A stretch of DNA of 64,000 nucleotides from Aliihoeflea sp. 40Bstr573 (lineage in GTDB: Bacteria > Pseudomonadota > Alphaproteobacteria > Rhizobiales > Rhizobiaceae), in NCBI RefSeq assembly GCF_024105655.1, contig NZ_JAAAMH010000009.1, positions 1-64,000 of the forward strand. Direction: 5' to 3'. A program made the position numbers and the translations under genes. Under the pieces are notes generated by a model. It was not told where the DNA came from. It saw nothing but the letters and a program-made list of their open reading frames with translations, and did not search any database. Of the stretch, positions 1-64,000 are shown piece by piece. Position 1 is the first letter of the stretch; the number at the start of each line of letters is the position of its first letter.

Positions 1-81
1 GAGGTCTTCATCCCAGCCTTCGCCGCGCGGACGGCCCTGCAAACCCAACCAGCGATGCCGCCCGCGCTGGCAACAAGACCG

Positions 82-753
82 TCAATGCACTAACATTCCA
101 GCCGGACCCGTCAGTGGGGGCTGATCATGCTCGTACTGTGCCTGTGGGACGGAACCAGTCTTCGAATTCCCGACCAGCGGAATGGCGAGGATGGGAATGA
201 TGAGCATCATCGCGCTCATGATCATCAACGTGTCCGACCAGCCATAGGCGTCGATCAGGCCTTGGCTGAGAGGCGCGAAAATGAACATGCCTGCCGACCC
301 GGCCGCCGTGCCGATACCGAAGACGATCGACCGCTTTTCTGGCGGCGTGTTGCGCCCGAACGAGGCGAGCACGATCGAGAACGAGCTTGCCGCGACCCCG
401 AGGCCGACAAGGACGCCGCCGGAGATATGCAGCATGGTCGGCGTGTCGGCGGTCGCCATCAGCGCGAGGCCGGCTGCGTAGAGGAGGCCGCCGAAGGAAA
501 GAACGCGCCATGTGCCGTAGCGGTCGGCAATTGCGCCGAAGATCGGCTGGCCAAGGCCCCACAGAAGGTTCTGGATCGCCATGGCGAGACCGAACGTCGT
601 ACGGTCCCAGCCCTTTTCCGCCAGCATCGGCAACTGGAAGAAGCCCATGGCCGAGCGGGGCCCGAAAGCCATGCCGGCAATGATGCAGCCGCAGATGATC
701 AAAAGCCACGGCACGGGGCGCGTGGCTGGGCGGGCGGCGGAAATGGTTGTCAT
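82..753 (-). pseudogene. MFS transporter, N-terminal half only
   Basis: The 223 codons give about six hydrophobic helices (roughly residues 14-35, 50-68, 85-102, 108-130, 143-162 and 173-194) with an MFS motif-A-like loop GAIADRYG near residues 73-80. Full-length MFS carriers have about 400 residues and twelve helices, so this is one half of a transporter. After about residue 205 the sequence stops looking like a transporter loop and ends at TGA (82-84); no second half is readable in any frame before the window edge. The ATG at 753 has no strong Shine-Dalgarno. Substrate unknown. A perfect inverted repeat lies just upstream. It is probably a decayed gene or a rearrangement junction; an assembly or sequencing error is the alternative. 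Confidence 0.6.
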
Positions 754-760
754 GGTGCGG

Positions 761-781
761 GTCTCGATTGGTGATCGAGAC
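761..781. promoter_or_regulatory. Inverted repeat upstream of the MFS gene
   Basis: GTCTCGAT and ATCGAGAC form perfect 8-base arms around a 5-base spacer, a few bases upstream of the MFS start codon. The position suits an operator or a 5' leader hairpin; no T-run follows, so it is not an evident terminator. Confidence 0.4.
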
Positions 782-811
782 TAGCCGAGCGACTGTTCAA
801 ACGGAAACGAA

Positions 812-832
812 TTGAAACGATGGATCGTTCAA
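812..832. repeat. Imperfect inverted repeat 3' of the LysM gene
   Basis: The arms ACGAT/ATCGT, extended by TTGAA/TTCAA, sit between the MFS start and the LysM stop. They may form a weak terminator hairpin for the LysM gene (minus strand) or a second half of the MFS regulatory region. Confidence 0.3.
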
Positions 833-845
833 TTTCGCTTATTCG

Positions 846-1289
846 TCATCTTTGCGGAAGCGGCCAGCCCGGCGTGCTCGGCTGCCCGGCAATCGGCACC
901 TCGCCCGGCAGCGGCGGGCGCGTCGGATCGAAGTAGACCTGCCGCTCGCGACGAAATTCGCGCAGCGGAATGTTGGTCTGCGTCTGGATGCCCGGGCCGG
1001 TCTGCGCAATCGGCGGCGCGACCGTCACGCGTGGACGGTTGTAGGGGATCTGGCGCGAGCGCGCACCGGCGTCTGGCACCTCGATGTTCATGCCGGCCTG
1101 AAGCCTGTTTGGCCGCAGCCCCGGATTGGCCTGCATTAGCGTCTCGACATTGACGCCGCACGCTGCGGCAATCGCCGACAGCGTGTCGCCGCGCGATATC
1201 GTCACCTGACCGGGACAGGCGAGGGCCGACGAATTCGCAAGTACCGGCATTGAGACGATCGCGGCGAGGGCGAGCTTGGAAAGCGTCAT
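846..1289 (-). CDS. Secreted LysM-domain protein
   Basis: A 147-residue protein with a Sec signal peptide (residues 1-24, ending SSALA, cleavage before Cys25) followed by a single LysM module at about residues 29-72, recognised by ISRGDTLSAIAAACGV and the end of the repeat QAGMNIEVP. LysM modules bind N-acetylglucosamine in peptidoglycan, so the protein should sit in the periplasm against the wall. The rest (residues 75-147) is Pro/Arg-rich with no catalytic domain visible. Cys25 does not sit in a canonical lipobox, so I call it secreted rather than lipidated. The ATG start is the one that gives an intact signal peptide. It stands alone, with MscS upstream on the same strand. Confidence 0.8.
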   Translation of the reverse strand: MTLSKLALAAIVSMPVLANSSALACPGQVTISRGDTLSAIAAACGVNVETLMQANPGLRPNRLQAGMNIEVPDAGARSRQIPYNRPRVTVAPPIAQTGPGIQTQTNIPLREFRRERQVYFDPTRPPLPGEVPIAGQPSTPGWPLPQR

Positions 1290-1335
1290 GCTTGCAACTT
1301 AGGGCGCGCGTCCGCGATTTGCACCCGTCCTCCAG

Positions 1336-2202
1336 CTATTGTGATGGTGCCGCCCGCAGTAGACGCGGTGCGACTGGGATCGTCAGCCCCTTCGCCTCGA
1401 AAGCGGCCTTGGCCTTTTGCGTCATGTCGATCTTGGTTTCCCAGAAATCCGCAGTCGCAGTCCAGTAGTGCAGCGTGACGCCGACGGCCGCGTCGCCGAG
1501 CGTGGCGACGAAGGTTTCCGGCGCCGGCTCTTCGAGTATGCGCCCGTCTTCTGCGGCAAGATCGAGGAGCACCTGGCGCGCGGTCGCGACGTCGTCGCCA
1601 TAGGCGATGGTCAGCGCCAGTTCCGTGCGTCGAAGCGGATTGCGCGTCGCATTGGTCACGGGCACGTTCCAAAGGAGACTGTTGGGCGCGAAGATATAGA
1701 GCCCGTCCGCGCCGCGCAGTTCGGTCGCGAAAAGTCCGATTTCCTCGATCGTGCCGGATATGGTCGGCGTGGTTATGAATTCGCCCACGCGGAAAGGCCG
1801 CAGCACGAGGAGCATGATGCCGGCGGCGATGTTCTGAAGCGTCCCCTGCAGGGCAAGGCCGACGGCGAGGCCGGCGGCGCCGAGCGCGGCGATGATGCTC
1901 GTGGTCTGGACGCCGAACTGCGCCAAAGCCGTCACCGCGACGAGGATCAGGATCGTGTAGCGCACGACCTTGGAGAGAAACCGGCGCAGGGTCTCGTCGA
2001 CGCCCTTGATCCTCCCCAAGGCGGAATAAAGCCAGCGCTCGAAGATGCCCGCCGCGATATATCCGATGAAGAGGAGGACGATCGCGCCAACGAAAGACAG
2101 TGAATAGGCGCCGATCAGCGCGCCGGCCTCGCGCAGCGCCATTTCGCTCATGGTCACCGCGTCCGTCGCCCGAGTTTCCAGTTCGTTCATTGGTGATTCC
2201 AT
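1336..2202 (-). CDS. MscS-family small-conductance mechanosensitive channel
   Basis: The 288-residue protein has the size and plan of a minimal MscS channel that releases solutes when membrane tension rises after osmotic downshock. Helices lie at about residues 28-52, 79-97 and 103-135; the third carries the Gly/Ala-rich pore-lining pattern AALGAAGLAVGLALQG and runs into LRPFRVGEF, the hallmark entry to the cytoplasmic beta domain. A C-terminal alpha/beta vestibule follows. Two starts are possible (2202 and 2190, MNELETRA); neither has a strong ribosome-binding site, so the longer form is given. It is divergent from the GNAT-C39 gene. Confidence 0.9.
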   Translation of the reverse strand: MESPMNELETRATDAVTMSEMALREAGALIGAYSLSFVGAIVLLFIGYIAAGIFERWLYSALGRIKGVDETLRRFLSKVVRYTILILVAVTALAQFGVQTTSIIAALGAAGLAVGLALQGTLQNIAAGIMLLVLRPFRVGEFITTPTISGTIEEIGLFATELRGADGLYIFAPNSLLWNVPVTNATRNPLRRTELALTIAYGDDVATARQVLLDLAAEDGRILEEPAPETFVATLGDAAVGVTLHYWTATADFWETKIDMTQKAKAAFEAKGLTIPVAPRLLRAAPSQ

Positions 2203-2393
2203 CCCGTCTGCCAGGGCATATTAAGCCCTTTGCTCGCGCGAAAACCAAGCCGTGCAAGCCGCTGGACAGACGTCCCAATTCGGCCATAATCGGAGCGCGA
2301 AAGCGAAAATTCGCCGACCTCGGAAAGGTGTCGGCGGGCCGGAATTGGGAGGAGCAATGCCGGCGCCGGACTTTCCCGAGGAAGTCAGCCGCA

Positions 2394-3518
2394 ATGGCAT
2401 CCGCACCCACCGCATCAGGCATCACGCTGCGCGCCGCCCGCATCGGCGACGAGGACGCACTGGCCGCCCTCGAGGCCCGTGTGTTCACCCATGACCGGAT
2501 TTCGCGCCGCTCCTTCCACAAGCTGATCGAGCGTTCGACCGCCGAGACGACCGTCGCGATCAAGGACGGCGTGATCGTCGGTTATTGCATGGTGTTGTTC
2601 CGAAAGGGCAGCGGCGTCGCGCGGCTCTATTCCATCGCGGCCGACGAGCACATGCAGGGAACTGGCCTCGGGCGCACGCTGCTCGCTGCCGCGGAGCATG
2701 CCGCCTACGAGCACGGCCGCATGCTCCTGCGGCTTGAGGTGCGCGAGGACAATCCGCGCGCCATCGCGCTTTACGAGAAGAACCACTACCGCCGAATCGG
2801 CATCGAGGACGGCTATTACGAGGACGGTGTTGCGGCGATCCGCATGGAAAAGCTGCTTCATGGCGAGGTGCGCTCGACCAAGGTGCCGTTCTACGCGCAG
2901 ACCTCTGATTTCACCTGCGGCCCCTGCTGCCTGATGATGGCGATGGCGCATTTCGACCCTGACTACGTACCCGAACCTGTCAAGGAAATCCGTCTTTGGC
3001 GCGAGGCGACGACGATCTTCATGATGTCGGGACCCGGCGGCTGCGAACCCTTTGGCCTTGCTGTTTCGGCGCATGAGCATGGCCTGCGCTCCGAGATCTT
3101 CGTCTCGCATGAAGGCCCACTCTTCCTTCAATCCGTGCGCGACAAGGAAAAGCGCCGCGTGATGCTGCTCGCGCAGATCGATTTTCGCGCACGCATCGCC
3201 GAATACGGCGTGACCGTCCACGATCGGGCGTTCGTGCTCGACGATATTCGCACCGCCTTGAAACAAGGGCGCCTCGTGATGGTTCTGATCTCGGGCTTCC
3301 TGATGTTCGGCAAGAAGGTGCCGCATTGGGTTCTGGCCATCGACGATGATGGCGACCACATATTCATCCACGATCCATGGGTCGAGGAAGAGCACGGCGA
3401 GACGGCCTCCGACGCGGCGAACGTGCCGGTGCCATATGAGATGTTCATGCGAATGGCGCAGTTCGGCCATCCCCCCTTGCGGGCCGCCGTCATGCTCGGA
3501 GACAGACGAAAAAAATGA
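2394..3518 (+). CDS. GNAT acetyltransferase fused to a C39-like cysteine peptidase
   Basis: A two-domain 374-residue protein. Residues 10-155 are a GNAT fold with the acetyl-CoA loop QGTGLG (88-93) and the RimI-like segment LRLEVREDN. Residues 165-370 form a papain-like C39 peptidase domain with a complete set of catalytic residues: Gln169 (YAQTSDFTCG), Cys175, His311 (KVPHWVLAID) and Asp327 (HDPW). GNATs transfer acetyl groups to amines; C39 peptidases usually cut leader peptides after Gly-Gly. No transporter or precursor peptide is next to it. The stop overlaps the RimK-like start as ATGA, so the two are translationally coupled. The ATG chosen has AGGAAG about 10 bases upstream; a stronger Shine-Dalgarno precedes an out-of-frame ATG at 2357. 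The substrate is unknown. Confidence 0.85.
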   Translation: MASAPTASGITLRAARIGDEDALAALEARVFTHDRISRRSFHKLIERSTAETTVAIKDGVIVGYCMVLFRKGSGVARLYSIAADEHMQGTGLGRTLLAAAEHAAYEHGRMLLRLEVREDNPRAIALYEKNHYRRIGIEDGYYEDGVAAIRMEKLLHGEVRSTKVPFYAQTSDFTCGPCCLMMAMAHFDPDYVPEPVKEIRLWREATTIFMMSGPGGCEPFGLAVSAHEHGLRSEIFVSHEGPLFLQSVRDKEKRRVMLLAQIDFRARIAEYGVTVHDRAFVLDDIRTALKQGRLVMVLISGFLMFGKKVPHWVLAIDDDGDHIFIHDPWVEEEHGETASDAANVPVPYEMFMRMAQFGHPPLRAAVMLGDRRKK

Positions 3519-4981
3519 CCTGGGTCATCCTGACCGGCCGCAAGAGCGACCTCGACCAGTTCGAAACCCCTCACAAGATCATCACCAACCGAGACTACCT
3601 CACCCACCCCTCCCTGTTTCGCACGCAACGCCCGAAGATCATCAATCTGTCGGGCTCCTACGCCTATCAGAGCCGCGGCTACTATGCCTCGCTCCTGGCT
3701 GGATCGCGCGGTCACCGGATAATTCCGTCGGTCGAGACCATGATCGACCTGTCGGAAAAGAAGCTCTACGAGGCCTCGCTGCCCGAGCTCGAGCAGACGC
3801 TCAACCGCTGCCGCAAGGAACTCGGCGGAGCGTTTCCAAGTCGGATCGGCGTGTTCTTCGGCATAGGACCGTCGAAGGCCTGGGACCGCTTCGCGCGGCT
3901 TCTCTTCGACTGGTTCCGCGCGCCCGCATTGGAGGTGACGATCCGCGACAATGGCGAATGGGCCTCGATTGGCCGCATCGGCTTCCTGCCGCTGGCCCGC
4001 ATGAAGGAAGACGAGAAGACGCGTTTTCTCGACGCGCTTGACACCTACACCGCGCGCGAGTGGCGCGACACCAAGCTGCGCACGCCCTCGCGCTATTCCT
4101 TCGCGACGCTGGTGGACCCCAAGGAGGAATTGCCGCCATCTTCCATTGCCTCGCTCAAATACTGGTCGCGCATCGCCGCCAAGATGGGCGTCGAGGTCGA
4201 GCCGATCAGCAAGCGCGACCTGCCGAAACTGGCCAATTACGACGCGCTGTTCATTCGAGAGACGACCACGATTTCAAACCACACCTACCGCTTCGCGCGC
4301 CGCGCACAGCAAGAGGGCATGCCTGTCATCGACGACCCGCTGTCGATGATCCGCTGCACCAACAAGGTCTACCTCAACGAGTTGATGGAGGCGCATGACG
4401 TGCCGGTGCCGCCGACGGTAACGATCGCAGGCACGGCTGATTTGCAACACGCAGCCGACATGCTCGGCTTTCCGCTGGTCTTGAAGATCCCCGACAGCGC
4501 GTTTTCACGCGGCGTGAAGAAGGCGAATGATTTTGAGGCGCTGAAATCCCTTGCCGCCAAATGGCTGGAAGATTCCGATCTCCTGGTCGCGCAGAAATAT
4601 TCGCCGACGGATTATGACTGGCGCATCGGGGTCCTCGGCGGGCAGCCGCTCTTTGCCGTGCAGTATCTCATGGCCAACAAGCACTGGCAGATCGTCAATC
4701 ACGACCGACGCGGCAAGCCCGATGAGGGCGGCTTTCGCGCCTTCACGCTGGCGCAGGCGCCGGCTCATGTGGTCGAGACGGCGGTCCGCGCCGCTCGCTG
4801 CGTCGGCGACGGGCTCTATGGCGTCGACCTCAAGGAGATGCCGAGCGGCGAGATCTATGTCATCGAGGTCAACGACAACCCCAATCTCGAACACGGCGTC
4901 GAAGATGCCGGCGAGAAGGACGAAGTCTGGGTGCGGCTGACGAAGTGGTTCTTGAACAGGCTTGAAATGCAGGGGCGCTAG
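3515..4981 (+). CDS. RimK-like ATP-grasp ligase with RLAN N-terminal domain
   Basis: The 488-residue protein has an N-terminal region (about 1-200, starting TWVILTGRKSDLDQF) matching the RLAN domain found ahead of some RimK-like ligases, then an ATP-grasp domain at about 215-485. Visible ligand residues are the ATP lysines Lys284 (CTNKVYL) and Lys324 (LVLKIP) and the metal set Asp438, Glu451 and Asn453 (DLKEM ... IEVNDNPN). RimK-like enzymes join an amino acid to a carboxylate through an acyl phosphate, so a peptide or amino-acid amide ligation in the cytoplasm is expected; the substrate cannot be told. It shares ATGA with the GNAT-C39 gene, and its end overlaps the convergent HD gene by 4 bases. 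Confidence 0.85.
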   Translation: MTWVILTGRKSDLDQFETPHKIITNRDYLTHPSLFRTQRPKIINLSGSYAYQSRGYYASLLAGSRGHRIIPSVETMIDLSEKKLYEASLPELEQTLNRCRKELGGAFPSRIGVFFGIGPSKAWDRFARLLFDWFRAPALEVTIRDNGEWASIGRIGFLPLARMKEDEKTRFLDALDTYTAREWRDTKLRTPSRYSFATLVDPKEELPPSSIASLKYWSRIAAKMGVEVEPISKRDLPKLANYDALFIRETTTISNHTYRFARRAQQEGMPVIDDPLSMIRCTNKVYLNELMEAHDVPVPPTVTIAGTADLQHAADMLGFPLVLKIPDSAFSRGVKKANDFEALKSLAAKWLEDSDLLVAQKYSPTDYDWRIGVLGGQPLFAVQYLMANKHWQIVNHDRRGKPDEGGFRAFTLAQAPAHVVETAVRAARCVGDGLYGVDLKEMPSGEIYVIEVNDNPNLEHGVEDAGEKDEVWVRLTKWFLNRLEMQGR

Positions 4982-5586
4982 TCGACAGCCGCCTCGATCT
5001 CTGCAAAGCGCGCCAGAAACGCGTTCTGCACCAGCAATGCGGCCTGCGGTTCCAGCGCGAGTTCGCCAGCTGTGACTCCGGTGGGCCGACCGAAGAATTT
5101 CACCGCCTCGGCCATGCCGAATCCGGCAAGCCGCGTCGCCTCGTGATAGGCGGCGATCTGGTCGGCGCGCTTGATGGCCTTCTTGATTGCCGCAGGAAGT
5201 GCTGGGGGGAGTCCGAACCGCAGATGGATTGCCACCTGCAGGCGATGCTCGACGACGCGATAGCTGTCGCCGATCTGCCGCTTGAAGGGCGAGATCATGT
5301 CGCCGATCACATATTCGGGCGCGTCGTGCAGCAGGGCCGCAAGATGCCAGCGTGGCTCGAACTCGGGTTCGATGGAGCGCAGGATCGTCTCGACGACCAG
5401 CGAGTGCTGCGCGACGGAGAAAGCGTGCGCTCCATGCGTCTGGCCATTCCAGCGCGCGACGCGCGCCAGCCCGTGCGCAATGTCGCTGATCTCGATGTCG
5501 AGCGGTGAAGGGTCGAGAAGGTCGAGCCTGCGCCCCGACAGCATACGCTGCCATGCGCGCGCGGGGGCGCCCGGACGGTCCGGCAT
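4978..5586 (-). CDS. HD-domain hydrolase, YfbR-like
   Basis: The 202-residue protein carries the HD metal-binding pattern: His61 (SVAQHS), His87-Asp88 (ALLHDAPE) and Asp142 (RADQIAA). The compact single domain and the spacing AQHS ... LLHDAPEYVIGD resemble the YfbR/5'-deoxynucleotidase branch of HD phosphohydrolases, which act on nucleoside monophosphates. The substrate here is inferred, not shown. Its ATG overlaps the stop of the upstream ygfZ gene by one base (TGATG), so the two are co-translated. Its 3' end overlaps the convergent RimK-like gene. Confidence 0.8.
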   Translation of the reverse strand: MPDRPGAPARAWQRMLSGRRLDLLDPSPLDIEISDIAHGLARVARWNGQTHGAHAFSVAQHSLVVETILRSIEPEFEPRWHLAALLHDAPEYVIGDMISPFKRQIGDSYRVVEHRLQVAIHLRFGLPPALPAAIKKAIKRADQIAAYHEATRLAGFGMAEAVKFFGRPTGVTAGELALEPQAALLVQNAFLARFAEIEAAVD

Positions 5587-6431
5587 CAGTCGGTCGCGCT
5601 CGTCTCGGGAAGCGTGTAGCGCGCCCAGCCCGGAATGCTCAGCGTTACCCGCGCATCGCCCGCGACAATATCCTGGCCGGCGTCGAGCGCATCCTTGACG
5701 CGGTCGATCCGCACGATGGCGATGCCGCTGCCGTCTGCGCCTGAGCCGAGCGTACCGATCGGGCGTCCACTGACCGTGATTTCCGTCCCGGGGTCAGGCA
5801 GCGCATCGTCGCTTCTGGCGATCATGACCCGCCGCCGCGCGGTCCCGCGGTGCTGCATACGCGAAACGACCTCCTGCCCGACGAAGCAGCCCTTTTTCAG
5901 CCCGACACCGCCGTTTTGGTCGTAGAGAATATCGTGGGGAAAGGCGTCCGAAAGCGCAAAGTCAGTTCCGCTTTCGGCGATGCCGCTGTCGACACGCAAC
6001 CTGGTCCATGCCGCGTGGTCGGCGGTGGCCGCCGGCAAGGCTTCATAGTGCCGCCAGACCGGATCGGAAAAGCGCAGGTCGCGGACGCTTGAATCAGATT
6101 GCGAAGCACCAGATTCATCGCCCCATGAAACAGCGACAAGCTCTTGTTCCTGCTTGGCGATCGTGACCTTGGCTCGCAGCTTGTAGATGGTGAGCCGCTT
6201 GACGAGATCATCCGCGACATCCGCCCGGCATTCGAGGCGGAATCCCTCTCCCGAGCGGGAGATCAGGAAGTCGAACAGAATCTTGCCCTGCGGCGTCAAC
6301 AGCGCGCCGGGTCGCGCATCGCCGCGCGCCAGCGAAGCGAGATCGGGCGTGATCAGGTTCTGCAAAAAGTGCTCGGCCTCCGGCCCGTCCACGGTGACGA
6401 AAGCGCGCGAGGTGAGATGAACGGTCGGCAT
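5586..6431 (-). CDS. ygfZ: Folate-binding protein YgfZ (tRNA-modifying/Fe-S repair GcvT homologue)
   Basis: The 281-residue protein has the family signature KKGCFVGQE at about residues 178-186, with the conserved Cys, and the GcvT-like fold start HLTSRAFVTVDGPEAEHFLQ. In E. coli YgfZ is a folate-dependent factor that helps maintain Fe-S enzymes such as MiaB. The start at MPTVHLTSR was chosen over an upstream in-frame ATG at 6509, which would overlap the neighbouring gene and add an Arg/Pro-rich stretch foreign to the family. Upstream on the same strand is a secreted protein of unknown function; downstream the HD hydrolase is coupled by a one-base overlap. Confidence 0.85.
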   Translation of the reverse strand: MPTVHLTSRAFVTVDGPEAEHFLQNLITPDLASLARGDARPGALLTPQGKILFDFLISRSGEGFRLECRADVADDLVKRLTIYKLRAKVTIAKQEQELVAVSWGDESGASQSDSSVRDLRFSDPVWRHYEALPAATADHAAWTRLRVDSGIAESGTDFALSDAFPHDILYDQNGGVGLKKGCFVGQEVVSRMQHRGTARRRVMIARSDDALPDPGTEITVSGRPIGTLGSGADGSGIAIVRIDRVKDALDAGQDIVAGDARVTLSIPGWARYTLPETSATD

Positions 6432-6505
6432 GGTGCGACTCGGCGGTCTGTTGCGATGACGCCGCTTAGGTAGGCGCAAGCGCCGGCCGGGGCAAGCCGG
6501 CGACC

Positions 6506-7192
6506 TCACTCACCGCCGACGAAAAACTCCCACTCGCCGTCCGGCGAGATGCCGACACGAAAGAAGATATAGGTGCCGTAGGCTTTCATCTCCTCGTAGT
6601 CGCCGGCGGTGACGAGCTTGAAGAGCTCGACGCGCTGCGGCGGCGTCAAGTCGTCGATCGGGATCGCCAGGAAGTACGGCCAGGCATAGATCTCGTTGTC
6701 GGTTCCGATGTCCAGATGAACAAACCCGGCGGCGAGCACCTCATAGAGGATTGCAAGGATTTCGTGGCCTTGGTCGTCACCCGAAAGGCTTTTCAGGTGC
6801 TCGATCGGGTCACCTTCGACCGCGGACAGCGATAGCTGCGTCGCGTTCGCGCCGGTGGAAAGGAACGCGCGCAGCGCCTCGACGTCTCCCGCCTTGCAGG
6901 CCGCCATGATCAATTCGCGTATGCGCCGAACCGGTTCGGGCAGCAGCATGACGTCGTAGAGGACGCGGGGAGCCGCTTCAGGCGCGGACGCGCCCGGCAT
7001 GGCGGGTCGTATCGGGTCGGGCAGGGGCACTTCAAGCGACGGCATCTCGGGCTGGGGCAGTTCCATCGCCGGCTCGTCTTCTGCCGGTGTCTCGACTTGC
7101 GCTTCCTGCAACTCACTGAAGGCATGCGCCGGCGTGGCCAGGAGCAGCGCGGCTAAGCACAGAGCGGGCAGGGTGGGCACGGTGATCATCAT
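6506..7192 (-). CDS. Secreted protein of unknown function with Pro-rich linker
   Basis: A 228-residue protein with a clear signal peptide (residues 1-24, ending ATPAHA), then an acidic Pro-rich stretch (about 28-72, with repeated PxPxM/L spacing), then a mixed alpha/beta globular part (about 78-228) with no motif I recognise. The C-terminal part contains YAWPYFLAIPIDDLTPPQRVE and ends in GEWEFFVGGE. I do not recognise the family; it looks like one of the conserved rhizobial periplasmic proteins. It precedes ygfZ on the same strand by about 75 bases. Two adjacent ATG codons (7192 and 7189) could start it. Confidence 0.7.
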   Translation of the reverse strand: MMITVPTLPALCLAALLLATPAHAFSELQEAQVETPAEDEPAMELPQPEMPSLEVPLPDPIRPAMPGASAPEAAPRVLYDVMLLPEPVRRIRELIMAACKAGDVEALRAFLSTGANATQLSLSAVEGDPIEHLKSLSGDDQGHEILAILYEVLAAGFVHLDIGTDNEIYAWPYFLAIPIDDLTPPQRVELFKLVTAGDYEEMKAYGTYIFFRVGISPDGEWEFFVGGE

Positions 7193-7240
7193 GGCCGGAA
7201 CGCTATCACGCGCATGCAGGATTCGCCCGTGGCAAAATGG

Positions 7241-7498
7241 TCAGTGCAGCTTCTTGTCGCCGTCGAATGCGCCGGAGAGCGCCAGCTTGCGCATCTTTTC
7301 GAGCAGCAGTACGGCGGAATCCTCGCCAGCCGTCTTCACAAGTTCGCGCAGCGCCGTCGATAGCGCCGCCTCGGCGATGATTTCCGGCTCGATCCCCGCA
7401 GACAGGCCTTCGGCCCACGCCTCGCAATGGCTCTCGACGGCCGTCAGCCGCTTTTCCTCGCGGATGATCGCGTCGATATCGTTGAGGCTGTAGTTCAT
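7241..7498 (-). CDS. Small conserved hypothetical protein (85 aa)
   Basis: An 85-residue, mainly helical acidic protein without signal or membrane segment, starting MNYSLNDIDAIIREEKRL. Composition and third-position GC match the neighbouring genes, and the frame stays open between two genes on the same strand. I do not recognise a domain. It lies upstream of the secreted protein gene; the 121-base gap on its 5' side holds a perfect AT-rich inverted repeat that could be its operator. Confidence 0.65.
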   Translation of the reverse strand: MNYSLNDIDAIIREEKRLTAVESHCEAWAEGLSAGIEPEIIAEAALSTALRELVKTAGEDSAVLLLEKMRKLALSGAFDGDKKLH

Positions 7499-7595
7499 CG
7501 GCTAACCCCCGGCGCCGAGTTCATCGGCATTTGGTACTTGTCGTTGAGGACTGGTTAAGCCTTTCTACCACAGCAGAAATGTCACGCATCGAGAC

Positions 7596-7617
7596 TTTGA
7601 TTAAAAAGTTAATCAAA
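7596..7617. promoter_or_regulatory. Perfect AT-rich palindrome, candidate operator
   Basis: TTTGATTAA and TTAATCAAA are perfect 9-base arms with a 4-base spacer (AAAG), directly 3' of the TIGR02301 gene and about 100 bases upstream of the 85-aa gene. There is no GC stem, so it is a poor terminator. It stands out as AT-rich in GC-rich DNA, which suits a dimeric regulator site. Confidence 0.45.
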
Positions 7618-7619
7618 TA

Positions 7620-7991
7620 CTAATTGCCAAAGCGCGCGGCTGTGTCGCGAGTAAGCTTTTCGCCTTCTTCCATGTAGCGGGAAATGGCTTCGATCGCCGA
7701 AGGGGTGCAGCGCGTGTAGTTGGCTGCGAAGGCCTGGTAACCGGTATTGAAGCTGGCGATGAATTTGGCGCGGCGCGCCTCGTCCGGCTGCTCGGCCTCC
7801 AACAGCCGCTCCATATGGCCGAGCCATTCGTCGCTCGCCTCGTCGCACAGATTGCGCAGGAAATGCAGCGATCCCAACACTTCGGACAGCCGCACGAGAT
7901 TGGCTTCGAAGGGCGAATCCGCCGCGCGCGCGCCAGCGCCCGGCGTCATTACGAGGCCAGCAATGAGCAGGATGCGGAAGAGAAGGGGCAT
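7620..7991 (-). CDS. TIGR02301-family secreted protein
   Basis: The 123-residue protein has a signal peptide (residues 1-23, ending GAGARA) and the helical body of the alphaproteobacterial TIGR02301 family: LxxLSEVLGSLHFLRNLC, then WxxxMExLLxAE, then FNTGYQAFAANYTRCTPSA with two conserved Cys. The function of the family is not known; a periplasmic location follows from the signal. It lies downstream of the NUDIX gene on the same strand with an 89-base gap. Confidence 0.75.
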   Translation of the reverse strand: MPLLFRILLIAGLVMTPGAGARAADSPFEANLVRLSEVLGSLHFLRNLCDEASDEWLGHMERLLEAEQPDEARRAKFIASFNTGYQAFAANYTRCTPSAIEAISRYMEEGEKLTRDTAARFGN

Positions 7992-8080
7992 GCGCAGGCG
8001 CGATCCGTCAGGTAAAGGTCTTCGTTTAGAACATCGCGCCGAAAAGTGGTATCCAGCGCGCGGTATATTCTGCAGCCGAT

Positions 8081-8491
8081 CTATTCATCTGTCTTCGGGC
8101 CGGATTGTGACGTGGCGACTTCGCGCGCGAATTCCAGGGTGGACGCGGTGATGTCGAGCCGTTCCATCTCGCCGATCGTGTACCAGCCAAGGCTCTCTGC
8201 ATCGTCGCCGGCGACCGCATCGCCAGCCGCTTCATGCGCGCGGAAGACGTCGAGCTCATAGACCATGTCTTCGCCCTCGATTTCGATGCGCCGCAGGAGC
8301 ACGAGTTTGCCGGCCATGAGCCCCGTTTCTTCCATCAGTTCGCGCCGGGCCGCATCCTCCGCGCTCTCGCCCGCCTCGCAGCGCCCGCCTGGAAAGGCAT
8401 ACAGACCGCGCGCCGCGCCGCGGCCGCGCCTGACGAGCAGGAAGCGGCCGTCCTTGAACAACGCCACGGAGGCGGCAGCGATGCGCTTCAT
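8081..8491 (-). CDS. NUDIX hydrolase (MutT-like)
   Basis: The 136-residue single-domain protein carries a complete Nudix box: G-x5-E-x7-REL-x-EE-x-G-L is read in GRCEAGE ... RRELMEETGL at about residues 35-57. Nudix enzymes hydrolyse nucleoside diphosphates linked to another moiety, with Mg2+ held by the Glu residues of the box. The N-terminal ASVALFKDGRFLLVRRG is the usual first strand pair. The specific substrate (oxidised dNTP, ADP-ribose, other) cannot be read. It is divergent from the SRAP gene, with a 46-base shared promoter gap. Confidence 0.85.
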   Translation of the reverse strand: MKRIAAASVALFKDGRFLLVRRGRGAARGLYAFPGGRCEAGESAEDAARRELMEETGLMAGKLVLLRRIEIEGEDMVYELDVFRAHEAAGDAVAGDDAESLGWYTIGEMERLDITASTLEFAREVATSQSGPKTDE

Positions 8492-8537
8492 CGGATAGGC
8501 TCTCCCGTCCGTCCGTCCACTCCACTACATAGGGGCC

Positions 8538-9296
8538 ATGTGTGGACGTTTCGTATTGACCCAGACGGCGGCGCAGATCGAGGCGCTGTTCGCGATCATG
8601 CCGCTCGAGGGCGGCCTGGCACCTCGCTACAACATCGCGCCAACGCAGCCGATCCTGATGATCGCCGCCGGCTATCGCCGCGAGCCGGGCTCGAACCTGC
8701 CCGACCGCCGCGCCGAACTGGTGCGTTGGGGTTTGCTGCCGTCCTGGGTTAAGGACGTCAAGGCGTTTCCGCTGCTGATCAATGCCCGTTCTGAAACGGC
8801 CCCCGAGAAGAACGCATTCCGTGCCGCGCTACGCCACCGGCGCTCGCTGGTGCCGGCATCGGGCTTTTACGAGTGGAGAAGAGACGGAAAGGGCCGGCCG
8901 CAGCCTTATTTCCTGAAGCCGCGCCATGGCGGTGCATTGGCCTTTGCCGGGCTGATGGAGACCTACATCGACCCGAACGGCAGCGAAATGGATACGGGTG
9001 CGATCCTGACGACCTCGGCAAACGAGACGCTGGCACCGATTCACGACCGGATGCCGGTCGTCATTCATGAGCAGGATTTTGCCGAATGGCTCGATTGCGT
9101 CGGCAACGAGCCACGTGACGTCGCGCATCTGATGCGCCCGGCCGAGCCGGATCTGTTCGAGGCGATCCCGGTGTCGGATCGCGTCAACAAGGTCGCCAAT
9201 GACGACCCGGATCTCATCCACCCGGCGCTGGTCGCGCCGGAGCCTGTTGCCGCGAAAAAGCCGAAGCCGAAGACGGATCAGCTCAGCCTGTTCTGA
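8538..9296 (+). CDS. SRAP-family protein (YedK/HMCES-like abasic-site sensor)
   Basis: The 252-residue protein begins MCGRF, so Met removal exposes the catalytic Cys2. Also present are Asn82 (INARSET), Glu112 (PASGFYEWR) and His169 (PIHDRMPVVI), the conserved active-site set. SRAP proteins form a thiazolidine cross-link between Cys2 and abasic sites in single-stranded DNA and so shield them. The Lys/Pro-rich C-terminus (KKPKPKTDQLSLF) ends in a QLSLF sequence that resembles a beta-clamp-binding peptide; that reading is inference. Confidence 0.9.
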   Translation: MCGRFVLTQTAAQIEALFAIMPLEGGLAPRYNIAPTQPILMIAAGYRREPGSNLPDRRAELVRWGLLPSWVKDVKAFPLLINARSETAPEKNAFRAALRHRRSLVPASGFYEWRRDGKGRPQPYFLKPRHGGALAFAGLMETYIDPNGSEMDTGAILTTSANETLAPIHDRMPVVIHEQDFAEWLDCVGNEPRDVAHLMRPAEPDLFEAIPVSDRVNKVANDDPDLIHPALVAPEPVAAKKPKPKTDQLSLF

Positions 9297-9301
9297 GTTC
9301 G

Positions 9302-9469
9302 TCAGGCGGACTTCTTCATCGTCTGCTGCGACTTCGGCTCCGCCGTGCGCTTGCGCGGGGCGGCGAGGACGGCCGCCAGGATCGCCGCCGGCCCGATGTT
9401 GCGGTAGTGCTGGGTCAGCGACATGTATTCGGCGCGTTGACGTTCGGTCTTGGTGGCGAGGACGGGCAT
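9302..9469 (-). CDS. Small conserved hypothetical protein (55 aa)
   Basis: A 55-residue basic protein starting MPVLATKTERQRAEYMSLTQHYRNIG and ending in a Lys/Arg-rich tail. The start is chosen because AGGAGA lies about 8 bases upstream of this ATG; a longer in-frame reading from 9589 adds 40 residues of atypical composition. The short form resembles small rhizobial hypothetical proteins. No domain is recognised. It is convergent with the SRAP gene (5-base gap). Confidence 0.6.
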   Translation of the reverse strand: MPVLATKTERQRAEYMSLTQHYRNIGPAAILAAVLAAPRKRTAEPKSQQTMKKSA

Positions 9470-9656
9470 TTCCTGATCTCCTGTTTGCAATGTTCGGCGG
9501 GTACCGGTCCGAACTGGGGATCGAATAAGACCAAAGCTTGGCCGCAGGGATGGCCGATGCGGACAATTCAGTTCAATTTGCACCGGCATGCTTAACGCAT
9601 TCTTTAAGCGGCATTTTCGCCACGCAAACGGCCATTTGGCGGCCCTATTTCCGCCC

Positions 9657-9685
9657 TTGACGCGCCTTGATGGCAGCGCGATAAA
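9657..9685 (+). promoter_or_regulatory. Predicted promoter for the cysS operon
   Basis: TTGACG and GATAAA are separated by 17 bases, near consensus for a housekeeping sigma factor. The expected start of transcription is about 9691-9693, giving a leader of about 140 bases before cysS. Confidence 0.55.
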
Positions 9686-9691
9686 GCAGCC

Positions 9692-9736
9692 ATGAAAACG
9701 CAGCTCGCCATTACCGGCATTTGCATTATCGGCTAG
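9692..9736 (+). CDS. Possible leader peptide MKTQLAITGICIIG
   Basis: A 14-codon frame starts where transcription is predicted to begin, so it would be translated as a leaderless mRNA. It contains one Cys codon and ends about 100 bases before cysS, with a hairpin between. A leader peptide sensing Cys-tRNA charging is one reading; a chance short frame is the other. Confidence 0.25.
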   Translation: MKTQLAITGICIIG

Positions 9737-9785
9737 CAGCCTGCTGGTCCGGACGTTTTCGCCCTTCCGATCGTGAACGAGAAAA

Positions 9786-9807
9786 CCTCCCGGCCAGCCG
9801 GTGGAGG
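9786..9807 (+). promoter_or_regulatory. Hairpin in the cysS leader
   Basis: CCTCC/GGAGG outer arms with an inner CGG/CCG pairing make a short stem about 25 bases before the cysS ATG. There is no U-run, so it is not a classical terminator; it might occlude or expose the translation start. Confidence 0.3.
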
Positions 9808-9832
9808 GCTAGTTTCGTGGGAAGGTTGACGC

Positions 9833-11259
<1,427 letters not shown>

Positions 11260-11263
<4 letters not shown>

Positions 11264-11748
11264 GCCTTCCCAACAAGCCTGTCTATACCGGTGGTTGCCA
11301 GTGCGGCGCCGTGCGGTTTCGCGTCAATGGGGCGCTGACCTCGGTTTCGATCTGCCACTGCCGCATGTGCCAGAAGGCATTCGGAGCGTTCTACGCGCCG
11401 CTCGCTACAGCTCCGGAAGGTGGTCTCGAATGGACGCGCGGCGAGCCGAAGCGCTACCGCTCGTCGAGCCACGTGCTGCGCGGCTTTTGCGGCGAATGCG
11501 GCACGCCGTTGACCTATGAGGCGCCGGACGGCGTCGCGCTCGCCATCGGTGCATTCGACGATCCGGCTTCGGTCGCGCCGACAAGGCAATGGGGAATCGA
11601 GGCGAAGCTGCCTTATGTGGATGCGTTGCCGGCGCTGCCCGCCTCGCCGACGGAAGCGGATGGCGATGCGACTTTCCTCGCCGACCTCGTTTCCTGCCAG
11701 CATCCCGACCACGACACCGAATCCTGGCCGCCAAAGGAGCGGACATGA
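11260..11748 (+). CDS. GFA-family zinc protein (CENP-V/Gfa fold)
   Basis: The 162-residue protein has the family's two zinc sites: GGCQCGAV near the N-terminus, ICHCRMCQK, and [10 protein letters not shown]. The family includes glutathione-dependent formaldehyde-activating enzyme, but most members have unknown activity, so that name should be read as a fold label only. It starts with GTG inside the cysS stop (GTGA) and ends in ATGA with cimA, so it is translationally coupled on both sides. Confidence 0.85.
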
Positions 11749-13361
11749 CCCGCGAGCGCATCTACCTCTTCGACACCACGCTTCGAGACGGCCAGCAAAC
11801 GCCGGGCGTCGATTTCTCGGTCGAGGACAAGATTGCGATTGCCAGCATGCTCGACTCGTTCGGCATCGACTATGTCGAAGGTGGCTACCCCGGCGCGAAC
11901 CCGACCGACACGGCGCTTTTTCAAGAAAAGCGAACCTCGAAATCGACCTTCGTCGCCTTCGGCATGACCAAGCGGGCAGGGGTCTCGGCGTCGAACGATC
12001 CCGGCCTCGCCGAGCTTCTTCAGGCCAAGGCGGACGCGATCTGCTTCGTCGCCAAGAGTTGGGATTATCACGTCCGCGTCGCCCTCGGCTGCACCAACGA
12101 GGAAAATCTCGACGCGATCCGCGCGTCCGTCGAGGCCGCAAAGGCGGCGGGCCGCGAGCCGATGGTGGATTGCGAGCATTTCTTCGACGGCTACAAGGCC
12201 AATCCCGATTATGCGCTGGCCTGTGCGAAGGCCGCCTACGCATCCGGCGCGCGCTGGGTGGTGCTGTGCGACACGAATGGCGGCACGCAGCCGGGCGAGG
12301 TGCGCGAGATCGTCGCTGCCGTCATCGCATCCGGCATCCCCGGCGATCACCTTGGCATTCATGCCCATGACGACACCGGCCAGGCCGTCGCCAATTCGCT
12401 TGCCGCGGTCAAGGCGGGCGTGCGGCAGATACAGGGTACGCTGAACGGCATCGGCGAGCGCTGCGGCAACGCCAATCTTGTGACGATTATCCCGACGCTG
12501 GTGCTGAAGCCGGCTTTCGCTGATCGCTTCGAGACGGCGATCTCGCCCGAGCGGCTCGAGGGCCTTGCTCGGCTGTCGCGCGCGTTCGACGAACTCCTCA
12601 ACCGCGCGCCGAACATGCAGGCCCCCTATGTCGGCGTCTCGGCCTTCGCCACCAAGGCCGGAATCCACGCTTCCGCGATCCTGAAAGAGCCGCAGACCTA
12701 TGAGCACGTGCCGCCGGAAACGGTCGGCAACATTCGCAAGGTCATGGTGTCGGACCAGGGCGGCAAGTCGAACTTCATCGCCGAACTGAAGCGGCGCGGC
12801 ATCGCAGTCGACAAGGCCGATCCGCGGCTCGACACGCTGATCTCGCTCGTCAAGGAGCGCGAGGCGGAAGGCTACGCCTATGAGGGCGCCGATGCGAGTT
12901 TCGAGCTTCTGGCGCGTCGTACGCTCGGCCGCGTGCCCGAATTCTTCAAGGTCGACAGCTTCCGCTGCATGGTCGAGCGCCGTTTCGACGCCAACGGCCA
13001 ACTGAAGACCATTTCCGAGGCGATCGTGAAGCTGAGGGTCGAGGGCGAGGAGAAGATGTCGGTTGCCGAGGGGCACGGCCCGGTCAACGCGCTGGATCTG
13101 GCGCTGCGCAAGGACCTCGGCAAGTTCCAGGCCGAAATCGAGGATCTCGAGCTTGTCGATTACAAGGTGCGCATCCTCAATGGCGGCACCGAGGCGATCA
13201 CGCGCGTCCTGATCGAATCCCACGATGCGACCGGCGCGCGCTGGTGGACGGTGGGCGTTTCCGACAACATCATCGACGCCTCGTTTCAGGCTCTGCTGGA
13301 TTCCATCGTGTACAAGCTCGTCAAGGCTGGCGAGACGAAGGGCGAAGCCACGGCGGCGTGA
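11745..13361 (+). CDS. cimA: (R)-citramalate synthase
   Basis: The 538-residue enzyme belongs to the CimA branch (TIGR00977 type) of the isopropylmalate synthase family: it condenses acetyl-CoA with pyruvate to citramalate, opening the threonine-independent isoleucine route. The HMGL-like catalytic domain starts YLFDTTLRDGQQTPGVDFS with the metal- and substrate-binding Arg14-Asp15, and has HAHDDTGQAVANS further on (metal His pair). The C-terminal quarter is a LeuA-type allosteric domain, usually the isoleucine feedback site. The start overlaps the GFA stop (ATGA); a longer in-frame extension upstream would lie inside that gene and is rejected. Confidence 0.93.
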   Translation: MTRERIYLFDTTLRDGQQTPGVDFSVEDKIAIASMLDSFGIDYVEGGYPGANPTDTALFQEKRTSKSTFVAFGMTKRAGVSASNDPGLAELLQAKADAICFVAKSWDYHVRVALGCTNEENLDAIRASVEAAKAAGREPMVDCEHFFDGYKANPDYALACAKAAYASGARWVVLCDTNGGTQPGEVREIVAAVIASGIPGDHLGIHAHDDTGQAVANSLAAVKAGVRQIQGTLNGIGERCGNANLVTIIPTLVLKPAFADRFETAISPERLEGLARLSRAFDELLNRAPNMQAPYVGVSAFATKAGIHASAILKEPQTYEHVPPETVGNIRKVMVSDQGGKSNFIAELKRRGIAVDKADPRLDTLISLVKEREAEGYAYEGADASFELLARRTLGRVPEFFKVDSFRCMVERRFDANGQLKTISEAIVKLRVEGEEKMSVAEGHGPVNALDLALRKDLGKFQAEIEDLELVDYKVRILNGGTEAITRVLIESHDATGARWWTVGVSDNIIDASFQALLDSIVYKLVKAGETKGEATAA

Positions 13362-13470
13362 TTGCACCATCAATCGGATGCGATTGGTGCATCAATGATT
13401 TGCGATGGTCGCGCCGGTCGCACCGTGCGACACCGCCTGCCAACACCATCCCGGAAGATTGCCGCCTGCC

Positions 13471-14403
13471 ATGAACGAGAGCCAGATCGAACGCCCCGAG
13501 CCCCTGCGCGGCTTCGCCTTTGCGGGGGCGGCCTATCTTTTCTGGGGCTTCATGCCGCTCTTGATGAAGGCACTCGACCACGTGCCGGCGGCAGAGATCG
13601 TCGCCCACCGCGTCATCTGGTCCTTGCCGGTCGCGGCGATCATCCTCGTCGCCATGGGCCGCACCGGGGATATCGCCCCGGCGTTGCGCTCGCCGCGCAC
13701 CCTGGTCATGGCGACGCTGACGGCGGCGCTCATCTCGCTCAACTGGGGCATCTACATCTGGGCGATCGCGGTCGACCGTACGGTCGAGACCGCGCTCGGA
13801 TACTACATCAATCCGCTGGTGACGGTGCTGATGGGCGCCGTGCTGCTCGGCGAGCGGCTGTCGCGCGCACAGGTCGTCGCCGTCGGCCTCGCGGCAATTG
13901 CGGTTGCGATCCTGACCTGGGATGCGGGCGGCTTGCCATGGGTCTCGCTGGTGCTGGCCTTCACCTTTGCGGGCTATGGTTTTCTGCGCAAGACACTGCC
14001 GATCGGTCCGAGCCAGGGCTTCTTCCTCGAAGTCCTGATCCTCACGCCACCTGCAATCTTGTGGCTCGGCTATCTTGCGGTGACCGGCCCCACCGCCTTC
14101 GGCTTCGACATGCCGCTCACCATGGCGCTTCTGATCTTGTGCGGGCCTGCGACGGCGATCCCGCTCATCCTTTATGCCTTCGGCGCGAAGCTTTTGAAAA
14201 TCTCGTCGATCGGCATCATGCAGTACATCGCACCGACGATCATCGCGACCATTGCCGTTTTCGTCTTCGGCGAGCCCTTCGGCGCGGCCCGTCTCGTCGC
14301 CTTCGGCTTCATCTGGGCGGCGCTCGCCATCTATACATGGTCGATGTTCTCGCAGCGCAAGCTCGGCGCGGCCGAGGCGGTGGCGGCTACATCCGCTCGA
14401 TGA
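13471..14403 (+). CDS. rarD: RarD-type EamA-family transporter
   Basis: The 310-residue protein is an inner-membrane carrier of the drug/metabolite transporter superfamily with about ten hydrophobic helices in two EamA repeats. It begins GFAFAGAAYLFWGFMPLLMK, the usual RarD start, and has the conserved AHRVIWSLP and GYYINPLVTVLMG segments. RarD is named from chloramphenicol sensitivity in Pseudomonas; the true substrate is not settled. The ATG at 13471 was preferred to one 66 bases upstream. Its 3' end overlaps the convergent LOG gene by 17 bases. Confidence 0.85.
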   Translation: MNESQIERPEPLRGFAFAGAAYLFWGFMPLLMKALDHVPAAEIVAHRVIWSLPVAAIILVAMGRTGDIAPALRSPRTLVMATLTAALISLNWGIYIWAIAVDRTVETALGYYINPLVTVLMGAVLLGERLSRAQVVAVGLAAIAVAILTWDAGGLPWVSLVLAFTFAGYGFLRKTLPIGPSQGFFLEVLILTPPAILWLGYLAVTGPTAFGFDMPLTMALLILCGPATAIPLILYAFGAKLLKISSIGIMQYIAPTIIATIAVFVFGEPFGAARLVAFGFIWAALAIYTWSMFSQRKLGAAEAVAATSAR

Positions 14404-14998
14404 TCGCCTGATCGCCTTCCGCGTCCGCGGTCGCGCGCGCCGCGTCCAGGATCGACGGCACGATCTTCGACGGCTCGTCCACCACCAGCGGGCGCACCAT
14501 GTGCTGCGAGTGGATGAAGCCCTCGGCCTTCATATGGTCGATCAGCGCCAGCATCGGGTTCCAGAAGCCGCCGACATTGCCGAACACCATCGGCTTCTGG
14601 TGCCGGCCGAGCTGCGCCCAGGTCATGATCTCGACGATTTCCTCGACAGTCCCGATGCCGCCCGGCAGCGCGACGAACGCGTCGGAGCGCTCGAACATCG
14701 CATGCTTGCGCTCGTGCATGTCCTCGGTCAGAATCACCTCGTCGAGATGGTCGAGCCCAGTCTCGTCGCCGGCTTCCTTGCGGATCAGGAAGCGCGGAAT
14801 GATGCCTGTGACGTGGCCGCCGGCATCGACGGCACCATTGGCGACGGCGCCCATGATGCCTTTGAGCCCGCCGCCATAGACGAGCGTGAGCCCGGCCTCG
14901 GCGATGGCGTTCCCGAGCGCGCGCCCGGCTTCGAGATAAACCGGGCTGTTGCCCGGCGAGGAACCGCAATAGACGCAGATGGATCGAATCGTGCTCAT
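14387..14998 (-). CDS. LOG-family protein (TIGR00730, nucleoside-5'-monophosphate phosphoribohydrolase)
   Basis: The 203-residue protein has the Rossmann-like fold start SICVYCGSSPGN and the catalytic motif PGGIGTVEE, shared with plant LONELY GUY. Family members remove ribose 5-phosphate from cytokinin nucleotides or from AMP-like nucleotides. In rhizobia a link to cytokinin is often proposed; nothing here proves it. The start at 14998 (MSTIRS) was chosen; another ATG is 9 bases upstream. Confidence 0.88.
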   Translation of the reverse strand: MSTIRSICVYCGSSPGNSPVYLEAGRALGNAIAEAGLTLVYGGGLKGIMGAVANGAVDAGGHVTGIIPRFLIRKEAGDETGLDHLDEVILTEDMHERKHAMFERSDAFVALPGGIGTVEEIVEIMTWAQLGRHQKPMVFGNVGGFWNPMLALIDHMKAEGFIHSQHMVRPLVVDEPSKIVPSILDAARATADAEGDQAIIERM

Positions 14999-15125
14999 GA
15001 TGCGCAATGGGTAGGCGTGTGGTCGGCGAGGTCAAGGCTAACCGACGGCCTTTTTCTTGTAGCGCCGCCGGAAACCGGATAAACCGGGCTTTGCCGGCTT
15101 TGGGACCGGTTTCGGGAAGGCACGA

Positions 15126-16853
15126 ATGGTCGCGAACTGGCTGAAAATCTTGTTGTTCGTCGCAGGCGGATCGACCGCTGCTGTGGCCACGGCCTACTAC
15201 ACCGGCATCTATGATCCTTGGGCGGCCGAGGATAGCGCGACGCCGATCGCCGCGTCCGAGCCGGCCAGGCCGGAATCCGTCGCGCCCGACGCCGAGACCG
15301 AATCGCGGGACGAACCGGAGACTGCCGGCGATGAAACGGCCGGCACAGACAATGCATCGGCAACGGACGCAGCCGACGCGGGCGAATCCGCTTCAGAAAT
15401 AGCCACGGTAACCGAACCCGAAACGGGCGAGGGGCGAGACGACGATCTTGTCGTGCCATCCTTCGACATCGTTCGCGTCGAGCCCGATGGCTCGATGGTG
15501 ATCGCGGGCAGCGCCGAACCGAATTCGCAAATTGAGGTCGTTGCCGGCGCGGACGTGATCGCGCGCGCCGATGTGGGTGCGGCTGGCGATTTCGCCGCCG
15601 TGCTCGACGATGCGCTGCGTCCCGGAGACTACCAGATCGTGCTGCGCTCGACCGGGCCAGGCGAGGGGTTGGTGACGACGTCGCAGGAAACGGCCATTGT
15701 CTCCGTTCCCGAAGATCGCAACGGCGATGTCCTCGCCCTGGTCGAGGAGCCCGGCGCCCCGTCGCGGCTCATTACCGTTCCGGAGACGCAAGCCGAAGGT
15801 GCGGTCGAGCCCGAGGCAGATTCGGCCGAAGTTGCGGCCGTCGATGAGACGCAGGACGCGTCGACTGCCTCAGGCGAGCCATCGCAGGAAGAATCTGCAG
15901 AGGGCGCGGCGACTTCGGGCGGCGAAGACGAAGTGCCATCGCAGCCGTCGGACAGCGTGGCAGACGAAGAGCCTGCAGTGGGCGAGGCCGAGCTTGCTGC
16001 CCGTTCCCAGCTCGAAACCGCACCGACTCAGGACCGGCCGGCCAGCCCACGAAGCGCGCTTGCCGTCGAGGCGATGGAGATCGAAGGTGGCACGGTTTTT
16101 GTCGCCGGCCGCGGTGCCGCCGGTTCGACCGTGCGCGTCTATGCAAATGAAATTCTGCTCGGCGAGGCGCGTGTTTCGGACGGCGGGCGCTTCCTGATCG
16201 AGACGCAGACCGAACTGCCGGTCGGCGACTACATCGTCCGCGCCGATGTCATCGGTCCGGGTGGCGAAGTAACAGCGCGCGCGGCCGTGCCGTTCCAGCG
16301 CGAACCGGGCGAGGCGGTCGCCGCCGTCGCGCCCGCGGAGACGACACCGCCTTCGGAACCCGAGCCCGCTGCGCGGGAAGCCGCCGCCAGTGAAGACGTC
16401 GCCGCGGCAGCGTCGGGCTCGCAGTCCGAAGCAGCCTCGCAAGGGGCAGTCGTTTCCGGTGGGCCGGCAGCGACCGGCGAAGACCCGAACCTGGAGACGC
16501 CGTCCATGGCAGGCACCCCGGCAGCTTCTCCCGCCCTGGCGGCCTCCGAAGCGGATACTGACGTTGCTGCCGCCACGCCCGCGATCGAGGAAACGATGGC
16601 TGCGCCCCTCGAGGCGGCAGACGGAGCGGTCATCATCCGGCGCGGCGATACGCTCTGGCGCATTTCCCGGCGCGTCTATGGGCGCGGCGTGCGCTACTCC
16701 ACCATCTATCTCGCCAACCAGGAGCAGATCCGCGATCCGGACATGATCTGGCCAGGACAGGTATTCTCGGTCCCGGATGAGACAGAGCAGGGCGAGAAGG
16801 CGGATATGAGTACGGTTTCCGACCAGGTCGTTCCCCCAAAGGCCACGCAGTAA
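15126..16853 (+). CDS. Membrane-anchored LysM protein with Ig-like repeats
   Basis: A 575-residue envelope protein. Residues 1-27 are a single N-terminal membrane helix (signal anchor), followed by a long Ala/Glu/Pro-rich region that holds two similar beta-rich modules of about 80 residues (first around DIVRVEPDGSMVIAGSAEPNSQ, second around VEAMEIEGGTVFVAGRGAAG). The C-terminus has one LysM module, VIIRRGDTLWRISRRVYGRG, about residues 500-548. The plan suggests a spacer reaching from the inner membrane to peptidoglycan. Proteins like this occur in rhizobia; the role is unknown. A strong terminator follows. Confidence 0.85.
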   Translation: MVANWLKILLFVAGGSTAAVATAYYTGIYDPWAAEDSATPIAASEPARPESVAPDAETESRDEPETAGDETAGTDNASATDAADAGESASEIATVTEPETGEGRDDDLVVPSFDIVRVEPDGSMVIAGSAEPNSQIEVVAGADVIARADVGAAGDFAAVLDDALRPGDYQIVLRSTGPGEGLVTTSQETAIVSVPEDRNGDVLALVEEPGAPSRLITVPETQAEGAVEPEADSAEVAAVDETQDASTASGEPSQEESAEGAATSGGEDEVPSQPSDSVADEEPAVGEAELAARSQLETAPTQDRPASPRSALAVEAMEIEGGTVFVAGRGAAGSTVRVYANEILLGEARVSDGGRFLIETQTELPVGDYIVRADVIGPGGEVTARAAVPFQREPGEAVAAVAPAETTPPSEPEPAAREAAASEDVAAAASGSQSEAASQGAVVSGGPAATGEDPNLETPSMAGTPAASPALAASEADTDVAAATPAIEETMAAPLEAADGAVIIRRGDTLWRISRRVYGRGVRYSTIYLANQEQIRDPDMIWPGQVFSVPDETEQGEKADMSTVSDQVVPPKATQ

Positions 16854-16858
16854 ACTAC

Positions 16859-16887
16859 AAGGCCGCCATTGAGGCGGCCTTGTCTTT
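16859..16887 (+). terminator. Rho-independent terminator of the LysM gene
   Basis: AAGGCCGCC and GGCGGCCTT pair perfectly (9 bp) around a 5-base loop and are followed by GTCTTTT. It separates the LysM gene from arsR. Confidence 0.8.
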
Positions 16888-16893
16888 TCCAAG

Positions 16894-16915
16894 TTCATCG
16901 TATATCGACGATGAA
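16894..16915. promoter_or_regulatory. Candidate ArsR operator
   Basis: TTCATCG and CGATGAA are perfect 7-base arms around an 8-base AT-rich centre, ending 2 bases before the arsR start codon. Position and symmetry suit autoregulation by the adjacent ArsR dimer. Confidence 0.5.
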
Positions 16916-16917
16916 CG

Positions 16918-17268
16918 ATGATTATCGATCAAACCTGCGATGCCGACGAGATGGCGATGCGCCTTGCCGCACTCGCTCATCCGGCGCGCTTGCACATACT
17001 CAAGCACCTGTCTTCCCGGCCGGCTTGCTGTTGCAAGGAGGTGGTCGACAGTCTCCACCTCGCGCAGTCCACCGTTTCCCAGCACCTGAAGATTCTGGTA
17101 GAGGCGGGGCTCGTCACGTATCGGCCAGAGCGCCCCCGCTCGCGCTACGAAGTGGATCGCGAGGCGCTGGCAGGTCTGTCGCGCGGCGTGGCTGGCCTGA
17201 TCGACCTTTGCTGCGCGAACCATGCCGCAGCCACACATTCTTCGCAGGACAATCGAATTGGCATCTAA
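16918..17268 (+). CDS. ArsR-family winged-helix regulator
   Basis: The 116-residue protein is an ArsR/SmtB-type repressor: recognition helix LAQSTVSQHLKILVEAGLV, preceded by a run of three cysteines (ACCCKEVV) at the position where metal-sensing relatives have ELCVCDL. Another Cys pair lies in DLCCANH near the C-terminus. A thiol-based sensing of metal, metalloid or redox state is likely but the ligand is unknown. It overlaps the downstream exporter gene by 47 bases, and a palindrome lies in front, so it probably controls its own operon. A second start at 16951 (MAMRLAALAHP) is possible. Confidence 0.85.
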   Translation: MIIDQTCDADEMAMRLAALAHPARLHILKHLSSRPACCCKEVVDSLHLAQSTVSQHLKILVEAGLVTYRPERPRSRYEVDREALAGLSRGVAGLIDLCCANHAAATHSSQDNRIGI

Positions 17269-19162
17269 GACCGTATCGGCCGACAGTGGCTCCGTCTTTG
17301 CGACGTTGGTCAATTTGTGGCCCTATATGTGGCCCGACGACCGGCCGGACCTGAAGATGCGCGTCGTCTGGGCAACCGTCTTTCTCGTCGTCGCCAAGCT
17401 GATCCTCGTCCTCGTCCCCTACTTCTTCAAGTGGGCGACCGATGCATTGAATGGCCAGTTTTCCGCTCCGGACATGATTCCCGCCATTCTCGTCGCGCCG
17501 GTCATGCTGGTGCTCGCCTATAATGCCGTGCGCATCGTGCAACTCGGTTTCAACCAGTTGCGCGACGCCCTTTTCGCAAAAGTCGGCCAGCACGCGGTGC
17601 GGCAGCTTGCCTACAAGACATTCGTGCACATGCACGAACTCTCGCTGCGCTTCCATCTGGAGCGTCGCACGGGCGGCCTGTCGCGGATCATCGAGCGTGG
17701 AACCAAGGGCATCGAATCGATCGTCCGCTTCACCATCCTCAACACAGTGCCGACAGTTCTCGAATTCGCTTTGACGGCGATCATCTTCGCCTTCGCCTAT
17801 GGCTGGATTTACGTTGCCATCATCGCCGTCACGGTGTGGCTCTACACCTGGTTCACCGTGAAGGCGTCGGACTGGCGCATCCAGATCCGCCGCGAGATGA
17901 ACGACAGCGATACCGACGCCAACACCAAGGCAATCGACTCGCTCCTGAACTTCGAGACCGTCAAATATTTCGGCAACGAGAAGATGGAGGCGAGCCGGTT
18001 CGACAGGTCGATGGCGCGCTATGAGGATGCGGCGACAAAGACGTGGACGTCGCTCGGCTGGCTGAACTTCGGCCAGGGCGTCATCTTCGGCGTCGGTATG
18101 GCACTGGTCATGGGGCTCTCGGCCTGGGAAGTCGCGCGTGGCACGCAGACGATCGGCGACTTCGTCTTCATTAACGCAATGCTGATGCAGCTTTCCGTGC
18201 CACTGAACTTCATCGGCTTCATCTACCGCGAGATACGCCAGGGCCTGACCGACATCGAGAACATGTTCGACCTGCTCGACGTGCCGCAGGAGGTCACCGA
18301 CAAGCCCGGCGCCGAGGCGCTCGTCATCAGCGATGCGGCCGTGCGCTTCGAAGACGTGCATTTCGCCTATGATCCGGCCCGGCCGATCCTGAAGGGCGTC
18401 TCGTTCGAGGTGCCGGCGGGCAAGACGGTGGCGATCGTCGGCCCGTCGGGCGCGGGCAAGTCCACCGTCTCGCGGCTCCTGTACCGCTTCTACGACATCG
18501 GCTCGGGCGCAATCACCATCGACGGGCAGGACGTGCGCGACGTCACGCAGGAGAGCTTGCGCGCCGCCATCGGCATGGTCCCGCAGGACACGGTGCTCTT
18601 CAACGACACCATCGCCTACAATATCCGCTACGGCCGCGTCTCCGCTGGGGAGGATGAAGTCCGCCGCGCCGCCGAACTCGCCCAGATCGGCCCATTCATC
18701 GAGCGCCTGCCGGACGGCTACAAGGCGATGGTCGGCGAGCGCGGGCTGAAGCTTTCCGGTGGCGAAAAGCAGCGCGTGGCGATCGCGCGCACCATCCTCA
18801 AGGCCCCCCCGATCCTGATCCTCGACGAAGCGACGTCGGCGCTCGACACGCAGACCGAGCAGGAAATCCAGGCCGCTCTGGATCTGGTATCAAAAGGCCG
18901 CACCACCATTGTCATCGCGCACCGCCTGTCGACCGTAATCGGCGCCGACGAGATCATCGTCCTGAAGGACGGCATGATCGCCGAGCGCGGACGTCACGCC
19001 GACCTCCTTCGCGCTGACGGGCTCTATTCGGCGATGTGGGCGCGTCAGCGCGAAGCGACCGAGGCGGAGGAGAAATTGCGCAAGGCGCGTGAGGAGGACG
19101 AGTTTGGCGTCGTCGTCCGCCGACGCACGCCCGAGATTGCCGAGGAACAGCCGGCGGGGTGA
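17222..19162 (+). CDS. Atm1-type ABC exporter (fused membrane and ATPase domains)
   Basis: The 646-residue half-transporter has six helices (about residues 50-330) with the Atm1/HMT1 hallmarks HELSLRFHLERRTGGLSRIIERGTKG-like coupling region and TDANTKAIDSLLNFETVKYF. The ATPase domain has Walker [10 protein letters not shown] (about 406-414), signature LSGGEKQR and Walker B ILILDEATSALD. Atm1-type exporters move glutathione conjugates, polysulfides or metal-thiol complexes from the cytoplasm. Its start lies inside arsR: ATG at 17222, or TTG at 17258. Co-expression with a Cys-rich ArsR supports a thiol/metal stress role (inference). Confidence 0.9.
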   Translation: MPQPHILRRTIELASKTVSADSGSVFATLVNLWPYMWPDDRPDLKMRVVWATVFLVVAKLILVLVPYFFKWATDALNGQFSAPDMIPAILVAPVMLVLAYNAVRIVQLGFNQLRDALFAKVGQHAVRQLAYKTFVHMHELSLRFHLERRTGGLSRIIERGTKGIESIVRFTILNTVPTVLEFALTAIIFAFAYGWIYVAIIAVTVWLYTWFTVKASDWRIQIRREMNDSDTDANTKAIDSLLNFETVKYFGNEKMEASRFDRSMARYEDAATKTWTSLGWLNFGQGVIFGVGMALVMGLSAWEVARGTQTIGDFVFINAMLMQLSVPLNFIGFIYREIRQGLTDIENMFDLLDVPQEVTDKPGAEALVISDAAVRFEDVHFAYDPARPILKGVSFEVPAGKTVAIVGPSGAGKSTVSRLLYRFYDIGSGAITIDGQDVRDVTQESLRAAIGMVPQDTVLFNDTIAYNIRYGRVSAGEDEVRRAAELAQIGPFIERLPDGYKAMVGERGLKLSGGEKQRVAIARTILKAPPILILDEATSALDTQTEQEIQAALDLVSKGRTTIVIAHRLSTVIGADEIIVLKDGMIAERGRHADLLRADGLYSAMWARQREATEAEEKLRKAREEDEFGVVVRRRTPEIAEEQPAG

Positions 19163-19231
19163 TGCGTTGCGGGTTGGGGGATGTTCGTCTAATCAGGACG
19201 CACTTCCCATACGGACCAGAGCAGCGATTTC

Positions 19232-19930
19232 ATGAGCCTCGTCGACACGATCAAGAACACCTTCGTCCCGATCAATCGGGAAGGCTATCCGTTTATCGCG
19301 ATCTTCGCGGGTATCACGCTCCTGCTGGGTATCTTTTCGACGACGCTGTTCTGGCTCGGGCTGATCCTCACCGCCTGGTGCACCTACTTCTTCCGCGATC
19401 CCGAGCGTGTCACCCCTGTCGACGACAAGCTGGTCGTCAGTCCGGCCGATGGCATGGTTTCGGCTGTGGGGCCGGCTGTTCCGCCGCGTGAACTCGGCCT
19501 CGGTGTCGAGGAGATGACGCGCATCTCTGTCTTCATGAATGTCTTCAACTGCCACGTGAACCGCGCGCCGGTGCGTGGGCGCATATCGAAGATCGAGTAT
19601 CGAGCCGGCAAGTTCGTTAATGCCGAACTCGACAAGGCAAGCAGCGAGAACGAACGCAACGGGCTCGTCATCGAAAGCCCGAACGGGCAGGTGGGCGTTG
19701 TGCAGGTCGCCGGCCTCGTCGCGCGCCGCATCGTCTGCTGGGCCGAAGCGGACAGCGACATCGGCATCGGCGAGCGCATCGGCATCATCCGCTTCGGATC
19801 GCGCCTCGACGTCTACCTGCCGCGCAAGGCCGTGACGCGCGTCCATGTCGGCCAGACGGCGGTCGCGGGTGAAACCATCATTGCCGAATTCGATGCCTCG
19901 TTCACCCCGCCCCTGGTGCGCGTCTCGTGA
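19232..19930 (+). CDS. psd: Phosphatidylserine decarboxylase (short, bacterial type)
   Basis: The 232-residue proenzyme is of the short PSD class. Self-cleavage is expected between Gly189 and Ser190 ([10 protein letters not shown]), leaving the pyruvoyl group on the alpha chain. Conserved segments [21 protein letters not shown] and [16 protein letters not shown] are all present. It makes phosphatidylethanolamine at the inner membrane; two N-terminal helices (20-55) anchor it. The stop overlaps the GTG start of pssA, so the two successive steps are reversed in gene order but co-translated. Confidence 0.95.
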
Positions 19931-20769
19931 AGGGCCCCTTCGCGCCCTATGATCCGAACGGACGCCGCCGCAGCCCGCGCCTGCGAGAGATCCCGCTTCG
20001 CCTGATCCTGCCGAACCTCGTCACTGTCCTGGCAATCTGCGCCGGCTTGTCCGGAATCAGGCTTGCCTTCGAGGGCCGGTTCGAGATCGCTGTGGCGATG
20101 GTCCTGATCGCCGCCTTTCTCGACGCGCTCGACGGCCGACTGGCGCGCATGCTCAAGGCGAGTTCGTCCTTCGGTGCGCAGATGGACTCGCTGGCCGACA
20201 TCATGAATTTCGGCGTGGCGCCTGCGCTGGTACTGTATGCCTTTGCGCTCGATGGCGCCGGCGCGGTCGGATGGACGGCCGCGCTCGTCTTTGCCATTGC
20301 CTGCTGTCTCAGGCTCGCGCGCTTCAACGTCATGCTCGATGATCCTGATCGCCCTGCCTGGCAGAACGATTATTTCGTCGGCGTGCCGGCGCCCGCTGGC
20401 GCGCTTCTCGTGCTGATGCCGGTCTATCTCGGCCTCATCGGCGTGCCGGTGAACCAGACCTTCAGCTTCGTGGCCGCGGCGTTTACGGTCGCGGTCGCGC
20501 TGCTTCTGGTCAGCCAATTGCCGGTCTACTCGGGCAAGTCGAGCGGCATGCGCGTGCGCCGCGATCTGGTTCTGCCGCTGATGCTGGCGATCGTCGGCTA
20601 CGTCGCCCTTCTGTTCAGCTATACCTGGACCACTCTGGCGCTGACGGCGGCGGCCTACTTCGCGATGCTGCCCTTCAGCGTGCGCGCCTTTACCCGGCGT
20701 GCCGAACGGGCTGACCGCGAGGCGCAGGCCCAGACGAATGTAACCGACGATTCAGGCGGCGCTGTTTAA
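19927..20769 (+). CDS. pssA: CDP-diacylglycerol-serine O-phosphatidyltransferase
   Basis: The 280-residue membrane enzyme carries the full CDP-alcohol phosphotransferase motif, Asp69-Gly70 ... Ala73-Arg74 ... Gly83 ... Asp87 ... Asp91, in [19 protein letters not shown]. About eight helices follow. It makes phosphatidylserine, the substrate of Psd encoded just upstream. It begins with GTG overlapping the psd stop (GTGA). The C-terminal tail is charged and overlaps the convergent Aas-like gene by 18 bases. Confidence 0.93.
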
Positions 20770-22953
20770 TCCGAGCTCTGCTTCGCAGATTCCGATCAGC
20801 CGCGCATGGTCGATCCGGCCATTAGGACTCGTCGGCATGGAGCGGATCGGGATCACGGCCGCAGGCAGCGCAGCGGAATCGAAGCCGAGCCGCTTCCACT
20901 GCCGCGCAAGCACGGCACGGTCCGCATCGGCTTCGGTCGTAACGAGCACAATTCGATCGTCGCTGCCCGCAGTCTTCAAGGCGACGGCGGCGTGGACGCT
21001 TTCCGGCCAGATCGCTTCCGCAGCTTCCTCGACGAGCGCGAGCGGGACGGTTGTGCCGCCAACCGCGGCAAGACGGCCGGACCGGCCGAGGACGGTCATA
21101 TAGCCCTCCCGATCGACCGAGACGACGTCGCCCGTATCGAACCACCCGTCACCGGCGATCGGCTCGTCGGCGCCGAGGTATCGAATCGCGATGTTCGGCC
21201 CCGAAATCTGCAGCCTGCCACCTTGCTCGAACCCCTCAATAGGATCGAGGCGCATCCGCATCCCTGGTAGCAGACGCCCAACGGTGCCAGCGCGGCCATG
21301 CGTGATGGAGTTTACGGCGACGACCGGGGAAGCTTCGGTCAACCCGTAGCCCTCCATGATCGTCTTCCCGAACCGATCTGACCAAAGTTGGCGCGTCGAA
21401 GCGCGCAGCCGCTCGCCCCCCGAGACGATCAGGCGCAGGCTCTCGAAGTCAGAGGTCTGCGCCGCCTTGCCATAGGCCGACAGAAGCGCATCGGTGGCGA
21501 AGAGGATGGTCGGCTGCCGGGTTGCTGCAATTTGCGGAATCTGGCGGATGTGGAGCGGCGACGGGTAGGCGAGGGCGCGCACACCCTTCATCAGCGGCAG
21601 GATCAGGCCGACCGTCAGGCCGAGCGCCGTATGGAGCGGCAGCACGGAGAGGATCGTGTCGCTGCGCGAGAGAACCAGCCGCGCCTCGATCTGAGCGGCG
21701 TTGGCGATCAGGTTGGCGTGGCTGAGAACGACGCCGCGCTGCCCGTCCGGCGTCTGCTTGAAGAGGACGACGGCGGCATCGTCAGCCTGCCGGGGCAAGC
21801 GCCGCGCGCGCCAGGTGAACCAGCTGGCCATTCGCTCGGTCGCAGTCAACGAGGCTTCAAGGTCCTCGACATAGATCACGCGCCCGCCGGCGGCGGCTAT
21901 CACCTCGATCTCGCCAGCAAGCCGGGCTTTCTCGACATGGGCGCGCGAGGTGACGACGAAACGGATCGTTCCGTCACGCACGAGGTCGAGCGGGCCGACG
22001 CCGGTCCCCATCATGGCGACGACGCGCCCGGCGGACTGAAGGGCGAGAAACGCCGCCATGCTTCTTGCGGCATTGGGCAGGAGAAGGCCGACAATATCGC
22101 CGCTGGTGCCGATCTCGACGAACTTGCCCGAGAGCATCCGCGCCTTGGCGAAGAGCGCGCGATAGGTGAGCTTCTCGCCGGCAACGTTTTCGGCGATCAC
22201 CCGACCGGGACCATAAAGGAGGGCAGCGCTCCGCACGGCGTGGAAGATCGTCTTCGGCCGACCCTGGCTGAAGAAGCGCGCTTCGGCGACGCGGTCGAAC
22301 AGCGCATTTGACGTCGTCACGCCGACCGGTCCGGCGTCCTCCACCAATTGGCCGATGGTGCGCGCGGGCAGCGCCATGATCCTGAGCTTCGGCAGAAGTT
22401 GACGGGGCGTCTTGGCTGCAGGCTCATAGGCGCCGGGCAGGTGGCTCGAGCCGCGAATGTAGACGGGCACTACCTTGGCGTCGGCCGAAACCGCGATCTT
22501 GGCGACCGCGCGATAGAGCCGGAAGCTCTTCACGTCGGGTTCGGCGTCGAATGGAAAATAGACGGCCAGACGGCCATTCGCCTTAAGGCGTCGGGTCAGG
22601 CGGCGATTGACGAAGACGTGCTGCGCCTTGAAGGCGATGGTGCGCGCAAGCTCGCGCCACGGCTCCAGCCACATGGCGCGCGAAGATGGCTCGTCAAGAA
22701 TGTGCAGCGTGTCGCTCGGCAGGACGGACAGCATGAGCGCCGGATCGAGGCGCGACTGGTGCGAGATCGCGTAGATGACGGGACCAGGCGCCTGCGCCGC
22801 GCGCAGCGACGAATCGTCAATGCGGAACGCGAGTTTCAACGGCGCATAGAGCAGCGCCTGATGCATGGAAATGCCATGACGCTGCGCCAGCCAGAGCGCG
22901 AAGGCTCCCCATAGCGCCAGAAAACCGGCGATGATCAAAACGGTCTGGAGCAT
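20752..22953 (-). CDS. Aas-like acyltransferase/acyl-ACP ligase fusion
   Basis: A 733-residue fusion. Residues 1-24 are a membrane helix; residues 55-220 form a PlsC-type glycerophospholipid acyltransferase with His65-x4-Asp70 (HQSRLD) intact. Residues 235-730 form an AMP-binding ligase with GYGLTEASPVVAVN and GWFDTGD. In E. coli Aas the two halves reacylate lysophospholipid using acyl-ACP made by the ligase. Here the phosphate-binding loop that normally reads TSGSxGxPKG is KQTPDGQRG, and the catalytic C-terminal Lys is Arg713 (NGRIDH), so ligase activity is doubtful while the acyltransferase looks complete. GGAGGT lies before the ATG. Confidence 0.85.
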   Translation of the reverse strand: MLQTVLIIAGFLALWGAFALWLAQRHGISMHQALLYAPLKLAFRIDDSSLRAAQAPGPVIYAISHQSRLDPALMLSVLPSDTLHILDEPSSRAMWLEPWRELARTIAFKAQHVFVNRRLTRRLKANGRLAVYFPFDAEPDVKSFRLYRAVAKIAVSADAKVVPVYIRGSSHLPGAYEPAAKTPRQLLPKLRIMALPARTIGQLVEDAGPVGVTTSNALFDRVAEARFFSQGRPKTIFHAVRSAALLYGPGRVIAENVAGEKLTYRALFAKARMLSGKFVEIGTSGDIVGLLLPNAARSMAAFLALQSAGRVVAMMGTGVGPLDLVRDGTIRFVVTSRAHVEKARLAGEIEVIAAAGGRVIYVEDLEASLTATERMASWFTWRARRLPRQADDAAVVLFKQTPDGQRGVVLSHANLIANAAQIEARLVLSRSDTILSVLPLHTALGLTVGLILPLMKGVRALAYPSPLHIRQIPQIAATRQPTILFATDALLSAYGKAAQTSDFESLRLIVSGGERLRASTRQLWSDRFGKTIMEGYGLTEASPVVAVNSITHGRAGTVGRLLPGMRMRLDPIEGFEQGGRLQISGPNIAIRYLGADEPIAGDGWFDTGDVVSVDREGYMTVLGRSGRLAAVGGTTVPLALVEEAAEAIWPESVHAAVALKTAGSDDRIVLVTTEADADRAVLARQWKRLGFDSAALPAAVIPIRSMPTSPNGRIDHARLIGICEAELGLNSAA

Positions 22954-23113
22954 TGCCGCACCTCCAACCTCTCGAGGCCAAGCGGCTCTTTTTGGCCGTT
23001 GGCGCGGAGGGTAGACGAATGACGCCGCAGGTCAATCCAGATGCCGATGCGATGGTCCCACTGGCGGGATGACGAACCGGCAGCTAGCATTGGCGCTCTC
23101 TGGGGAGATAATC

Positions 23114-23617
23114 ATGGAATTGACGGAACTGAAGGCTCTGCAGGCACCACTCAAGGCCCGCTACAAGGACGATGCCAAGGCTGCGATCGTCACGCTCAAG
23201 GCAAAGGGCACGCTCGACGATCAGTCGATTTCGTGCAAGGTCGAAACGGGCAGGGCGCTTGCGATGGCCGGTCTTCATCCGGCGACAGGCGGCTCGGGCG
23301 CCGAACTGTGCTCCGGCGACATGCTGCTCGAGGCGTTGGTCGCCTGTGCCGGCGTCACCTTGAAGGCGGTCGCGACGGCGCTCGAATTCCGCCTCGGCAA
23401 TGCGCGCGTCGAGGCGGAGGGCGATCTCGATTTTCGAGGGACGCTCGGCGTGACAAAGGATGCGCCCGTGGGCTTCCAGTCGATCCGGCTCAAATTCCAT
23501 CTCGACACGGACGAACCTCAGGAGCGCATCGACACACTCCTGAAGCTGACTGAGCGCTATTGCGTCGTCTTCCAGACCATCAACACGAAACCCGCACTGA
23601 CGGTCACTGCGGATTAG
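23114..23617 (+). CDS. OsmC-family protein
   Basis: The 167-residue protein has the OsmC/Ohr plan: a beta-rich start, GxxPATGGSGAELCSGDMLLEALVACAGVTLKAVA with the two functional Cys in the usual helix positions (ELCSGD and VACAGV), and a C-terminal strand pair. OsmC/Ohr proteins reduce organic hydroperoxides with paired thiols. The start MELTELK was chosen because GGGGAG lies just upstream; an in-frame ATG 45 bases earlier is less likely. The end overlaps the convergent SDR gene by 4 bases. Confidence 0.85.
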   Translation: MELTELKALQAPLKARYKDDAKAAIVTLKAKGTLDDQSISCKVETGRALAMAGLHPATGGSGAELCSGDMLLEALVACAGVTLKAVATALEFRLGNARVEAEGDLDFRGTLGVTKDAPVGFQSIRLKFHLDTDEPQERIDTLLKLTERYCVVFQTINTKPALTVTAD

Positions 23618-24345
23618 TCGAGAAAGCGGTTCTCGCGAACAGAGAAGAGCCGTCCCGTTTCGCTGATCGTCGGGGAAATAGTCGCCGCGATCCGCGCGGC
23701 GGTCTCGGATGGGTGCGGAATGGTCTTGGGATCTTCGCCGGGCATGGCAAGCGCGCGGTGCGCCGTGCGCGTCGGGCCGGGATCCACGAGATTGACGCGC
23801 AGCGCAGAATTCTGCGTCTCCAGCGCCCAGCTTCGCACCATTGCCTCGACGGCCGCCTTCGACGCCGCGAACGGGCCCCAATAGGCGCGCGGATGCGCGG
23901 CGACGTCGGACGTCATGACGATGGCACGTCCCGCATCCGACTTTCTCAGGAGCGGGTCGACCGAGCGGATCAATCGCCACGTCCCGGTGACGTTCGTCGC
24001 CATTACCTTGTCGAACACCTTTGCCTCGACATGGCCGATCGGCGCGATGATGCCGAGAATGCCGGCATTGGCGACGAGGATGTCGAGCTTGCCCCAGCGC
24101 TCGAAGATCGCGCCGCCGAGCCGGTCGATGCCGGGCATGTCGATCAGATCGAGGGGGACGAGCGTCGCCTGTCCGCCGGCCGCCTGTATCTCGTCGTCGA
24201 GTTCTTCCAGTCCACCCACCGTGCGGGCGACGGCTATCACGTGCGCGCCGGCCGCCGCCAGTTCCTTGGCGACATGGTAGCCGATGCCGCGCGAAGCGCC
24301 GGTCACAAGCGCGACGCGCCCTTGAAGGTCGAGCTTTTCCGTCAT
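23614..24345 (-). CDS. SDR-family protein with Tyr-to-Phe active-site change
   Basis: The 243-residue Rossmann-fold protein has the NAD(P) motif TGASRGIG (15-22), the NAG motif (93-95) and Ser146, but the catalytic Y-x3-K reads FAASK (Phe159, Lys163). Tyr155 lies four residues upstream (AYWGPFAASK) and could in principle stand in. Classical SDRs need that Tyr as the proton donor, so this one may be inactive as an oxidoreductase or use another residue. The rest of the fold is well conserved. It lies 12 bases downstream of purF on the same strand. Confidence 0.85.
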   Translation of the reverse strand: MTEKLDLQGRVALVTGASRGIGYHVAKELAAAGAHVIAVARTVGGLEELDDEIQAAGGQATLVPLDLIDMPGIDRLGGAIFERWGKLDILVANAGILGIIAPIGHVEAKVFDKVMATNVTGTWRLIRSVDPLLRKSDAGRAIVMTSDVAAHPRAYWGPFAASKAAVEAMVRSWALETQNSALRVNLVDPGPTRTAHRALAMPGEDPKTIPHPSETAARIAATISPTISETGRLFSVRENRFLD

Positions 24346-24357
24346 CTTATCCGTCTG

Positions 24358-25830
24358 TTATTGCCCGTTGTTCGCAAGCAGGGAAAGCGTGCGAACATTG
24401 TCGACGCCATCGAGATCGGTCAGGCGCGTCGGGTATTGCGTGGTAAAGCAGGCATCGCAGAATTGCGGCTGCTCGTTGTCGCGTGCGGGCTCGCCCACCG
24501 CGCGGTAAAGTCCGTCGATCGAGAGGAAACCGAGCGAATCGACGCGGATGAACTCCGCCATCTCCTCAACCGACATGCGGCTGGCGAGAAGCTTGGCCGT
24601 TTCGGGCGTGTCGACGCCGTAAAAGCACGACGCGCGCGTCGGCGGCGAGGCGATGCGCATATGCACTTCCCGCGCGCCCGCATCGCGTACCATCTGCACG
24701 ATCTTCTGGCTGGTCGTGCCGCGCACGATCGAATCATCGACCAGCACCACGCGCTTGCCCTCGATCATGCGGCGATTGGCATTGTGCTTGAGCTTGACGC
24801 CCATGTGCCGGATCGAATCGGACGGCTGAATGAAGGTGCGGCCGACATAGTGGTTGCGGATGATGCCGAGTTCGAAGGGAAGTTTCGCCTCCTGCGCGAA
24901 GCCGATCGCCGCCGGCGTGCCCGAATCGGGCACCGGCACGACGATGTCGGCCTCGACGGGGCTTTCGCGCGCAAGTTCCACGCCGATCTGCTTGCGCACG
25001 TCATAGACGTTGCGCCCTTCGACCGACGAATCCGGCCGGGCGAAATAGACATACTCGAACACGCAAAAGCGCGGCTTCACCTGTTCGAAGGGAAAGAAGC
25101 TTTCCAGACCTTTGGTGGTCACGACGACCATTTCGCCGGGCTTCAAATCGCGCACGAAACGCGCGCCCATGATATCGAGGGCGCAGGTCTCCGAGGCGAA
25201 GATGTAGGCACCGTCGAGATCGCCGAGCACGAGCGGACGGATGCCGAGCGGGTCGCGGCAGCCGATCATCTTCTTCGACGTCAGCGCAACGAGAGAGAAT
25301 GCGCCCTCGAGTTGGCGCACGGCATCGATGAAGCGCGAATTCGTGTCGCGTTCCTTCGACGTCGCGATCAGATGCAGGATCGTCTCGGTGTCGGAGGTCG
25401 ACGAGAAGATCGAGCCTTCCTTCTGCAGCCGGCGCTGCACCGTCATCGCGTTGGTGATGTTGCCGTTATGCGCGACAGCGAGACCGCCGTCGGCCAGTTC
25501 CGCGAAAAACGGCTGAACGTTGCGCAGGCCCGAGCCGCCGGTGGTGGCGTAGCGCGTATGGCCGATGGCGCGCGAGCCCTGCAATCGGTCCATGACCGAC
25601 TTGTCGGTGAAACTGTCGCCGATCAGGCCGATATGACGTTCGACGTGGAACTGCGAGCCGTCATAGGAAACGATGCCGGCCGCCTCCTGCCCGCGGTGCT
25701 GGAGCGCGTGCAGTCCGAGCGTGACGATCGCTGCGGCATCCTGCCGGCCGAAAATACCGAAGACGCCGCATTCGTCATGAAAGCGGTCGTCACCCCCGGA
25801 GGAGAACGGGGTATCGTCTGCGTCTGCCAT
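24358..25830 (-). CDS. purF: Amidophosphoribosyltransferase
   Basis: The 490-residue protein performs the first committed step of purine synthesis, PRPP + Gln to phosphoribosylamine. Cys21 (HDE-CGVFGIFG) becomes the N-terminal nucleophile after removal of a 20-residue propeptide. The PRTase domain has the PRPP loop VVLVDDSIVRGTTSQ. Conserved GLxALQHRGQEAAGI and GHTRYATTG are present. Cys residues in the C-terminal part (ASCFYGVDTP, FCDACF) suit the Fe-S-containing, Bacillus-type enzyme. It starts at MADADDTPF; an upstream extension would run through an intergenic hairpin. The CvpA gene precedes it. Confidence 0.96.
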   Translation of the reverse strand: MADADDTPFSSGGDDRFHDECGVFGIFGRQDAAAIVTLGLHALQHRGQEAAGIVSYDGSQFHVERHIGLIGDSFTDKSVMDRLQGSRAIGHTRYATTGGSGLRNVQPFFAELADGGLAVAHNGNITNAMTVQRRLQKEGSIFSSTSDTETILHLIATSKERDTNSRFIDAVRQLEGAFSLVALTSKKMIGCRDPLGIRPLVLGDLDGAYIFASETCALDIMGARFVRDLKPGEMVVVTTKGLESFFPFEQVKPRFCVFEYVYFARPDSSVEGRNVYDVRKQIGVELARESPVEADIVVPVPDSGTPAAIGFAQEAKLPFELGIIRNHYVGRTFIQPSDSIRHMGVKLKHNANRRMIEGKRVVLVDDSIVRGTTSQKIVQMVRDAGAREVHMRIASPPTRASCFYGVDTPETAKLLASRMSVEEMAEFIRVDSLGFLSIDGLYRAVGEPARDNEQPQFCDACFTTQYPTRLTDLDGVDNVRTLSLLANNGQ

Positions 25831-25858
25831 GGCATCTTGCCTTTCAGAACGAAGGGAA

Positions 25859-25878
25859 GCGGCGCCCGAGGGCGCCGC
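25859..25878 (-). terminator. Hairpin between the CvpA gene and purF
   Basis: GCGGCGCCC and GGGCGCCGC are perfect 9-base arms with a 2-base centre. On the minus strand it follows the CvpA stop and precedes purF by about 30 bases, with only a weak T-rich stretch after it. It may act as a partial terminator or as an mRNA-stability element. Confidence 0.5.
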
Positions 25879-25886
25879 GTGATCAT

Positions 25887-26429
25887 CTAGTTGCCGGCCG
25901 GCGGCGGTGTCTCGTCCTCGCTCGTGCCGAGCCGGTCGATGAGCGAGTTCTCGGGATCGTCCGGCAGGACGCCCTCGAGCCAGGTGCCGATGCCTTCGAG
26001 CAGCGGCCGCGACTTTGCCTCCGCGACCCATCCCGGCTGGTTGGAACCGACCAGCCACGAGAAGAACAGGAAGGCGACGGCGACGACCAGGATACCCCGC
26101 GCCGCGCCATAGACGAAGCCGAGTGTGCGATCGAGCGCGCCCACCCGGGAATCAATGATGAAATCCGCAAGCTTCATGGTGATCACGGTGACGATGATGA
26201 GCGCGATGAAGAAGACGATGGCCGCCGCCGCGAAAAGCGCAAGCTGCGCGCTGTCGATATAGGGCGTGACGTAAGGGACGAGGATCGGGTGGAAATAGAA
26301 CGCCGCCGCTGCCGCCGCGACCCAGGACGCGATCGACAGGACTTCGCGCGAGAAGCCGCGAACCATGGCGAGCATCGCCGAAACGAGGGTGAAGCCGACG
26401 AGAATTCCGTCCAGCAGCGTAATCGGCAT
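25887..26429 (-). CDS. CvpA-family inner-membrane protein
   Basis: The 180-residue protein has four hydrophobic helices in the first 120 residues and the CvpA start ITLLDGILVGFTLVSAMLAMVRGFSREVLSI. Its position directly before purF is the classic context of cvpA, named for colicin V production in E. coli; more recent work in other species links the family to envelope stress. The C-terminal 60 residues are soluble and end in an acidic, Pro-rich tail. The start MPITLL was chosen because GGAG lies 6 bases upstream; an ATG 15 bases earlier is possible. Confidence 0.88.
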   Translation of the reverse strand: MPITLLDGILVGFTLVSAMLAMVRGFSREVLSIASWVAAAAAAFYFHPILVPYVTPYIDSAQLALFAAAAIVFFIALIIVTVITMKLADFIIDSRVGALDRTLGFVYGAARGILVVAVAFLFFSWLVGSNQPGWVAEAKSRPLLEGIGTWLEGVLPDDPENSLIDRLGTSEDETPPPAGN

Positions 26430-26480
26430 TGAAGCTCCGTTCACCTGCCGGCGGCTCTGCCAGCCGGCTCGTTCCAGTTC

Positions 26481-27887
26481 CTAGTCGTCGTCCTCCCGCG
26501 CCCTGCGGCCGGACGGGCCGGCGATGCGCACGACGAGATCGGCAAGCTCGGATAGCTGCGTCGACCGCGCGCCCGTACCCTTGCCTGGCTCCTCGCTCGT
26601 TTGCGGCATGACGGCCTGAGCAAAGCCCAGCTTTTCGGCTTCCTTGAGGCGCTGCTGCGCATGCGCGACAGGCCGGATTGCGCCCGAAAGGCTGATTTCG
26701 CCGAAATAGACGCAATCGGCAGGCAGGGCAAGTCCAGTGAGGGAGGAAACCAGTGCCGCCGCGACTGCCAGGTCGGCCGCTGGCTCCGAGATGCGATAGC
26801 CGCCGGCGACGTTGAGATAGACGTCATGCGTCGCGAACTTGACGCCGCAATGCGCTTCGAGCACGGCGAGGATCATCGACAGGCGCGAATTGTCCCACCC
26901 CACTACGGCTCTGCGCGGCGTGCCGAGCGGCGAGGGCGCCACCAGCGCCTGGATTTCCACCAGCACCGGCCGTGTGCCCTCGATGCCGGCGAAGACGGCG
27001 GCGCCCGGCGCCTTGGTCGAGCGCTCGCCAAGGAAGAGCTCGGAGGGGTTGGAGACTTCCCGCAGCCCTTTGTCGGACATCTCGAAGACGCCGATCTCGT
27101 CGGTCGGGCCAAAGCGGTTCTTCACGGTGCGCAGGATGCGGTAGTGGTGCCCGCCTTCGCCTTCGAAATAGAGAACGCCGTCGACCATGTGTTCGACGAC
27201 GCGCGGTCCCGCTATCTGACCGTCCTTGGTGACATGGCCGACGAGGACGATCGCGCAGCCGGTCGACTTGGCATAGCGGATCATCGCCTGTGCCGATGCG
27301 CGCACCTGCGTCACCGTGCCGGGCGCCGAATCGGCGAGGTCGGTCCACAGCGTCTGTATCGAATCGAGAATGACGAGGTCCGGCCGCTTTCCTTCGGAAA
27401 TAGTCGCGAGAATGTCCTCGACATTGGTTTCGGCCGCGAGTTCCACGCTGGTGTCGGCAGCGTACAACCGCTGCGCGCGCAGCCGGATCTGTGCCACCGC
27501 CTCCTCGCCTGAAACGTAGACGACCCGATGTCCGCGACGTGCCAGTGCAGCGGCTGCCTGCGTCAAGAGCGTGGACTTACCAATGCCCGGATCACCGCCG
27601 ACGAGCAGCGCCGAGCCGCGCACGAACCCGCCGCCGGTCGCGCGATCGAGCTCGGCGATGCCCGTCGAGATGCGCGGCGCCTCCTCGATCTCGCCCGAAA
27701 GCGTCGTGAGAGCAACGATCCGGCCCTTGCGCGAAGAGCGCAGCGATCCCGGACCCGCGCCGATGCCGGAATTTGAGCCTTCCTCGACAAGCGTGTTCCA
27801 CTCTCCGCACGCATCGCACTTGCCGGCCCATCGCGTGTGAACAGTGCCGCAATTCTGGCAGATGAACTGGGTGCGGGATTTAGCCAT
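26481..27887 (-). CDS. radA: DNA repair protein RadA
   Basis: The 468-residue protein shows the N-terminal zinc finger (Cys10, Cys13, Cys24, Cys27), a RecA-like core with Walker A GDPGIGKST (98-106), the RadA-specific KNRFGPTDEIG motif and a Lon-like C-terminal domain. RadA drives branch migration of recombination intermediates with RecA. The start MAKSRTQFICQNCG is the family start; an in-frame ATG 45 bases upstream falls inside alr. Its start overlaps the alr stop by about 8 bases, and the CvpA gene follows. Confidence 0.96.
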   Translation of the reverse strand: MAKSRTQFICQNCGTVHTRWAGKCDACGEWNTLVEEGSNSGIGAGPGSLRSSRKGRIVALTTLSGEIEEAPRISTGIAELDRATGGGFVRGSALLVGGDPGIGKSTLLTQAAAALARRGHRVVYVSGEEAVAQIRLRAQRLYAADTSVELAAETNVEDILATISEGKRPDLVILDSIQTLWTDLADSAPGTVTQVRASAQAMIRYAKSTGCAIVLVGHVTKDGQIAGPRVVEHMVDGVLYFEGEGGHHYRILRTVKNRFGPTDEIGVFEMSDKGLREVSNPSELFLGERSTKAPGAAVFAGIEGTRPVLVEIQALVAPSPLGTPRRAVVGWDNSRLSMILAVLEAHCGVKFATHDVYLNVAGGYRISEPAADLAVAAALVSSLTGLALPADCVYFGEISLSGAIRPVAHAQQRLKEAEKLGFAQAVMPQTSEEPGKGTGARSTQLSELADLVVRIAGPSGRRAREDDD

Positions 27888-29061
27888 GTGCACGCATCCC
27901 GTGAACGGTCCGCCGCAAATACCGCCCCCCAAGCGAAGTCAGCAGCTCATAAGCAATCGTTCCTGAAGTCTCGGCCGCCTCATCGATGGAAATGTTCGGC
28001 CCGAAAAGCTCTATCCAGTCACCATGGCCGACAGCTCCGGGACCAAGATCGGTAACGTCGAACAGCGTCAGATCCATTGTCACCCGTCCGAGAATCGGCA
28101 CGCGGCGACCGGCGACGAAGCCCTGCCCGCCTTGAGGCCGCGCTTCGCGCAGCGGTACGCCCGAGCCGGAGATTGCGCGATGCAGCCCGTCCGCATAGCC
28201 GATAGAGGCAATCGCGATGGTCGTGTCCCGCTTCAGCGTCACCGTGCCGCCATAACTGACGGTTTCGCCCGCCTTTGCCTCGCGCACCTGCACAATCCGC
28301 GCCTCGACGGTGGCGACGGGCCGCATCGGGTTCGCGAGGCCTGCCTGGGGCGCGCCCCCATAGAGCGCGATGCCCGGCCGAACGATATCGAATGCATAGT
28401 CGTTCGGCAGGAACGTGCCTGCGGAGTTCGCCAGGCTTGAGGCGACGCCTTTGAAAAGCCGTTCAATCGACTGAAATGATTCGAGCTGTCGCCGGTTCGC
28501 CGGCGAGGCGGCATCGTCGGCGCAGGCGAGATGGCTCATGACGAGGCGTGGCGTCAGCGCGCGCGTCAGCTTGTTCTCGTGGAAGAACCGCGTGACCTCG
28601 TTGCCGGTAAGCCCAAGCCTGTTCATGCCGGTGTCGACATGGAGTGCGCAGGGCCGCGGCCCATCCGATGCGTCCCAGCCATAGGCCTCCCAGAGCGAAA
28701 TGTCGGCCTCGTCATTGAGAACCGGCATTAGGCGCGCCTCGCGGTAGGCCTGCGCCGCGTGCGGCTCGAACAGCCCTGCGAGCACATAGATGTCTGCTTC
28801 CGGCAGGAGCTTGCGCAGAGCCATGCCTTCCTGAGGCAGCGCGACGAAGAAAACGCGGCAACCCTCGGCCCAGAGCACCGGCGCGACAACGTCGATGCCG
28901 AGCCCGTAGGCGTTGGCCTTGACGACGCCCGCAACACGCGCAGGCCGCGCCTTGGCTGCCAGAAGCCTGTAATTCGCCGCCAGCGCCTCGACGTCGATCG
29001 ACAGGCGCCCGCCGCAGATGCGCGGATCGATTTCCGCCGGGTTAGCTGAAAGAAACGCCAA
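27880..29061 (-). CDS. alr: Alanine racemase
   Basis: The 393-residue PLP enzyme makes D-alanine for peptidoglycan. Lys48 in VVKANAYGLG binds PLP; the second-half catalytic Tyr is in ETVSYGGT. The first possible start is TTG at 29061, which follows the dnaB stop directly (TAATTG), so translation probably continues from dnaB by reinitiation; no ATG lies near the expected N-terminus. The family-like sequence begins at DPRICGGRLSIDVEALAANY. The 3' end overlaps the radA start. Confidence 0.94.
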   Translation of the reverse strand: MAFLSANPAEIDPRICGGRLSIDVEALAANYRLLAAKARPARVAGVVKANAYGLGIDVVAPVLWAEGCRVFFVALPQEGMALRKLLPEADIYVLAGLFEPHAAQAYREARLMPVLNDEADISLWEAYGWDASDGPRPCALHVDTGMNRLGLTGNEVTRFFHENKLTRALTPRLVMSHLACADDAASPANRRQLESFQSIERLFKGVASSLANSAGTFLPNDYAFDIVRPGIALYGGAPQAGLANPMRPVATVEARIVQVREAKAGETVSYGGTVTLKRDTTIAIASIGYADGLHRAISGSGVPLREARPQGGQGFVAGRRVPILGRVTMDLTLFDVTDLGPGAVGHGDWIELFGPNISIDEAAETSGTIAYELLTSLGGRYLRRTVHGMRAHG

Positions 29062-30552
29062 TTACTCGAACCGCTCGGGCAGATGATGCTCCTCGGCCAG
29101 ATCGGCAAAGCGCGTGAATTCGCCCACGAAGGAAAGCGAGACGGTGCCGGTCGGCCCGTGACGCTGCTTGGCGATGATCACTTCGGCCTTGCCGCGCACC
29201 TCGTTCAGTTTCGTCTCCCACTCCTGATGCTCGAGCGTGTTTCGCTCGGGCTCCTTGTTCTTCAGGTAGTATTCGTCGCGATAGACGAACAGCACCACGT
29301 CCGCATCCTGCTCGATCGAGCCCGATTCGCGAAGGTCGGAAAGCTGCGGCCGCTTGTCGTCGCGGCTTTCGACCTGACGCGAAAGCTGGGAGAGCGCGAT
29401 GATCGGGACGTTGAGTTCCTTGGCGAGCGATTTCAGGCCGGTCGTGATCTCGGTGATTTCCTGCACGCGGTTTTGCGCCGAGGCCTTCGAAGAGCCCTGC
29501 ATGAGCTGGACGTAGTCGATGACGAGCACGTCGAGCCCCCGCTGGCGCTTGAGCCGCCGGGCGCGGGCGGAAAGCTGCGCGATCGAGATGCCGCCGGTCG
29601 CGTCGATGAAGAGCGGGATTTTCTGCAGCGTTTGCGTGCAGCCGACCAGTTTCTCGAAATCGGCCTCGGTCAGGTCGCCGCGCCGGATTTTGGAGGAAGG
29701 TACCTCGGCCTGCTCGGAGATGATACGGGTTGCAAGCTGCTCGGCCGACATTTCGAGCGAGAAGAAACCGATCACGCCGCCGTTCTTCGCCTTGAACGAG
29801 CCGTCCGCCTGCGGCTCGGGCTCATAGGCATGCGCGATGTTGAAGGCGATGTTGGTGGCAAGCGATGTCTTGCCCATGCCGGGACGGCCGGCAAGGATGA
29901 TCAGGTCGGAAGGCTGCAGGCCGCCCATCTTGGCATCGAGGTCGCGCAGGCCCGACGAGACGCCGGAAAGGTGGCCGTCGCGCTGGTAGGCGGCGGCGGC
30001 CATGTCGATCGCGGTCTTCACCGCGTCCGAGAAGCTTTCGAACCCGCCATCGTAGCGGCCGGTCTCGGCCAGCTCAAAGAGGCGGCGCTCCGCATCCTCG
30101 ATCTGCGCAGCCGGCGACATGTCGACCGGCGCGTCATAAGCAATGTTGACCATGTCCTCGCCGACGGTGATCAGCGCTCGGCGTGTGGCAAGATCATAGA
30201 TCGCGCGGCCATAGTCGGCGGCGTTGATGACGTTGACGGCCTCGGCGGCCAGACGCGCGAGATAGTGCGAGACGGTCATCTCGCCCACCTTCTCCTCGGC
30301 CGGCAGGAAGGTCTTGAGGGTCACCGGATTGGCCATCTTGCCCATCCGGATCAGTTCGCCCGCGACCTCGAAGATCTTGCGGTGCAGCGGCTCGTGGAAA
30401 TGCTGCGCCTTCAGGAAGTCCGAGACGCGGTAGAACGCGTCATTGTTGACGAGAATCGCGCCGAGCAGCGCCTGTTCGGCCTCGATGTTGTTCGGGGCCT
30501 CGCGATAGAGCGGAGTCTCGACGGGAGCGAGTTTGCGGGCGGCTTCGGCCAT
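29062..30552 (-). CDS. dnaB: Replicative DNA helicase
   Basis: The 496-residue hexameric helicase unwinds DNA at the fork. The N-terminal helical domain (about 18-120) interacts with primase; the RecA-like domain carries Walker A GRPGMGKTS (222-230), IIALSQLSRQVESRDDKRPQLSDLRESG (motif H4) and ADVVLFVYRDEYY. No intein is present. The start MAEAARKLAPVETPLYREAPNN is typical for rhizobial DnaB; upstream in-frame codons give an Arg/Ser-rich stretch. A candidate promoter lies about 65 bases upstream, and alr follows without a gap. Confidence 0.97.
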   Translation of the reverse strand: MAEAARKLAPVETPLYREAPNNIEAEQALLGAILVNNDAFYRVSDFLKAQHFHEPLHRKIFEVAGELIRMGKMANPVTLKTFLPAEEKVGEMTVSHYLARLAAEAVNVINAADYGRAIYDLATRRALITVGEDMVNIAYDAPVDMSPAAQIEDAERRLFELAETGRYDGGFESFSDAVKTAIDMAAAAYQRDGHLSGVSSGLRDLDAKMGGLQPSDLIILAGRPGMGKTSLATNIAFNIAHAYEPEPQADGSFKAKNGGVIGFFSLEMSAEQLATRIISEQAEVPSSKIRRGDLTEADFEKLVGCTQTLQKIPLFIDATGGISIAQLSARARRLKRQRGLDVLVIDYVQLMQGSSKASAQNRVQEITEITTGLKSLAKELNVPIIALSQLSRQVESRDDKRPQLSDLRESGSIEQDADVVLFVYRDEYYLKNKEPERNTLEHQEWETKLNEVRGKAEVIIAKQRHGPTGTVSLSFVGEFTRFADLAEEHHLPERFE

Positions 30553-30617
30553 TCCATGTCCATCTGTCGGATGCGCCGGACGGGACGAGAAACGTGAATC
30601 GCGGCTGGATGATGAGT

Positions 30618-30645
30618 GTCTAGCGCGACTGCTCGAACGGACCAA
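30618..30645 (-). promoter_or_regulatory. Predicted dnaB promoter
   Basis: On the minus strand TTGGTC (30645-30640) and CTAGAC (30623-30618) are 16 bases apart, giving a leader of about 60 bases for dnaB. The -10 is weak in its last position. Confidence 0.35.
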
Positions 30646-30684
30646 CGGCGAATCGCAAGATCAACATTACTTCACAGGCGTAAC

Positions 30685-30724
30685 GGGAAAAAACGCGATC
30701 GCCGGTTGACATGTGCAAGCCGGC
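30685..30724 (-). terminator. Possible terminator of the cyclopropane synthase gene
   Basis: Minus-strand GCCGG ... CCGGC arms with an inner TTG/CAA pairing are followed, after GATCGCG, by a run of six T. The 7-base separation from the stem makes this a weak candidate. Confidence 0.35.
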
Positions 30725-30741
30725 AACAGGCCGTTCAACGT

Positions 30742-31998
30742 TTAGGCTTTGCGGCGCTTGCGCTGCCTGGGAGGGGCTGGCTCATGAGCGAGATTCCGCT
30801 CGGTCTCGACCATGTAGTCGCGGGTCAGCGGCAGGATGTCGTTGCGCTTTGCGATCTGGATCTGGAACACCATCAGATCCTGCCAGCGAAACGCGCCCTC
30901 GGAGGCGGCGAGGTAGAATTCCCACATCCGGCAGAAGCGCTCGTCGTAGAGCGCTCTGGCGCGTTCCCGATTGGCGGCGAACCGCTCGCGCCAGTGCCGG
31001 ATGGTCTCGGCATAGTGGAGCCGTAGGATTTCGACGTCGGTCACCATCAGCCCAGAGCGCTCGATCGAGGGCAGTACCTCCGAAAGGGCGGGAATATAGC
31101 CGCCCGGGAATATGTGCTTGCGGATGAACGGCGCCGTCGCGGCCGGCGGACCGGAGCGGCCGATCGCATGCAGCACCATGACGCCGTCGGGCTTCAAGAG
31201 CTTTGCGCAGGTGTCGAAGAAGGCCCGGTAGTGGTTGACGCCGACATGCTCGAACATTCCTACCGAGACAATCCGATCGAAGCGCTCCTGAAGATTGCGA
31301 TAGTCGCGGATTTCAAAATGGACATGGCGCTCGAGCCCGAGACGATGCGCGCGGTCGGTCGCGACCTTGTGCTGCTCGTCCGACAGGGTGACGCCGAGAA
31401 CGTCCGCGTCGAATTGCTGCGCGAGATAGATGCCTAGCCCACCCCAGCCAGAGCCGATGTCGAGAACGTTGAGGCCGGGCCGCATGCCGAGCTTGGCCGC
31501 AAGGTGCCGCTTCTTGGCAAGCTGCGCCTCGTCCAGCGTCATGTCCGGCCGCTCGAAATAGGCGCAGGAATACTGCATATCCGCGTCAAGGAAGAGCCGG
31601 TAGAGTTCGCCGGACAGGTCGTAGTGATGCCTGACATTGGCGCGCGAGCGCGATGCCGGGTTCCACTGATGGATGCGCTTGGCAAGCCTGCGTCCCGTTT
31701 CCGCGGCCTTCAGCGTTGCGAGCTTCGCATAGGCGATGTCGAGATTGGCGTAGGAGAAGCGCACGAAATCGAGGAGGTCGCCTTCGAGGAAGTCGAGGTC
31801 TCCGGCCATATAGGCTTCGGGCACACCCAGCGACGGGTTGAGCGAGATGGCGCGTTCCGCAAGACGCGTGCGGATTGCAATGTGAAGCGGCGTACCCGAG
31901 CCGTCACCGAACCGGTACTGCTCGCCACGCGAATCCGTCACGAGCAGGTTTCCGGTTCTGACGAGCCGGCGGCCGAGACGATTCAGCAACCAAAACAT
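30742..31998 (-). CDS. cfa: Cyclopropane-fatty-acyl-phospholipid synthase family protein
   Basis: The 418-residue protein adds a methylene bridge to unsaturated acyl chains in membrane lipids using SAM. SAM-binding motif I is VLDIGSGWGG (178-187); NVRHHYDLSGELYRLFLD and MQYSCAYFERPDMTLDEAQ are the conserved Cfa segments in front of it, and VSVGMFEHVG follows. The N-terminal 110 residues form the lipid-binding domain. The C-terminus is very basic (RQRKRRKA). It interrupts the usual neighbourhood of rplI and dnaB. A Cfa-like enzyme with a different methylated product is possible. Confidence 0.88.
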   Translation of the reverse strand: MFWLLNRLGRRLVRTGNLLVTDSRGEQYRFGDGSGTPLHIAIRTRLAERAISLNPSLGVPEAYMAGDLDFLEGDLLDFVRFSYANLDIAYAKLATLKAAETGRRLAKRIHQWNPASRSRANVRHHYDLSGELYRLFLDADMQYSCAYFERPDMTLDEAQLAKKRHLAAKLGMRPGLNVLDIGSGWGGLGIYLAQQFDADVLGVTLSDEQHKVATDRAHRLGLERHVHFEIRDYRNLQERFDRIVSVGMFEHVGVNHYRAFFDTCAKLLKPDGVMVLHAIGRSGPPAATAPFIRKHIFPGGYIPALSEVLPSIERSGLMVTDVEILRLHYAETIRHWRERFAANRERARALYDERFCRMWEFYLAASEGAFRWQDLMVFQIQIAKRNDILPLTRDYMVETERNLAHEPAPPRQRKRRKA

Positions 31999-32083
31999 CG
32001 CAGGACCAAGAGGTTCGACACGATCCGTCTAACCTAAGGGAAGAAGATCGCGATTTGAAGACTGTCGATCGGTCCACAAATGC

Positions 32084-32111
32084 AAAACGCCCGAACCAGA
32101 GGTCCGGGCGT
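32084..32111 (-). terminator. Rho-independent terminator of rpsF-rpsR-rplI
   Basis: On the minus strand an 11-base stem (one mismatch) with arms ACGCCCGGACC and GGTTCGGGCGT closes a TCT loop and runs into TTTTGC. It lies about 30 bases after the rplI stop. Confidence 0.8.
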
Positions 32112-32140
32112 TCCTGGACATTAGCGATGATGTCGCGAAC

Positions 32141-32758
32141 TTAGCGCTCCTCGCCCTCGTCGCCGCCAACTTCTTCGCCTTCCTCACCCTCGTCGCCGAA
32201 CTCGGCGTCCGGATCGAAGAAAGCGTCGGGACGGGCGTTCTCGTTGATGTCGTCGCCATAGATGGCTTCGGCCGAATCGAGCGTCTCGCCGCGTGCCTGA
32301 CGCTCGGCTTCATCGGCGGAGCGCGCGATGTTGAGCGTAATCGTCACTTCGACTTCCGGGTGGAGCGCGATGGCGACGTTGGTCAGGCCGATGGTCTTGA
32401 TCGGCTGGTTCAGTTCGACCTGGTTGCGGCCGACCGAGAACCCTTCCTCGGTCACGATGTCGGAGATGTCGCGCGTGGAGACCGAGCCGTAGAGCTGTCC
32501 GGTTTCACCAGCCGAACGGACGACCACGAAGGTCTTGCCGTCGAGCTCGTCGGCGATCTTCTGGGCTTCGTTCTTGCGCTCGAGATTGCGAGCTTCGAGC
32601 TGGGCGCGCTGGCCCTCGAACTTCTTCTTGTTGGTTTCATTGGCGCGCAGCGCCTTGCCCTGCGGCAAAAGGAAGTTGCGGGCGAACCCGTCCTTGACCT
32701 TCACGGTCTCGCCCATCTGGCCGAGCTTCGAAATACGTTCAAGCAGAATGACTTGCAT
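32141..32758 (-). CDS. rplI: 50S ribosomal protein L9 with long acidic tail
   Basis: The 205-residue L9 has the standard N-terminal rRNA-binding domain [32 protein letters not shown], a long connecting helix rich in Lys/Glu, and the C-terminal globular domain. L9 usually has about 150 residues; here about 50 more follow, ending in a strongly acidic stretch ([20 protein letters not shown]). Acidic L9 extensions occur in rhizobia. It follows rpsR on the same strand after a 181-base gap with a hairpin. Confidence 0.95.
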
Positions 32759-32923
32759 GTCGCTGTTCCTTTTTTCTCACCGGTTGTCCGGCGGGCAGGA
32801 ACAGGAAAGAAGAAGCACAAAGCGGCGGCATCTTCAGGCGCTGTCCTGCCGGTTGGCAGTTAGGAGCGGTGCGCTCCAACTCGGAATTCTCGTCTCGCCG
32901 GCATGCCGATCACGCCGGGAGGG

Positions 32924-32945
32924 AAGGGGCGGTAACCCGCCCCTT
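32924..32945 (-). promoter_or_regulatory. Hairpin between rpsR and rplI
   Basis: AAGGGGCGG and CCGCCCCTT pair perfectly around a 4-base loop, 9 bases after the rpsR stop. With no U-run it could be a leaky terminator or an RNA-processing site setting S18 to L9 ratios. The rest of the rpsR-rplI gap (32759-32923) shows no gene. Confidence 0.5.
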
Positions 32946-32953
32946 CGAAGGTC

Positions 32954-33202
32954 TTACTTCACCACGTAGGGCAGCAGGCCCAAGAAGCGGGCGCGCTTGA
33001 TCGCCTTGGCGAGTTCGCGCTGCTTCTTCTGGCTGACGGCCGTGATGCGGGACGGAACGATCTTGCCGCGCTCGGAAATGTAGCGCTGCAAGAGCTTGAC
33101 GTCCTTGTAGTCGATCTTCGGCGCGTTGGCGCCGGAGAACGGGCAGGTCTTGCGGCGGCGGTGGAACGGCCGGCGGGTGGGGATCTGGTTGATGTCGACC
33201 AT
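32954..33202 (-). CDS. rpsR: 30S ribosomal protein S18
   Basis: The 82-residue protein matches S18: [42 protein letters not shown] followed by [22 protein letters not shown]18 pairs with S6 on the platform of the small subunit. The ATG overlaps the rpsF stop by one base (TAATG), so S6 and S18 are made by coupled translation. Confidence 0.97.
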
Positions 33203-33690
33203 TATGCGCCAGCTCCTTCAGCCTGGGTTTCGCGCGGACGGCGCGGGCCGCGATCGTCGCGATCGCCACGGGGACCACGATCGTCGCGGTCGCCACGCGG
33301 GCCACGGTCGCGATCACCGCCGAAGCGGTCGCCGCGCGGGCCACGATCGCCGCGATCACCACGGTCGTCGCGCTTCTGCATCATTGCGGACGGGCCTTCC
33401 TCGTGCGCATCGACCTTGACCGTCATGAAGCGCAAGATGTCTTCCGACAGGCCCATCTGGCGTTCCATCTCCTGGATGGCGGCCGCGGGCGCGGTGATGT
33501 CCATCAAGGTATAGTAAGCCTTGCGGTTCTTGTTGATGCGGTAGGTGAGGGACTTGAGGCCCCAGTTCTCGACCCGGCCAACCGAACCTTCATGCGCTTC
33601 GATGACACCCTTGTACTGTTCGACGAGGGCATCGACCTGCTGCGCGGAGAGGTCCTGGCGGGCAAGAAACACGTGTTCGTAAAGTGCCAT
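33202..33690 (-). CDS. rpsF: 30S ribosomal protein S6 with RGD-rich C-terminal tail
   Basis: Residues 1-100 are a typical S6 ([43 protein letters not shown]). Residues 107-162 are a low-complexity tail built from Arg, Gly, Asp and Pro with at least five RGD tripeptides, coded by a tandem DNA repeat. S6 is usually 95-135 residues. E. coli S6 ends in Glu-Glu and is glutamylated by RimK; this one ends AEGAGA and has no such acceptor end. The gene leads the rpsF-rpsR-rplI operon. Confidence 0.96.
33235..33380. repeat. Tandem repeat in the rpsF tail
   Basis: Degenerate units built from GGGCCACGATCGTCGCGATCGCC-like blocks shortened to RGD/RGP codon pairs recur about every 9 to 24 bases. They code the Arg-Gly-Asp tail of S6 and are a likely site of length variation between strains. 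Confidence 0.65.
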
Positions 33691-34043
33691 GTTCTTTGCC
33701 TTTCTTCGTTTCTCTGCACGGCGCCAGCGGCAAAAGCCTCATCAACTTCTCTCACCCGCGAGGCGGGAAGAAAGGCTGTGGTCGAGACGGTCGAGAGCGG
33801 AGACACGGGAGGCCGAAGGCACCTGGCCTTCATTCATGTGCAGATCTGTGGAGAAACGCTCATGGCCCTCCGTTCAGCCCCCAGCTAGGACCGGCAGAGT
33901 GCGGCTCATATACACCATCCGCGCCGCGATGCAATCCTCGGGCTCCGCCTGGAGGCCATCTGCCGCCAGCCTTGACTTTCCGGCTCCGCCTGCGCAACAC
34001 GCTTTGCCACGAGAGCGGACAGGACGACCAGAGGAGACGCGCT
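33691..34043. other. Divergent gap between rpsF and fabD
   Basis: About 350 bases without a gene. The rpsF side would form a leader of roughly 210 bases if the predicted promoter at 33907-33934 is used, long enough for ribosomal-protein autoregulation, although I cannot place an S6:S18-binding motif by eye. The fabD side has AGGAG about 9 bases before its GTG start; no clear fabD promoter is seen, TTGACT at 33972 being the best -35. Confidence 0.5.
33907..33934 (-). promoter_or_regulatory. Predicted rpsF operon promoter
   Basis: Minus-strand TTGCAT (33934-33929) and TATATG (33912-33907) are 16 bases apart. This would start transcription near 33900. Confidence 0.45.
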
Positions 34044-34985
34044 GTGGCGATTGCATTTACCTTTCCGGGACAGGGCAGCCAGTCGGTCGGCATGGGCAAG
34101 GATCTTGCGGATGCCTTTCCCGAGGCGCGCGCGGTCTTCGACGAGGTCGACGCGGCGCTCGGCGAGAAGCTGTCCGCCATCATGTGGGAAGGGCCGGAGG
34201 AGAAGCTGACGCTGACCGCCAACGCGCAGCCTGCGCTCATGGCCGTCTCGATGGCCGCGATCCGCGCCATGGAAGCGCGCGGTTTCGACTTGAACTCGAA
34301 GGTCTCCTACGTTGCCGGCCATTCGCTCGGTGAGTATTCGGCGCTGTGCGCGGCGGGCATGTTCTCGGTCGCTGACACCGCCCGCCTTCTGCGCACGCGC
34401 GGCAACGCCATGCAGGCGGCCGTGCCGGTCGGCGAGGGCGCAATGGCCGCGATCATCGGACTGGAGCAGGATGTCGTGCAAGCGGCCTGTGAGGAAGCTT
34501 CTTCGAAAGGCGTCTGCCAGATCGCGAACGACAATGGCGGCGGCCAGCTCGTCATTTCCGGTTCGAAGGATGCGGTCACCGAGGCCGCGCGCATCGCCAC
34601 CGAAAAGGGAGCCAAGCGCGCACTGATGCTTCCCGTCTCCGCGCCCTTTCATTCGGCGCTGATGTCCCCCGCGGCCGACGCCATGCGCGTCGCGCTCGGC
34701 GCGGTCGAAAAGAAGGCGCCCGTCGTGCCGGTCATCTCCAACGTCACTGTCTCGCCGCTCACCGATCCCGATGCGATCGTCGACAGCCTTGTTCAGCAGG
34801 TCACCGGCCAAGTGCGTTGGCGCGAGACGATCGAGTGGTTCGCTGCAAACGACGTGACGACGCTTTATGAAGTTGGGACTGGCAAGGTCCTTTCGGGGCT
34901 CGCCCGCCGCATCAACCGCGACCTGACGCCGGTGTCGATCACGACGCCGCAGGATGTCGAGACCGCGCTCGCCAATCTGGCCTGA
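34044..34985 (+). CDS. fabD: Malonyl-CoA:ACP transacylase
   Basis: The 313-residue enzyme loads malonate onto ACP. The nucleophile is Ser94 in AGHSLGEYSAL, with the partner His in APFHSALM (about residue 202) and the oxyanion Gln in FPGQGSQ. It starts with GTG, preceded by AGGAG; a long in-frame extension upstream runs through the rpsF promoter region and is rejected. It leads the fabD-fabG-acpP-fabF cluster. Confidence 0.96.
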   Translation: MAIAFTFPGQGSQSVGMGKDLADAFPEARAVFDEVDAALGEKLSAIMWEGPEEKLTLTANAQPALMAVSMAAIRAMEARGFDLNSKVSYVAGHSLGEYSALCAAGMFSVADTARLLRTRGNAMQAAVPVGEGAMAAIIGLEQDVVQAACEEASSKGVCQIANDNGGGQLVISGSKDAVTEAARIATEKGAKRALMLPVSAPFHSALMSPAADAMRVALGAVEKKAPVVPVISNVTVSPLTDPDAIVDSLVQQVTGQVRWRETIEWFAANDVTTLYEVGTGKVLSGLARRINRDLTPVSITTPQDVETALANLA

Positions 34986-35005
34986 TTCATCCGAAAGGAA
35001 CCCAA

Positions 35006-35743
35006 ATGTTCGATTTGACTGGAAAGAAGGCGCTCGTCACGGGTGCGACCGGCGGCATCGGCGAAGCGGTCGCTCGCGCGTTGCACAAGGCCGGCGCGAC
35101 CGTCGGCATTCACGGTACGCGCGTCGAGAAGCTTGAGGGGCTGGCGGCCGAGTTCGGCGAACGCGTCAAGATTTTCCCCGCCAACCTGTCGGACCGCGAA
35201 GCCGTCAAGGAGCTGGGAAAGAAGGCCGAGACGGAGCTCGAAGGCGTCGATATTCTCGTCAACAATGCCGGCATCACGCGTGACGGTCTCTTCGTGCGCA
35301 TGTCGGACGATGACTGGGATTCCGTCCTCGACGTCAATCTCGGCGCCGTCTTCCGCCTGACCCGCGAACTGACGCATCCGATGATGCGCCGCCGTTCCGG
35401 ACGCATCATCAACATCACCTCCGTCGTCGCCGTCACGGGCAATCCGGGCCAGGCGAACTATTGCGCCTCCAAAGCGGGCTTGATCGGCTTTTCCAAGTCG
35501 CTCGCGCAGGAGATCGCGACGCGCAACGTCACCGTCAACTGCGTTGCGCCCGGTTTCATCGAATCGGCCATGACCGACAAGCTGAACGACAAGCAGCGCG
35601 AGGCAATCATGGGCGCGATCCCGATGAAGAAGATGGGCAAGGGCGACGACATCGCGGCTGCCGTCATCTACCTTGCATCGGACGCTGGCGGCTACGTCAC
35701 CGGGCAGACGCTGCACGTCAATGGCGGAATGGCAATGATCTGA
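35006..35743 (+). CDS. fabG: 3-oxoacyl-ACP reductase
   Basis: The 245-residue SDR reduces beta-ketoacyl-ACP with NADPH. TGATGGIG (12-19), Ser139, Tyr152 and Lys156 (NYCASK) complete the active site; NNAG is at 86-89. AAAGGA lies before the ATG, 20 bases after fabD. It has the FabG-specific end GGYVTGQTLHVNGGMAMI. Confidence 0.95.
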   Translation: MFDLTGKKALVTGATGGIGEAVARALHKAGATVGIHGTRVEKLEGLAAEFGERVKIFPANLSDREAVKELGKKAETELEGVDILVNNAGITRDGLFVRMSDDDWDSVLDVNLGAVFRLTRELTHPMMRRRSGRIINITSVVAVTGNPGQANYCASKAGLIGFSKSLAQEIATRNVTVNCVAPGFIESAMTDKLNDKQREAIMGAIPMKKMGKGDDIAAAVIYLASDAGGYVTGQTLHVNGGMAMI

Positions 35744-35904
35744 TCGTTCGCGCGCGAAACGACGCAACGGGGATCTTTTCAGTCGAAAAGCGTGCGCTTT
35801 CGCCTTGGAACCCGTCGAGAAGTCGTGTAATCGGGCCGCAACCGCCGCGAAATAGCGCGGTTTGAGAGGGACTTCTTCGCAGGTTTCGGAGCCATCTTTT
35901 GAGC

Positions 35905-35933
35905 TTGCCTAGCCGCAGTCGGACGGCTAACGA
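35905..35933 (+). promoter_or_regulatory. Predicted acpP promoter with overlapping inverted repeat
   Basis: TTGCCT and TAACGA are 17 bases apart. The spacer carries TAGCCG/CGGCTA arms (35910-35915, 35924-35929), so a regulator bound there would cover the promoter. The 236-base gap after fabG holds no gene. Confidence 0.35.
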
Positions 35934-35979
35934 AGACCAAACACCTTTTACCCAACAACAAACTCGAGGGTTTTTCGAA

Positions 35980-36216
35980 ATGAGCGATACCGCAGAACGG
36001 GTCAAGAAGATCGTCGTCGAGCACCTGGGCGTCGAAGCCGACAAGGTCACGGAAGGCGCGAGCTTCATCGACGATCTGGGCGCAGACAGCCTGGACACGG
36101 TCGAACTCGTCATGGCCTTCGAGGAAGAGTTCGGCGTCGAGATTCCGGACGATGCCGCCGAGACGATCCTGACGGTCGGAGACGCCGTCAAGTTCATCGA
36201 GAAGGCCACCGCCTGA
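35980..36216 (+). CDS. acpP: Acyl carrier protein
   Basis: The 78-residue acidic helical protein carries the phosphopantetheine site Ser37 in [19 protein letters not shown]. It is the carrier of growing acyl chains in fatty-acid and lipid A synthesis. Neighbours are FabG and FabF. The first codon sits in TCGAAATGAGC, without a strong Shine-Dalgarno, although ACTCGAGGG lies 8-16 bases upstream. Confidence 0.97.
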
Positions 36217-36265
36217 TCCGATCGGCCGCGCAACCGCTAGCTTTGATGTCTGGGGAGGACCGGCA

Positions 36266-37528
36266 ATGAGACGCGTCGTCGTCACGGGCCTAGGCCTTCT
36301 GTCGCCATTCGGCGTCGGTGTTGAACATGGCTGGAAGGAACTCCTTTCCGGCAAAAGCGCTGCGCGGCCCATCGACCAATTCGAGACGAGCGATCTTCCC
36401 TGCAAGATCGCTATGCCGATCCCGCGCGACATGTCGCAGGAAGGCGCCTTCGATCCTGATGCGTTCATGGAACCGAAGGAACAGCGCAAGGTCGGCGACT
36501 TCATTTTGTACGGCGTCGCCGCAGCCGAGCTGGCGCTAGCCGATTCCGGCTGGAAGCCGACCAGCGCCGACGACCAGAACGCCACGGGCGTCATGATCGG
36601 TTCGGGCATCGGCGGCATCGAAGGCATCGCGGAAAACGCGCTGATCCTGCAAGAGCGCGGCCCGCGCCGCATCTCGCCATTTTTCATTCCTGGCAACATC
36701 ATCAACCTGGTTTCCGGCCAGGTTTCGATCCGACATGGTCTCAAGGGGCCGAATCACGCGGTCGTCACCGCCTGTTCGACCGGCGCGCACGCCATCGGCG
36801 ACGCGGCCCGGCTGATCGCCTTCGGCGACGCGGATGTGATGCTCGCCGGCGGCGCGGAATCGCCGATCACGCGGCTTTCCATCGCCGGTTTCTCAGCCTG
36901 CAAGGCCCTCTCCACCGATTTCAACGACACGCCGCAGAAGGCCTCGCGACCCTACGACAAGGACCGTGACGGCTTCGTCATGGGCGAGGGCGCCGGCGTC
37001 GTGGTTCTGGAAGAGCTCGAGCATGCCAAGGCGCGCGGCGCCAAGATCTATGCCGAAATCGTCGGCTACGGCCTGTCGGGCGACGCCTATCACATCACTG
37101 CGCCGTCAGAAGACGGCGACGGCGCTTTCCGCTGCATGACCATGGCGCTCAAGCGCGCCGGCCTGAAGCCGTCCGACGTCGACTACATCAACGCGCACGG
37201 CACCTCGACCATGGCCGACACGATTGAACTCGGCGCGGTAGAGCGTCTTGTGGGCGACGCAGCTTCGAAGATCTCGATGTCATCGACAAAGTCGTCGATC
37301 GGCCACCTGCTCGGCGCGGCCGGCGCGGCCGAGGCGATCTTCTCGATCCTCGCCATTCGCGACAATATCGCGCCCGCGACGCTGAACCTCGACAATCCGT
37401 CCAAGGAGACGGCGATCGACCTCGTTCCGCACAAGCCGCGTGAGCGGGAGATCAATGTCGCCCTGTCGAACTCGTTCGGCTTCGGTGGCACCAACGCATC
37501 GCTCGTTTTCCAGCGCTATAGCGGCTGA
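36266..37528 (+). CDS. fabF: 3-oxoacyl-ACP synthase II
   Basis: The 420-residue condensing enzyme has the Cys-His-His triad: Cys170 (VTACSTGAHAIG), His311 (INAHGTST) and His347 (SIGHLLGAAG). The end SNSFGFGGTNASLVF is the usual KAS signature. It elongates acyl-ACP with malonyl-ACP. GGGGAGG lies about 8 bases before the ATG. The gap to acpP is 49 bases, so they are probably co-transcribed. Confidence 0.96.
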   Translation: MRRVVVTGLGLLSPFGVGVEHGWKELLSGKSAARPIDQFETSDLPCKIAMPIPRDMSQEGAFDPDAFMEPKEQRKVGDFILYGVAAAELALADSGWKPTSADDQNATGVMIGSGIGGIEGIAENALILQERGPRRISPFFIPGNIINLVSGQVSIRHGLKGPNHAVVTACSTGAHAIGDAARLIAFGDADVMLAGGAESPITRLSIAGFSACKALSTDFNDTPQKASRPYDKDRDGFVMGEGAGVVVLEELEHAKARGAKIYAEIVGYGLSGDAYHITAPSEDGDGAFRCMTMALKRAGLKPSDVDYINAHGTSTMADTIELGAVERLVGDAASKISMSSTKSSIGHLLGAAGAAEAIFSILAIRDNIAPATLNLDNPSKETAIDLVPHKPREREINVALSNSFGFGGTNASLVFQRYSG

Positions 37529-37622
37529 TCCTCCCGTAGCCGTTCCGACCGCGCAAAGATTTTGCCATATTGGGCGCTACCTTGCGTGGCGATTCCATTG
37601 CATTTCGAAAGCTTGAGGCCAG

Positions 37623-38819
37623 ATGACCACTGATCCTGCAGGCGGGCCACAGCAGTCCCAGCCGCCCATGCAAGCGCGCCCGATCGTCCCGAAATCGGGC
37701 AGCGAAGCGTTGCGCCCTCAGGCTGGCACGCCACCACCGGTCCGCCGCTCGCGCCGTTCGCGCAGTCAGTTCGTCATTTTCATGAATTTCGTCATGTCCT
37801 GCATCGTGTTCGCCACTCTGGCGGCTGGCGCGGCGGTCTACTATGGCAAGGTGCAGTTCGAGGGCGAGGGTCCGTCGACGACGACGCAGACTGTGCTCAT
37901 CCGCCCCAACACAGGCACGTCCGAGATTGCCGCGACACTGGAGCGCCAAGGGCTGATCAGCGACGCCCGGCTGTTCCGCCTCGGCCTTCGCGCCTATGGC
38001 AGCGACGCCAATCTGCGCGCCGGCGAATATGAAGTCAAAGCAGGCGCTTCCATGTATGAGATCATGGAACTTCTCAAGAGCGGCCGCTCGGTTCTCCACG
38101 CACTGACGATCCCGGAAGGCTTCACAGTCCACCAGGCTTTGGCCCGCATCGCGGCGATGGAGGAACTTGAAGGCGAAATGCCCTCCGATCTGCCGCCGGA
38201 AGGCTCGCTCGCGGCGGATACGATCCGCTTCACCCGCGGAATGGACCGGCAGGAACTGATCGAACGCCTGACCGCCGACCAGCAGCGGATGATCGAGGAA
38301 ATCTGGGCGCGCCGCGACGACGATCTGCCGATCGATACGATCGAGGAGTTCGTGACGCTGGCGTCGATCGTCGAGAAGGAGACCGGCCGCGCCGACGAGC
38401 GCCCGCACGTTGCCTCCGTCTTCATTAACCGGCTCAATCGGGGCATGCGCCTCCAGTCGGACCCGACCTTCCTCTATGGACTGTTCGGCGGCGAGGGGAA
38501 GCCATCCGACCGGCCGATCTACCGGTCCGACATCGAAAGCGATACGCCCTACAACACCTATCGCATCGCTGGCCTTCCGCCCGCGCCGATTGCCATCCCC
38601 GGCCGCGCGTCGCTTGAGGCGGTCGCCAACCCGTCTCAGACCGATGATCTCTATTTCGTGGCTGATGGGAGCGGCGGGCATGCGTTTGCCGAGACCCTCG
38701 AAGAGCACAATCGCAACGTCGCCCGCTGGCGCCAGATCGAACGCGAGCGACAGGCCGCGGGCGCTGCTCCGAGCGAGGAGGATGCGGTTCTGGCCGACGA
38801 GGTCCTCGAGGACGAATAG
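37623..38819 (+). CDS. mltG: Endolytic transglycosylase MltG
   Basis: The 398-residue protein has a Pro-rich cytoplasmic N-terminus, one membrane helix (about 50-74), a LysM-like domain and the YceG catalytic domain with the Glu-bearing motif LASIVEKETG (about residues 246-255), LQSDPTFLYG and YNTYRIAGLPPAPIAIPG. MltG cuts nascent glycan strands and is proposed to end their polymerisation. Gene order fabF-mltG-yicC-gmk is conserved in rhizobia. Confidence 0.93.
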   Translation: MTTDPAGGPQQSQPPMQARPIVPKSGSEALRPQAGTPPPVRRSRRSRSQFVIFMNFVMSCIVFATLAAGAAVYYGKVQFEGEGPSTTTQTVLIRPNTGTSEIAATLERQGLISDARLFRLGLRAYGSDANLRAGEYEVKAGASMYEIMELLKSGRSVLHALTIPEGFTVHQALARIAAMEELEGEMPSDLPPEGSLAADTIRFTRGMDRQELIERLTADQQRMIEEIWARRDDDLPIDTIEEFVTLASIVEKETGRADERPHVASVFINRLNRGMRLQSDPTFLYGLFGGEGKPSDRPIYRSDIESDTPYNTYRIAGLPPAPIAIPGRASLEAVANPSQTDDLYFVADGSGGHAFAETLEEHNRNVARWRQIERERQAAGAAPSEEDAVLADEVLEDE

Positions 38820-38840
38820 CCGGTTGCAAGCGGGGGCAGC

Positions 38841-39731
38841 ATGACGATCGAGAGCATGACGGGCTTTGCCCGGGCATCGGGACAGGCCGGCGACGACCAG
38901 ATCGTCTGGGAGCTCAAATCGGTCAACGGTAAGGGGCTGGACGCGCGCTTGCGCCTTCCGCCGGGCCATGAGGGCGTCGAGCAGCCGGCGCGCCAGGCCC
39001 TGCAAAAGACCTTCCAGCGCGGCAACATCTACGCCAACCTCTCCGTAGCCCGTGCGTCCGGCGCGGCGACTGCCGTCACCGTCAACGAAACGCTACTCGT
39101 CGAACTGGCGACGCTGGCACAGCGTCTAGAACAGGATTTCGGCCTTGCGCCCGCGCGTGCCGACGGCCTGCTCGGCTTGCGCGGCGTGATCGAGATCCAG
39201 GACAGCATCCTCGACGACGAAGAGCGCACCGCCCGCGAAGCCGCCATTCTTTCCGTCCTCGTCAGGGCTCTTGCCGGCCTGACCGAGGCGCGGCGGGCGG
39301 AAGGCCAGGCGCTTAAGGCCATCATGCTCGAGCAGATCGACCGGATCGAAAGTCTGACGGAACGGGCCGCCGCCGATCCATCGCGCGATCCCGCCGCGAT
39401 CCGCGCGCGCCTTGGCGATCAGGTTCGGCTGCTGCTCGAGACCGGCGCGCCGCTGGACGAGGCGCGGCTGAACGCCGAGGCTGCCTTTCTTGCGACCAAG
39501 GCCGACATTCGCGAGGAAATCGACCGGCTGCGCACCCATATCGCGTCCGCGCGCGCGCTTCTGGCCGGCGGCGGCACGGTCGGGCGGCGGCTCGACTTTC
39601 TTTCGCAGGAATTTAACCGGGAATCGAATACGTTGTGCTCCAAATCGAACGCGGCGGCCATCACCGCGATCGGGCTGGAACTGAAGGCGGTCATCGACCA
39701 GTTCCGCGAACAGGTCCAGAATCTGGAGTAG
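38841..39731 (+). CDS. YicC/YloC-family endoribonuclease
   Basis: The 296-residue protein begins [13 protein letters not shown] with the family MTGF start and ends [18 protein letters not shown] ... [11 protein letters not shown], both YicC signatures. YicC members are metal-dependent endoribonucleases that affect small-RNA turnover in E. coli. The middle is helical with the long charged segment typical of the family. It overlaps no neighbour; gmk starts 3 bases after its stop. Confidence 0.9.
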
Positions 39732-39733
39732 GA

Positions 39734-40387
39734 ATGCAAACTGAACTTCCCTCCGCGGCGATCCGCCGGCGCGGTCTCATGCTTGTTATTTCCTCGCCCT
39801 CGGGCGCAGGCAAGTCGACGATCGCGCGTACTCTCCTGGAAAGCGATCCAGCCTTTCAGCTTTCGGTCAGCGTCACCACGCGTCCGCGGCGCCCCAGCGA
39901 GATCGACGGCGTCCACTATCATTTCCGCACCAAGCGCGAGTTCGAGCTCCTGCGCGACAATGATGCGCTGCTCGAATGGGCCGAGGTGCACGGCAACTTC
40001 TACGCCACGCCCCGCGAACCGGCCGAAGAGGCCATGGCGAAAGGCCGCGACATGCTGTTCGACATCGACTGGCAGGGCGCGCAGCAGCTTCGCGACAAGA
40101 TGCGCGGCGACATCGTCTCCATCTTCATCCTGCCGCCATCGATGCGCGAGCTCGCTTCACGCCTGACGCGACGCGCCGAGGACAATGCCGACGTGATCGA
40201 GGCGCGGCTTAAGAACGCGCGCGTCGAGATCGAGCACTGGCGGGAGTATGATTACGTCGTCGTCAATGACGACCTCGATCGCGCCTTCCATGCCGTGGAG
40301 GCGATCGTGAAGGCCGAGCGCTTGCGCCGCGACAGACGTCCCGGCCTGTTCGACTTCGTCAGCGGCCTGCTCGACGAGAAAATCTGA
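39734..40387 (+). CDS. gmk: Guanylate kinase
   Basis: The 217-residue enzyme phosphorylates GMP to GDP. P-loop [10 protein letters not shown], the GMP-binding [16 protein letters not shown] and [11 protein letters not shown] are in place. The start MQTELPSA is 3 bases after the yicC stop with GGAGTAGG just ahead; a longer frame inside yicC is rejected. Confidence 0.96.
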
Positions 40388-40391
40388 ACAT

Positions 40392-40793
40392 TCAGTCGCA
40401 ATTGACCTGCCAGGAGACGCCGAAGCGGTCGTTCACCCAGGCGAAGCATTTCGAAAAGCCGTAATCACCGGCCGGCATCAGTTCCGCGCCGCCGTCCTTC
40501 AGCCGGTCCGCCAGCACCGTCACCTCGTCTTCCGTCCCGCACTGGACGAAGAAGGAGAAGGACGGCGTAAAGTCGAAGTCATGCCGCACGAAGCTGTCGG
40601 TCGCATGCACGGTTTGGCCGGCAATGGTGAATTCTGCGCGGTGGATCGTGTCTTCCGGCCCCGGCGCGCCGGGGCCGTAGCGATCGAGCCGCTCGACGGT
40701 CATGTCGGGAAAGATTTCGCGGTAGAATTCCAGCGCGGCAATGCCAGTCCCGTCCTGAAACATCAGGAATGGATGAATGGTCTTCACGGCCAT
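40392..40793 (-). CDS. VOC-family protein (PhnB-like)
   Basis: The 133-residue protein has the paired beta-alpha-beta-beta-beta units of the vicinal-oxygen-chelate fold: HPFLMFQDGTGIAALEFYREIFPDM at the start and FAWVNDRFGVSWQVNCD at the end, the pattern of the PhnB/3-demethylubiquinone-9 3-methyltransferase-like group. Function of this group is generally unknown. It is convergent with gmk (4 bases apart) and lies downstream of rsmA on the same strand. Confidence 0.8.
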   Translation of the reverse strand: MAVKTIHPFLMFQDGTGIAALEFYREIFPDMTVERLDRYGPGAPGPEDTIHRAEFTIAGQTVHATDSFVRHDFDFTPSFSFFVQCGTEDEVTVLADRLKDGGAELMPAGDYGFSKCFAWVNDRFGVSWQVNCD

Positions 40794-40815
40794 GAGAACC
40801 TCCTTCCGGAAATGC

Positions 40816-41643
40816 TCAGATCGCCTGCGCGATCCGCACGAACTCAGCGACCGAAAGCGTCTCGGCGCGCCGCGTCGGCTCGATTGCGACGCGTTCGAGA
40901 AGCGTCTCCCCGCCGAGCGGCTTCAGGCTTTGCCGAAGCATCTTGCGGCGCTGACCGAAGGCGAATTCCGTAACCCTGGACAGCTTCGCCGCCTCGACCG
41001 GCAAGGGCACCGCACGCGGCACCAGGTGCACGACGGCCGACGTTACCTTGGGCGGCGGCGTGAAGGCCTGCGGCGGCAGGTCGAAGAGGATGTCAGCATG
41101 TGTGCGCCAGCCCGCGAGCACGGCAAGCCGGCCATAGGCGTCGTCGTCCGGCGTCGCGACGATGCGTTGGGCGACTTCCTTCTGGAACATCAGCGTCAAC
41201 GAATTCCAGTAGGGCGGCCACGGCTCGACCGAGAGCCAGCGGATCAGCAGCTCTGTGCCGATATTGTAAGGCAGATTGGCGACGATCCGCACGTCGTCGG
41301 CGTCCTTGGCAAGCGCGGCGAAATCGGTTGTCAGCGCGTCTCCCGGGATAACGGTGAGGCGGCCTGGATAGTGTGCGGAGACTTCCTCCAGTGCCGCCAT
41401 ACAGCGCTCGTCGCGCTCGATGGCGATAACTTGCCTGGCGCCGTTGAGGAGCAGCGCGCGTGTCAGTCCCCCGGGCCCGGGGCCGACTTCGATGACCGTC
41501 GCGCCGGTCAGATCGCCGGCGCCGCGCGCGACTTTGGACGTGATGTTCAGGTCGAGAAGGAAATTCTGCCCGAGCGACTTCTTGGCGCGCAATTCGTGCC
41601 GCGCGATTACGTCGCGCAGCGGCGGCAGGCCATCGATGCTCAT
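40816..41643 (-). CDS. rsmA: 16S rRNA dimethyladenosine transferase
   Basis: The 275-residue KsgA homologue dimethylates two adjacent adenines near the 3' end of 16S r[14 protein letters not shown], the SAM-binding [16 protein letters not shown] and the catalytic NLPYNIG are all present, as is the C-terminal [11 protein letters not shown]. The ATG overlaps the pdxA stop (ATGA). Order lptD-surA-pdxA-rsmA is the same as in enterobacteria. Confidence 0.96.
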
Positions 41644-42635
41644 GCCGGGAGGCTCATGCGGTCGGCCATACGGATCGCGGCGATGAGGCTGTCGGGCCGC
41701 GCAATGCCCTTGGCCGCGATGTCGAAGGCGGTGCCGTGGTCGGGCGAAGTACGGACAAAAGGCAGGCCGAGCGTGACATTGACAGTCTCGTCGAAGGAAA
41801 GCGCCTTTGCCGGGATCAGCGCTTGGTCATGATACATGCAGATGGCCGCGTCATAGCTTTGCCGCGCACGGGCATGGAACATGGTGTCGGCGGGCAGGGG
41901 GCCGTACGCGTCTATGCCCTCTTCGTTGAGAGCTTCGATTGCGGGTCCGATCGTTTCGATTTCCTCGCGGCCCATGGCGCCGCCTTCGCCCGCATGTGGA
42001 TTGAGACCTGTCACCGCAAGGCGCGGTCGCCCGATGCCGAAACGCGAAGCAAGGTCGGCAGCGACGATCCGGCATGTCGAGACGATCAGTTCGCGCGTGA
42101 GGGCCGCAGGAACGTCTGCGAGTGCGATGTGGATCGTTACCGGCACGGCGCGAAGCTCGGGTCCTGCTAGCATCATCACCGGTTGCATCGGGCGGCCGTA
42201 GCGTGCCGCGGCGAGGTGGCCGAGATACTCGGTGTGACCGGGGAAGCGGAAGCCGGCCTCGTAAAGCGGCTTCTTCGAAATCGGGGCCGTGACGATCGCC
42301 CGCGCATCGCCGTTGGAGACCAGCTCGGCGGCCCGCTCGATGGCTTCGATGACGCCAGCGGCGTTCTCGCGCAAGGGCGAGCCTGGGCGGTCCACGAAGC
42401 TGTTCGCAAGGGGGATCACGGGAAGCGCAGTGGCGAAGGTCTTGGCGTCGCCGATGCCCTCGATGGTGGGAACGTCGATGCCAAGCAGGCGGGATCGATC
42501 GCGAATGAGCTGCGGGTCGGCGAGGACCGCGAAGGGCGTGATCTGCGCTTCGCCGCGTGAAGCCCACGCCTTGAGGATGAGCTCCGGGCCAATTCCCGAG
42601 GGATCGCCGCAGGTGATGACAAGGGGTGCCGGCAC
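41640..42635 (-). CDS. pdxA: 4-hydroxythreonine-4-phosphate dehydrogenase
   Basis: The 331-residue NAD-dependent metalloenzyme works in the DXP-dependent pyridoxal phosphate route. [10 protein letters not shown] at the start, [21 protein letters not shown] and NPHAGEGG are conserved; HDQALIPAK holds a metal His. It starts with GTG; no ATG lies near. It is co-translated with rsmA and follows the surA-like gene by about 37 bases. Confidence 0.95.
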
Positions 42636-42672
42636 GACGACCTTTCAGCGCCGCAAAGCGCCAGTGCTCTTC

Positions 42673-43605
42673 CTATCGCTGGACGATCTGGGCGCGTTCG
42701 CGCAGCTCGGCCGTGTACTTCTTGCTGAGCGCGTCGGAATCTTCGCTGTTGCCAAGGTTTTCGGCCTCGAACACCGCCTGCGCGACCGTGTCATCGGAGA
42801 CTTCACGCGCGCTGCAGATTCCGATGAACTCGACGCCGCGGTCGGTCTCGCGCACCACGGTAGCGTTGCCCGCAGAGATCGACTTGATCGGGTCGGCCCA
42901 TTCGGGCGGCAGCTGCGGTTCGAGCACGCGGCCGAGATCGCGCACCGTCACGTCCATCAGACCCTTGGCGAACTCACGAGTGGAATCACAGCCCTGGAAG
43001 CGTGCGCGCATGGCCTCGGCCTCGCGCTTGCGCGTTGCAAGACGTGCGCCGCGTTCGGCGGCCGGCACCACGAAGATCACCTGCTGCAGCATGTATTCGG
43101 TCGCGACGGGCTTTTCGCCGCCCTGTTGCAGCATACGCTGCACCGCGTCCTGCTCGCTGACGCGGCTGCCCTGATCGTGCCGGGCGCGGGCGCCCAGCGC
43201 CTGGCTCCAGCCCATCTGCGAGCGGATGAATTCAAGGAAATGCTGCTTCGTCACGCCGGTCTGCGACATGACCTGATCCATCTGTGCGGTCGACATGTTG
43301 TTCGAACTCGCAAAGCGCTGATAGGCCTGCGCGACGTCTTCCTCGGAGATGTTGATGTTGAGGCGCCGGATCTCGTTGCGGCGCAGCGTCTGCTCGATCA
43401 GTTCCTGGGCAGCCGCCTGCTGACCGCCGCCGCGGCGCTGCAGCTGCAAGAAAGCGGCGCGGCGCTGGATATCGTAGCTGGTGATCGGGGTGTTGTCGAC
43501 GATGTAGCGCACTTCGCTCGCCTGCGCGAATGCCGCGTTGGGCAGAGCCGCAAAGCCGAGGGCGATGGCGAGGGCGATGCTGGCCGAAAGCAGCAATGTC
43601 TTCAT
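42673..43605 (-). CDS. SurA-like periplasmic chaperone/PPIase
   Basis: The 310-residue protein has a signal peptide (about 1-27, ending NAAFA) and a SurA N-terminal domain (ASEVRYIVDNTPITSYDIQRRAAFLQLQR). A region around ATEYMLQQVIFVVP aligns with the start of a parvulin domain but the parvulin core looks reduced. SurA escorts outer-membrane proteins, LptD among them, and the gene sits next to lptD. The start was chosen on the signal peptide and AGGAGG upstream. Confidence 0.85.
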   Translation of the reverse strand: MKTLLLSASIALAIALGFAALPNAAFAQASEVRYIVDNTPITSYDIQRRAAFLQLQRRGGGQQAAAQELIEQTLRRNEIRRLNINISEEDVAQAYQRFASSNNMSTAQMDQVMSQTGVTKQHFLEFIRSQMGWSQALGARARHDQGSRVSEQDAVQRMLQQGGEKPVATEYMLQQVIFVVPAAERGARLATRKREAEAMRARFQGCDSTREFAKGLMDVTVRDLGRVLEPQLPPEWADPIKSISAGNATVVRETDRGVEFIGICSAREVSDDTVAQAVFEAENLGNSEDSDALSKKYTAELRERAQIVQR

Positions 43606-43712
43606 TCGTCTAGCCTCCTGTCGGGGCGCAAGCCGCACTTGCGAATGGCAAGCCCCTGAAGTGCATCTTGGGCAAAACGATGTCAACGGCCCGTGGAGAG
43701 AACTGCGCGGCG

Positions 43713-46169
43713 TCAGAACGTGGTCGTGCCGTTGCTGGTCGAGCGGCCGAAATCACCCAGCGTCCGCAGCGAGATCGTCACGCCGAAGTCACGCGAGAGG
43801 ACTTCGTTGTTGATGTTGCCGCGCGTTTCGGAAGCCGTGAAGTTGATGCCGAAGCAATCGTCGTCATAGGCGAAGCCAATGCCGCGTTGGACCATGTTGC
43901 TGGTGTTAAGGTCGAACGTCGCGTTTCCGAAGACGCGCCAGTATTCGTGGACCTGCGCCGACCCGCCGACCCGGATCTCCTGTCTCGTTCCCGTTGGATT
44001 CTCCGGTGTCGGGCTGAACCCATAGTTCGGCTGCGCGTCGATGAAGGAATATTGTGTCGAAATCGAAATGGCGGGTGTCGAATAGCTTGCTGCGAGATCG
44101 GTGCGCCGCATTTCGAGATCGTCCTTGTCGAGTCGCGCACCTGCGGCTAGCGACACGCCGACCGGCGTGCTGAGACCCAGCATGCCGACATAGTCCGAAA
44201 CGTCGTCTTCGAGGCCGGAATGGGCGCCGGCATAGACGAGGTCCGGCGAGGCGTAGGGGTTGGTGCCGGCCAAGTGGTAGGACTGGCCGATGATTGCGTT
44301 CGCGCCCCAGCCGCCGCCGAAATCGCCGGTGTAGCGGATGCCCAGATTGGCGCGCGTGCCGCCCTCGATCCGGTCATAGCCGGAGAACTTGTCGCGCTCG
44401 AAGAGGTTCGTCGCATCGAACACGAGGCTTTGCGCGTCCTCGTTCGGAATGCCGAGCGTGTCGCCGTAGGGCTCATCCGGCCGCGCGAAGACCTGACCCA
44501 TCGGCTCGAAGACATGCGTGGAACTCGAGGTCGAGAACAGGATGGGCCAACGCGTTTCGAGCCCTGCCGTGACCATCGAGCGGTAATAAGCCGAGCGGAT
44601 GTCGGTGGAGACGCTCTGGTTGAGGTTGTTGCCATAGAAGTTTGCGACGTTTGCGACACCTTCGGCAGCCTGATCGCCGAAGTGGACGCCGATTGCGTCC
44701 TGGCGGGCGTGCAGCGATGGCGTGATCAGCAAACCGCCGCCGGTGATGAACGTCCGCTTCCATTCGGCTTCGGCCGTCAGACGTCCCGAGCCGCCATCGA
44801 GCCCGCGCCCAGTCGGCGATATCAGGTTTCCATCGTGATCGAACGATTGTCCAAGACGCCCACGGCCGTCGAAGCGGTCGCGCCACAACGCCTGGCTGTT
44901 GACGTCAATCGTCAGTTCTCCACCCGCGATCGGCGCATCGGGCGTCAGACTGTAATCGAACGAAGGTAGGACGAAGGGCTGAAGGGGGGATGCGGCGCCG
45001 GCGTTGGAGTCGAGAACGGCTTCCTGCTTCGTAAAGTGATAGGCGCGCAGATCGAAGAAATTGCGGCCGTCGAGCCCGGTCAGGTAGACCTGCGAGCGCT
45101 GATCGTAGGCGTTTGCCTGCTCGATATTGTAGGTATAGCCGAAATTCTTGTCGGTCTGGGCCAGGACGTCCCAGCCGAAGCTCCAGCGCGGATTGATCGT
45201 GAAGGCGCCGCGCGTGGCGATAAGCGCGCGACCGGTCTCCTGCGCATCGACGGTGTCGACCCCAAAAGCATCGGGGTCCCGTTGCGAGATCCCGGCAATC
45301 CTCAGATTGTACTGCCCATTGTCGAAGCGCTGGCGCCACTCGGCCTGGGCGAGAAAGCCCTGCTGCGTATATCCGCCGGCCGTCACCGTCAGGTCGTATG
45401 TCGGCGAGAGCGCAAAATAGTAAGGCACGTTCACGAACGTACCGATGTTCTCGGAACTCCCGAAGGAAGGGAACAGGAAGCCGCTCTTGCGCTTCACCGT
45501 GGGGTCGGCGATCTCGAATGCGGGAACCCATGCGAGCGGCACGCCGAGCAACTCGAACCGCGCGCGCTCGAAGCGGATGGTCTTCGTCTCGCCGTTCCAG
45601 ATGATCTTCTGCGCCTTGATGTTCCAAACCGGCGGCTTGTCGGGATTTTCCTCGCAAGGTTCGCAAGCCGTGTAGACGCCGCGGTCGAACTCCGTCACAG
45701 CGCCGCCGCGCCGCTCCGCGCTGTCCGCGCCGAAATAGACGCGGTCAGGCGTCTCGACGCGCAGCGTGCGCACGAACGCGTCCGCGAAATCGTCGGTGAC
45801 ATCGATCTCGTCAGCCTGGAAGCGCGTGCCGTCCGGATCGATGATTTCGACGCCGCCGCTCGCGATCAGGCGTGAGGTCGCCCGGTCATAGGTGACGCGC
45901 TGAGCGACGAGGCGATTGCCGTCATAGTCGATCTGGACAGAGCCGACCGCGGTGATGCGGTTGCGGTCATTGTCGTAGACCAGCGTGTCCGCCTCGAGCA
46001 GCATGTCCGCATTGGGATCGGTCTGCGCGGACAGGTCGACGGACTGCGCATTGCCGGGATGCGTCGGGAAGATCAAGGCCGTTGCGGCGATCACGCCGAC
46101 GAGTGCCGTGGCGCCCAGAAGGCGCTCGGCTCGAACCGCTCTGCTCAGGCCGGAAAGCACGCCCCTCAC
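43713..46169 (-). CDS. lptD: LPS-assembly protein LptD
   Basis: The 818-residue outer-membrane protein inserts LPS into the outer leaflet. It has a signal region (about 1-40), an OstA/LptA-like beta-jellyroll (about 48-150), and a large C-terminal barrel ending in GTTTF. Cys pair YTACEPCEENP and a late Cys (YDDDCFGIN) could form the disulfides that E. coli LptD needs. It begins with GTG overlapping the lptG stop (TAGTG); an in-frame extension far into lptG is rejected. Confidence 0.94.
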   Translation of the reverse strand: MRGVLSGLSRAVRAERLLGATALVGVIAATALIFPTHPGNAQSVDLSAQTDPNADMLLEADTLVYDNDRNRITAVGSVQIDYDGNRLVAQRVTYDRATSRLIASGGVEIIDPDGTRFQADEIDVTDDFADAFVRTLRVETPDRVYFGADSAERRGGAVTEFDRGVYTACEPCEENPDKPPVWNIKAQKIIWNGETKTIRFERARFELLGVPLAWVPAFEIADPTVKRKSGFLFPSFGSSENIGTFVNVPYYFALSPTYDLTVTAGGYTQQGFLAQAEWRQRFDNGQYNLRIAGISQRDPDAFGVDTVDAQETGRALIATRGAFTINPRWSFGWDVLAQTDKNFGYTYNIEQANAYDQRSQVYLTGLDGRNFFDLRAYHFTKQEAVLDSNAGAASPLQPFVLPSFDYSLTPDAPIAGGELTIDVNSQALWRDRFDGRGRLGQSFDHDGNLISPTGRGLDGGSGRLTAEAEWKRTFITGGGLLITPSLHARQDAIGVHFGDQAAEGVANVANFYGNNLNQSVSTDIRSAYYRSMVTAGLETRWPILFSTSSSTHVFEPMGQVFARPDEPYGDTLGIPNEDAQSLVFDATNLFERDKFSGYDRIEGGTRANLGIRYTGDFGGGWGANAIIGQSYHLAGTNPYASPDLVYAGAHSGLEDDVSDYVGMLGLSTPVGVSLAAGARLDKDDLEMRRTDLAASYSTPAISISTQYSFIDAQPNYGFSPTPENPTGTRQEIRVGGSAQVHEYWRVFGNATFDLNTSNMVQRGIGFAYDDDCFGINFTASETRGNINNEVLSRDFGVTISLRTLGDFGRSTSNGTTTF

Positions 46170-47257
46170 TAACCGTCCTCTCTGTACAACAAGAATGTCA
46201 CCCCGAAGAAGCCCGCGACGATCACCGGAAACCAGGCGGCAGCGACAGGCGGCACGAATCCGGCGCTCCCGAACGCCTTCACCAAAACCGTCACGACATA
46301 AAGCAGAAAGCCCGCTAGGACGCCACCCAGAATCATGGTCGACGACTCCCCCATTCGGGCAAAACGCATCGACACTGTTGCAGCGATGAGCGTCATCGCG
46401 ACGAGCAGCGCAGGCATCGCCAGTATCGAGTGCATGTGCATCGCGAAATTGTTCGCCGGCAGCCCGAACGAGCGTGCCGCTGCAATCTTGCGCGGCAGTT
46501 CGAAGATCGGAATCGTCTCCGGGCTGGCAAGCCGTTCCAGCACGAATTCGGGCGTCAGGTTCGTCGGTATGGAAACGGTTGCCATCAGTTCCGGCGGATT
46601 GCCGCGCGTGGTGCGCCGCGCATTGTCGAGCTGCCATTCGCCCTCTCTGAGAAAGGCGCGTTCGGCGTCGAACCGCGCGATTGCCTCGCTGTCTGGACCC
46701 ACCGTGATGAATGTGGGGTTAACGAGCTGGAGCCCTTCGTCGAGCACGCCGGCGGCGCCGATATAGGTTTCGGTATCGCCGACGCGCTGCTTGATCCACG
46801 GCGCTTCTCCGCCGGCTGCAGGGGTGCTGTTGCCACCTCGTATGTCGGCTTCGAGGAACTGGGTGCGCTCATAGCCGAAGGAAGCCACGGGATTGAGCAC
46901 GAGCACCGCGAGGAGGCCGAAGATCAGCGATCCGAGGCAGATCGGCAACAGGAATTGCCACGCCGAGATGCCGGCGGCCCGCGCCACGACGAGTTCGTAC
47001 TTGCGGTTGAGCGAGATCAGCGTCGCGATGCCCGAGACGAGCGCGATGAACGGCACCGCCTGCTGCATGATGAAGGGTGTCTGGAGGGCGGCAAATGTCA
47101 CGCCCCACCACAGCGAATAGTCGGGCAGGTCGCCCACCCGACGGGAGACTTCCGTGAAATTGACGATGAAGATCAGGCCGAAGACGCCGGTGAAGAACCA
47201 GAAGGTGATCACCAGATAGCGCCGCATGAAGTAGCTGCCGAGCGTGCGTCCGATCAT
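46169..47257 (-). CDS. lptG: LPS export ABC transporter permease LptG
   Basis: The 362-residue permease has six helices with a periplasmic domain between the third and fourth (about 130-275), the jellyroll that receives LPS. The N-terminus SYFMRRYLVITFWFFTGVF resembles LptG. It pairs with LptF to move LPS out of the inner membrane; the ATPase LptB is not in this window. Its ATG overlaps the lptF stop and its stop overlaps the lptD GTG. Confidence 0.93.
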   Translation of the reverse strand: MIGRTLGSYFMRRYLVITFWFFTGVFGLIFIVNFTEVSRRVGDLPDYSLWWGVTFAALQTPFIMQQAVPFIALVSGIATLISLNRKYELVVARAAGISAWQFLLPICLGSLIFGLLAVLVLNPVASFGYERTQFLEADIRGGNSTPAAGGEAPWIKQRVGDTETYIGAAGVLDEGLQLVNPTFITVGPDSEAIARFDAERAFLREGEWQLDNARRTTRGNPPELMATVSIPTNLTPEFVLERLASPETIPIFELPRKIAAARSFGLPANNFAMHMHSILAMPALLVAMTLIAATVSMRFARMGESSTMILGGVLAGFLLYVVTVLVKAFGSAGFVPPVAAAWFPVIVAGFFGVTFLLYREDG

Positions 47258-48438
47258 GGTTCGCCCTCCGCACCAGATCGCCTGCGCAGGACCGGCTTCA
47301 GCGCGCGCTGCGCCCAGAAATCCTGAATGCGCTCGGTCCAGCGTGTCGGAATCTCGAGCCGCTTGTTGGCCGCGATCACCCAGACGCAGACGAGGATCGA
47401 GATCAGCGGGACCGCGTACATCGCCGGCACGAAGGCCAGGTTGTCGCCGGCCGCATTGCCGGCGATGAACCCCTCCCAGCGAATGAACAGGGCGATCAGC
47501 ATGGTCGTGATGAGCGGGTGGATGCGCGATTCGCGAAACGACCGGGAATCACCCGCCACGGCAAGGCCGACGAGTGCGAAGACGAGCGGATACGTCCAGT
47601 CTGTCAGCCGCCGGTGCAGTTCGGCCGTGAAAGCGTCGGGCTTTTGCTTGTAGACCGGATCGGCGGGGTCGGGATCGAGAAGGAAGCCCAGCGTCCGATC
47701 CTTTGGCAGGTAGCTGATCGTCGTCGTCGCCGGCGCGAATTCGGCGAGGTCGAAAGCATAGGATTGGTATCGGATGACCGAGACGTTGCCTGCTGCGTTG
47801 CGGCGATGAACGACGCCGTCCTGCATGACGAGCACGTGCTCGCCATTGAGTTCGATCGTAGCGCCCGTCTCGGCATAGTAGATCAACTCGGTTCCTTCCT
47901 CGCGCGTGTCGGCAACGAAAATGCCTGCAAAGCGGCCGTCAGGCAGGCGCTCGCTGATCTGTATGACCAACCCGTCATCGATCGTCTGGAAGGTTCCTTC
48001 CGATACGACCGACGTGAGCAGGTCCGCGCGCGCCTCGGAGACGAGAATCCGCAGTCGCTCGCGCGCAAACGGCTCGACGCCGTTCTCGATCGCGAAGGAG
48101 GCGATGGACGCGGCGACGGCAATGAACAGGATCGGCCGAAGGATAGTGGTCTTCGGGCTGCCCGCCGCGGTGATCACGATCAGTTCCGAATCGGTGTTCA
48201 TCGTGGCAAGCGTCTGCGCGACAGCGATGCCGACCGCGAAGGGGATTACGATCGGGATCACTGCGGGCAGGACGAGAGCTGCGATCTCGAAAAAGGTCGC
48301 GGCGGACTGGCCGCTGCTGGTCACGACATTGATGCGGGTCAGCACCTGTGTCGTCCACACGATGGCAAGAACCCAGAACAGCGTTACCGCGAAAATCGCG
48401 AAGGTACGCCGCATGATGTAGGTTTCGAGCACTCTCAT
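47254..48438 (-). CDS. lptF: LPS export ABC transporter permease LptF
   Basis: The 394-residue partner of LptG begins LETYIMRRTFAIFAVTLFWVLAIVWTTQ and has six helices around a periplasmic beta domain. DGLVIQISERLPDGRFAGIFVADTREEGTE is the family's conserved jellyroll segment. The start MRVLETYIM was chosen over an upstream in-frame ATG that would cross the divergent promoter gap. It opens the lptF-lptG-lptD-surA-pdxA-rsmA gene string. Confidence 0.93.
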   Translation of the reverse strand: MRVLETYIMRRTFAIFAVTLFWVLAIVWTTQVLTRINVVTSSGQSAATFFEIAALVLPAVIPIVIPFAVGIAVAQTLATMNTDSELIVITAAGSPKTTILRPILFIAVAASIASFAIENGVEPFARERLRILVSEARADLLTSVVSEGTFQTIDDGLVIQISERLPDGRFAGIFVADTREEGTELIYYAETGATIELNGEHVLVMQDGVVHRRNAAGNVSVIRYQSYAFDLAEFAPATTTISYLPKDRTLGFLLDPDPADPVYKQKPDAFTAELHRRLTDWTYPLVFALVGLAVAGDSRSFRESRIHPLITTMLIALFIRWEGFIAGNAAGDNLAFVPAMYAVPLISILVCVWVIAANKRLEIPTRWTERIQDFWAQRALKPVLRRRSGAEGEP

Positions 48439-48542
48439 GCGGGTTGATTGATCCGTTCTTTGGGGCAAGTGTAGGGCGATGGATGATGCCGTTGCGTCGC
48501 CGCGAGCGCTTGGCCTGATCGTGGAACATACAATCCGCCATC

Positions 48543-48560
48543 TTGGCAAACAAATGCCAA
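48543..48560. promoter_or_regulatory. Palindrome in the lptF-pepA divergent gap
   Basis: TTGGCA and TGCCAA arms around a 6-base AT-rich centre lie about 105 bases from lptF and 135 from pepA, in a position to affect both divergent genes. The 255-base gap holds no gene. The shape resembles a regulator half-site pair; no regulator is assigned. Confidence 0.45.
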
Positions 48561-48693
48561 ACACGCATGGTTAACGTTTGATTGACTGTCTCTTTTGGCG
48601 CTGGTCAGCCGTCTGTCCTTGAAATGCGGTGCCCGATTCTCTACCGCAAAAGCAACCATTCTCCATTCCGTTTTCTGCCATGAAAGATATCCA

Positions 48694-50184
48694 ATGTCCC
48701 AGCGCCCCGTGATCAGCTTCGCCAAGCCGTCTGCCCAGTCCGAGGGGGTCGTGGTGCTCTTGGGCGGCGAGGAAACCGGATTGGCACCGTCGGCGGCGAG
48801 CCATGACCCCCAGGGCATCCTGTCGCGCGCCATCGAGGTTGCATCGTTCAAGGGCAAGCTCGGTTCTTCGGCAGATGTTCTCGCCCCGCACGGCACCACG
48901 CTCGACCGGCTGGTCGTGCTCGGCATCGGCAAGCCGTCGGCGCTCGACGAGCAGGTCTGGCTCAAGATCGGCGGGGGGGTGCAAGCCGCCGGCCGCAAGG
49001 CGAAGAAGGTGACCGTCATTCTCGACGTCGCCGGCATGGAGGCGAGCGCGGTGGAAGCCGCCCAGCTCGCCATGGGCATCCTCCTGCGCGCCTACAGTTT
49101 CGACAAGTACAAGACTCGCAAGGATGAGGCCGAGGCCGAGGGCGAGAAGGAAACCGCCTTTGTCATCGCCTGCGCCGATCCGCAAGCGGCCAAGAAAAAG
49201 TTCGCCGAGCTCGAAGGAATCGCCGGTGGCGTGCTTCTGGCCCGCGACCTCGTCAACGAGCCGGCCAACATTCTGGGCCCGGTCGAATTCGCCGCCAGGG
49301 CGAAGGAACTCGAGAGCCTCGGCGTCGAAGTTGAAATTCTCGATGACGCCGACATGGAAAAACTCGGCATGGGGGCGCTGCTCGGCGTCGCACAGGGTTC
49401 GGAACGCCCCGCGCGTCTCGTGATCATGAAGTGGAATGGCGGCAAGGCCAAGGACAAGCCAGTGGCGTTCGTCGGCAAGGGCGTGGTGTTCGATTCGGGC
49501 GGCATTTCCATCAAGCCGGCGGCCGGCATGGAGGACATGAAGGGCGACATGGGCGGAGCGGCAGCCGTTACCGGCCTCATGCATGCGCTCGCCGCCCGCA
49601 AGGCCAAGGTCAACGTCGTCGGCATTATCGGCCTCGTCGAGAACATGCTCGACGGCAAGGCGCAGCGCCCCGGCGACATCGTCACGTCCATGTCCGGCCA
49701 GACCATCGAGGTGCTGAACACCGACGCCGAAGGGCGCCTCGTGCTGGCCGACGCGCTCTGGTACTGCAACGACCGCTTCGAGCCGCGCTTCATGATCAAT
49801 CTGGCGACGCTGACAGGCGCGATCCTGATCGCACTCGGCCAGCATCACGCAGGTCTCTTCTCCAACAACGACGACCTCGCCGGCCGTCTCTTCGCGGCCG
49901 GCCAGGCGACGGGCGAGAAGGTCTGGCGCATGCCGATGGGGCCCGATTACGACAAGCTGATCGATTCGAAGAACGCCGACATGAAGAATATCGGCGGCCG
50001 CCATGCCGGCGCGATCACCGCGGCGCAGTTCCTCCAGCGCTTCGTCAAGGATACGCCTTGGGCGCATCTCGACGTCGCGGGCACGGCCATGGGATCGCCC
50101 ACCAACGAGATCAGCCAGACCTGGGCATCGGGCTATGGCGTACGGCTGCTCGACCGCCTCGTTCGCGACCACTACGAAGGCTGA
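48694..50184 (+). CDS. pepA: Leucyl aminopeptidase (M17)
   Basis: The 496-residue zinc aminopeptidase has the M17 signature [14 protein letters not shown], the metal-binding stretch [31 protein letters not shown], and the N-terminal macro-like domain. PepA also binds DNA in E. coli. The start [15 protein letters not shown] fits; upstream in-frame codons are not family-like. holC follows by 7 bases, an order also seen in enterobacteria. Confidence 0.95.
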
Positions 50185-50191
50185 AGCGCGC

Positions 50192-50641
50192 TTGACGGAA
50201 GTCCTGTTTTATCACCTGACCGAATCGACGCTGGAGGAAGCACTGCCTGCGCTTCTTGAGAAATCGGTCGAGCGGGGGTGGAACGCCGTTGTCCAGACGG
50301 GAAGCGCGGAGCGTCGTGACGCGCTTGACGCGGCCTTGTGGACGTTTCGCGACGAATCCTTTCTGGCGCATGCGGTCGACACCGAACCCCACGCGCCGGA
50401 GAACCCGGTCCTGCTCACCGTCACGACGGGCAACGCGAATGGCGCGCAGATCCGCTTCATGGTCGACGGCGCCGAGGCGCCCGACCTTACGGCCTATGAG
50501 AGAGCGGTCTTCATGTTCGACGGCCACGACGACGATCAGCTTCGCAAGGCGCGAGAGAGCTGGAAACGACTGAGGCAAGAAAGTCACACTGTCACCTATT
50601 GGCAGCAAACAGCGGACAGGCGCTGGGAACGCAAGGCTTGA
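50192..50641 (+). CDS. holC: DNA polymerase III chi subunit
   Basis: The 149-residue protein is the HolC family: VLFYHLTESTLEEALPALLEKSVERGWNAVVQTGS, a middle FRDESFLAHA and the end YERAVFMFDGHDDDQLRKARESWKRLR. Chi links the clamp loader to SSB. The first in-frame start after the pepA stop is TTG at 50192, preceded by GAAGG. The C-terminus ends YWQQTADRRWERKA. Confidence 0.9.
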   Translation: MTEVLFYHLTESTLEEALPALLEKSVERGWNAVVQTGSAERRDALDAALWTFRDESFLAHAVDTEPHAPENPVLLTVTTGNANGAQIRFMVDGAEAPDLTAYERAVFMFDGHDDDQLRKARESWKRLRQESHTVTYWQQTADRRWERKA

Positions 50642-50658
50642 GCAAGAGTTCTGGCGTC

Positions 50659-51078
50659 ATGAATAGAAGTCTATCCGCTCTCGCTCTTCTCACCGCTATC
50701 GTTGGCCTTGCAGGCTGCGGCAGCGAAGCGCCGATTGCACAGACGGCCGAGGCGGCCGCTCCGGTCGTGGAAACGCAGCCGGGCGTGGGCCACATCTATG
50801 GCCGCTGGGCGCGTGACTCCGCCTTCTGCTCGGCCGATGGCACGAGCCGTGTCATCACGATCGGCGAACAGAAGCTGGAATCGCGCAACTACGCCTGCAG
50901 CATGACCACTCCTGAAGTGAACGGGGAAGGGTGGCTCGTGACGCTCGAATGCACCGGATCGAATGGTGCGGAGGACGTCACCGAACGCGTGCGTTTCGTC
51001 CCAGACGAAGAAAAGCTCGAACTCAACTATATCGACCGCACCGAACGCAATGACGAGCGGCTGGTCCGCTGCCCCTGA
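50659..51078 (+). CDS. Small lipoprotein of unknown function
   Basis: The 139-residue protein begins with a lipoprotein signal: MNRSLSALALLTAIVGLAGC, lipobox LAGC with Cys20 the lipidated residue. The mature part has four further Cys (FCSADG, NYACSM, LECTG, RCP), enough for two disulfides in the periplasm. No family is recognised. It lies 17 bases after holC, so it is probably co-transcribed. Confidence 0.7.
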   Translation: MNRSLSALALLTAIVGLAGCGSEAPIAQTAEAAAPVVETQPGVGHIYGRWARDSAFCSADGTSRVITIGEQKLESRNYACSMTTPEVNGEGWLVTLECTGSNGAEDVTERVRFVPDEEKLELNYIDRTERNDERLVRCP

Positions 51079-51087
51079 CTTGACGCG

Positions 51088-51894
51088 TCAGATATCACCG
51101 AAATCGCCGCCGCGTCCCTTGCCGGACGCGAACCGGGCTGCGCCGGAAGCGCCTTCCGCGCGGAAGGTGCCGGCGCTCTTCCATTCGCCAGCAAGAGCGC
51201 GTGGCACGGACTGGGACCACTGGTTGATGACCGACCGCCGGTCGGCCCTCATGCAGCCCTGCGGAAACCGCGTCAGTGTATCGGCGAGTTCGAGCGCTGC
51301 ATCGAGCGCGCCGCCATCCGGGCTGAGCCGCGTCGCAAGGCCGATGGCAAGGCACTCCTCGGCCTCGACCTTTCGGCCGGTCAGGATCAGGTCCATCGCG
51401 CGGCCGTGACCGACGATGCGCGGCAGACGAACCGTGCCGCCGTCGATGAGAGGAACGCCCCAGCGCCGGCAGTAGACGCCCATATAAGCGGACATTTCCA
51501 TGACGCGCAGGTCGCACCACAGCGCCAGCTCCATGCCACCCGCCACTGCCGGGCCGCATATTGCGGCGATGACGGGCTTGGACAGGTCAAGCCGCGTCGG
51601 CCCCATCGGCCCCTTGCGTGGCCGGTCGTTCACGCCGTCGGAATCTGCGTCGAGCGCATGTTCTGCGAACCAGACGTCATCGACGCCTCCCGCCGCGTGC
51701 TTCAGGTCGAATCCCGCGCAGAATGCGCCGGGCACGCCATTCAGGATCGCGACGCTCTGACTGTCGTCGGCATCGAATTCAGTGAAGGCGGCGAACAGCG
51801 CCTCGGCCATCTGCGGATTGACGGCATTGCGCGCTTCGGGCCGGTCGATCGTGACGATGGTGACTGCGCCCCGTCGCTCGGTCCGGATGGTCAT
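51088..51894 (-). CDS. Crotonase/enoyl-CoA hydratase-family protein
   Basis: The 268-residue protein has the crotonase fold with the oxyanion-hole segments NGVPGAFCAGFDLK and CGPAVAGGMELALWCD. In the segment YCRRWGVPLIDGGTVRLPR the canonical first catalytic Glu position (Glu144 of rat hydratase) is Cys, and the second (Glu164) aligns with Asp in RAMDLILTG. So plain enoyl-CoA hydration is uncertain. Its start overlaps the ABC-F stop (ATGA). Confidence 0.85.
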   Translation of the reverse strand: MTIRTERRGAVTIVTIDRPEARNAVNPQMAEALFAAFTEFDADDSQSVAILNGVPGAFCAGFDLKHAAGGVDDVWFAEHALDADSDGVNDRPRKGPMGPTRLDLSKPVIAAICGPAVAGGMELALWCDLRVMEMSAYMGVYCRRWGVPLIDGGTVRLPRIVGHGRAMDLILTGRKVEAEECLAIGLATRLSPDGGALDAALELADTLTRFPQGCMRADRRSVINQWSQSVPRALAGEWKSAGTFRAEGASGAARFASGKGRGGDFGDI

Positions 51895-53768
51895 GCCGCC
51901 GTTCCGTCTTCATATTCGCTCGACAAGGTGAGCCACATTTCCTCGTGCCGGTCGAGCGCGGCGACATGGTCTGAGCGCTCCTTGGCCAGTTTTGCCGCCT
52001 TGCCCGGATCGCGCTCGTAAAGTGTCGGCACCGCGAGTTCGGCGTCAAGCGCCTCGATCCGCTTGCGCGTGCGCTCGATCAGCCCTTCCGTCGCCTTGAT
52101 CTGCTTGGCAAGCGGCTCGAGCGCGGCGCGCCGTTGCGCGGCCTCGCGCCGCTTGTCGGCCTTCGACGCCTTGTCCGTTTCGCGCTTCTCGCGTCGGTCG
52201 GACGAGCCGCCCGTGACCACCTGGCGGTAATCGGCCATGTCGCCGTCGAAGGGGCCGACCCGGCCGTCCTTGACGAGCCACAGCCGATCCGCCGACGCCT
52301 CGATCAGGTGCCGGTCGTGGCTGATGACCATCACCGCGCCGGAATAGTCGTTCAGTGCGTGGATCAGCGCCTCGCGACTGTCGATGTCGAGATGGTTGGT
52401 GGGCTCGTCGAGGATGAGAAGGTTCGGGCCGTCGAAGGCGGCGATGCCCATCAGGAGCCGCGCTTTCTCGCCGCCGGACAAGTCCTTTGCGGGCGTCAGC
52501 ATCTTCTCCGTCACCAGCCCCATCTGGGCGACCCGCGCCCGCACCTTGGCTTCGGGCGCATCCGGCATCAGCCGGCGCACATGTTCGATCGCGTTTTCCT
52601 CCGGCCGCAGATCGTCGAGCTGGTGCTGGGCGAAGATGGCGACCTTGAGGCCCGGCGCGATCGTCATCGTGCCCGATTCGAGCTGCAGGCGGCCCGAGAG
52701 CAGCTTGGCGAAGGTGGACTTGCCGTTGCCGTTCGCCCCCAGGAGGGCGATGCGGTCGTCGTCGTCGATCCGAAGCGACATGCGCGACAGAACGGGCTTT
52801 CCCGGCTTGTAGCCGACCGAACCGCCCGAGATCGCGATGATCGGTGCTGCGACGGTTTTTTCCGGTTCGGGGAAGGTAAAGGGCCGCACGCTCTCGCCCA
52901 TGAAGCTGTCGATCGGCTTCAGCTTCTCCAGCGCCTTCAGGCGCGACTGCGCCTGCCGGGCCTTCGAGGCCTTGTAGCGGAAGCGCTCGACGAAGGCCTC
53001 CATGTGCTTGCGGTGGGCTTCCTGCTTGACGCGCGACTTTTCCTGCAACTCGGCCTGCTCGGCATACTGCCGCGCGAACTGGTCGTAGCCGCCGCGCCAG
53101 TAGGTCAGCTTCTTGTTCTCCAGATGCACGATCGAGGAGACTGCCCGGTTGAGCAGGTCGCGGTCGTGGCTGATCAGCAGGACGGTGTGCGGATAGCGCG
53201 ACAGGTAGTTCTCGAGCCAGAGCGTGCCTTCGAGATCGAGATAGTTCGTCGGTTCGTCGAGGAGCAGCAGATCCGGTTCGGCGAAAAGCACCGAGGCGAG
53301 CGCGACGCGCATGCGCCACCCACCGGAAAAGGACGAGGCCGGCCGCTTCTGCGCGGCCTCGTCGAAGCCGAGGCCGGCCAGAATGGTCGCCGCGCGCGCT
53401 TCGGCCGAATGCGCGTCGATATCGGCAAGCCTCGTCTGGATTTCCGCGATCCGGTGCGGATCGTGCGCCATCTCTGCCTCGCGCAACAGCGCTGCACGTT
53501 CCTTGTCGGCCTTCAGCACGATCTCGATCAGCGCTTCTTCCGTTCCCGGCGCTTCCTGCGCCACATGGCCGATGCGCGTGTTCTTCGGCAGGTTGATCGA
53601 CCCGCCTTCGGTGGGCAATTCGCCGGTAATCGCCTTGAAAAGCGTCGTCTTGCCGGTGCCGTTTCGGCCCACGAGTCCGGCCTTGGCGCCTGCGGGAAGG
53701 GAGAGCGTCGCGTGGTCGATCAAAAGCCGACCGGCGATGCGCAGCGAGATGTCGTCGAGAACCAGCAT
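51891..53768 (-). CDS. ABC-F ATPase (Uup/YheS-like)
   Basis: The 625-residue soluble protein has two ABC domains: Walker A GRNGTGKTT and GANGNGKST, signatures FSGGWRMR and LSGGEKARLLMG, Walker B LLLDEPTNYLD and LILDEPTNHLD. The linker between them is the charged ABC-F interdomain arm (QEKSRVKQEAHRKHMEAF). A coiled-coil C-terminal region (about 530-620) suits the Uup or YheS subgroups. ABC-F proteins act on ribosomes (or DNA for Uup). The start at MLVLDDISLRIAG has no strong Shine-Dalgarno; another ATG lies upstream. Confidence 0.9.
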   Translation of the reverse strand: MLVLDDISLRIAGRLLIDHATLSLPAGAKAGLVGRNGTGKTTLFKAITGELPTEGGSINLPKNTRIGHVAQEAPGTEEALIEIVLKADKERAALLREAEMAHDPHRIAEIQTRLADIDAHSAEARAATILAGLGFDEAAQKRPASSFSGGWRMRVALASVLFAEPDLLLLDEPTNYLDLEGTLWLENYLSRYPHTVLLISHDRDLLNRAVSSIVHLENKKLTYWRGGYDQFARQYAEQAELQEKSRVKQEAHRKHMEAFVERFRYKASKARQAQSRLKALEKLKPIDSFMGESVRPFTFPEPEKTVAAPIIAISGGSVGYKPGKPVLSRMSLRIDDDDRIALLGANGNGKSTFAKLLSGRLQLESGTMTIAPGLKVAIFAQHQLDDLRPEENAIEHVRRLMPDAPEAKVRARVAQMGLVTEKMLTPAKDLSGGEKARLLMGIAAFDGPNLLILDEPTNHLDIDSREALIHALNDYSGAVMVISHDRHLIEASADRLWLVKDGRVGPFDGDMADYRQVVTGGSSDRREKRETDKASKADKRREAAQRRAALEPLAKQIKATEGLIERTRKRIEALDAELAVPTLYERDPGKAAKLAKERSDHVAALDRHEEMWLTLSSEYEDGTAA

Positions 53769-53918
53769 GATGGTGAGGTGTTTGGACTGCCATTGCATCG
53801 CGCGCAAGAGGGCGCCGCAAGCGAGCTAGATCATAGCAACCAAGGACGCCGTGGTCACGAATATGTTATGCTTGAGTGTCGTCAATACGAACGACAAGTC
53901 AAAGAGGGGTAAATTGCA

Positions 53919-54326
53919 ATGCCACAGGTTTCGCAGCTCTTCTTCAAGGTGGCGATTCTGTTTCTTCTGATCGGCATCGGCATGGGACTGCAGATGTCGA
54001 TTTCGGGCAATCACAATGTCATCGGCGCTCATGCGCATACCAACCTGCTCGGTTGGGTGACGAGCGCTCTGTTCGGCACCTATTACGCGCTCAACAAGGA
54101 GAAGGCGGCACAGCGGCTCGCCATGATCCAGTTTGGCGTCTACACGCTCGGCGTCGCGATCATGGTGCCGTCGCTCTACTTGTTGCTACAGGGCAATGCG
54201 GTAGCGGAGCCGTTTGTCGCTATATCGTCGCTGATCGCCTTCCTCGGCGTGGCGATCTTCGCTTTCATTGTTTTCGCCCTGGCGCGCGAGCGGCAAATGC
54301 CTCGCGGCCCGCTTGCGGTGAGTTGA
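53919..54326 (+). CDS. Small membrane protein with His-x-His motif
   Basis: The 135-residue protein has four predicted helices (about 8-25, 42-62, 68-88 and 97-122). GAHAHTNLLGWVTSALFGTYY at the start of helix 2 resembles the heme-ligand helix of heme-copper oxidase subunit I and NnrS proteins. The protein is far too short for an oxidase and has no copper ligands. Related small rhizobial proteins are usually left as hypothetical. A strong Shine-Dalgarno (AGAGGGG) precedes the ATG; a terminator follows. Confidence 0.65.
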   Translation: MPQVSQLFFKVAILFLLIGIGMGLQMSISGNHNVIGAHAHTNLLGWVTSALFGTYYALNKEKAAQRLAMIQFGVYTLGVAIMVPSLYLLLQGNAVAEPFVAISSLIAFLGVAIFAFIVFALARERQMPRGPLAVS

Positions 54327-54332
54327 CAAACG

Positions 54333-54363
54333 AGGAGCGCCAGCACGCGCCGGCGCTCCTTTT
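54333..54363 (+). terminator. Rho-independent terminator
   Basis: AGGAGCGCC and GGCGCTCCT form a perfect 9-base stem with a 10-base loop, followed by TTTG. It ends the small membrane-protein gene. Confidence 0.75.
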
Positions 54364-54408
54364 GTCGGAGTCTGGTACTGGGTGCGCCGCAGAGGCGTGT
54401 CCGGCAGG

Positions 54409-55154
54409 CTAGCGCGTTGCTGTCTGAACCATGTTGCACAGATCGACCAGCGCCCGGTCGTAGACACCGGGCGAGGCCAGGACGTCAACGCAGCGGCGGC
54501 TGAGCCGCGCGATCTCCGCTGCGTTCATGCTGCCGAGTCCTGGAGAGACGCTCCCGGTTTCGGTGTCGTCGGTGCCGGGGCCAGTGCCAGGTCCCGCGCC
54601 GCCGCCATTGCCGCCCGGATCGCCCGGACCGCCCGGTCCTCCCGGCCCGCCGGGTCCACCGCCGGTGCTCCCGCCACCGATGCCGATGCCCCCAGCCCGA
54701 CATCCACGCCGCCGGGTCCGCCGACATTCGCGCCAGCGCCGGCATTGACGCCTGAACCACCGCCGACGCTGGCGCCAACGCCAGCGTTGACTCCGCTGGA
54801 GCCGCCAATGCCGACACCCGCGCCTGCGTCGACGCCCGAACCGCCGCCGACGCTGGCGCCGACACCGGCACCAATGCCATCCGAACCGCCAACGCTGGCA
54901 CCTGCGCCCGCATCGACGCCCGAGCCTCCGCCGATCCCGGCGCCTGCGCCAACGCCGACGCCATCCGCGCCGCCAACGGACGCCCCGGCACCGACACCCA
55001 CGCCGTCACCGCCCACCGACGCGCCAACGCCCGCATCGACGCCGCCTATGCCCACACCGACGCCGGCGCCGACCTGCGCATGCGCGGCGCTCCCGAAGAC
55101 GAGGGCGCTGCTGGCCGCAAGTGCCAAGGTGATCTGTCTGAATTCGAACTGCAT
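54409..55154 (-). pseudogene. Gly-rich secreted repeat protein, apparent frameshift
   Basis: The signal peptide (residues 1-26, ending GSAAHA) is followed by 8-9 repeats of about 15 residues rich in Gly, Val and Ala (pattern GVDAGAGASVGGSDG). As read, the frame runs into an Ala/Arg-rich tail and stops at 54525. One frame over, the repeat continues as GGPGGPGGPGGPGDPGG and then a compact Cys-containing end, MNAAEIARLSRRCVDVL to NMVQTATR, stopping at 54409. Adding one G to the run of five G at 54689-54693 (minus strand) joins the two. The real protein is thus about 248 residues. AGGAGA precedes the ATG. Confidence 0.7.
54700..55080. repeat. Tandem coding repeat in the Gly-rich gene
   Basis: Degenerate units of about 42-48 bases coding GVGASVGG-type blocks recur 8-9 times. 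Codon use is strongly GC-biased, making this stretch prone to slippage and recombination. Confidence 0.7.
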
Positions 55155-55395
55155 TTGTCGTCTCCTCTTCCCGTTGTTTCGATCGGCGGGAACCGACCAT
55201 GGAAATCATACGGATAACTCAGAGGAAGGTTGCAACATTCACAGTAAAATCAGATATCAAATATAGTATGTTACTTAGATATACTATACCAATATGGAAA
55301 ATTTTGAATAACGATCAATAGTGTGCCAGTCAAAATGCCCGTTATACGGGCATTGAGCTCTCGCTATGCGGGTATTGCATGCAGCCTCAGCTTGC
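55155..55395. promoter_or_regulatory. AT-rich intergenic region with inverted repeats
   Basis: From about 55200 to 55330 the DNA is strikingly AT-rich against a GC-rich background. TATAGTAT/ATACTATA (55262-55269 and 55281-55288) and AATGCCCGT/ACGGGCATT (55334-55342 and 55346-55354) are perfect arms; a second degenerate copy of the latter's right half follows at about 55365-55376. It holds the 5' region of the Gly-rich gene and the 3' end of dinB, so operator and terminator roles are both open. No gene is present. Confidence 0.5.
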
Positions 55396-55908
55396 TCATG
55401 CAAAATTTCGACCGCCTTCCGAGCGCTGGAAATAGATGAGGTCGAGCGAGGGAGCCTTGCCCGTCAGCCGGGTAAGGGCCGCATGCGCCTGTCCGCGATG
55501 GTGCGTCTGGTGGTTGAAGAAATGCGCGAGTGCTGGTGCAAGGCGTTGCGAGATGGTGCGCATGTCGGTTGCGGTAATGTACGAGAAGCGCCCGGCGAGA
55601 TCGTCGTCGGTCAGGTCGGCGACGTAGCGCACGATGCGCTCGTCATCAGTTTCGCGCGCGTCCCAAAGCGGGCCGATCTCGCGAAAGAGAATGGTGTCGA
55701 GCCGCTTGGTCGCCGCGCCTTCGCCGGTGAAGCGCTTCATCCAGATGCGGTCGGCGACCAGCACATGGTTGAGCGTGCCGCCGAGCGAGGTGAAGGCGAG
55801 GCCCAGATCGGTCCAAAGCGCGTCCTCGCTCAAATTGGCAGCAGCGTCGAAGATCAGTCGGTTGGCCCAGGCATTGTAGGCGGCGAACATGGAAAAATGC
55901 TGTTTCAT
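55396..55908 (-). CDS. DinB-family protein
   Basis: The 170-residue four-helix-bundle protein has the metal His set: LNHVLVADRIW in the second helix and FFNHQTHHRGQAHAAL in the third. DinB/YfiT-like proteins are often thiol-dependent metalloenzymes; the activity of this one is unknown. The start MKQHFSMFAAYNAWANRL is the family start. Divergent from the LigE-like GST gene (68-base gap). Confidence 0.85.
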   Translation of the reverse strand: MKQHFSMFAAYNAWANRLIFDAAANLSEDALWTDLGLAFTSLGGTLNHVLVADRIWMKRFTGEGAATKRLDTILFREIGPLWDARETDDERIVRYVADLTDDDLAGRFSYITATDMRTISQRLAPALAHFFNHQTHHRGQAHAALTRLTGKAPSLDLIYFQRSEGGRNFA

Positions 55909-55976
55909 CGGGTTGGCAACCGCTCTCGTCGCAGGCATAGATCGGCACGCTTATACGCCGGAGAGGTGCGACATCA

Positions 55977-56669
55977 ATGACCGTTCTACTTTATGATCTC
56001 GTCGGGTCCGACCCCACCCGTCCGTTCAGCCCGCATTGCTGGAAGGTCGCCTTCGCACTGGCGCACAAGGGCCTTCCGTTCGAGCGCGTGCCGACACCTT
56101 TCACCGCCGTGGCCGGTGTCGAGGGCGGCAAGCACAAGACGGTGCCGGTCATTCGCGAGGACGGACGCACCGTCGGCGACTCCTTCGAGATCGCACTCGA
56201 TCTCGAGCGCCGCTATCCCGACCGGCCCACGCTCTTCGACGGGCCCGGCGGCGAAGCTGCAGCGCGCTTCATCGAGCGGTGGGCGTTTCTCGGTCTCCAC
56301 CCGTATCTGGCGCAGGCCGCGATCATGGACATCTACGACCGGCTCGATCCGGCCGACCAGGCGCATTTCCGCAAGAGCCGCGAGGCGCGCTTCGGCAAGA
56401 AGCTGGAGGAAATTCCCCTGACCCGCGACGAGCGGCGGCCCGCTTTCCGTGCCAGCCTCGAGCCGCTGCGCTCCACCTTGGCGATGCAGCCGTTCCTGGG
56501 TGGCGAAGGGCCGCTCTTCACGGACTACATCGTGGCGGGCGCGTTCCAGTGGGTCCGCGTCGTCTCCAACTACGAGTTCCTCGCGACGGACGATCCGATC
56601 CGCGACTGGCTCGACCGCTGCCTCGATCTCCACGGCGGTCTCGGACGCCAGGTTCCCGCCGCCGCGTAG
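55977..56669 (+). CDS. Glutathione S-transferase, LigE/beta-etherase-like
   Basis: The 230-residue protein has a thioredoxin-like N-terminal domain (FSPHCWKVAFALAHKGLPFE, TVPVIREDG, DSFEIALDLERRYPDRP) and an all-helical C-terminal domain. The C-terminal pattern LGGEGPLFTDYIVAGAFQW, then ATDDPIRDWLDRCLDLHGGLGR, follows that of LigE, a lignin beta-etherase, more closely than standard GSTs. Whether it cleaves aryl ethers is not shown. GAGAGG lies before the ATG. Confidence 0.8.
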   Translation: MTVLLYDLVGSDPTRPFSPHCWKVAFALAHKGLPFERVPTPFTAVAGVEGGKHKTVPVIREDGRTVGDSFEIALDLERRYPDRPTLFDGPGGEAAARFIERWAFLGLHPYLAQAAIMDIYDRLDPADQAHFRKSREARFGKKLEEIPLTRDERRPAFRASLEPLRSTLAMQPFLGGEGPLFTDYIVAGAFQWVRVVSNYEFLATDDPIRDWLDRCLDLHGGLGRQVPAAA

Positions 56670-56674
56670 CCCTC

Positions 56675-56703
56675 TTCACATCCCGGGGCGAGGTCGGTAT
56701 AGA
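56675..56703 (+). promoter_or_regulatory. Predicted ndk promoter
   Basis: TTCACA and TATAGA are 17 bases apart, followed by an expected start near 56710 and a leader of about 38 bases. Confidence 0.55.
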
Positions 56704-56747
56704 CGCGCATCCAATCACTCCCCCAAAAAAATTGAGGAAGACCCGAC

Positions 56748-57170
56748 ATGGCGATCGAACGCACCTTTTCCATGATCAAGCCGGATGCGACCAAGCGCAA
56801 CCTGACCGGCGCCATCACCAAGATGCTTGAGGACGCCGGCCTGCGCGTCGTTGCATCGCGCCGCGTTTGGATGAGCCGCCGTGAGGCCGAAGGCTTCTAT
56901 GCCGTCCACAAGGATCGCCCCTTCTTCGGCGAGCTCGTCGACACCATGACCTCCGGGCCGACCGTCGTTCAGGTCCTTGAAGGTGAGAATGCGATTCTGA
57001 AGAATCGCGAAGTCATGGGCGCGACCAACCCGGCGAATGCCGACGAGGGCACGATCCGCAAGGTCCACGCCCTGTCGATCGGCGAGAACTCGGTTCACGG
57101 TTCGGACGCGCCGGAGACCGCTGCGCAGGAAATTACCTACTGGTTCTCCGACACCGAGATCGTTGGCTGA
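56748..57170 (+). CDS. ndk: Nucleoside diphosphate kinase
   Basis: The 140-residue enzyme passes phosphate between NTPs and NDPs through His in the signature [12 protein letters not shown] (about residue 117). The start [17 protein letters not shown] and the nucleotide-binding [15 protein letters not shown] are standard. GAGGAAG precedes the ATG. It stands alone between a promoter and a strong terminator. Confidence 0.97.
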
Positions 57171-57211
57171 TTCAGTTTCGGCGCGGGCGCGTTGAAGCTC
57201 TCGAATTCGAG

Positions 57212-57242
57212 AAAGCCGCGGCCAGCGCCGCGGCTTTTTTTA
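57212..57242 (+). terminator. Rho-independent terminator of ndk
   Basis: AAAGCCGCGGC and GCCGCGGCTTT pair perfectly (11 bp) around a CAGC loop, with the T-run extending to TTTTTTT. The rest of the gap to moaE shows no gene. Confidence 0.9.
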
Positions 57243-57344
57243 TGCGCTGACAAGAAACGGCTGCGCGGCAGACAGCAACCGAACTAGCGGCGCGCTACCA
57301 GATGACTGGTGAATTGCCGCCGCGATCGCCGGGGTTAGGAGCGA

Positions 57345-57809
57345 TTACCAGCGCGAGGCTGCATCGTCGTCGTCCGCCTTGGCCTCGACCCAAGCGCCGG
57401 ACGAGCCGTCGGCCGGATGCTCTTTCTTCCAGAATGGGGCGTTGGTCTTCAAGAAGTCCATCAGGAAGGATGCGGCGTCAAATGCCGCCTGCCGATGTGC
57501 GGACGCGGCGACGACGAGGACGATGTCCTCGCCGGGAGAAAGCTTGCCGTGACGGTGGATCACGGTCAGGCTGGTGACGGGCCAGCGACCGGCGGCCTCG
57601 GTCGCGATCCGACCGATCTCGGCCTCGGCCATGCCTGGATAATGTTCGAGTTCGAGGGCGGCGAGACGGCCGCTTTCGTCGCGGCAGACACCGCTGAAGG
57701 TCACCACGGCGCCAACTTGCCTGCCAGCCGCCTTCGCAACTTCGATTTCGGCTGCCGTGTCAAAGGCTTCGGCCTGGACCTTTACATGGATGACACAGGC
57801 GTCGCTCAC
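57345..57809 (-). CDS. moaE: Molybdopterin synthase catalytic subunit
   Basis: The 154-residue MoaE converts precursor Z to molybdopterin with MoaD. The family motif is present: HRHGKLSPGEDIVLVVAASAHR, then FLMDFLKTNAPFWKKEHP with the catalytic Lys in WKKE. It begins with GTG, 3 bases after the moaD stop. Cofactor genes for the earlier steps are not in this window. Confidence 0.95.
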   Translation of the reverse strand: MSDACVIHVKVQAEAFDTAAEIEVAKAAGRQVGAVVTFSGVCRDESGRLAALELEHYPGMAEAEIGRIATEAAGRWPVTSLTVIHRHGKLSPGEDIVLVVAASAHRQAAFDAASFLMDFLKTNAPFWKKEHPADGSSGAWVEAKADDDDAASRW

Positions 57810-57812
57810 GCC

Positions 57813-58064
57813 TCATCCTCCCGTCATCGGCGGGAAAAGCGCGATCTCGCGCGCGCCGGCAATCGGCTCGCGATGGTCGATATGCTCTTGGTTGACCGCG
57901 ACGCGGATGACCTTCGGGTCCTGCAACGCTTCAAGATAGCGGTCGCCGCGCGCGCGCAGCCAATTGAGGAGGTCGCCCGCTGTCTTTACTTCGGCCGGAA
58001 GTTCGACATCCTCTTCCGCGACGCCGATGCGTTCGCGCACCCAGGCGAAATAGATCAGTTTCAT
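57813..58064 (-). CDS. moaD: Molybdopterin synthase sulfur-carrier subunit
   Basis: The 83-residue ubiquitin-like protein ends in FPPMTGG; the C-terminal Gly-Gly carries the thiocarboxylate. MKLIYFAWVRERIGV and VNQEHIDHREPIAGAREIALFPP are the usual MoaD segments. Its ATG overlaps the pgsA stop (ATGA), and moaE follows. Confidence 0.95.
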   Translation of the reverse strand: MKLIYFAWVRERIGVAEEDVELPAEVKTAGDLLNWLRARGDRYLEALQDPKVIRVAVNQEHIDHREPIAGAREIALFPPMTGG

Positions 58065-58651
58065 GCTCTTTCCTCTATGACGTGCTTCAGCCCGGCGCGG
58101 AAATAGTCGTAGCCAGTGTAGAGCGTCAGAATGGCGGCAACCCACAGCAGCGTCAAACCCATCTCGGTGGTGTAGGGCAGGACCTTGTCGCCAGCGGGCC
58201 CGGCAAGCAAAAAGCCTATAGCCACGAGTTGGATCGTGGTCTTCCACTTGGCAAGCTGGGTGACCGGCACGGAAACCTTGAGCGCGGCCAGATACTCGCG
58301 CAGGCCCGACACCAGGATTTCGCGGCACAGAATGATGATTGCCGCCCACAACGACCACTCGCCGATCGTACCCTCGGCTGCCAGGAGAAGAAGCGCGGCC
58401 GCAACGAGCAGCTTGTCCGCAATCGGGTCGAGCATTTTTCCGATATTCGACGTCTGGTCCCAGATGCGCGCGAGATATCCGTCGAGGAAATCCGTCAGGC
58501 TTGCCACTGCGAACAGCGTGAAAGCGGTCCAGCGCCAGAAATCCGTCGCCTGCGGCTGGTGGTCCGGGACGAAGCACAGGACGACGAGAGGCACCGCCGC
58601 AATGCGCGCATAGGTCAGGATGTTCGGAATATTGAATGCGCGACTGGACAT
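58061..58651 (-). CDS. pgsA: CDP-diacylglycerol-glycerol-3-phosphate 3-phosphatidyltransferase
   Basis: The 196-residue membrane enzyme makes phosphatidylglycerol phosphate. It carries the CDP-alcohol phosphotransferase motif DGYLARIWDQTSNIGKMLD, including Asp-Gly-x2-Ala-Arg and the later Gly and Asp residues, and about five helices. NIPNILTYARIAAVPLVV is a typical start. Two ATGs are possible (58651 and 58672). It follows uvrC by about 104 bases and is coupled to moaD. Confidence 0.93.
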   Translation of the reverse strand: MSSRAFNIPNILTYARIAAVPLVVLCFVPDHQPQATDFWRWTAFTLFAVASLTDFLDGYLARIWDQTSNIGKMLDPIADKLLVAAALLLLAAEGTIGEWSLWAAIIILCREILVSGLREYLAALKVSVPVTQLAKWKTTIQLVAIGFLLAGPAGDKVLPYTTEMGLTLLWVAAILTLYTGYDYFRAGLKHVIEERA

Positions 58652-58755
58652 GAAAGCCTGTTGTTTCTGCATCGAACTGCACCGTTCCAAGGCACGTTCG
58701 CGGGTGGTGCGGAGCAAGTCAAGCAGCCGGTTCGTATCGTGCGGATCGCGCGCCG

Positions 58756-60816
58756 TCACCCCTTCTCGTGAAAATGGTCGTAGATCGTCTTGGCGACCGC
58801 CGCCGAGATGCCCGAGACCGACATCAGATCATCCACTCCTGCTCGGCTGACCGCCTTGGCGGTGCCGAAATGGTGCAGCAGCGCGCGCTTGCGGCCAGGG
58901 CCTATGCCGGCGATCTCGTCGAGCGGATTGCGCACCATCTCCTTCTTGCGCCTTGCTCTGTGCGAGCCGATCGCGAAGCGATGCGCCTCGTCGCGCAGGC
59001 GCTGGACGAAATACAGCACCGGATCGCGCATCGGCAGCGAAAACGGCTCGCGGCCGGGTATGAAGAAGCGCTCGCGCCCGGCATCGCGATCGACACCCTT
59101 GGCGACACCGATCGTCGTCACCGCATTTGCGATGCCGAGATTTCCGAGGATCTTGCGCACCGCCGAAAGCTGCCCCTGTCCGCCATCGATCAGCAGAAGG
59201 TCCGGCCATGCTGGAAATTCGTCGCTGTCGGATTCGACCGTTCGGTCCGGGACGCCGTTCTCCTTGATCAGACGCGAGAATCGCCGCTCCATCACCTCGC
59301 GCATCATCCCGAAATCGTCGCCCGGCGTGATCTCCGTCGAACGGATGTTGAACTTGCGGTACTGGTTCTTCACGAAGCCTTCCGGCCCCGCCACGATCAT
59401 CGCGCCGACGGCATTGGTGCCCATGATATGCGAATTGTCGAACACCTCGATGCGCCGGGGCGGAGCCGGCAGGGCAAACGCTTCGGCCAGCCCCTGCAGA
59501 AGCCGGGCCTGCGACGAAGTCTCTGCCAATCGCCGCCCGAGAGCCTGCCGTGCATTCTGCAACGCGTGGTCCGTCAGATCCTTCTTCTCGCCGCGTTGCG
59601 GCACCATCACGGTGATCTTGCGTCCCGCGCGCGTTGCCAAGGCCTCGGCCAGCAACTGCTGCTCTTCGACCCCTTGGGACAGGAGGATGGTGCGCGGGAT
59701 CGGCTTGTCGTCATAGAACTGCGCCAGGAAAGCGCCCAGAACCTCGGGCGCCTCGATCGAGGGATCGGCCTTCGGGAAATAGGCGCGGTTGCCCCAGTTC
59801 TGGCCGGTGCGGAAGAAGAACACCTCGATGCAGCTCTGTCCGCCTTCCTGATGGATGGCAAAAACATCGGCCTCTTCGGTCGACTGGGTGTTGATGCCCT
59901 GATGGCTCTGGACGTGGGAGAGCGCCGACAGCCGGTCGCGGTAGATCGCCGCCCGCTCGAAATCGAGCTCGGCGGAGGCGTCCTGCATCGCCTTCGATAT
60001 CTCCGCGACGATCTTGGACGACTTGCCTGACAGGAAGGCCTTCGCTTCGTCGACGAGCTCCTCATAGTCGGCCCTCGACACCTCGCCGGTGCAGGGGCCC
60101 GAGCAACGCTTGATCTGATAGAGAAGGCACGGCCGCGTGCGGCTCTCGAACACGGAATCCGTGCAGGTCCGCAAGAGGAAGGCCCGCTGGAGCGAGTTGA
60201 TCGTGCGCCCGACCGCGCCCGCCGAGGCGAAGGGGCCGAAATAGTCGCCCTTCTTCGATCGCGCGCCGCGATGCTTGAAGATTCCGGGCGAGGGGTGGTC
60301 GCGGGTCAGGAGAATGTACGGAAAGGATTTGTCGTCCCGCATCAGGACATTAAAGCGCGGCCGCAAGCGCTTGATCAGATTCGCTTCGAGCAGAAGCGCC
60401 TCGATCTCGGTCCGGGTGACGACGAATTCCATGTGCGCCGTCTCGCGCACCATTCGGCCGATCCGATTGGTGTGACCGCGGCCCTGCGCATAGTTCGTCA
60501 CGCGCTTCTTCAGGCTGCGCGCCTTGCCGACATAGAGCACGTCGCCAGCGGCGTTTATCATGCGGTAGACGCCCGGCGAATTTGGCAGACGCTTGACCAG
60601 CGTCTGGATCACGTCGATACCGGTCTTTCCCTCGGCGTCGCCCCGGTCGCTCTCCCACTCGATCCCGAGATCGACGACCGCCGCCTGGGGTTCGGCTTCG
60701 GTCTCCTCGCCTTCATCCTCGTCATCGCCATTGGGCATGTAGCCCGCGACGTCGCCGTTTGAGCGCTCGGCACGCTTCAACGCCGTCGTTCCTTTGTCTG
60801 GGACCGGTGGCTTCAT
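58756..60816 (-). CDS. uvrC: Excinuclease ABC subunit UvrC
   Basis: The 686-residue nuclease makes both incisions in nucleotide excision repair. After an acidic 70-residue N-terminal extension comes the GIY-YIG domain ([20 protein letters not shown]), a UVR motif region, the RNase H-like endonuclease domain ([28 protein letters not shown]) and two helix-hairpin-helix repeats ([33 protein letters not shown]). The start overlaps the SDR stop (ATGA). Confidence 0.96.
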
Positions 60817-61592
60817 TCGGCGACACCTGCAACGTCTGGCGTTTCCCAGGCGAGATGCTGCCCGCCATCGAGCGCAATCATCTGCCCGGTGACGGAGCGC
60901 GCGTCCCACAGCCAGCGGATCGTGCGGCCGAATTCGGCAAGGTCAGGCCCACGCTTCAAAAGCAGCGCGTCGACCTGGGCCTGGAAATCGCCTGCGTTCT
61001 GCCGTTCGTTGGCAAGCGTGGGGCCTGGGCCGATCGCATTGACCCGGACGTTCGGAGCAAGAGCCTGCGCCAGCGTGCGGGTCGCCGTCCAGAGCGCCGA
61101 CTTCGACAGGGTGTAGGAAAAGAAGCGCGGCGTCAGACGCCAGACGCGCTGGTCGATCAAGTTCACCACCAGTCCCTCGCTTCCTGCAGGCAGGCGTTCG
61201 GCCAGTTTCCGAGCGAGCATGGTCGGCGCCTCGAGATGGACCGCGAAATGGCGGCCCCAAACAACCCATTCAAAATCGGTTGCGGCATCGTCCTCGAAGA
61301 TCGACGCATTGTTGACGAGCAGGGTCACAGGCCCGAGTTTCATCTGCGCCGCTTCGATCAATCCGGCGACGGCACTCCGATCGGCGAGATCAGCCTGAAC
61401 GACCGCGCAACGGGCGCCCTGGCGCGACAGGTCGTCCGCCAGCCGATCCGCGCTCTCGCGCGAGCCGTTGCAGTGGATCGCGACCGCAAAGTCGTGGGCG
61501 GCCAGATCTTCGACGATCGCTTTGCCGATACGCTGTGCGCCGCCCGTGACAAGCGCGACCTGGCGCGGGACGTGGGGTGTGGTCTGCATCAT
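60813..61592 (-). CDS. SDR oxidoreductase, FolM/pteridine-reductase-like
   Basis: The 259-residue protein has the coenzyme motif TGGAQRIG, in which the Arg before Ile-Gly marks the pteridine-reductase/FolM branch (TGxxxRxG), an NNAS motif, and YTLSK at the active site. FolM-type enzymes reduce dihydromonapterin or dihydrofolate using NADPH. The [10 protein letters not shown] end is SDR-like. It is the first gene of the SDR-uvrC-pgsA-moaD-moaE string. Two adjacent ATGs could start it. Confidence 0.8.
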
Positions 61593-62032
61593 CCGTTCAT
61601 GTTGCCGGGAAGGGAGCCCAACATATAGGCGGCGCAAGCTCAAAGCAGAAGACCGCTCACGCGGCTTTCCCGCCTCCATCCTGCTTGGCGTGTTTGATCG
61701 TGGCGGGCACCTTCCGCCTCGGGAAAATCGGGCATCAAGTTGAAGCCTGCTCGCGCCCGCTTGCGCCCCCGCTCTTGTGCGTCACGCACTTATCTTATAG
61801 TAAACAAAGGGTTACCAGAATGCCTGCTGGCCCACTGTGGCACGAATGCAACGTCACATTGCAGCCATATTGCAGCCAGGGAATGACCCATTTTCAGTTT
61901 GGGTTCAGCCGCAATTCGAAACGAAATTCGCCTCGGTCGACGCTTGGAACCATTTGCCTCCCGTAAGGGTTTCAGCGTCTGTCTCGAAGTCGGGAACCGA
62001 GTACTGGTTCTCGTGGCTAAGGAGTTATAAAA
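61593..62032. promoter_or_regulatory. Long leader/promoter region of the Omp25-like gene
   Basis: About 440 bases without a gene. It holds a perfect 13-base palindrome GTGCGTCACGCAC (61777-61789) next to a possible promoter (TATAGT at 61796-61801), and two copies of ATTGCAGCCA 11 bases apart (61858-61867, 61869-61878). AAGGAG precedes the gene. If transcription starts near 61810, the mRNA leader is about 220 bases. Confidence 0.5.
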
Positions 62033-62698
62033 ATGAATAATCGTTTCTACCGCCCCGCTGCTCTCGCGCTCGGCGTTGCCGTCCTCGCTTCGGCGCCCGC
62101 TCTCGCTGCTGACGTTGTTTACCAGGAGCCGCCGGCACCGGCTGCGCCGATGGAGATGGCCCCGGTCAACACCTGGTCCGGCCCCTATGCCGGTATCAGC
62201 CTCGGCTACGGCTTCAACGGTGAAACCCAGAACGAGTTCAACGGTGACACTGCCGAAACCGAAGGCTGGATGGGTGGTGCGTTCGGCGGCTTCAACGTGC
62301 AGAACGGCTCGTTCGTCTACGGTGCTGAAGCCGACATCAACTACTCGGACGTCGATGGCGACGCGGCGCTCTTCAACTCGCGCACGACGGTTGACGGCTC
62401 GCTCCGCGGCCGCGCCGGTGTGACGGTCACCGAAGACATCCTGCTCTACGGTACGGCTGGTCTGGCCGCCGAGCGTCAGCGCATCACGGACAACGCCGGC
62501 AACCGCGACACCAACGTCGCGCTCGGCTACACCGTGGGCGCCGGCGTCGACGCCAAGCTGACCGAACAGGTCTTCGGCCGCCTCGAGTACCGCTACACGG
62601 ACTACGGCTCGAAGGACTACGCACTGCCGGGCGTCAACAACGCCGACTTCGACTCCAACAACCACCGCGTTTCGGTTGGTCTTGGTGTGAAGTTCTAA
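62033..62698 (+). CDS. Omp25/RopB-family outer-membrane beta-barrel protein
   Basis: The 221-residue protein has a signal peptide (about 1-25, ending SAPALA), a Pro/Ala-rich segment VYQEPPAPAAP, then an 8-strand barrel with alternating residues: WSGPYAGISLGYGF at the start and HRVSVGLGVKF at the end, with the C-terminal Phe needed for outer-membrane assembly. This family holds the Brucella Omp25/Omp31 and rhizobial RopB proteins, often the most abundant outer-membrane proteins. Strong flanking signals and smooth codon use suggest high expression. Confidence 0.93.
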   Translation: MNNRFYRPAALALGVAVLASAPALAADVVYQEPPAPAAPMEMAPVNTWSGPYAGISLGYGFNGETQNEFNGDTAETEGWMGGAFGGFNVQNGSFVYGAEADINYSDVDGDAALFNSRTTVDGSLRGRAGVTVTEDILLYGTAGLAAERQRITDNAGNRDTNVALGYTVGAGVDAKLTEQVFGRLEYRYTDYGSKDYALPGVNNADFDSNNHRVSVGLGVKF

Positions 62699-62721
62699 TT
62701 CAGTCTCTGACGGGATGCAGG

Positions 62722-62748
62722 AAGGCCGGCGATTTCGCCGGCCTTTTT
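62722..62748 (+). terminator. Rho-independent terminator of the Omp gene
   Basis: AAGGCCGGCG and CGCCGGCCTT pair perfectly (10 bp) around ATTT and lead into TTTG. It may serve the convergent GST gene from the other side too. Confidence 0.85.
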
Positions 62749-62755
62749 GTTTGTG

Positions 62756-63352
62756 CTATTTCGGCAGTTGAGCCGCAATGTCGGGAAATCGTTCGTCGAA
62801 ACGCTTGGCCCAGCGGGTCAGCCTGGCCCGGCCGCGCTCCCACTGGCCGTCGAATCGCAGCGCCAGATAGCCGAGCGTGGCGCGCAACGCGATGTGCCCG
62901 CCGGTGATCTTCTTCGTCAGCTTCGGAGGGCTCTCATTGAGTTCGTCGAGCGCGCGCGTCGCCTTCGACCATTGCCGTTCGAGCCACGGCAGGTGAATCT
63001 TTTCCTCGGGTCGAAACCGGCGTTCGTAGACATGCGCGAGCAGACAGTCGCAAATGCCGTCCGCGATCGCTTCAAGCCGTTCTGCCTCCAGCCGCTTGGC
63101 AGAGTTGCGCGGATAGAGCGTGTTGCCGGTCTCACGGCCGATAAACTGCATGATGACGCGGCTGTCGTGAATGCCTTGGCCGTCGTCGGTGACGAGACAT
63201 GGAATCTTGCCGAGCGGGTTCGCCTTCAACAGTATGTCGGGGTCGGCATTTGTATCGACTATTTCGGCGTCGAGCTTGTAGCCCGTATGGACGGCCGCCA
63301 TGCGCACCTTGGCGCTATAAGGTGAAGCGGGCGAATAAAGCAGTCTCGGCAT
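62756..63352 (-). CDS. Glutathione S-transferase-family protein
   Basis: The 198-residue protein has the thioredoxin-like domain (LLYSPASPYSAKVRMAAVHTG, NPLGKIPCLVTDDG, IHDSRVIMQFI) and a helical C-terminal domain. Ser/Pro in SPASPYS occupies the active-site turn, as in bacterial GSTs close to YibF. Substrate unknown. It is convergent with the Omp gene. Confidence 0.85.
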   Translation of the reverse strand: MPRLLYSPASPYSAKVRMAAVHTGYKLDAEIVDTNADPDILLKANPLGKIPCLVTDDGQGIHDSRVIMQFIGRETGNTLYPRNSAKRLEAERLEAIADGICDCLLAHVYERRFRPEEKIHLPWLERQWSKATRALDELNESPPKLTKKITGGHIALRATLGYLALRFDGQWERGRARLTRWAKRFDERFPDIAAQLPK

Positions 63353-63424
63353 TCACGGAACCTCCAGGCGAATATGTTGCCGACAAGCTATGCGAGCAGC
63401 ACCGTACGGGCAATGACATCTCGT

Positions 63425-64000
63425 TCAGGGCGCTGGCAGCCGCAGGTCGCGCTGGCGGCAGGAACGCTCCGCCACTTGCGGACAGGCGCGAAAGTCGAGT
63501 TCCGTCGTCATGCAGATGCGCACTTCGCGCAGAAGGCCGCTGTCGCAGGTCACCGCGAGCCCATCGGCAGGCAGGCCGTCGTTCGCCTCGATGAACGCGG
63601 CCCGCACGCTTTCAGCTGAAACGCGGCGCTTCTCCAACTCCGGCAAGCTCACCTTTTCGAATGCCGTGCGGGTCGTGTCGAAATAATCGTCAACGGAAAG
63701 ACCGGAGCAGGTCCCGTGCTTGCGCCATTGATGGCGGATCAATCCGTCGGAGGGGATGATCTCGTCGATGGCATTGATCTGGGAGCGGGATGGATTGCGC
63801 GTGTTCTCGTCGCAAAATTCAGGCCAGCCATCCTCGAATTGCGGCCAAAGACCGTGGACGACGAAGGCGAGGTCGCGCTCCGCGCTGCATTGCTGCGGAT
63901 CGGCATTGCCGCCCTCGCTCTCGCAATAGCTCGGGGACCAGGAGAGGGAGAGGACGTAGAAGTCGAAAGGCGCCGCATTATCGACGCGGCCTTCATTGCC
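63425..64000 (-). CDS. Ribonuclease T2-family protein, N-terminus beyond the window
   Basis: The 191 codons in the window are the C-terminal part of an RNase T2 enzyme. Both active-site segments are present: FVVHGLWPQ (CAS I) and IRHQWRKHGTC (CAS II). Several Cys residues (YCESE, QQCS, FCDE, HGTC, TCDS, ICMTT, ACPQ) fit disulfides in a secreted enzyme. RNase T2 cleaves RNA via a 2',3'-cyclic phosphate in the periplasm or outside. The start codon and signal peptide lie past position 64000. Confidence 0.88.
   Translation of the reverse strand, partial: GNEGRVDNAAPFDFYVLSLSWSPSYCESEGGNADPQQCSAERDLAFVVHGLWPQFEDGWPEFCDENTRNPSRSQINAIDEIIPSDGLIRHQWRKHGTCSGLSVDDYFDTTRTAFEKVSLPELEKRRVSAESVRAAFIEANDGLPADGLAVTCDSGLLREVRICMTTELDFRACPQVAERSCRQRDLRLPAP

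Follow-up and report, generated by a model that had tools for sequence, protein, structure and literature searches.

The window, i.e. the whole 64,000-nucleotide stretch of DNA that was analysed, carries on its forward strand a pair of overlapping genes. The first (2394–3518) encodes a 374-aa protein in which a GNAT domain is fused to a DUF3335 peptidase domain (Pfam PF00583 and PF11814), and the second (3515–4981) encodes a 488-aa RLAN-RimK-like ATP-grasp ligase (PF14401 and PF08443). Both frames are present exactly where an earlier note on this DNA had placed them, coupled by a four-base ATGA overlap at 3515–3518 (+ strand), and the same overlap was found in 14 of the 48 relatives in which a GNAT-C39 gene was called, a set that includes loci from the best 80 of 575. 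A divergent intergenic region (2203–2393) with a promoter-like match at 2263–2290 (+ strand; a consensus match only) separates the pair from an MscS-type gene on the reverse strand (1336–2202), which faces the pair; a partial MFS-type transporter gene recognised with Pfam lies further away on the same strand (82–753). On the other side, the gene at 4978–5586 overlaps the ligase gene convergently. Among the six neighbours scanned with Pfam (82–753, 846–1289, 1336–2202, 4978–5586, 5586–6509 and 6506–7192) there was no ABC transporter, which agrees with the earlier statement that no ABC exporter is found nearby.

The GNAT domain (aa 1–155, 2394–2858, + strand) was recognised by its Pfam profile (E 2e-16), by its residues and by an AlphaFold model, for which RimI and Ard1 were the best Foldseek matches. 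The acetyl-CoA loop, which had been described as intact, lies around Gln88–Gly93. RimI is the ribosomal S18 N-alpha-acetyltransferase. Its Glu103 and Tyr115, presented as the catalytic pair of the mechanism in PMC3347575, correspond to Glu115 and Tyr127 in the window; among related rows, which include close relatives, the former is Glu in 109/109 and the latter Tyr in 101/109, while the second Tyr of the Tyr141-Tyr142 signature is kept in all 109. The fold, the Glu/Tyr pair and the Tyr-Tyr signature are thus common to this GNAT, RimI and archaeal Ard1. It differs from RimI in remaining below the RimI equivalog cut-off (TIGR01575, 73.5 versus 86.4 bits) and in being fused to a peptidase and adjacent to a ligase. 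In a control comprising one sequence, the GNAT of the NAGGN synthetase of the same genome has Ser at the position of the RimI Glu and is devoid of the Tyr-Tyr signature. Judging from the sequence and the model, the GNAT of the window appears to belong to the RimI/Ard1 N-terminal-acetyltransferase type.

The remainder of the fusion protein (aa 164–368, 2883–3497, + strand) matches DUF3335, a C39-like peptidase of papain fold, with great confidence (PF11814, E 2.5e-78, 262.7 bits against a cut-off of 25). The complete set of Gln169, Cys175, His311 and Asp327 reported before was confirmed residue by residue; the first three are kept in 31/31 aligned rows bearing DUF3335, while at position 327 25 of these rows have Asp and the other 6 have Glu. 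The C39 model of exporters (PF03412) was absent from the Pfam matches of the pair at E 0.001, and the match to Peptidase_C39_2 (PF13529) stayed below its cut-off (20.8 versus 24 bits). By its profile, the peptidase is DUF3335 and not the leader-cleaving C39 of exporters, which makes the C39 label of the earlier note more precise. A GNAT-DUF3335 fusion has already been noted in PMC10318531.

The second protein consists of an N-terminal alpha/beta RLAN domain (aa 26–173, 3590–4033, + strand; PF14401, E 1.3e-38, 132.5 bits against 25; mean pLDDT of the model 89.5) and, downstream of it, a pre-ATP-grasp part with an ATP-grasp domain (aa 238–460, 4226–4894, + strand), which is LysX/ArgX/RimK-like according to profiles and Foldseek. 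Residues 283–460 match RimK (PF08443, E 8.4e-6) and residues 338–455 match R2K_3 (PF14243, E 1.5e-7, 32.2 versus 26.3 bits). The predicted ATP-grasp ligands Lys284, Lys324, Asp438, Glu451 and Asn453 are found at the positions given in the earlier note and are kept in 36/36 aligned RLAN proteins. The ligase alignment A3 comprised the window with 49 loci and a further alignment, A4, the window with 34 loci, all picked for spread; L179 was left out of A3, as its match spans 1712 bases, probably with a frameshift, and L086 was left out of another alignment, A2, because its chosen start was out of frame. All 50 Foldseek matches listed for the ligase are ATP-grasp ligases, aligned over at most 322 columns, and they assign no fold to the RLAN domain; the best among those listed are ArgX with bound carrier LysW, and LysX/ArgX; D-Ala ligases and RimK (including RimK-RpsF) are also among them. 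RimK is the S6 C-terminal glutamate ligase, and LysX/ArgX ligate to the LysW carrier protein. The ligase of the window has the ATP-grasp fold and catalytic residues in common with these enzymes, and it differs from RimK by the additional RLAN domain and by a score far from the RimK equivalog cut-off (NF007764, 27.2 versus 331 bits). On profile and model grounds, it resembles LysX/ArgX/RimK and is predicted to be an amino-acid ligase. All three active sites (GNAT, peptidase and ligase) look intact.

We then turned to the distribution of the two families in a sample of 299 Pseudomonadota genomes. Of these, 56 encode RLAN and 47 encode DUF3335; the two coincide in 46, whereas 10 have RLAN alone, 1 has DUF3335 alone and 242 have neither. 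DUF3335 thus accompanies RLAN in 46/56 genomes and the reverse is true in 46/47 (Fisher p 4.5e-43, without correction for common descent). Where both are present, the genes are at most 5 kb apart in 44 of 46 genomes, and this in four arrangements: GNAT-C39 followed by RLAN (27), divergent (13), RLAN first (3) and convergent (1). As the pairing is found in four arrangements, the link is not one of inherited synteny alone. Moreover, distances between the RLAN proteins correlate with those between their partners (r 0.42, whereas 2000 permutations, uncorrected for the species tree, gave 0.21 at most). The pairing is therefore frequent rather than rare and the catalytic residues are kept rather than lost, and these counts, together with residue conservation, support the idea of the earlier note that the GNAT-DUF3335 and RLAN genes are one functional unit with three intact active sites.

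Not all members of this unit are equally constant. A GNAT is encoded within 2.5 kb of RLAN in 113/115 loci, and in 49/51 representatives at no more than 70% RLAN identity; at L088 and L170 RLAN has no adjacent GNAT, and at L067 the GNAT is fused to the ligase. Where no C39 adjoins RLAN, there is almost invariably a GNAT encoded on its own. The near-invariant core is thus the GNAT with the RLAN ligase, whereas the C39 domain is dispensable and comes and goes, so that only the GNAT and ligase part of the three-activity unit proposed earlier is a constant one. Among the neighbourhood gene clusters, any third partner is limited to at most 4/51 representatives, and the same is true of any transporter or amidotransferase cluster; neighbour genes were called here by a simple script, with no gene finder. 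Some of the loci come from a list of the best 80 of 575 matches, and in these close relatives of the window are consequently over-represented. The 115 loci do not include L185, a P. aeruginosa RLAN gene from another collection with no GNAT found in a 17-kb stretch, nor L072, L089, L096, L097 and L098, which hold DUF3335 only and no RLAN.

The association of RLAN with GNAT and papain-like domains is in itself not new, being already known computationally. Iyer, Abhiman, Burroughs and Aravind reportedly described in 2009 (Mol Biosyst 5:1636) an RLAN/RimK-like ATP-grasp enzyme with a GNAT-papain neighbourhood, and are said to have predicted its function only as peptide ligation or modification. 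The Pfam text on RLAN (PF14401) presumably gives a neighbouring GNAT-papain gene as a feature of the family, and in the window such a gene is adjacent. Domains and gene neighbourhood are the same as in these descriptions, to which we have added the counts in 299 genomes, the finding that the GNAT core can do without C39, the catalytic pair of RimI type and the comparison with the NAGGN GNAT. A search of the open-licence literature found no experimental function for the RLAN and DUF3335 pair, and yet RLAN is present in 56/299 and the two together in 46/299 Pseudomonadota genomes, with conserved active sites.

What might such a pair do? RimK and LysX/ArgX add amino acids at protein C-termini, and both catalytic modules of the pair resemble enzymes acting on termini. 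We see an even chance that the two genes form a module, probably cytosolic, for editing a peptide or protein at its termini. Using ATP, the RLAN-ATP-grasp enzyme would activate a carboxylate and join an amino acid to it, and the RimI/Ard1-like GNAT would acetylate an alpha-amino terminus that is free. DUF3335, the papain-like part of the fusion, which is optional across the family, may cleave the same substrate, either exposing the terminus for the GNAT to cap or removing the part added by the ligase. That the substrate is a common one is what we infer, as are the order of the steps, the identity of the added amino acid and what the peptidase does. Because the GNAT is of the RimI/Ard1 type, the substrate is more likely to be the terminus of a peptide or protein than a free amino-acid conjugate; of the two substrates suggested before, a small peptide or an amino-acid conjugate, the first is thus retained and the second becomes less likely, and a cytosolic metabolite as the product is the less likely reading. 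On the other hand, NatA/RimI-type GNATs might take short peptides, and a small peptide product therefore fits too. Beside the pair, no gene for a ribosomal protein or another target is a regular neighbour in the 51 representatives, which speaks against terminus editing. A broader scheme, in which a widespread protein-tagging system independent of RimI and RimK writes, caps and erases on a single target, seems rather unlikely to us; here one end would receive a cap as from RimI and the other a C-terminal tag as from RimK, with the fused papain-type domain as eraser or processor. If editing of protein termini is true, it would be another post-translational system beside RimI and RimK, and owing to the RimI-type signature the question can be addressed by terminal proteomics, beyond metabolomics alone.

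Some observations run against terminus editing: the ligase is also similar to D-Ala ligases, whose product is a free dipeptide, the GNAT scores below the RimI equivalog cut-off, and L185, L088 and L170 are without an adjacent GNAT, L185 adjoining instead genes for glutamate/aspartate uptake and for a gamma-glutamyltransferase.

A weaker but still serious possibility is a small-molecule pathway, in which the GNAT would N-acylate an amino acid or dipeptide, the ligase would extend it to an acyl-di- or oligopeptide, and C39 (with DUF2817 where present) would degrade it, the product being an osmolyte or storage compound like N-acetylglutaminylglutamine amide. The combination of GNAT and ATP-grasp indeed parallels NAGGN synthetase (TIGR03103), encoded elsewhere in the same genome, and the fusion at L067 has this very architecture. 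However, NAGGN synthetase is a single fused protein, whereas the window has separate genes, and the TIGR03103 cut-off of 569 bits is far from reached (26.2 for the GNAT protein, no match listed for the ligase); the RimI-type catalytic and Tyr-Tyr residues are also missing from the one NAGGN GNAT compared. In one genome (G006) the GNAT-C39 gene follows a complete N-acetylglutaminylglutamine (NAGGN) operon, where the synthetase gene is accompanied by an amidotransferase and an M42 peptidase, and this favours small peptides; yet across genomes RLAN is not significantly more frequent where NAGGN synthetase is present (8/28 NAGGN genomes versus 56/299, Fisher p 0.20). In 15 genomes DUF2817 and DUF3335 are no more than 6 kb apart, and DUF3335 proteins without a detected GNAT adjoin peptide-type ABC transporter genes on S. 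meliloti pSINME02 and at L097, which fits a small molecule as well, but the rarity of transporter or amidotransferase clusters among the 51 representatives does not. In PMC4431377, R2K.3 ATP-grasps in operons with GNATs are proposed to make acyl-capped peptides by ligation and acyl capping, and the ligase matches R2K_3; in R2K.3, according to the same paper, ExGD replaces ExN in the last strand, while the ligase of the window has ExND (Glu451-Val-Asn453-Asp454) and the RLAN domain. If an acyl-peptide product is true, it would represent a new class of peptide metabolite.

It is quite improbable that the pair is a dedicated device for modifying ribosomal or translation proteins, namely a further set of RimI/RimK-like enzymes dedicated to one known ribosomal protein. 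Both enzymes do resemble ribosomal-protein modifiers, and the genome of the window has no match above the cut-off of the canonical RimK model; but canonical RimK is also present in 40/56 RLAN genomes, and the pair is therefore no general replacement for it. Genes like rplU, rpmA and obgE, identified by eye, accompany the pair at nine loci, but within 6 kb in only 2/51 representatives, and this link is weak across all families. Although RiPP loci can contain ATP-grasp as well as C39 folds, a RiPP or bacteriocin locus, with C39 removing a leader and the ATP-grasp forming macrocycles, is hardly credible, since short frames of 18–80 aa overlapping 2203–2393 gave no convincing tblastn match in 19 relatives (best E 0.12), the downstream gene overlaps convergently, the six scanned neighbours include no ABC transporter or other sign of bacteriocin export, and neither C39 model reached its threshold; for this gap and these neighbours, the earlier view that no precursor is nearby and that this is not a standard bacteriocin locus is supported.

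Another combination of an ATP-grasp enzyme and a peptidase in one process is the Rlo operon (RloABC) of Pseudomonas aeruginosa, which has, according to PMC12239564, a secreted retropepsin (RloA) and an inactive transglutaminase membrane protein (RloB) of its own; GNAT and C39 are not mentioned in the main text of that paper, and neither retropepsin nor inactive transglutaminase genes were found among the six neighbours scanned in the window. RLAN and full-length DUF2817 occur together in 25/299 genomes (p 2e-11, not corrected for ancestry), and DUF2817 was rejected as a general partner, being adjacent only in families f28 and f29 and missing from the genome to which the window belongs. A defence system was likewise rejected, with no PADLOC match at E 0.01. 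The MscS-type gene, which could suggest hypo-osmotic stress, faces the pair here and in 8 relatives; members of its cluster are, however, within 6 kb in only 2/51 representatives, and the link is treated as local synteny.

The pairing of the GNAT-C39 gene with the RLAN ligase gene is real and widespread in the 299-genome sample, and to judge from its residues it looks active. In the window it comprises a GNAT-DUF3335 fusion of 374 aa (2394-3518, forward strand; DUF3335 is the C39, papain-fold peptidase domain) and an RLAN-ATP-grasp protein of 488 aa (3515-4981, forward strand), both supported by open reading frame and Pfam match and joined on that strand by an ATGA overlap visible in the sequence (3515-3518). 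Over residues 1-488 the ligase shares 90% identity with one from Aliihoeflea aestuarii, among the best 80 of 575 matches, which makes a host near that genus probable. Pfam also placed a divergent MscS-type channel gene upstream (1336-2202, reverse strand) and a convergent HD-domain gene downstream (4978-5586, reverse strand), whose end overlaps the ligase gene. A divergent MscS-type gene neighbours GNAT-C39 here and in eight fetched relatives (L103, L105, L107, L115, L116, L120, L122, L130), and is not a general feature of relatives. Farther upstream, a 223-aa frame (82-753, reverse strand; Pfam) aligns with the 347-position MFS_1 model from position 4 to 192 alone and is a transporter gene of half length, perhaps truncated.

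The earlier note had proposed co-occurrence as a check on its two-gene operon, and the operon withstood it. Among 299 evenly drawn Pseudomonadota genomes, 56 had RLAN matches and 47 had DUF3335 matches; 46 had both, 10 RLAN alone, one DUF3335 alone and 242 neither. An RLAN match stood no more than 5 kb from 44 of the 50 DUF3335 matches (in 44 genomes), and 15 of 59 RLAN matches were without DUF3335 inside that distance. The GNAT-C39 gene came first on the same strand in 27 of the 44 close pairs, with 13 divergent, three RLAN-first and one convergent; gene order varies yet adjacency is kept, as would suit a functional link better than frozen synteny.

The core of the module is the GNAT plus the ligase. 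Of 115 fetched RLAN loci searched by tblastn, 113 had a GNAT no more than 2.5 kb from the RLAN gene, as had 49/51 representatives (at most 70% RLAN identity, window included); where DUF3335 was missing, a stand-alone GNAT was almost always present. The two exceptions were L088, whose genome carries a GNAT-C39 gene on another contig, and L170. At L067 the ligase bears an N-terminally fused GNAT, and a separate GNAT-C39 gene lies convergent to it. A tree of 46 ligases calls for nine changes of the C39 versus GNAT-only label, and well-supported branches force at least seven of these. The two proteins' pairwise distances correlated (r 0.42 vs at most 0.21 in 2000 permutations, in which the shared species tree remains). 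No other gene cluster within 6 kb recurred in more than 4/51 representatives at the clustering threshold used. Outside the 115-locus count, the stretch fetched around RLAN on P. aeruginosa plasmid pZYPA1927 (L185) held no GNAT; genes for a glutamate/aspartate ABC transporter, a gamma-glutamyltransferase and an asparaginase are a few genes away from its ligase (7902-9491).

The ATP-grasp residues and the peptidase Gln, Cys and His that the earlier note had singled out were kept in 36/36 and 31/31 aligned sequences, respectively. Ligase His396 and Asn455 were likewise kept in 36/36, His396 being nearly, not fully, invariant among 50 ligases. AlphaFold models (ligase: mean pLDDT 89.5, pTM 0.62; GNAT-DUF3335: 89.6 and 0.84) were compared with the PDB. 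The ligase best matched ArgX and LysX/ArgX, followed by D-Ala ligases and RimK, a comparison that gave the RLAN domain no fold placement. The fusion best matched the N-terminal acetyltransferases RimI and archaeal Ard1; as its listed matches were GNAT proteins, the peptidase fold is without independent placement.

We consider, with moderate confidence, that editing of peptide or protein termini is the likeliest mechanism of the module. In N-terminal acetyltransferases a Tyr-Tyr pair touches the peptide backbone, and this signature is kept here (Tyr141 in 104 and Tyr142 in 109 of 109 rows). Glu115, aligned with RimI Glu103, was Glu in 109/109 rows, and Tyr127, aligned with RimI Tyr115, was Tyr in 101, Phe in seven and Val in one. 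PMC3347575 gives these RimI residues as proposed base and as acid, respectively. In the GNAT of the N-acetylglutaminylglutamine (NAGGN) synthetase from the same genome, the one control compared, Ser stands in place of the Glu and Tyr-Tyr is lacking. Together these features make a peptide or protein N-terminus the likelier substrate. The main rival is that the module makes an acyl-peptide metabolite. This rival, which we regard as possible if rather doubtful, finds its best evidence in genome G006, where the ligase and GNAT-C39 genes are apart and DUF2817 stays beside GNAT-C39. There, profile matches show a complete NAGGN operon (TIGR03104, TIGR03103, TIGR03106), with GNAT-C39, DUF2817 and DUF155-cluster genes coming after it in the same orientation (L072, 1396-12409), an arrangement favouring small-peptide substrates. 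The G006 RLAN ligase lies elsewhere (L071), with a stand-alone GNAT. Strong DUF2817 matches occurred in 40/299 genomes, 25 of them with RLAN (shared ancestry uncorrected). The distance to RLAN was 6 kb or less in 14 genomes and that to DUF3335 in 15, every one of which belongs to family f28 or f29.

The module is an uncharacterised member of an already predicted kind; this same gene neighbourhood was reportedly described by Iyer et al. in 2009, and the open-licence literature on either family yielded no experimental study of the pair. The window ligase scores over the R2K_3 Pfam cut-off, but R2K.3 is defined by ExGD whereas this ligase has ExND. For R2K.3-GNAT operons, ligation, possibly then acyl capping, is proposed in PMC4431377. 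The Rlo operon, described in PMC12239564, is a different ATP-grasp/peptidase system. Canonical RimK exceeded its cut-off in 103/299 genomes (RLAN also in 40 of those), and the profile search found none over cut-off in the window's own genome.

Genes resembling rplU/rpmA/obgE, named by eye, lie about 6 kb or less from RLAN at L066, L101 (no rpmA called), L154, L155, L158, L159, L162, L173 and L174; such neighbours are suggestive of a link to translation, weak in the representatives (2/51). In the taxonomic family of the window, further DUF3335 copies occur away from RLAN, in G197 (L097, 4633-5694 and 13689-14897) and G274 (L098, 9645-10739), identified by Pfam and with no Pfam GNAT match; one L097 copy has in its vicinity the ATPase gene of an ABC transporter of oligopeptide type. 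On S. meliloti pSINME02 (L186), a DUF3335-type peptidase without GNAT (4953-5621) ends an ABC transporter operon that, from its make-up, would be peptide-type; adjoined by asnB, formyltransferase and aminotransferase genes, the locus may be a small cluster of its own for a peptide metabolite. Some members, at L073, L075, L077 and L094, have a DUF155 (RMND1/Sif2-type) gene close to the pair, its name confirmed by Pfam in L077 only.
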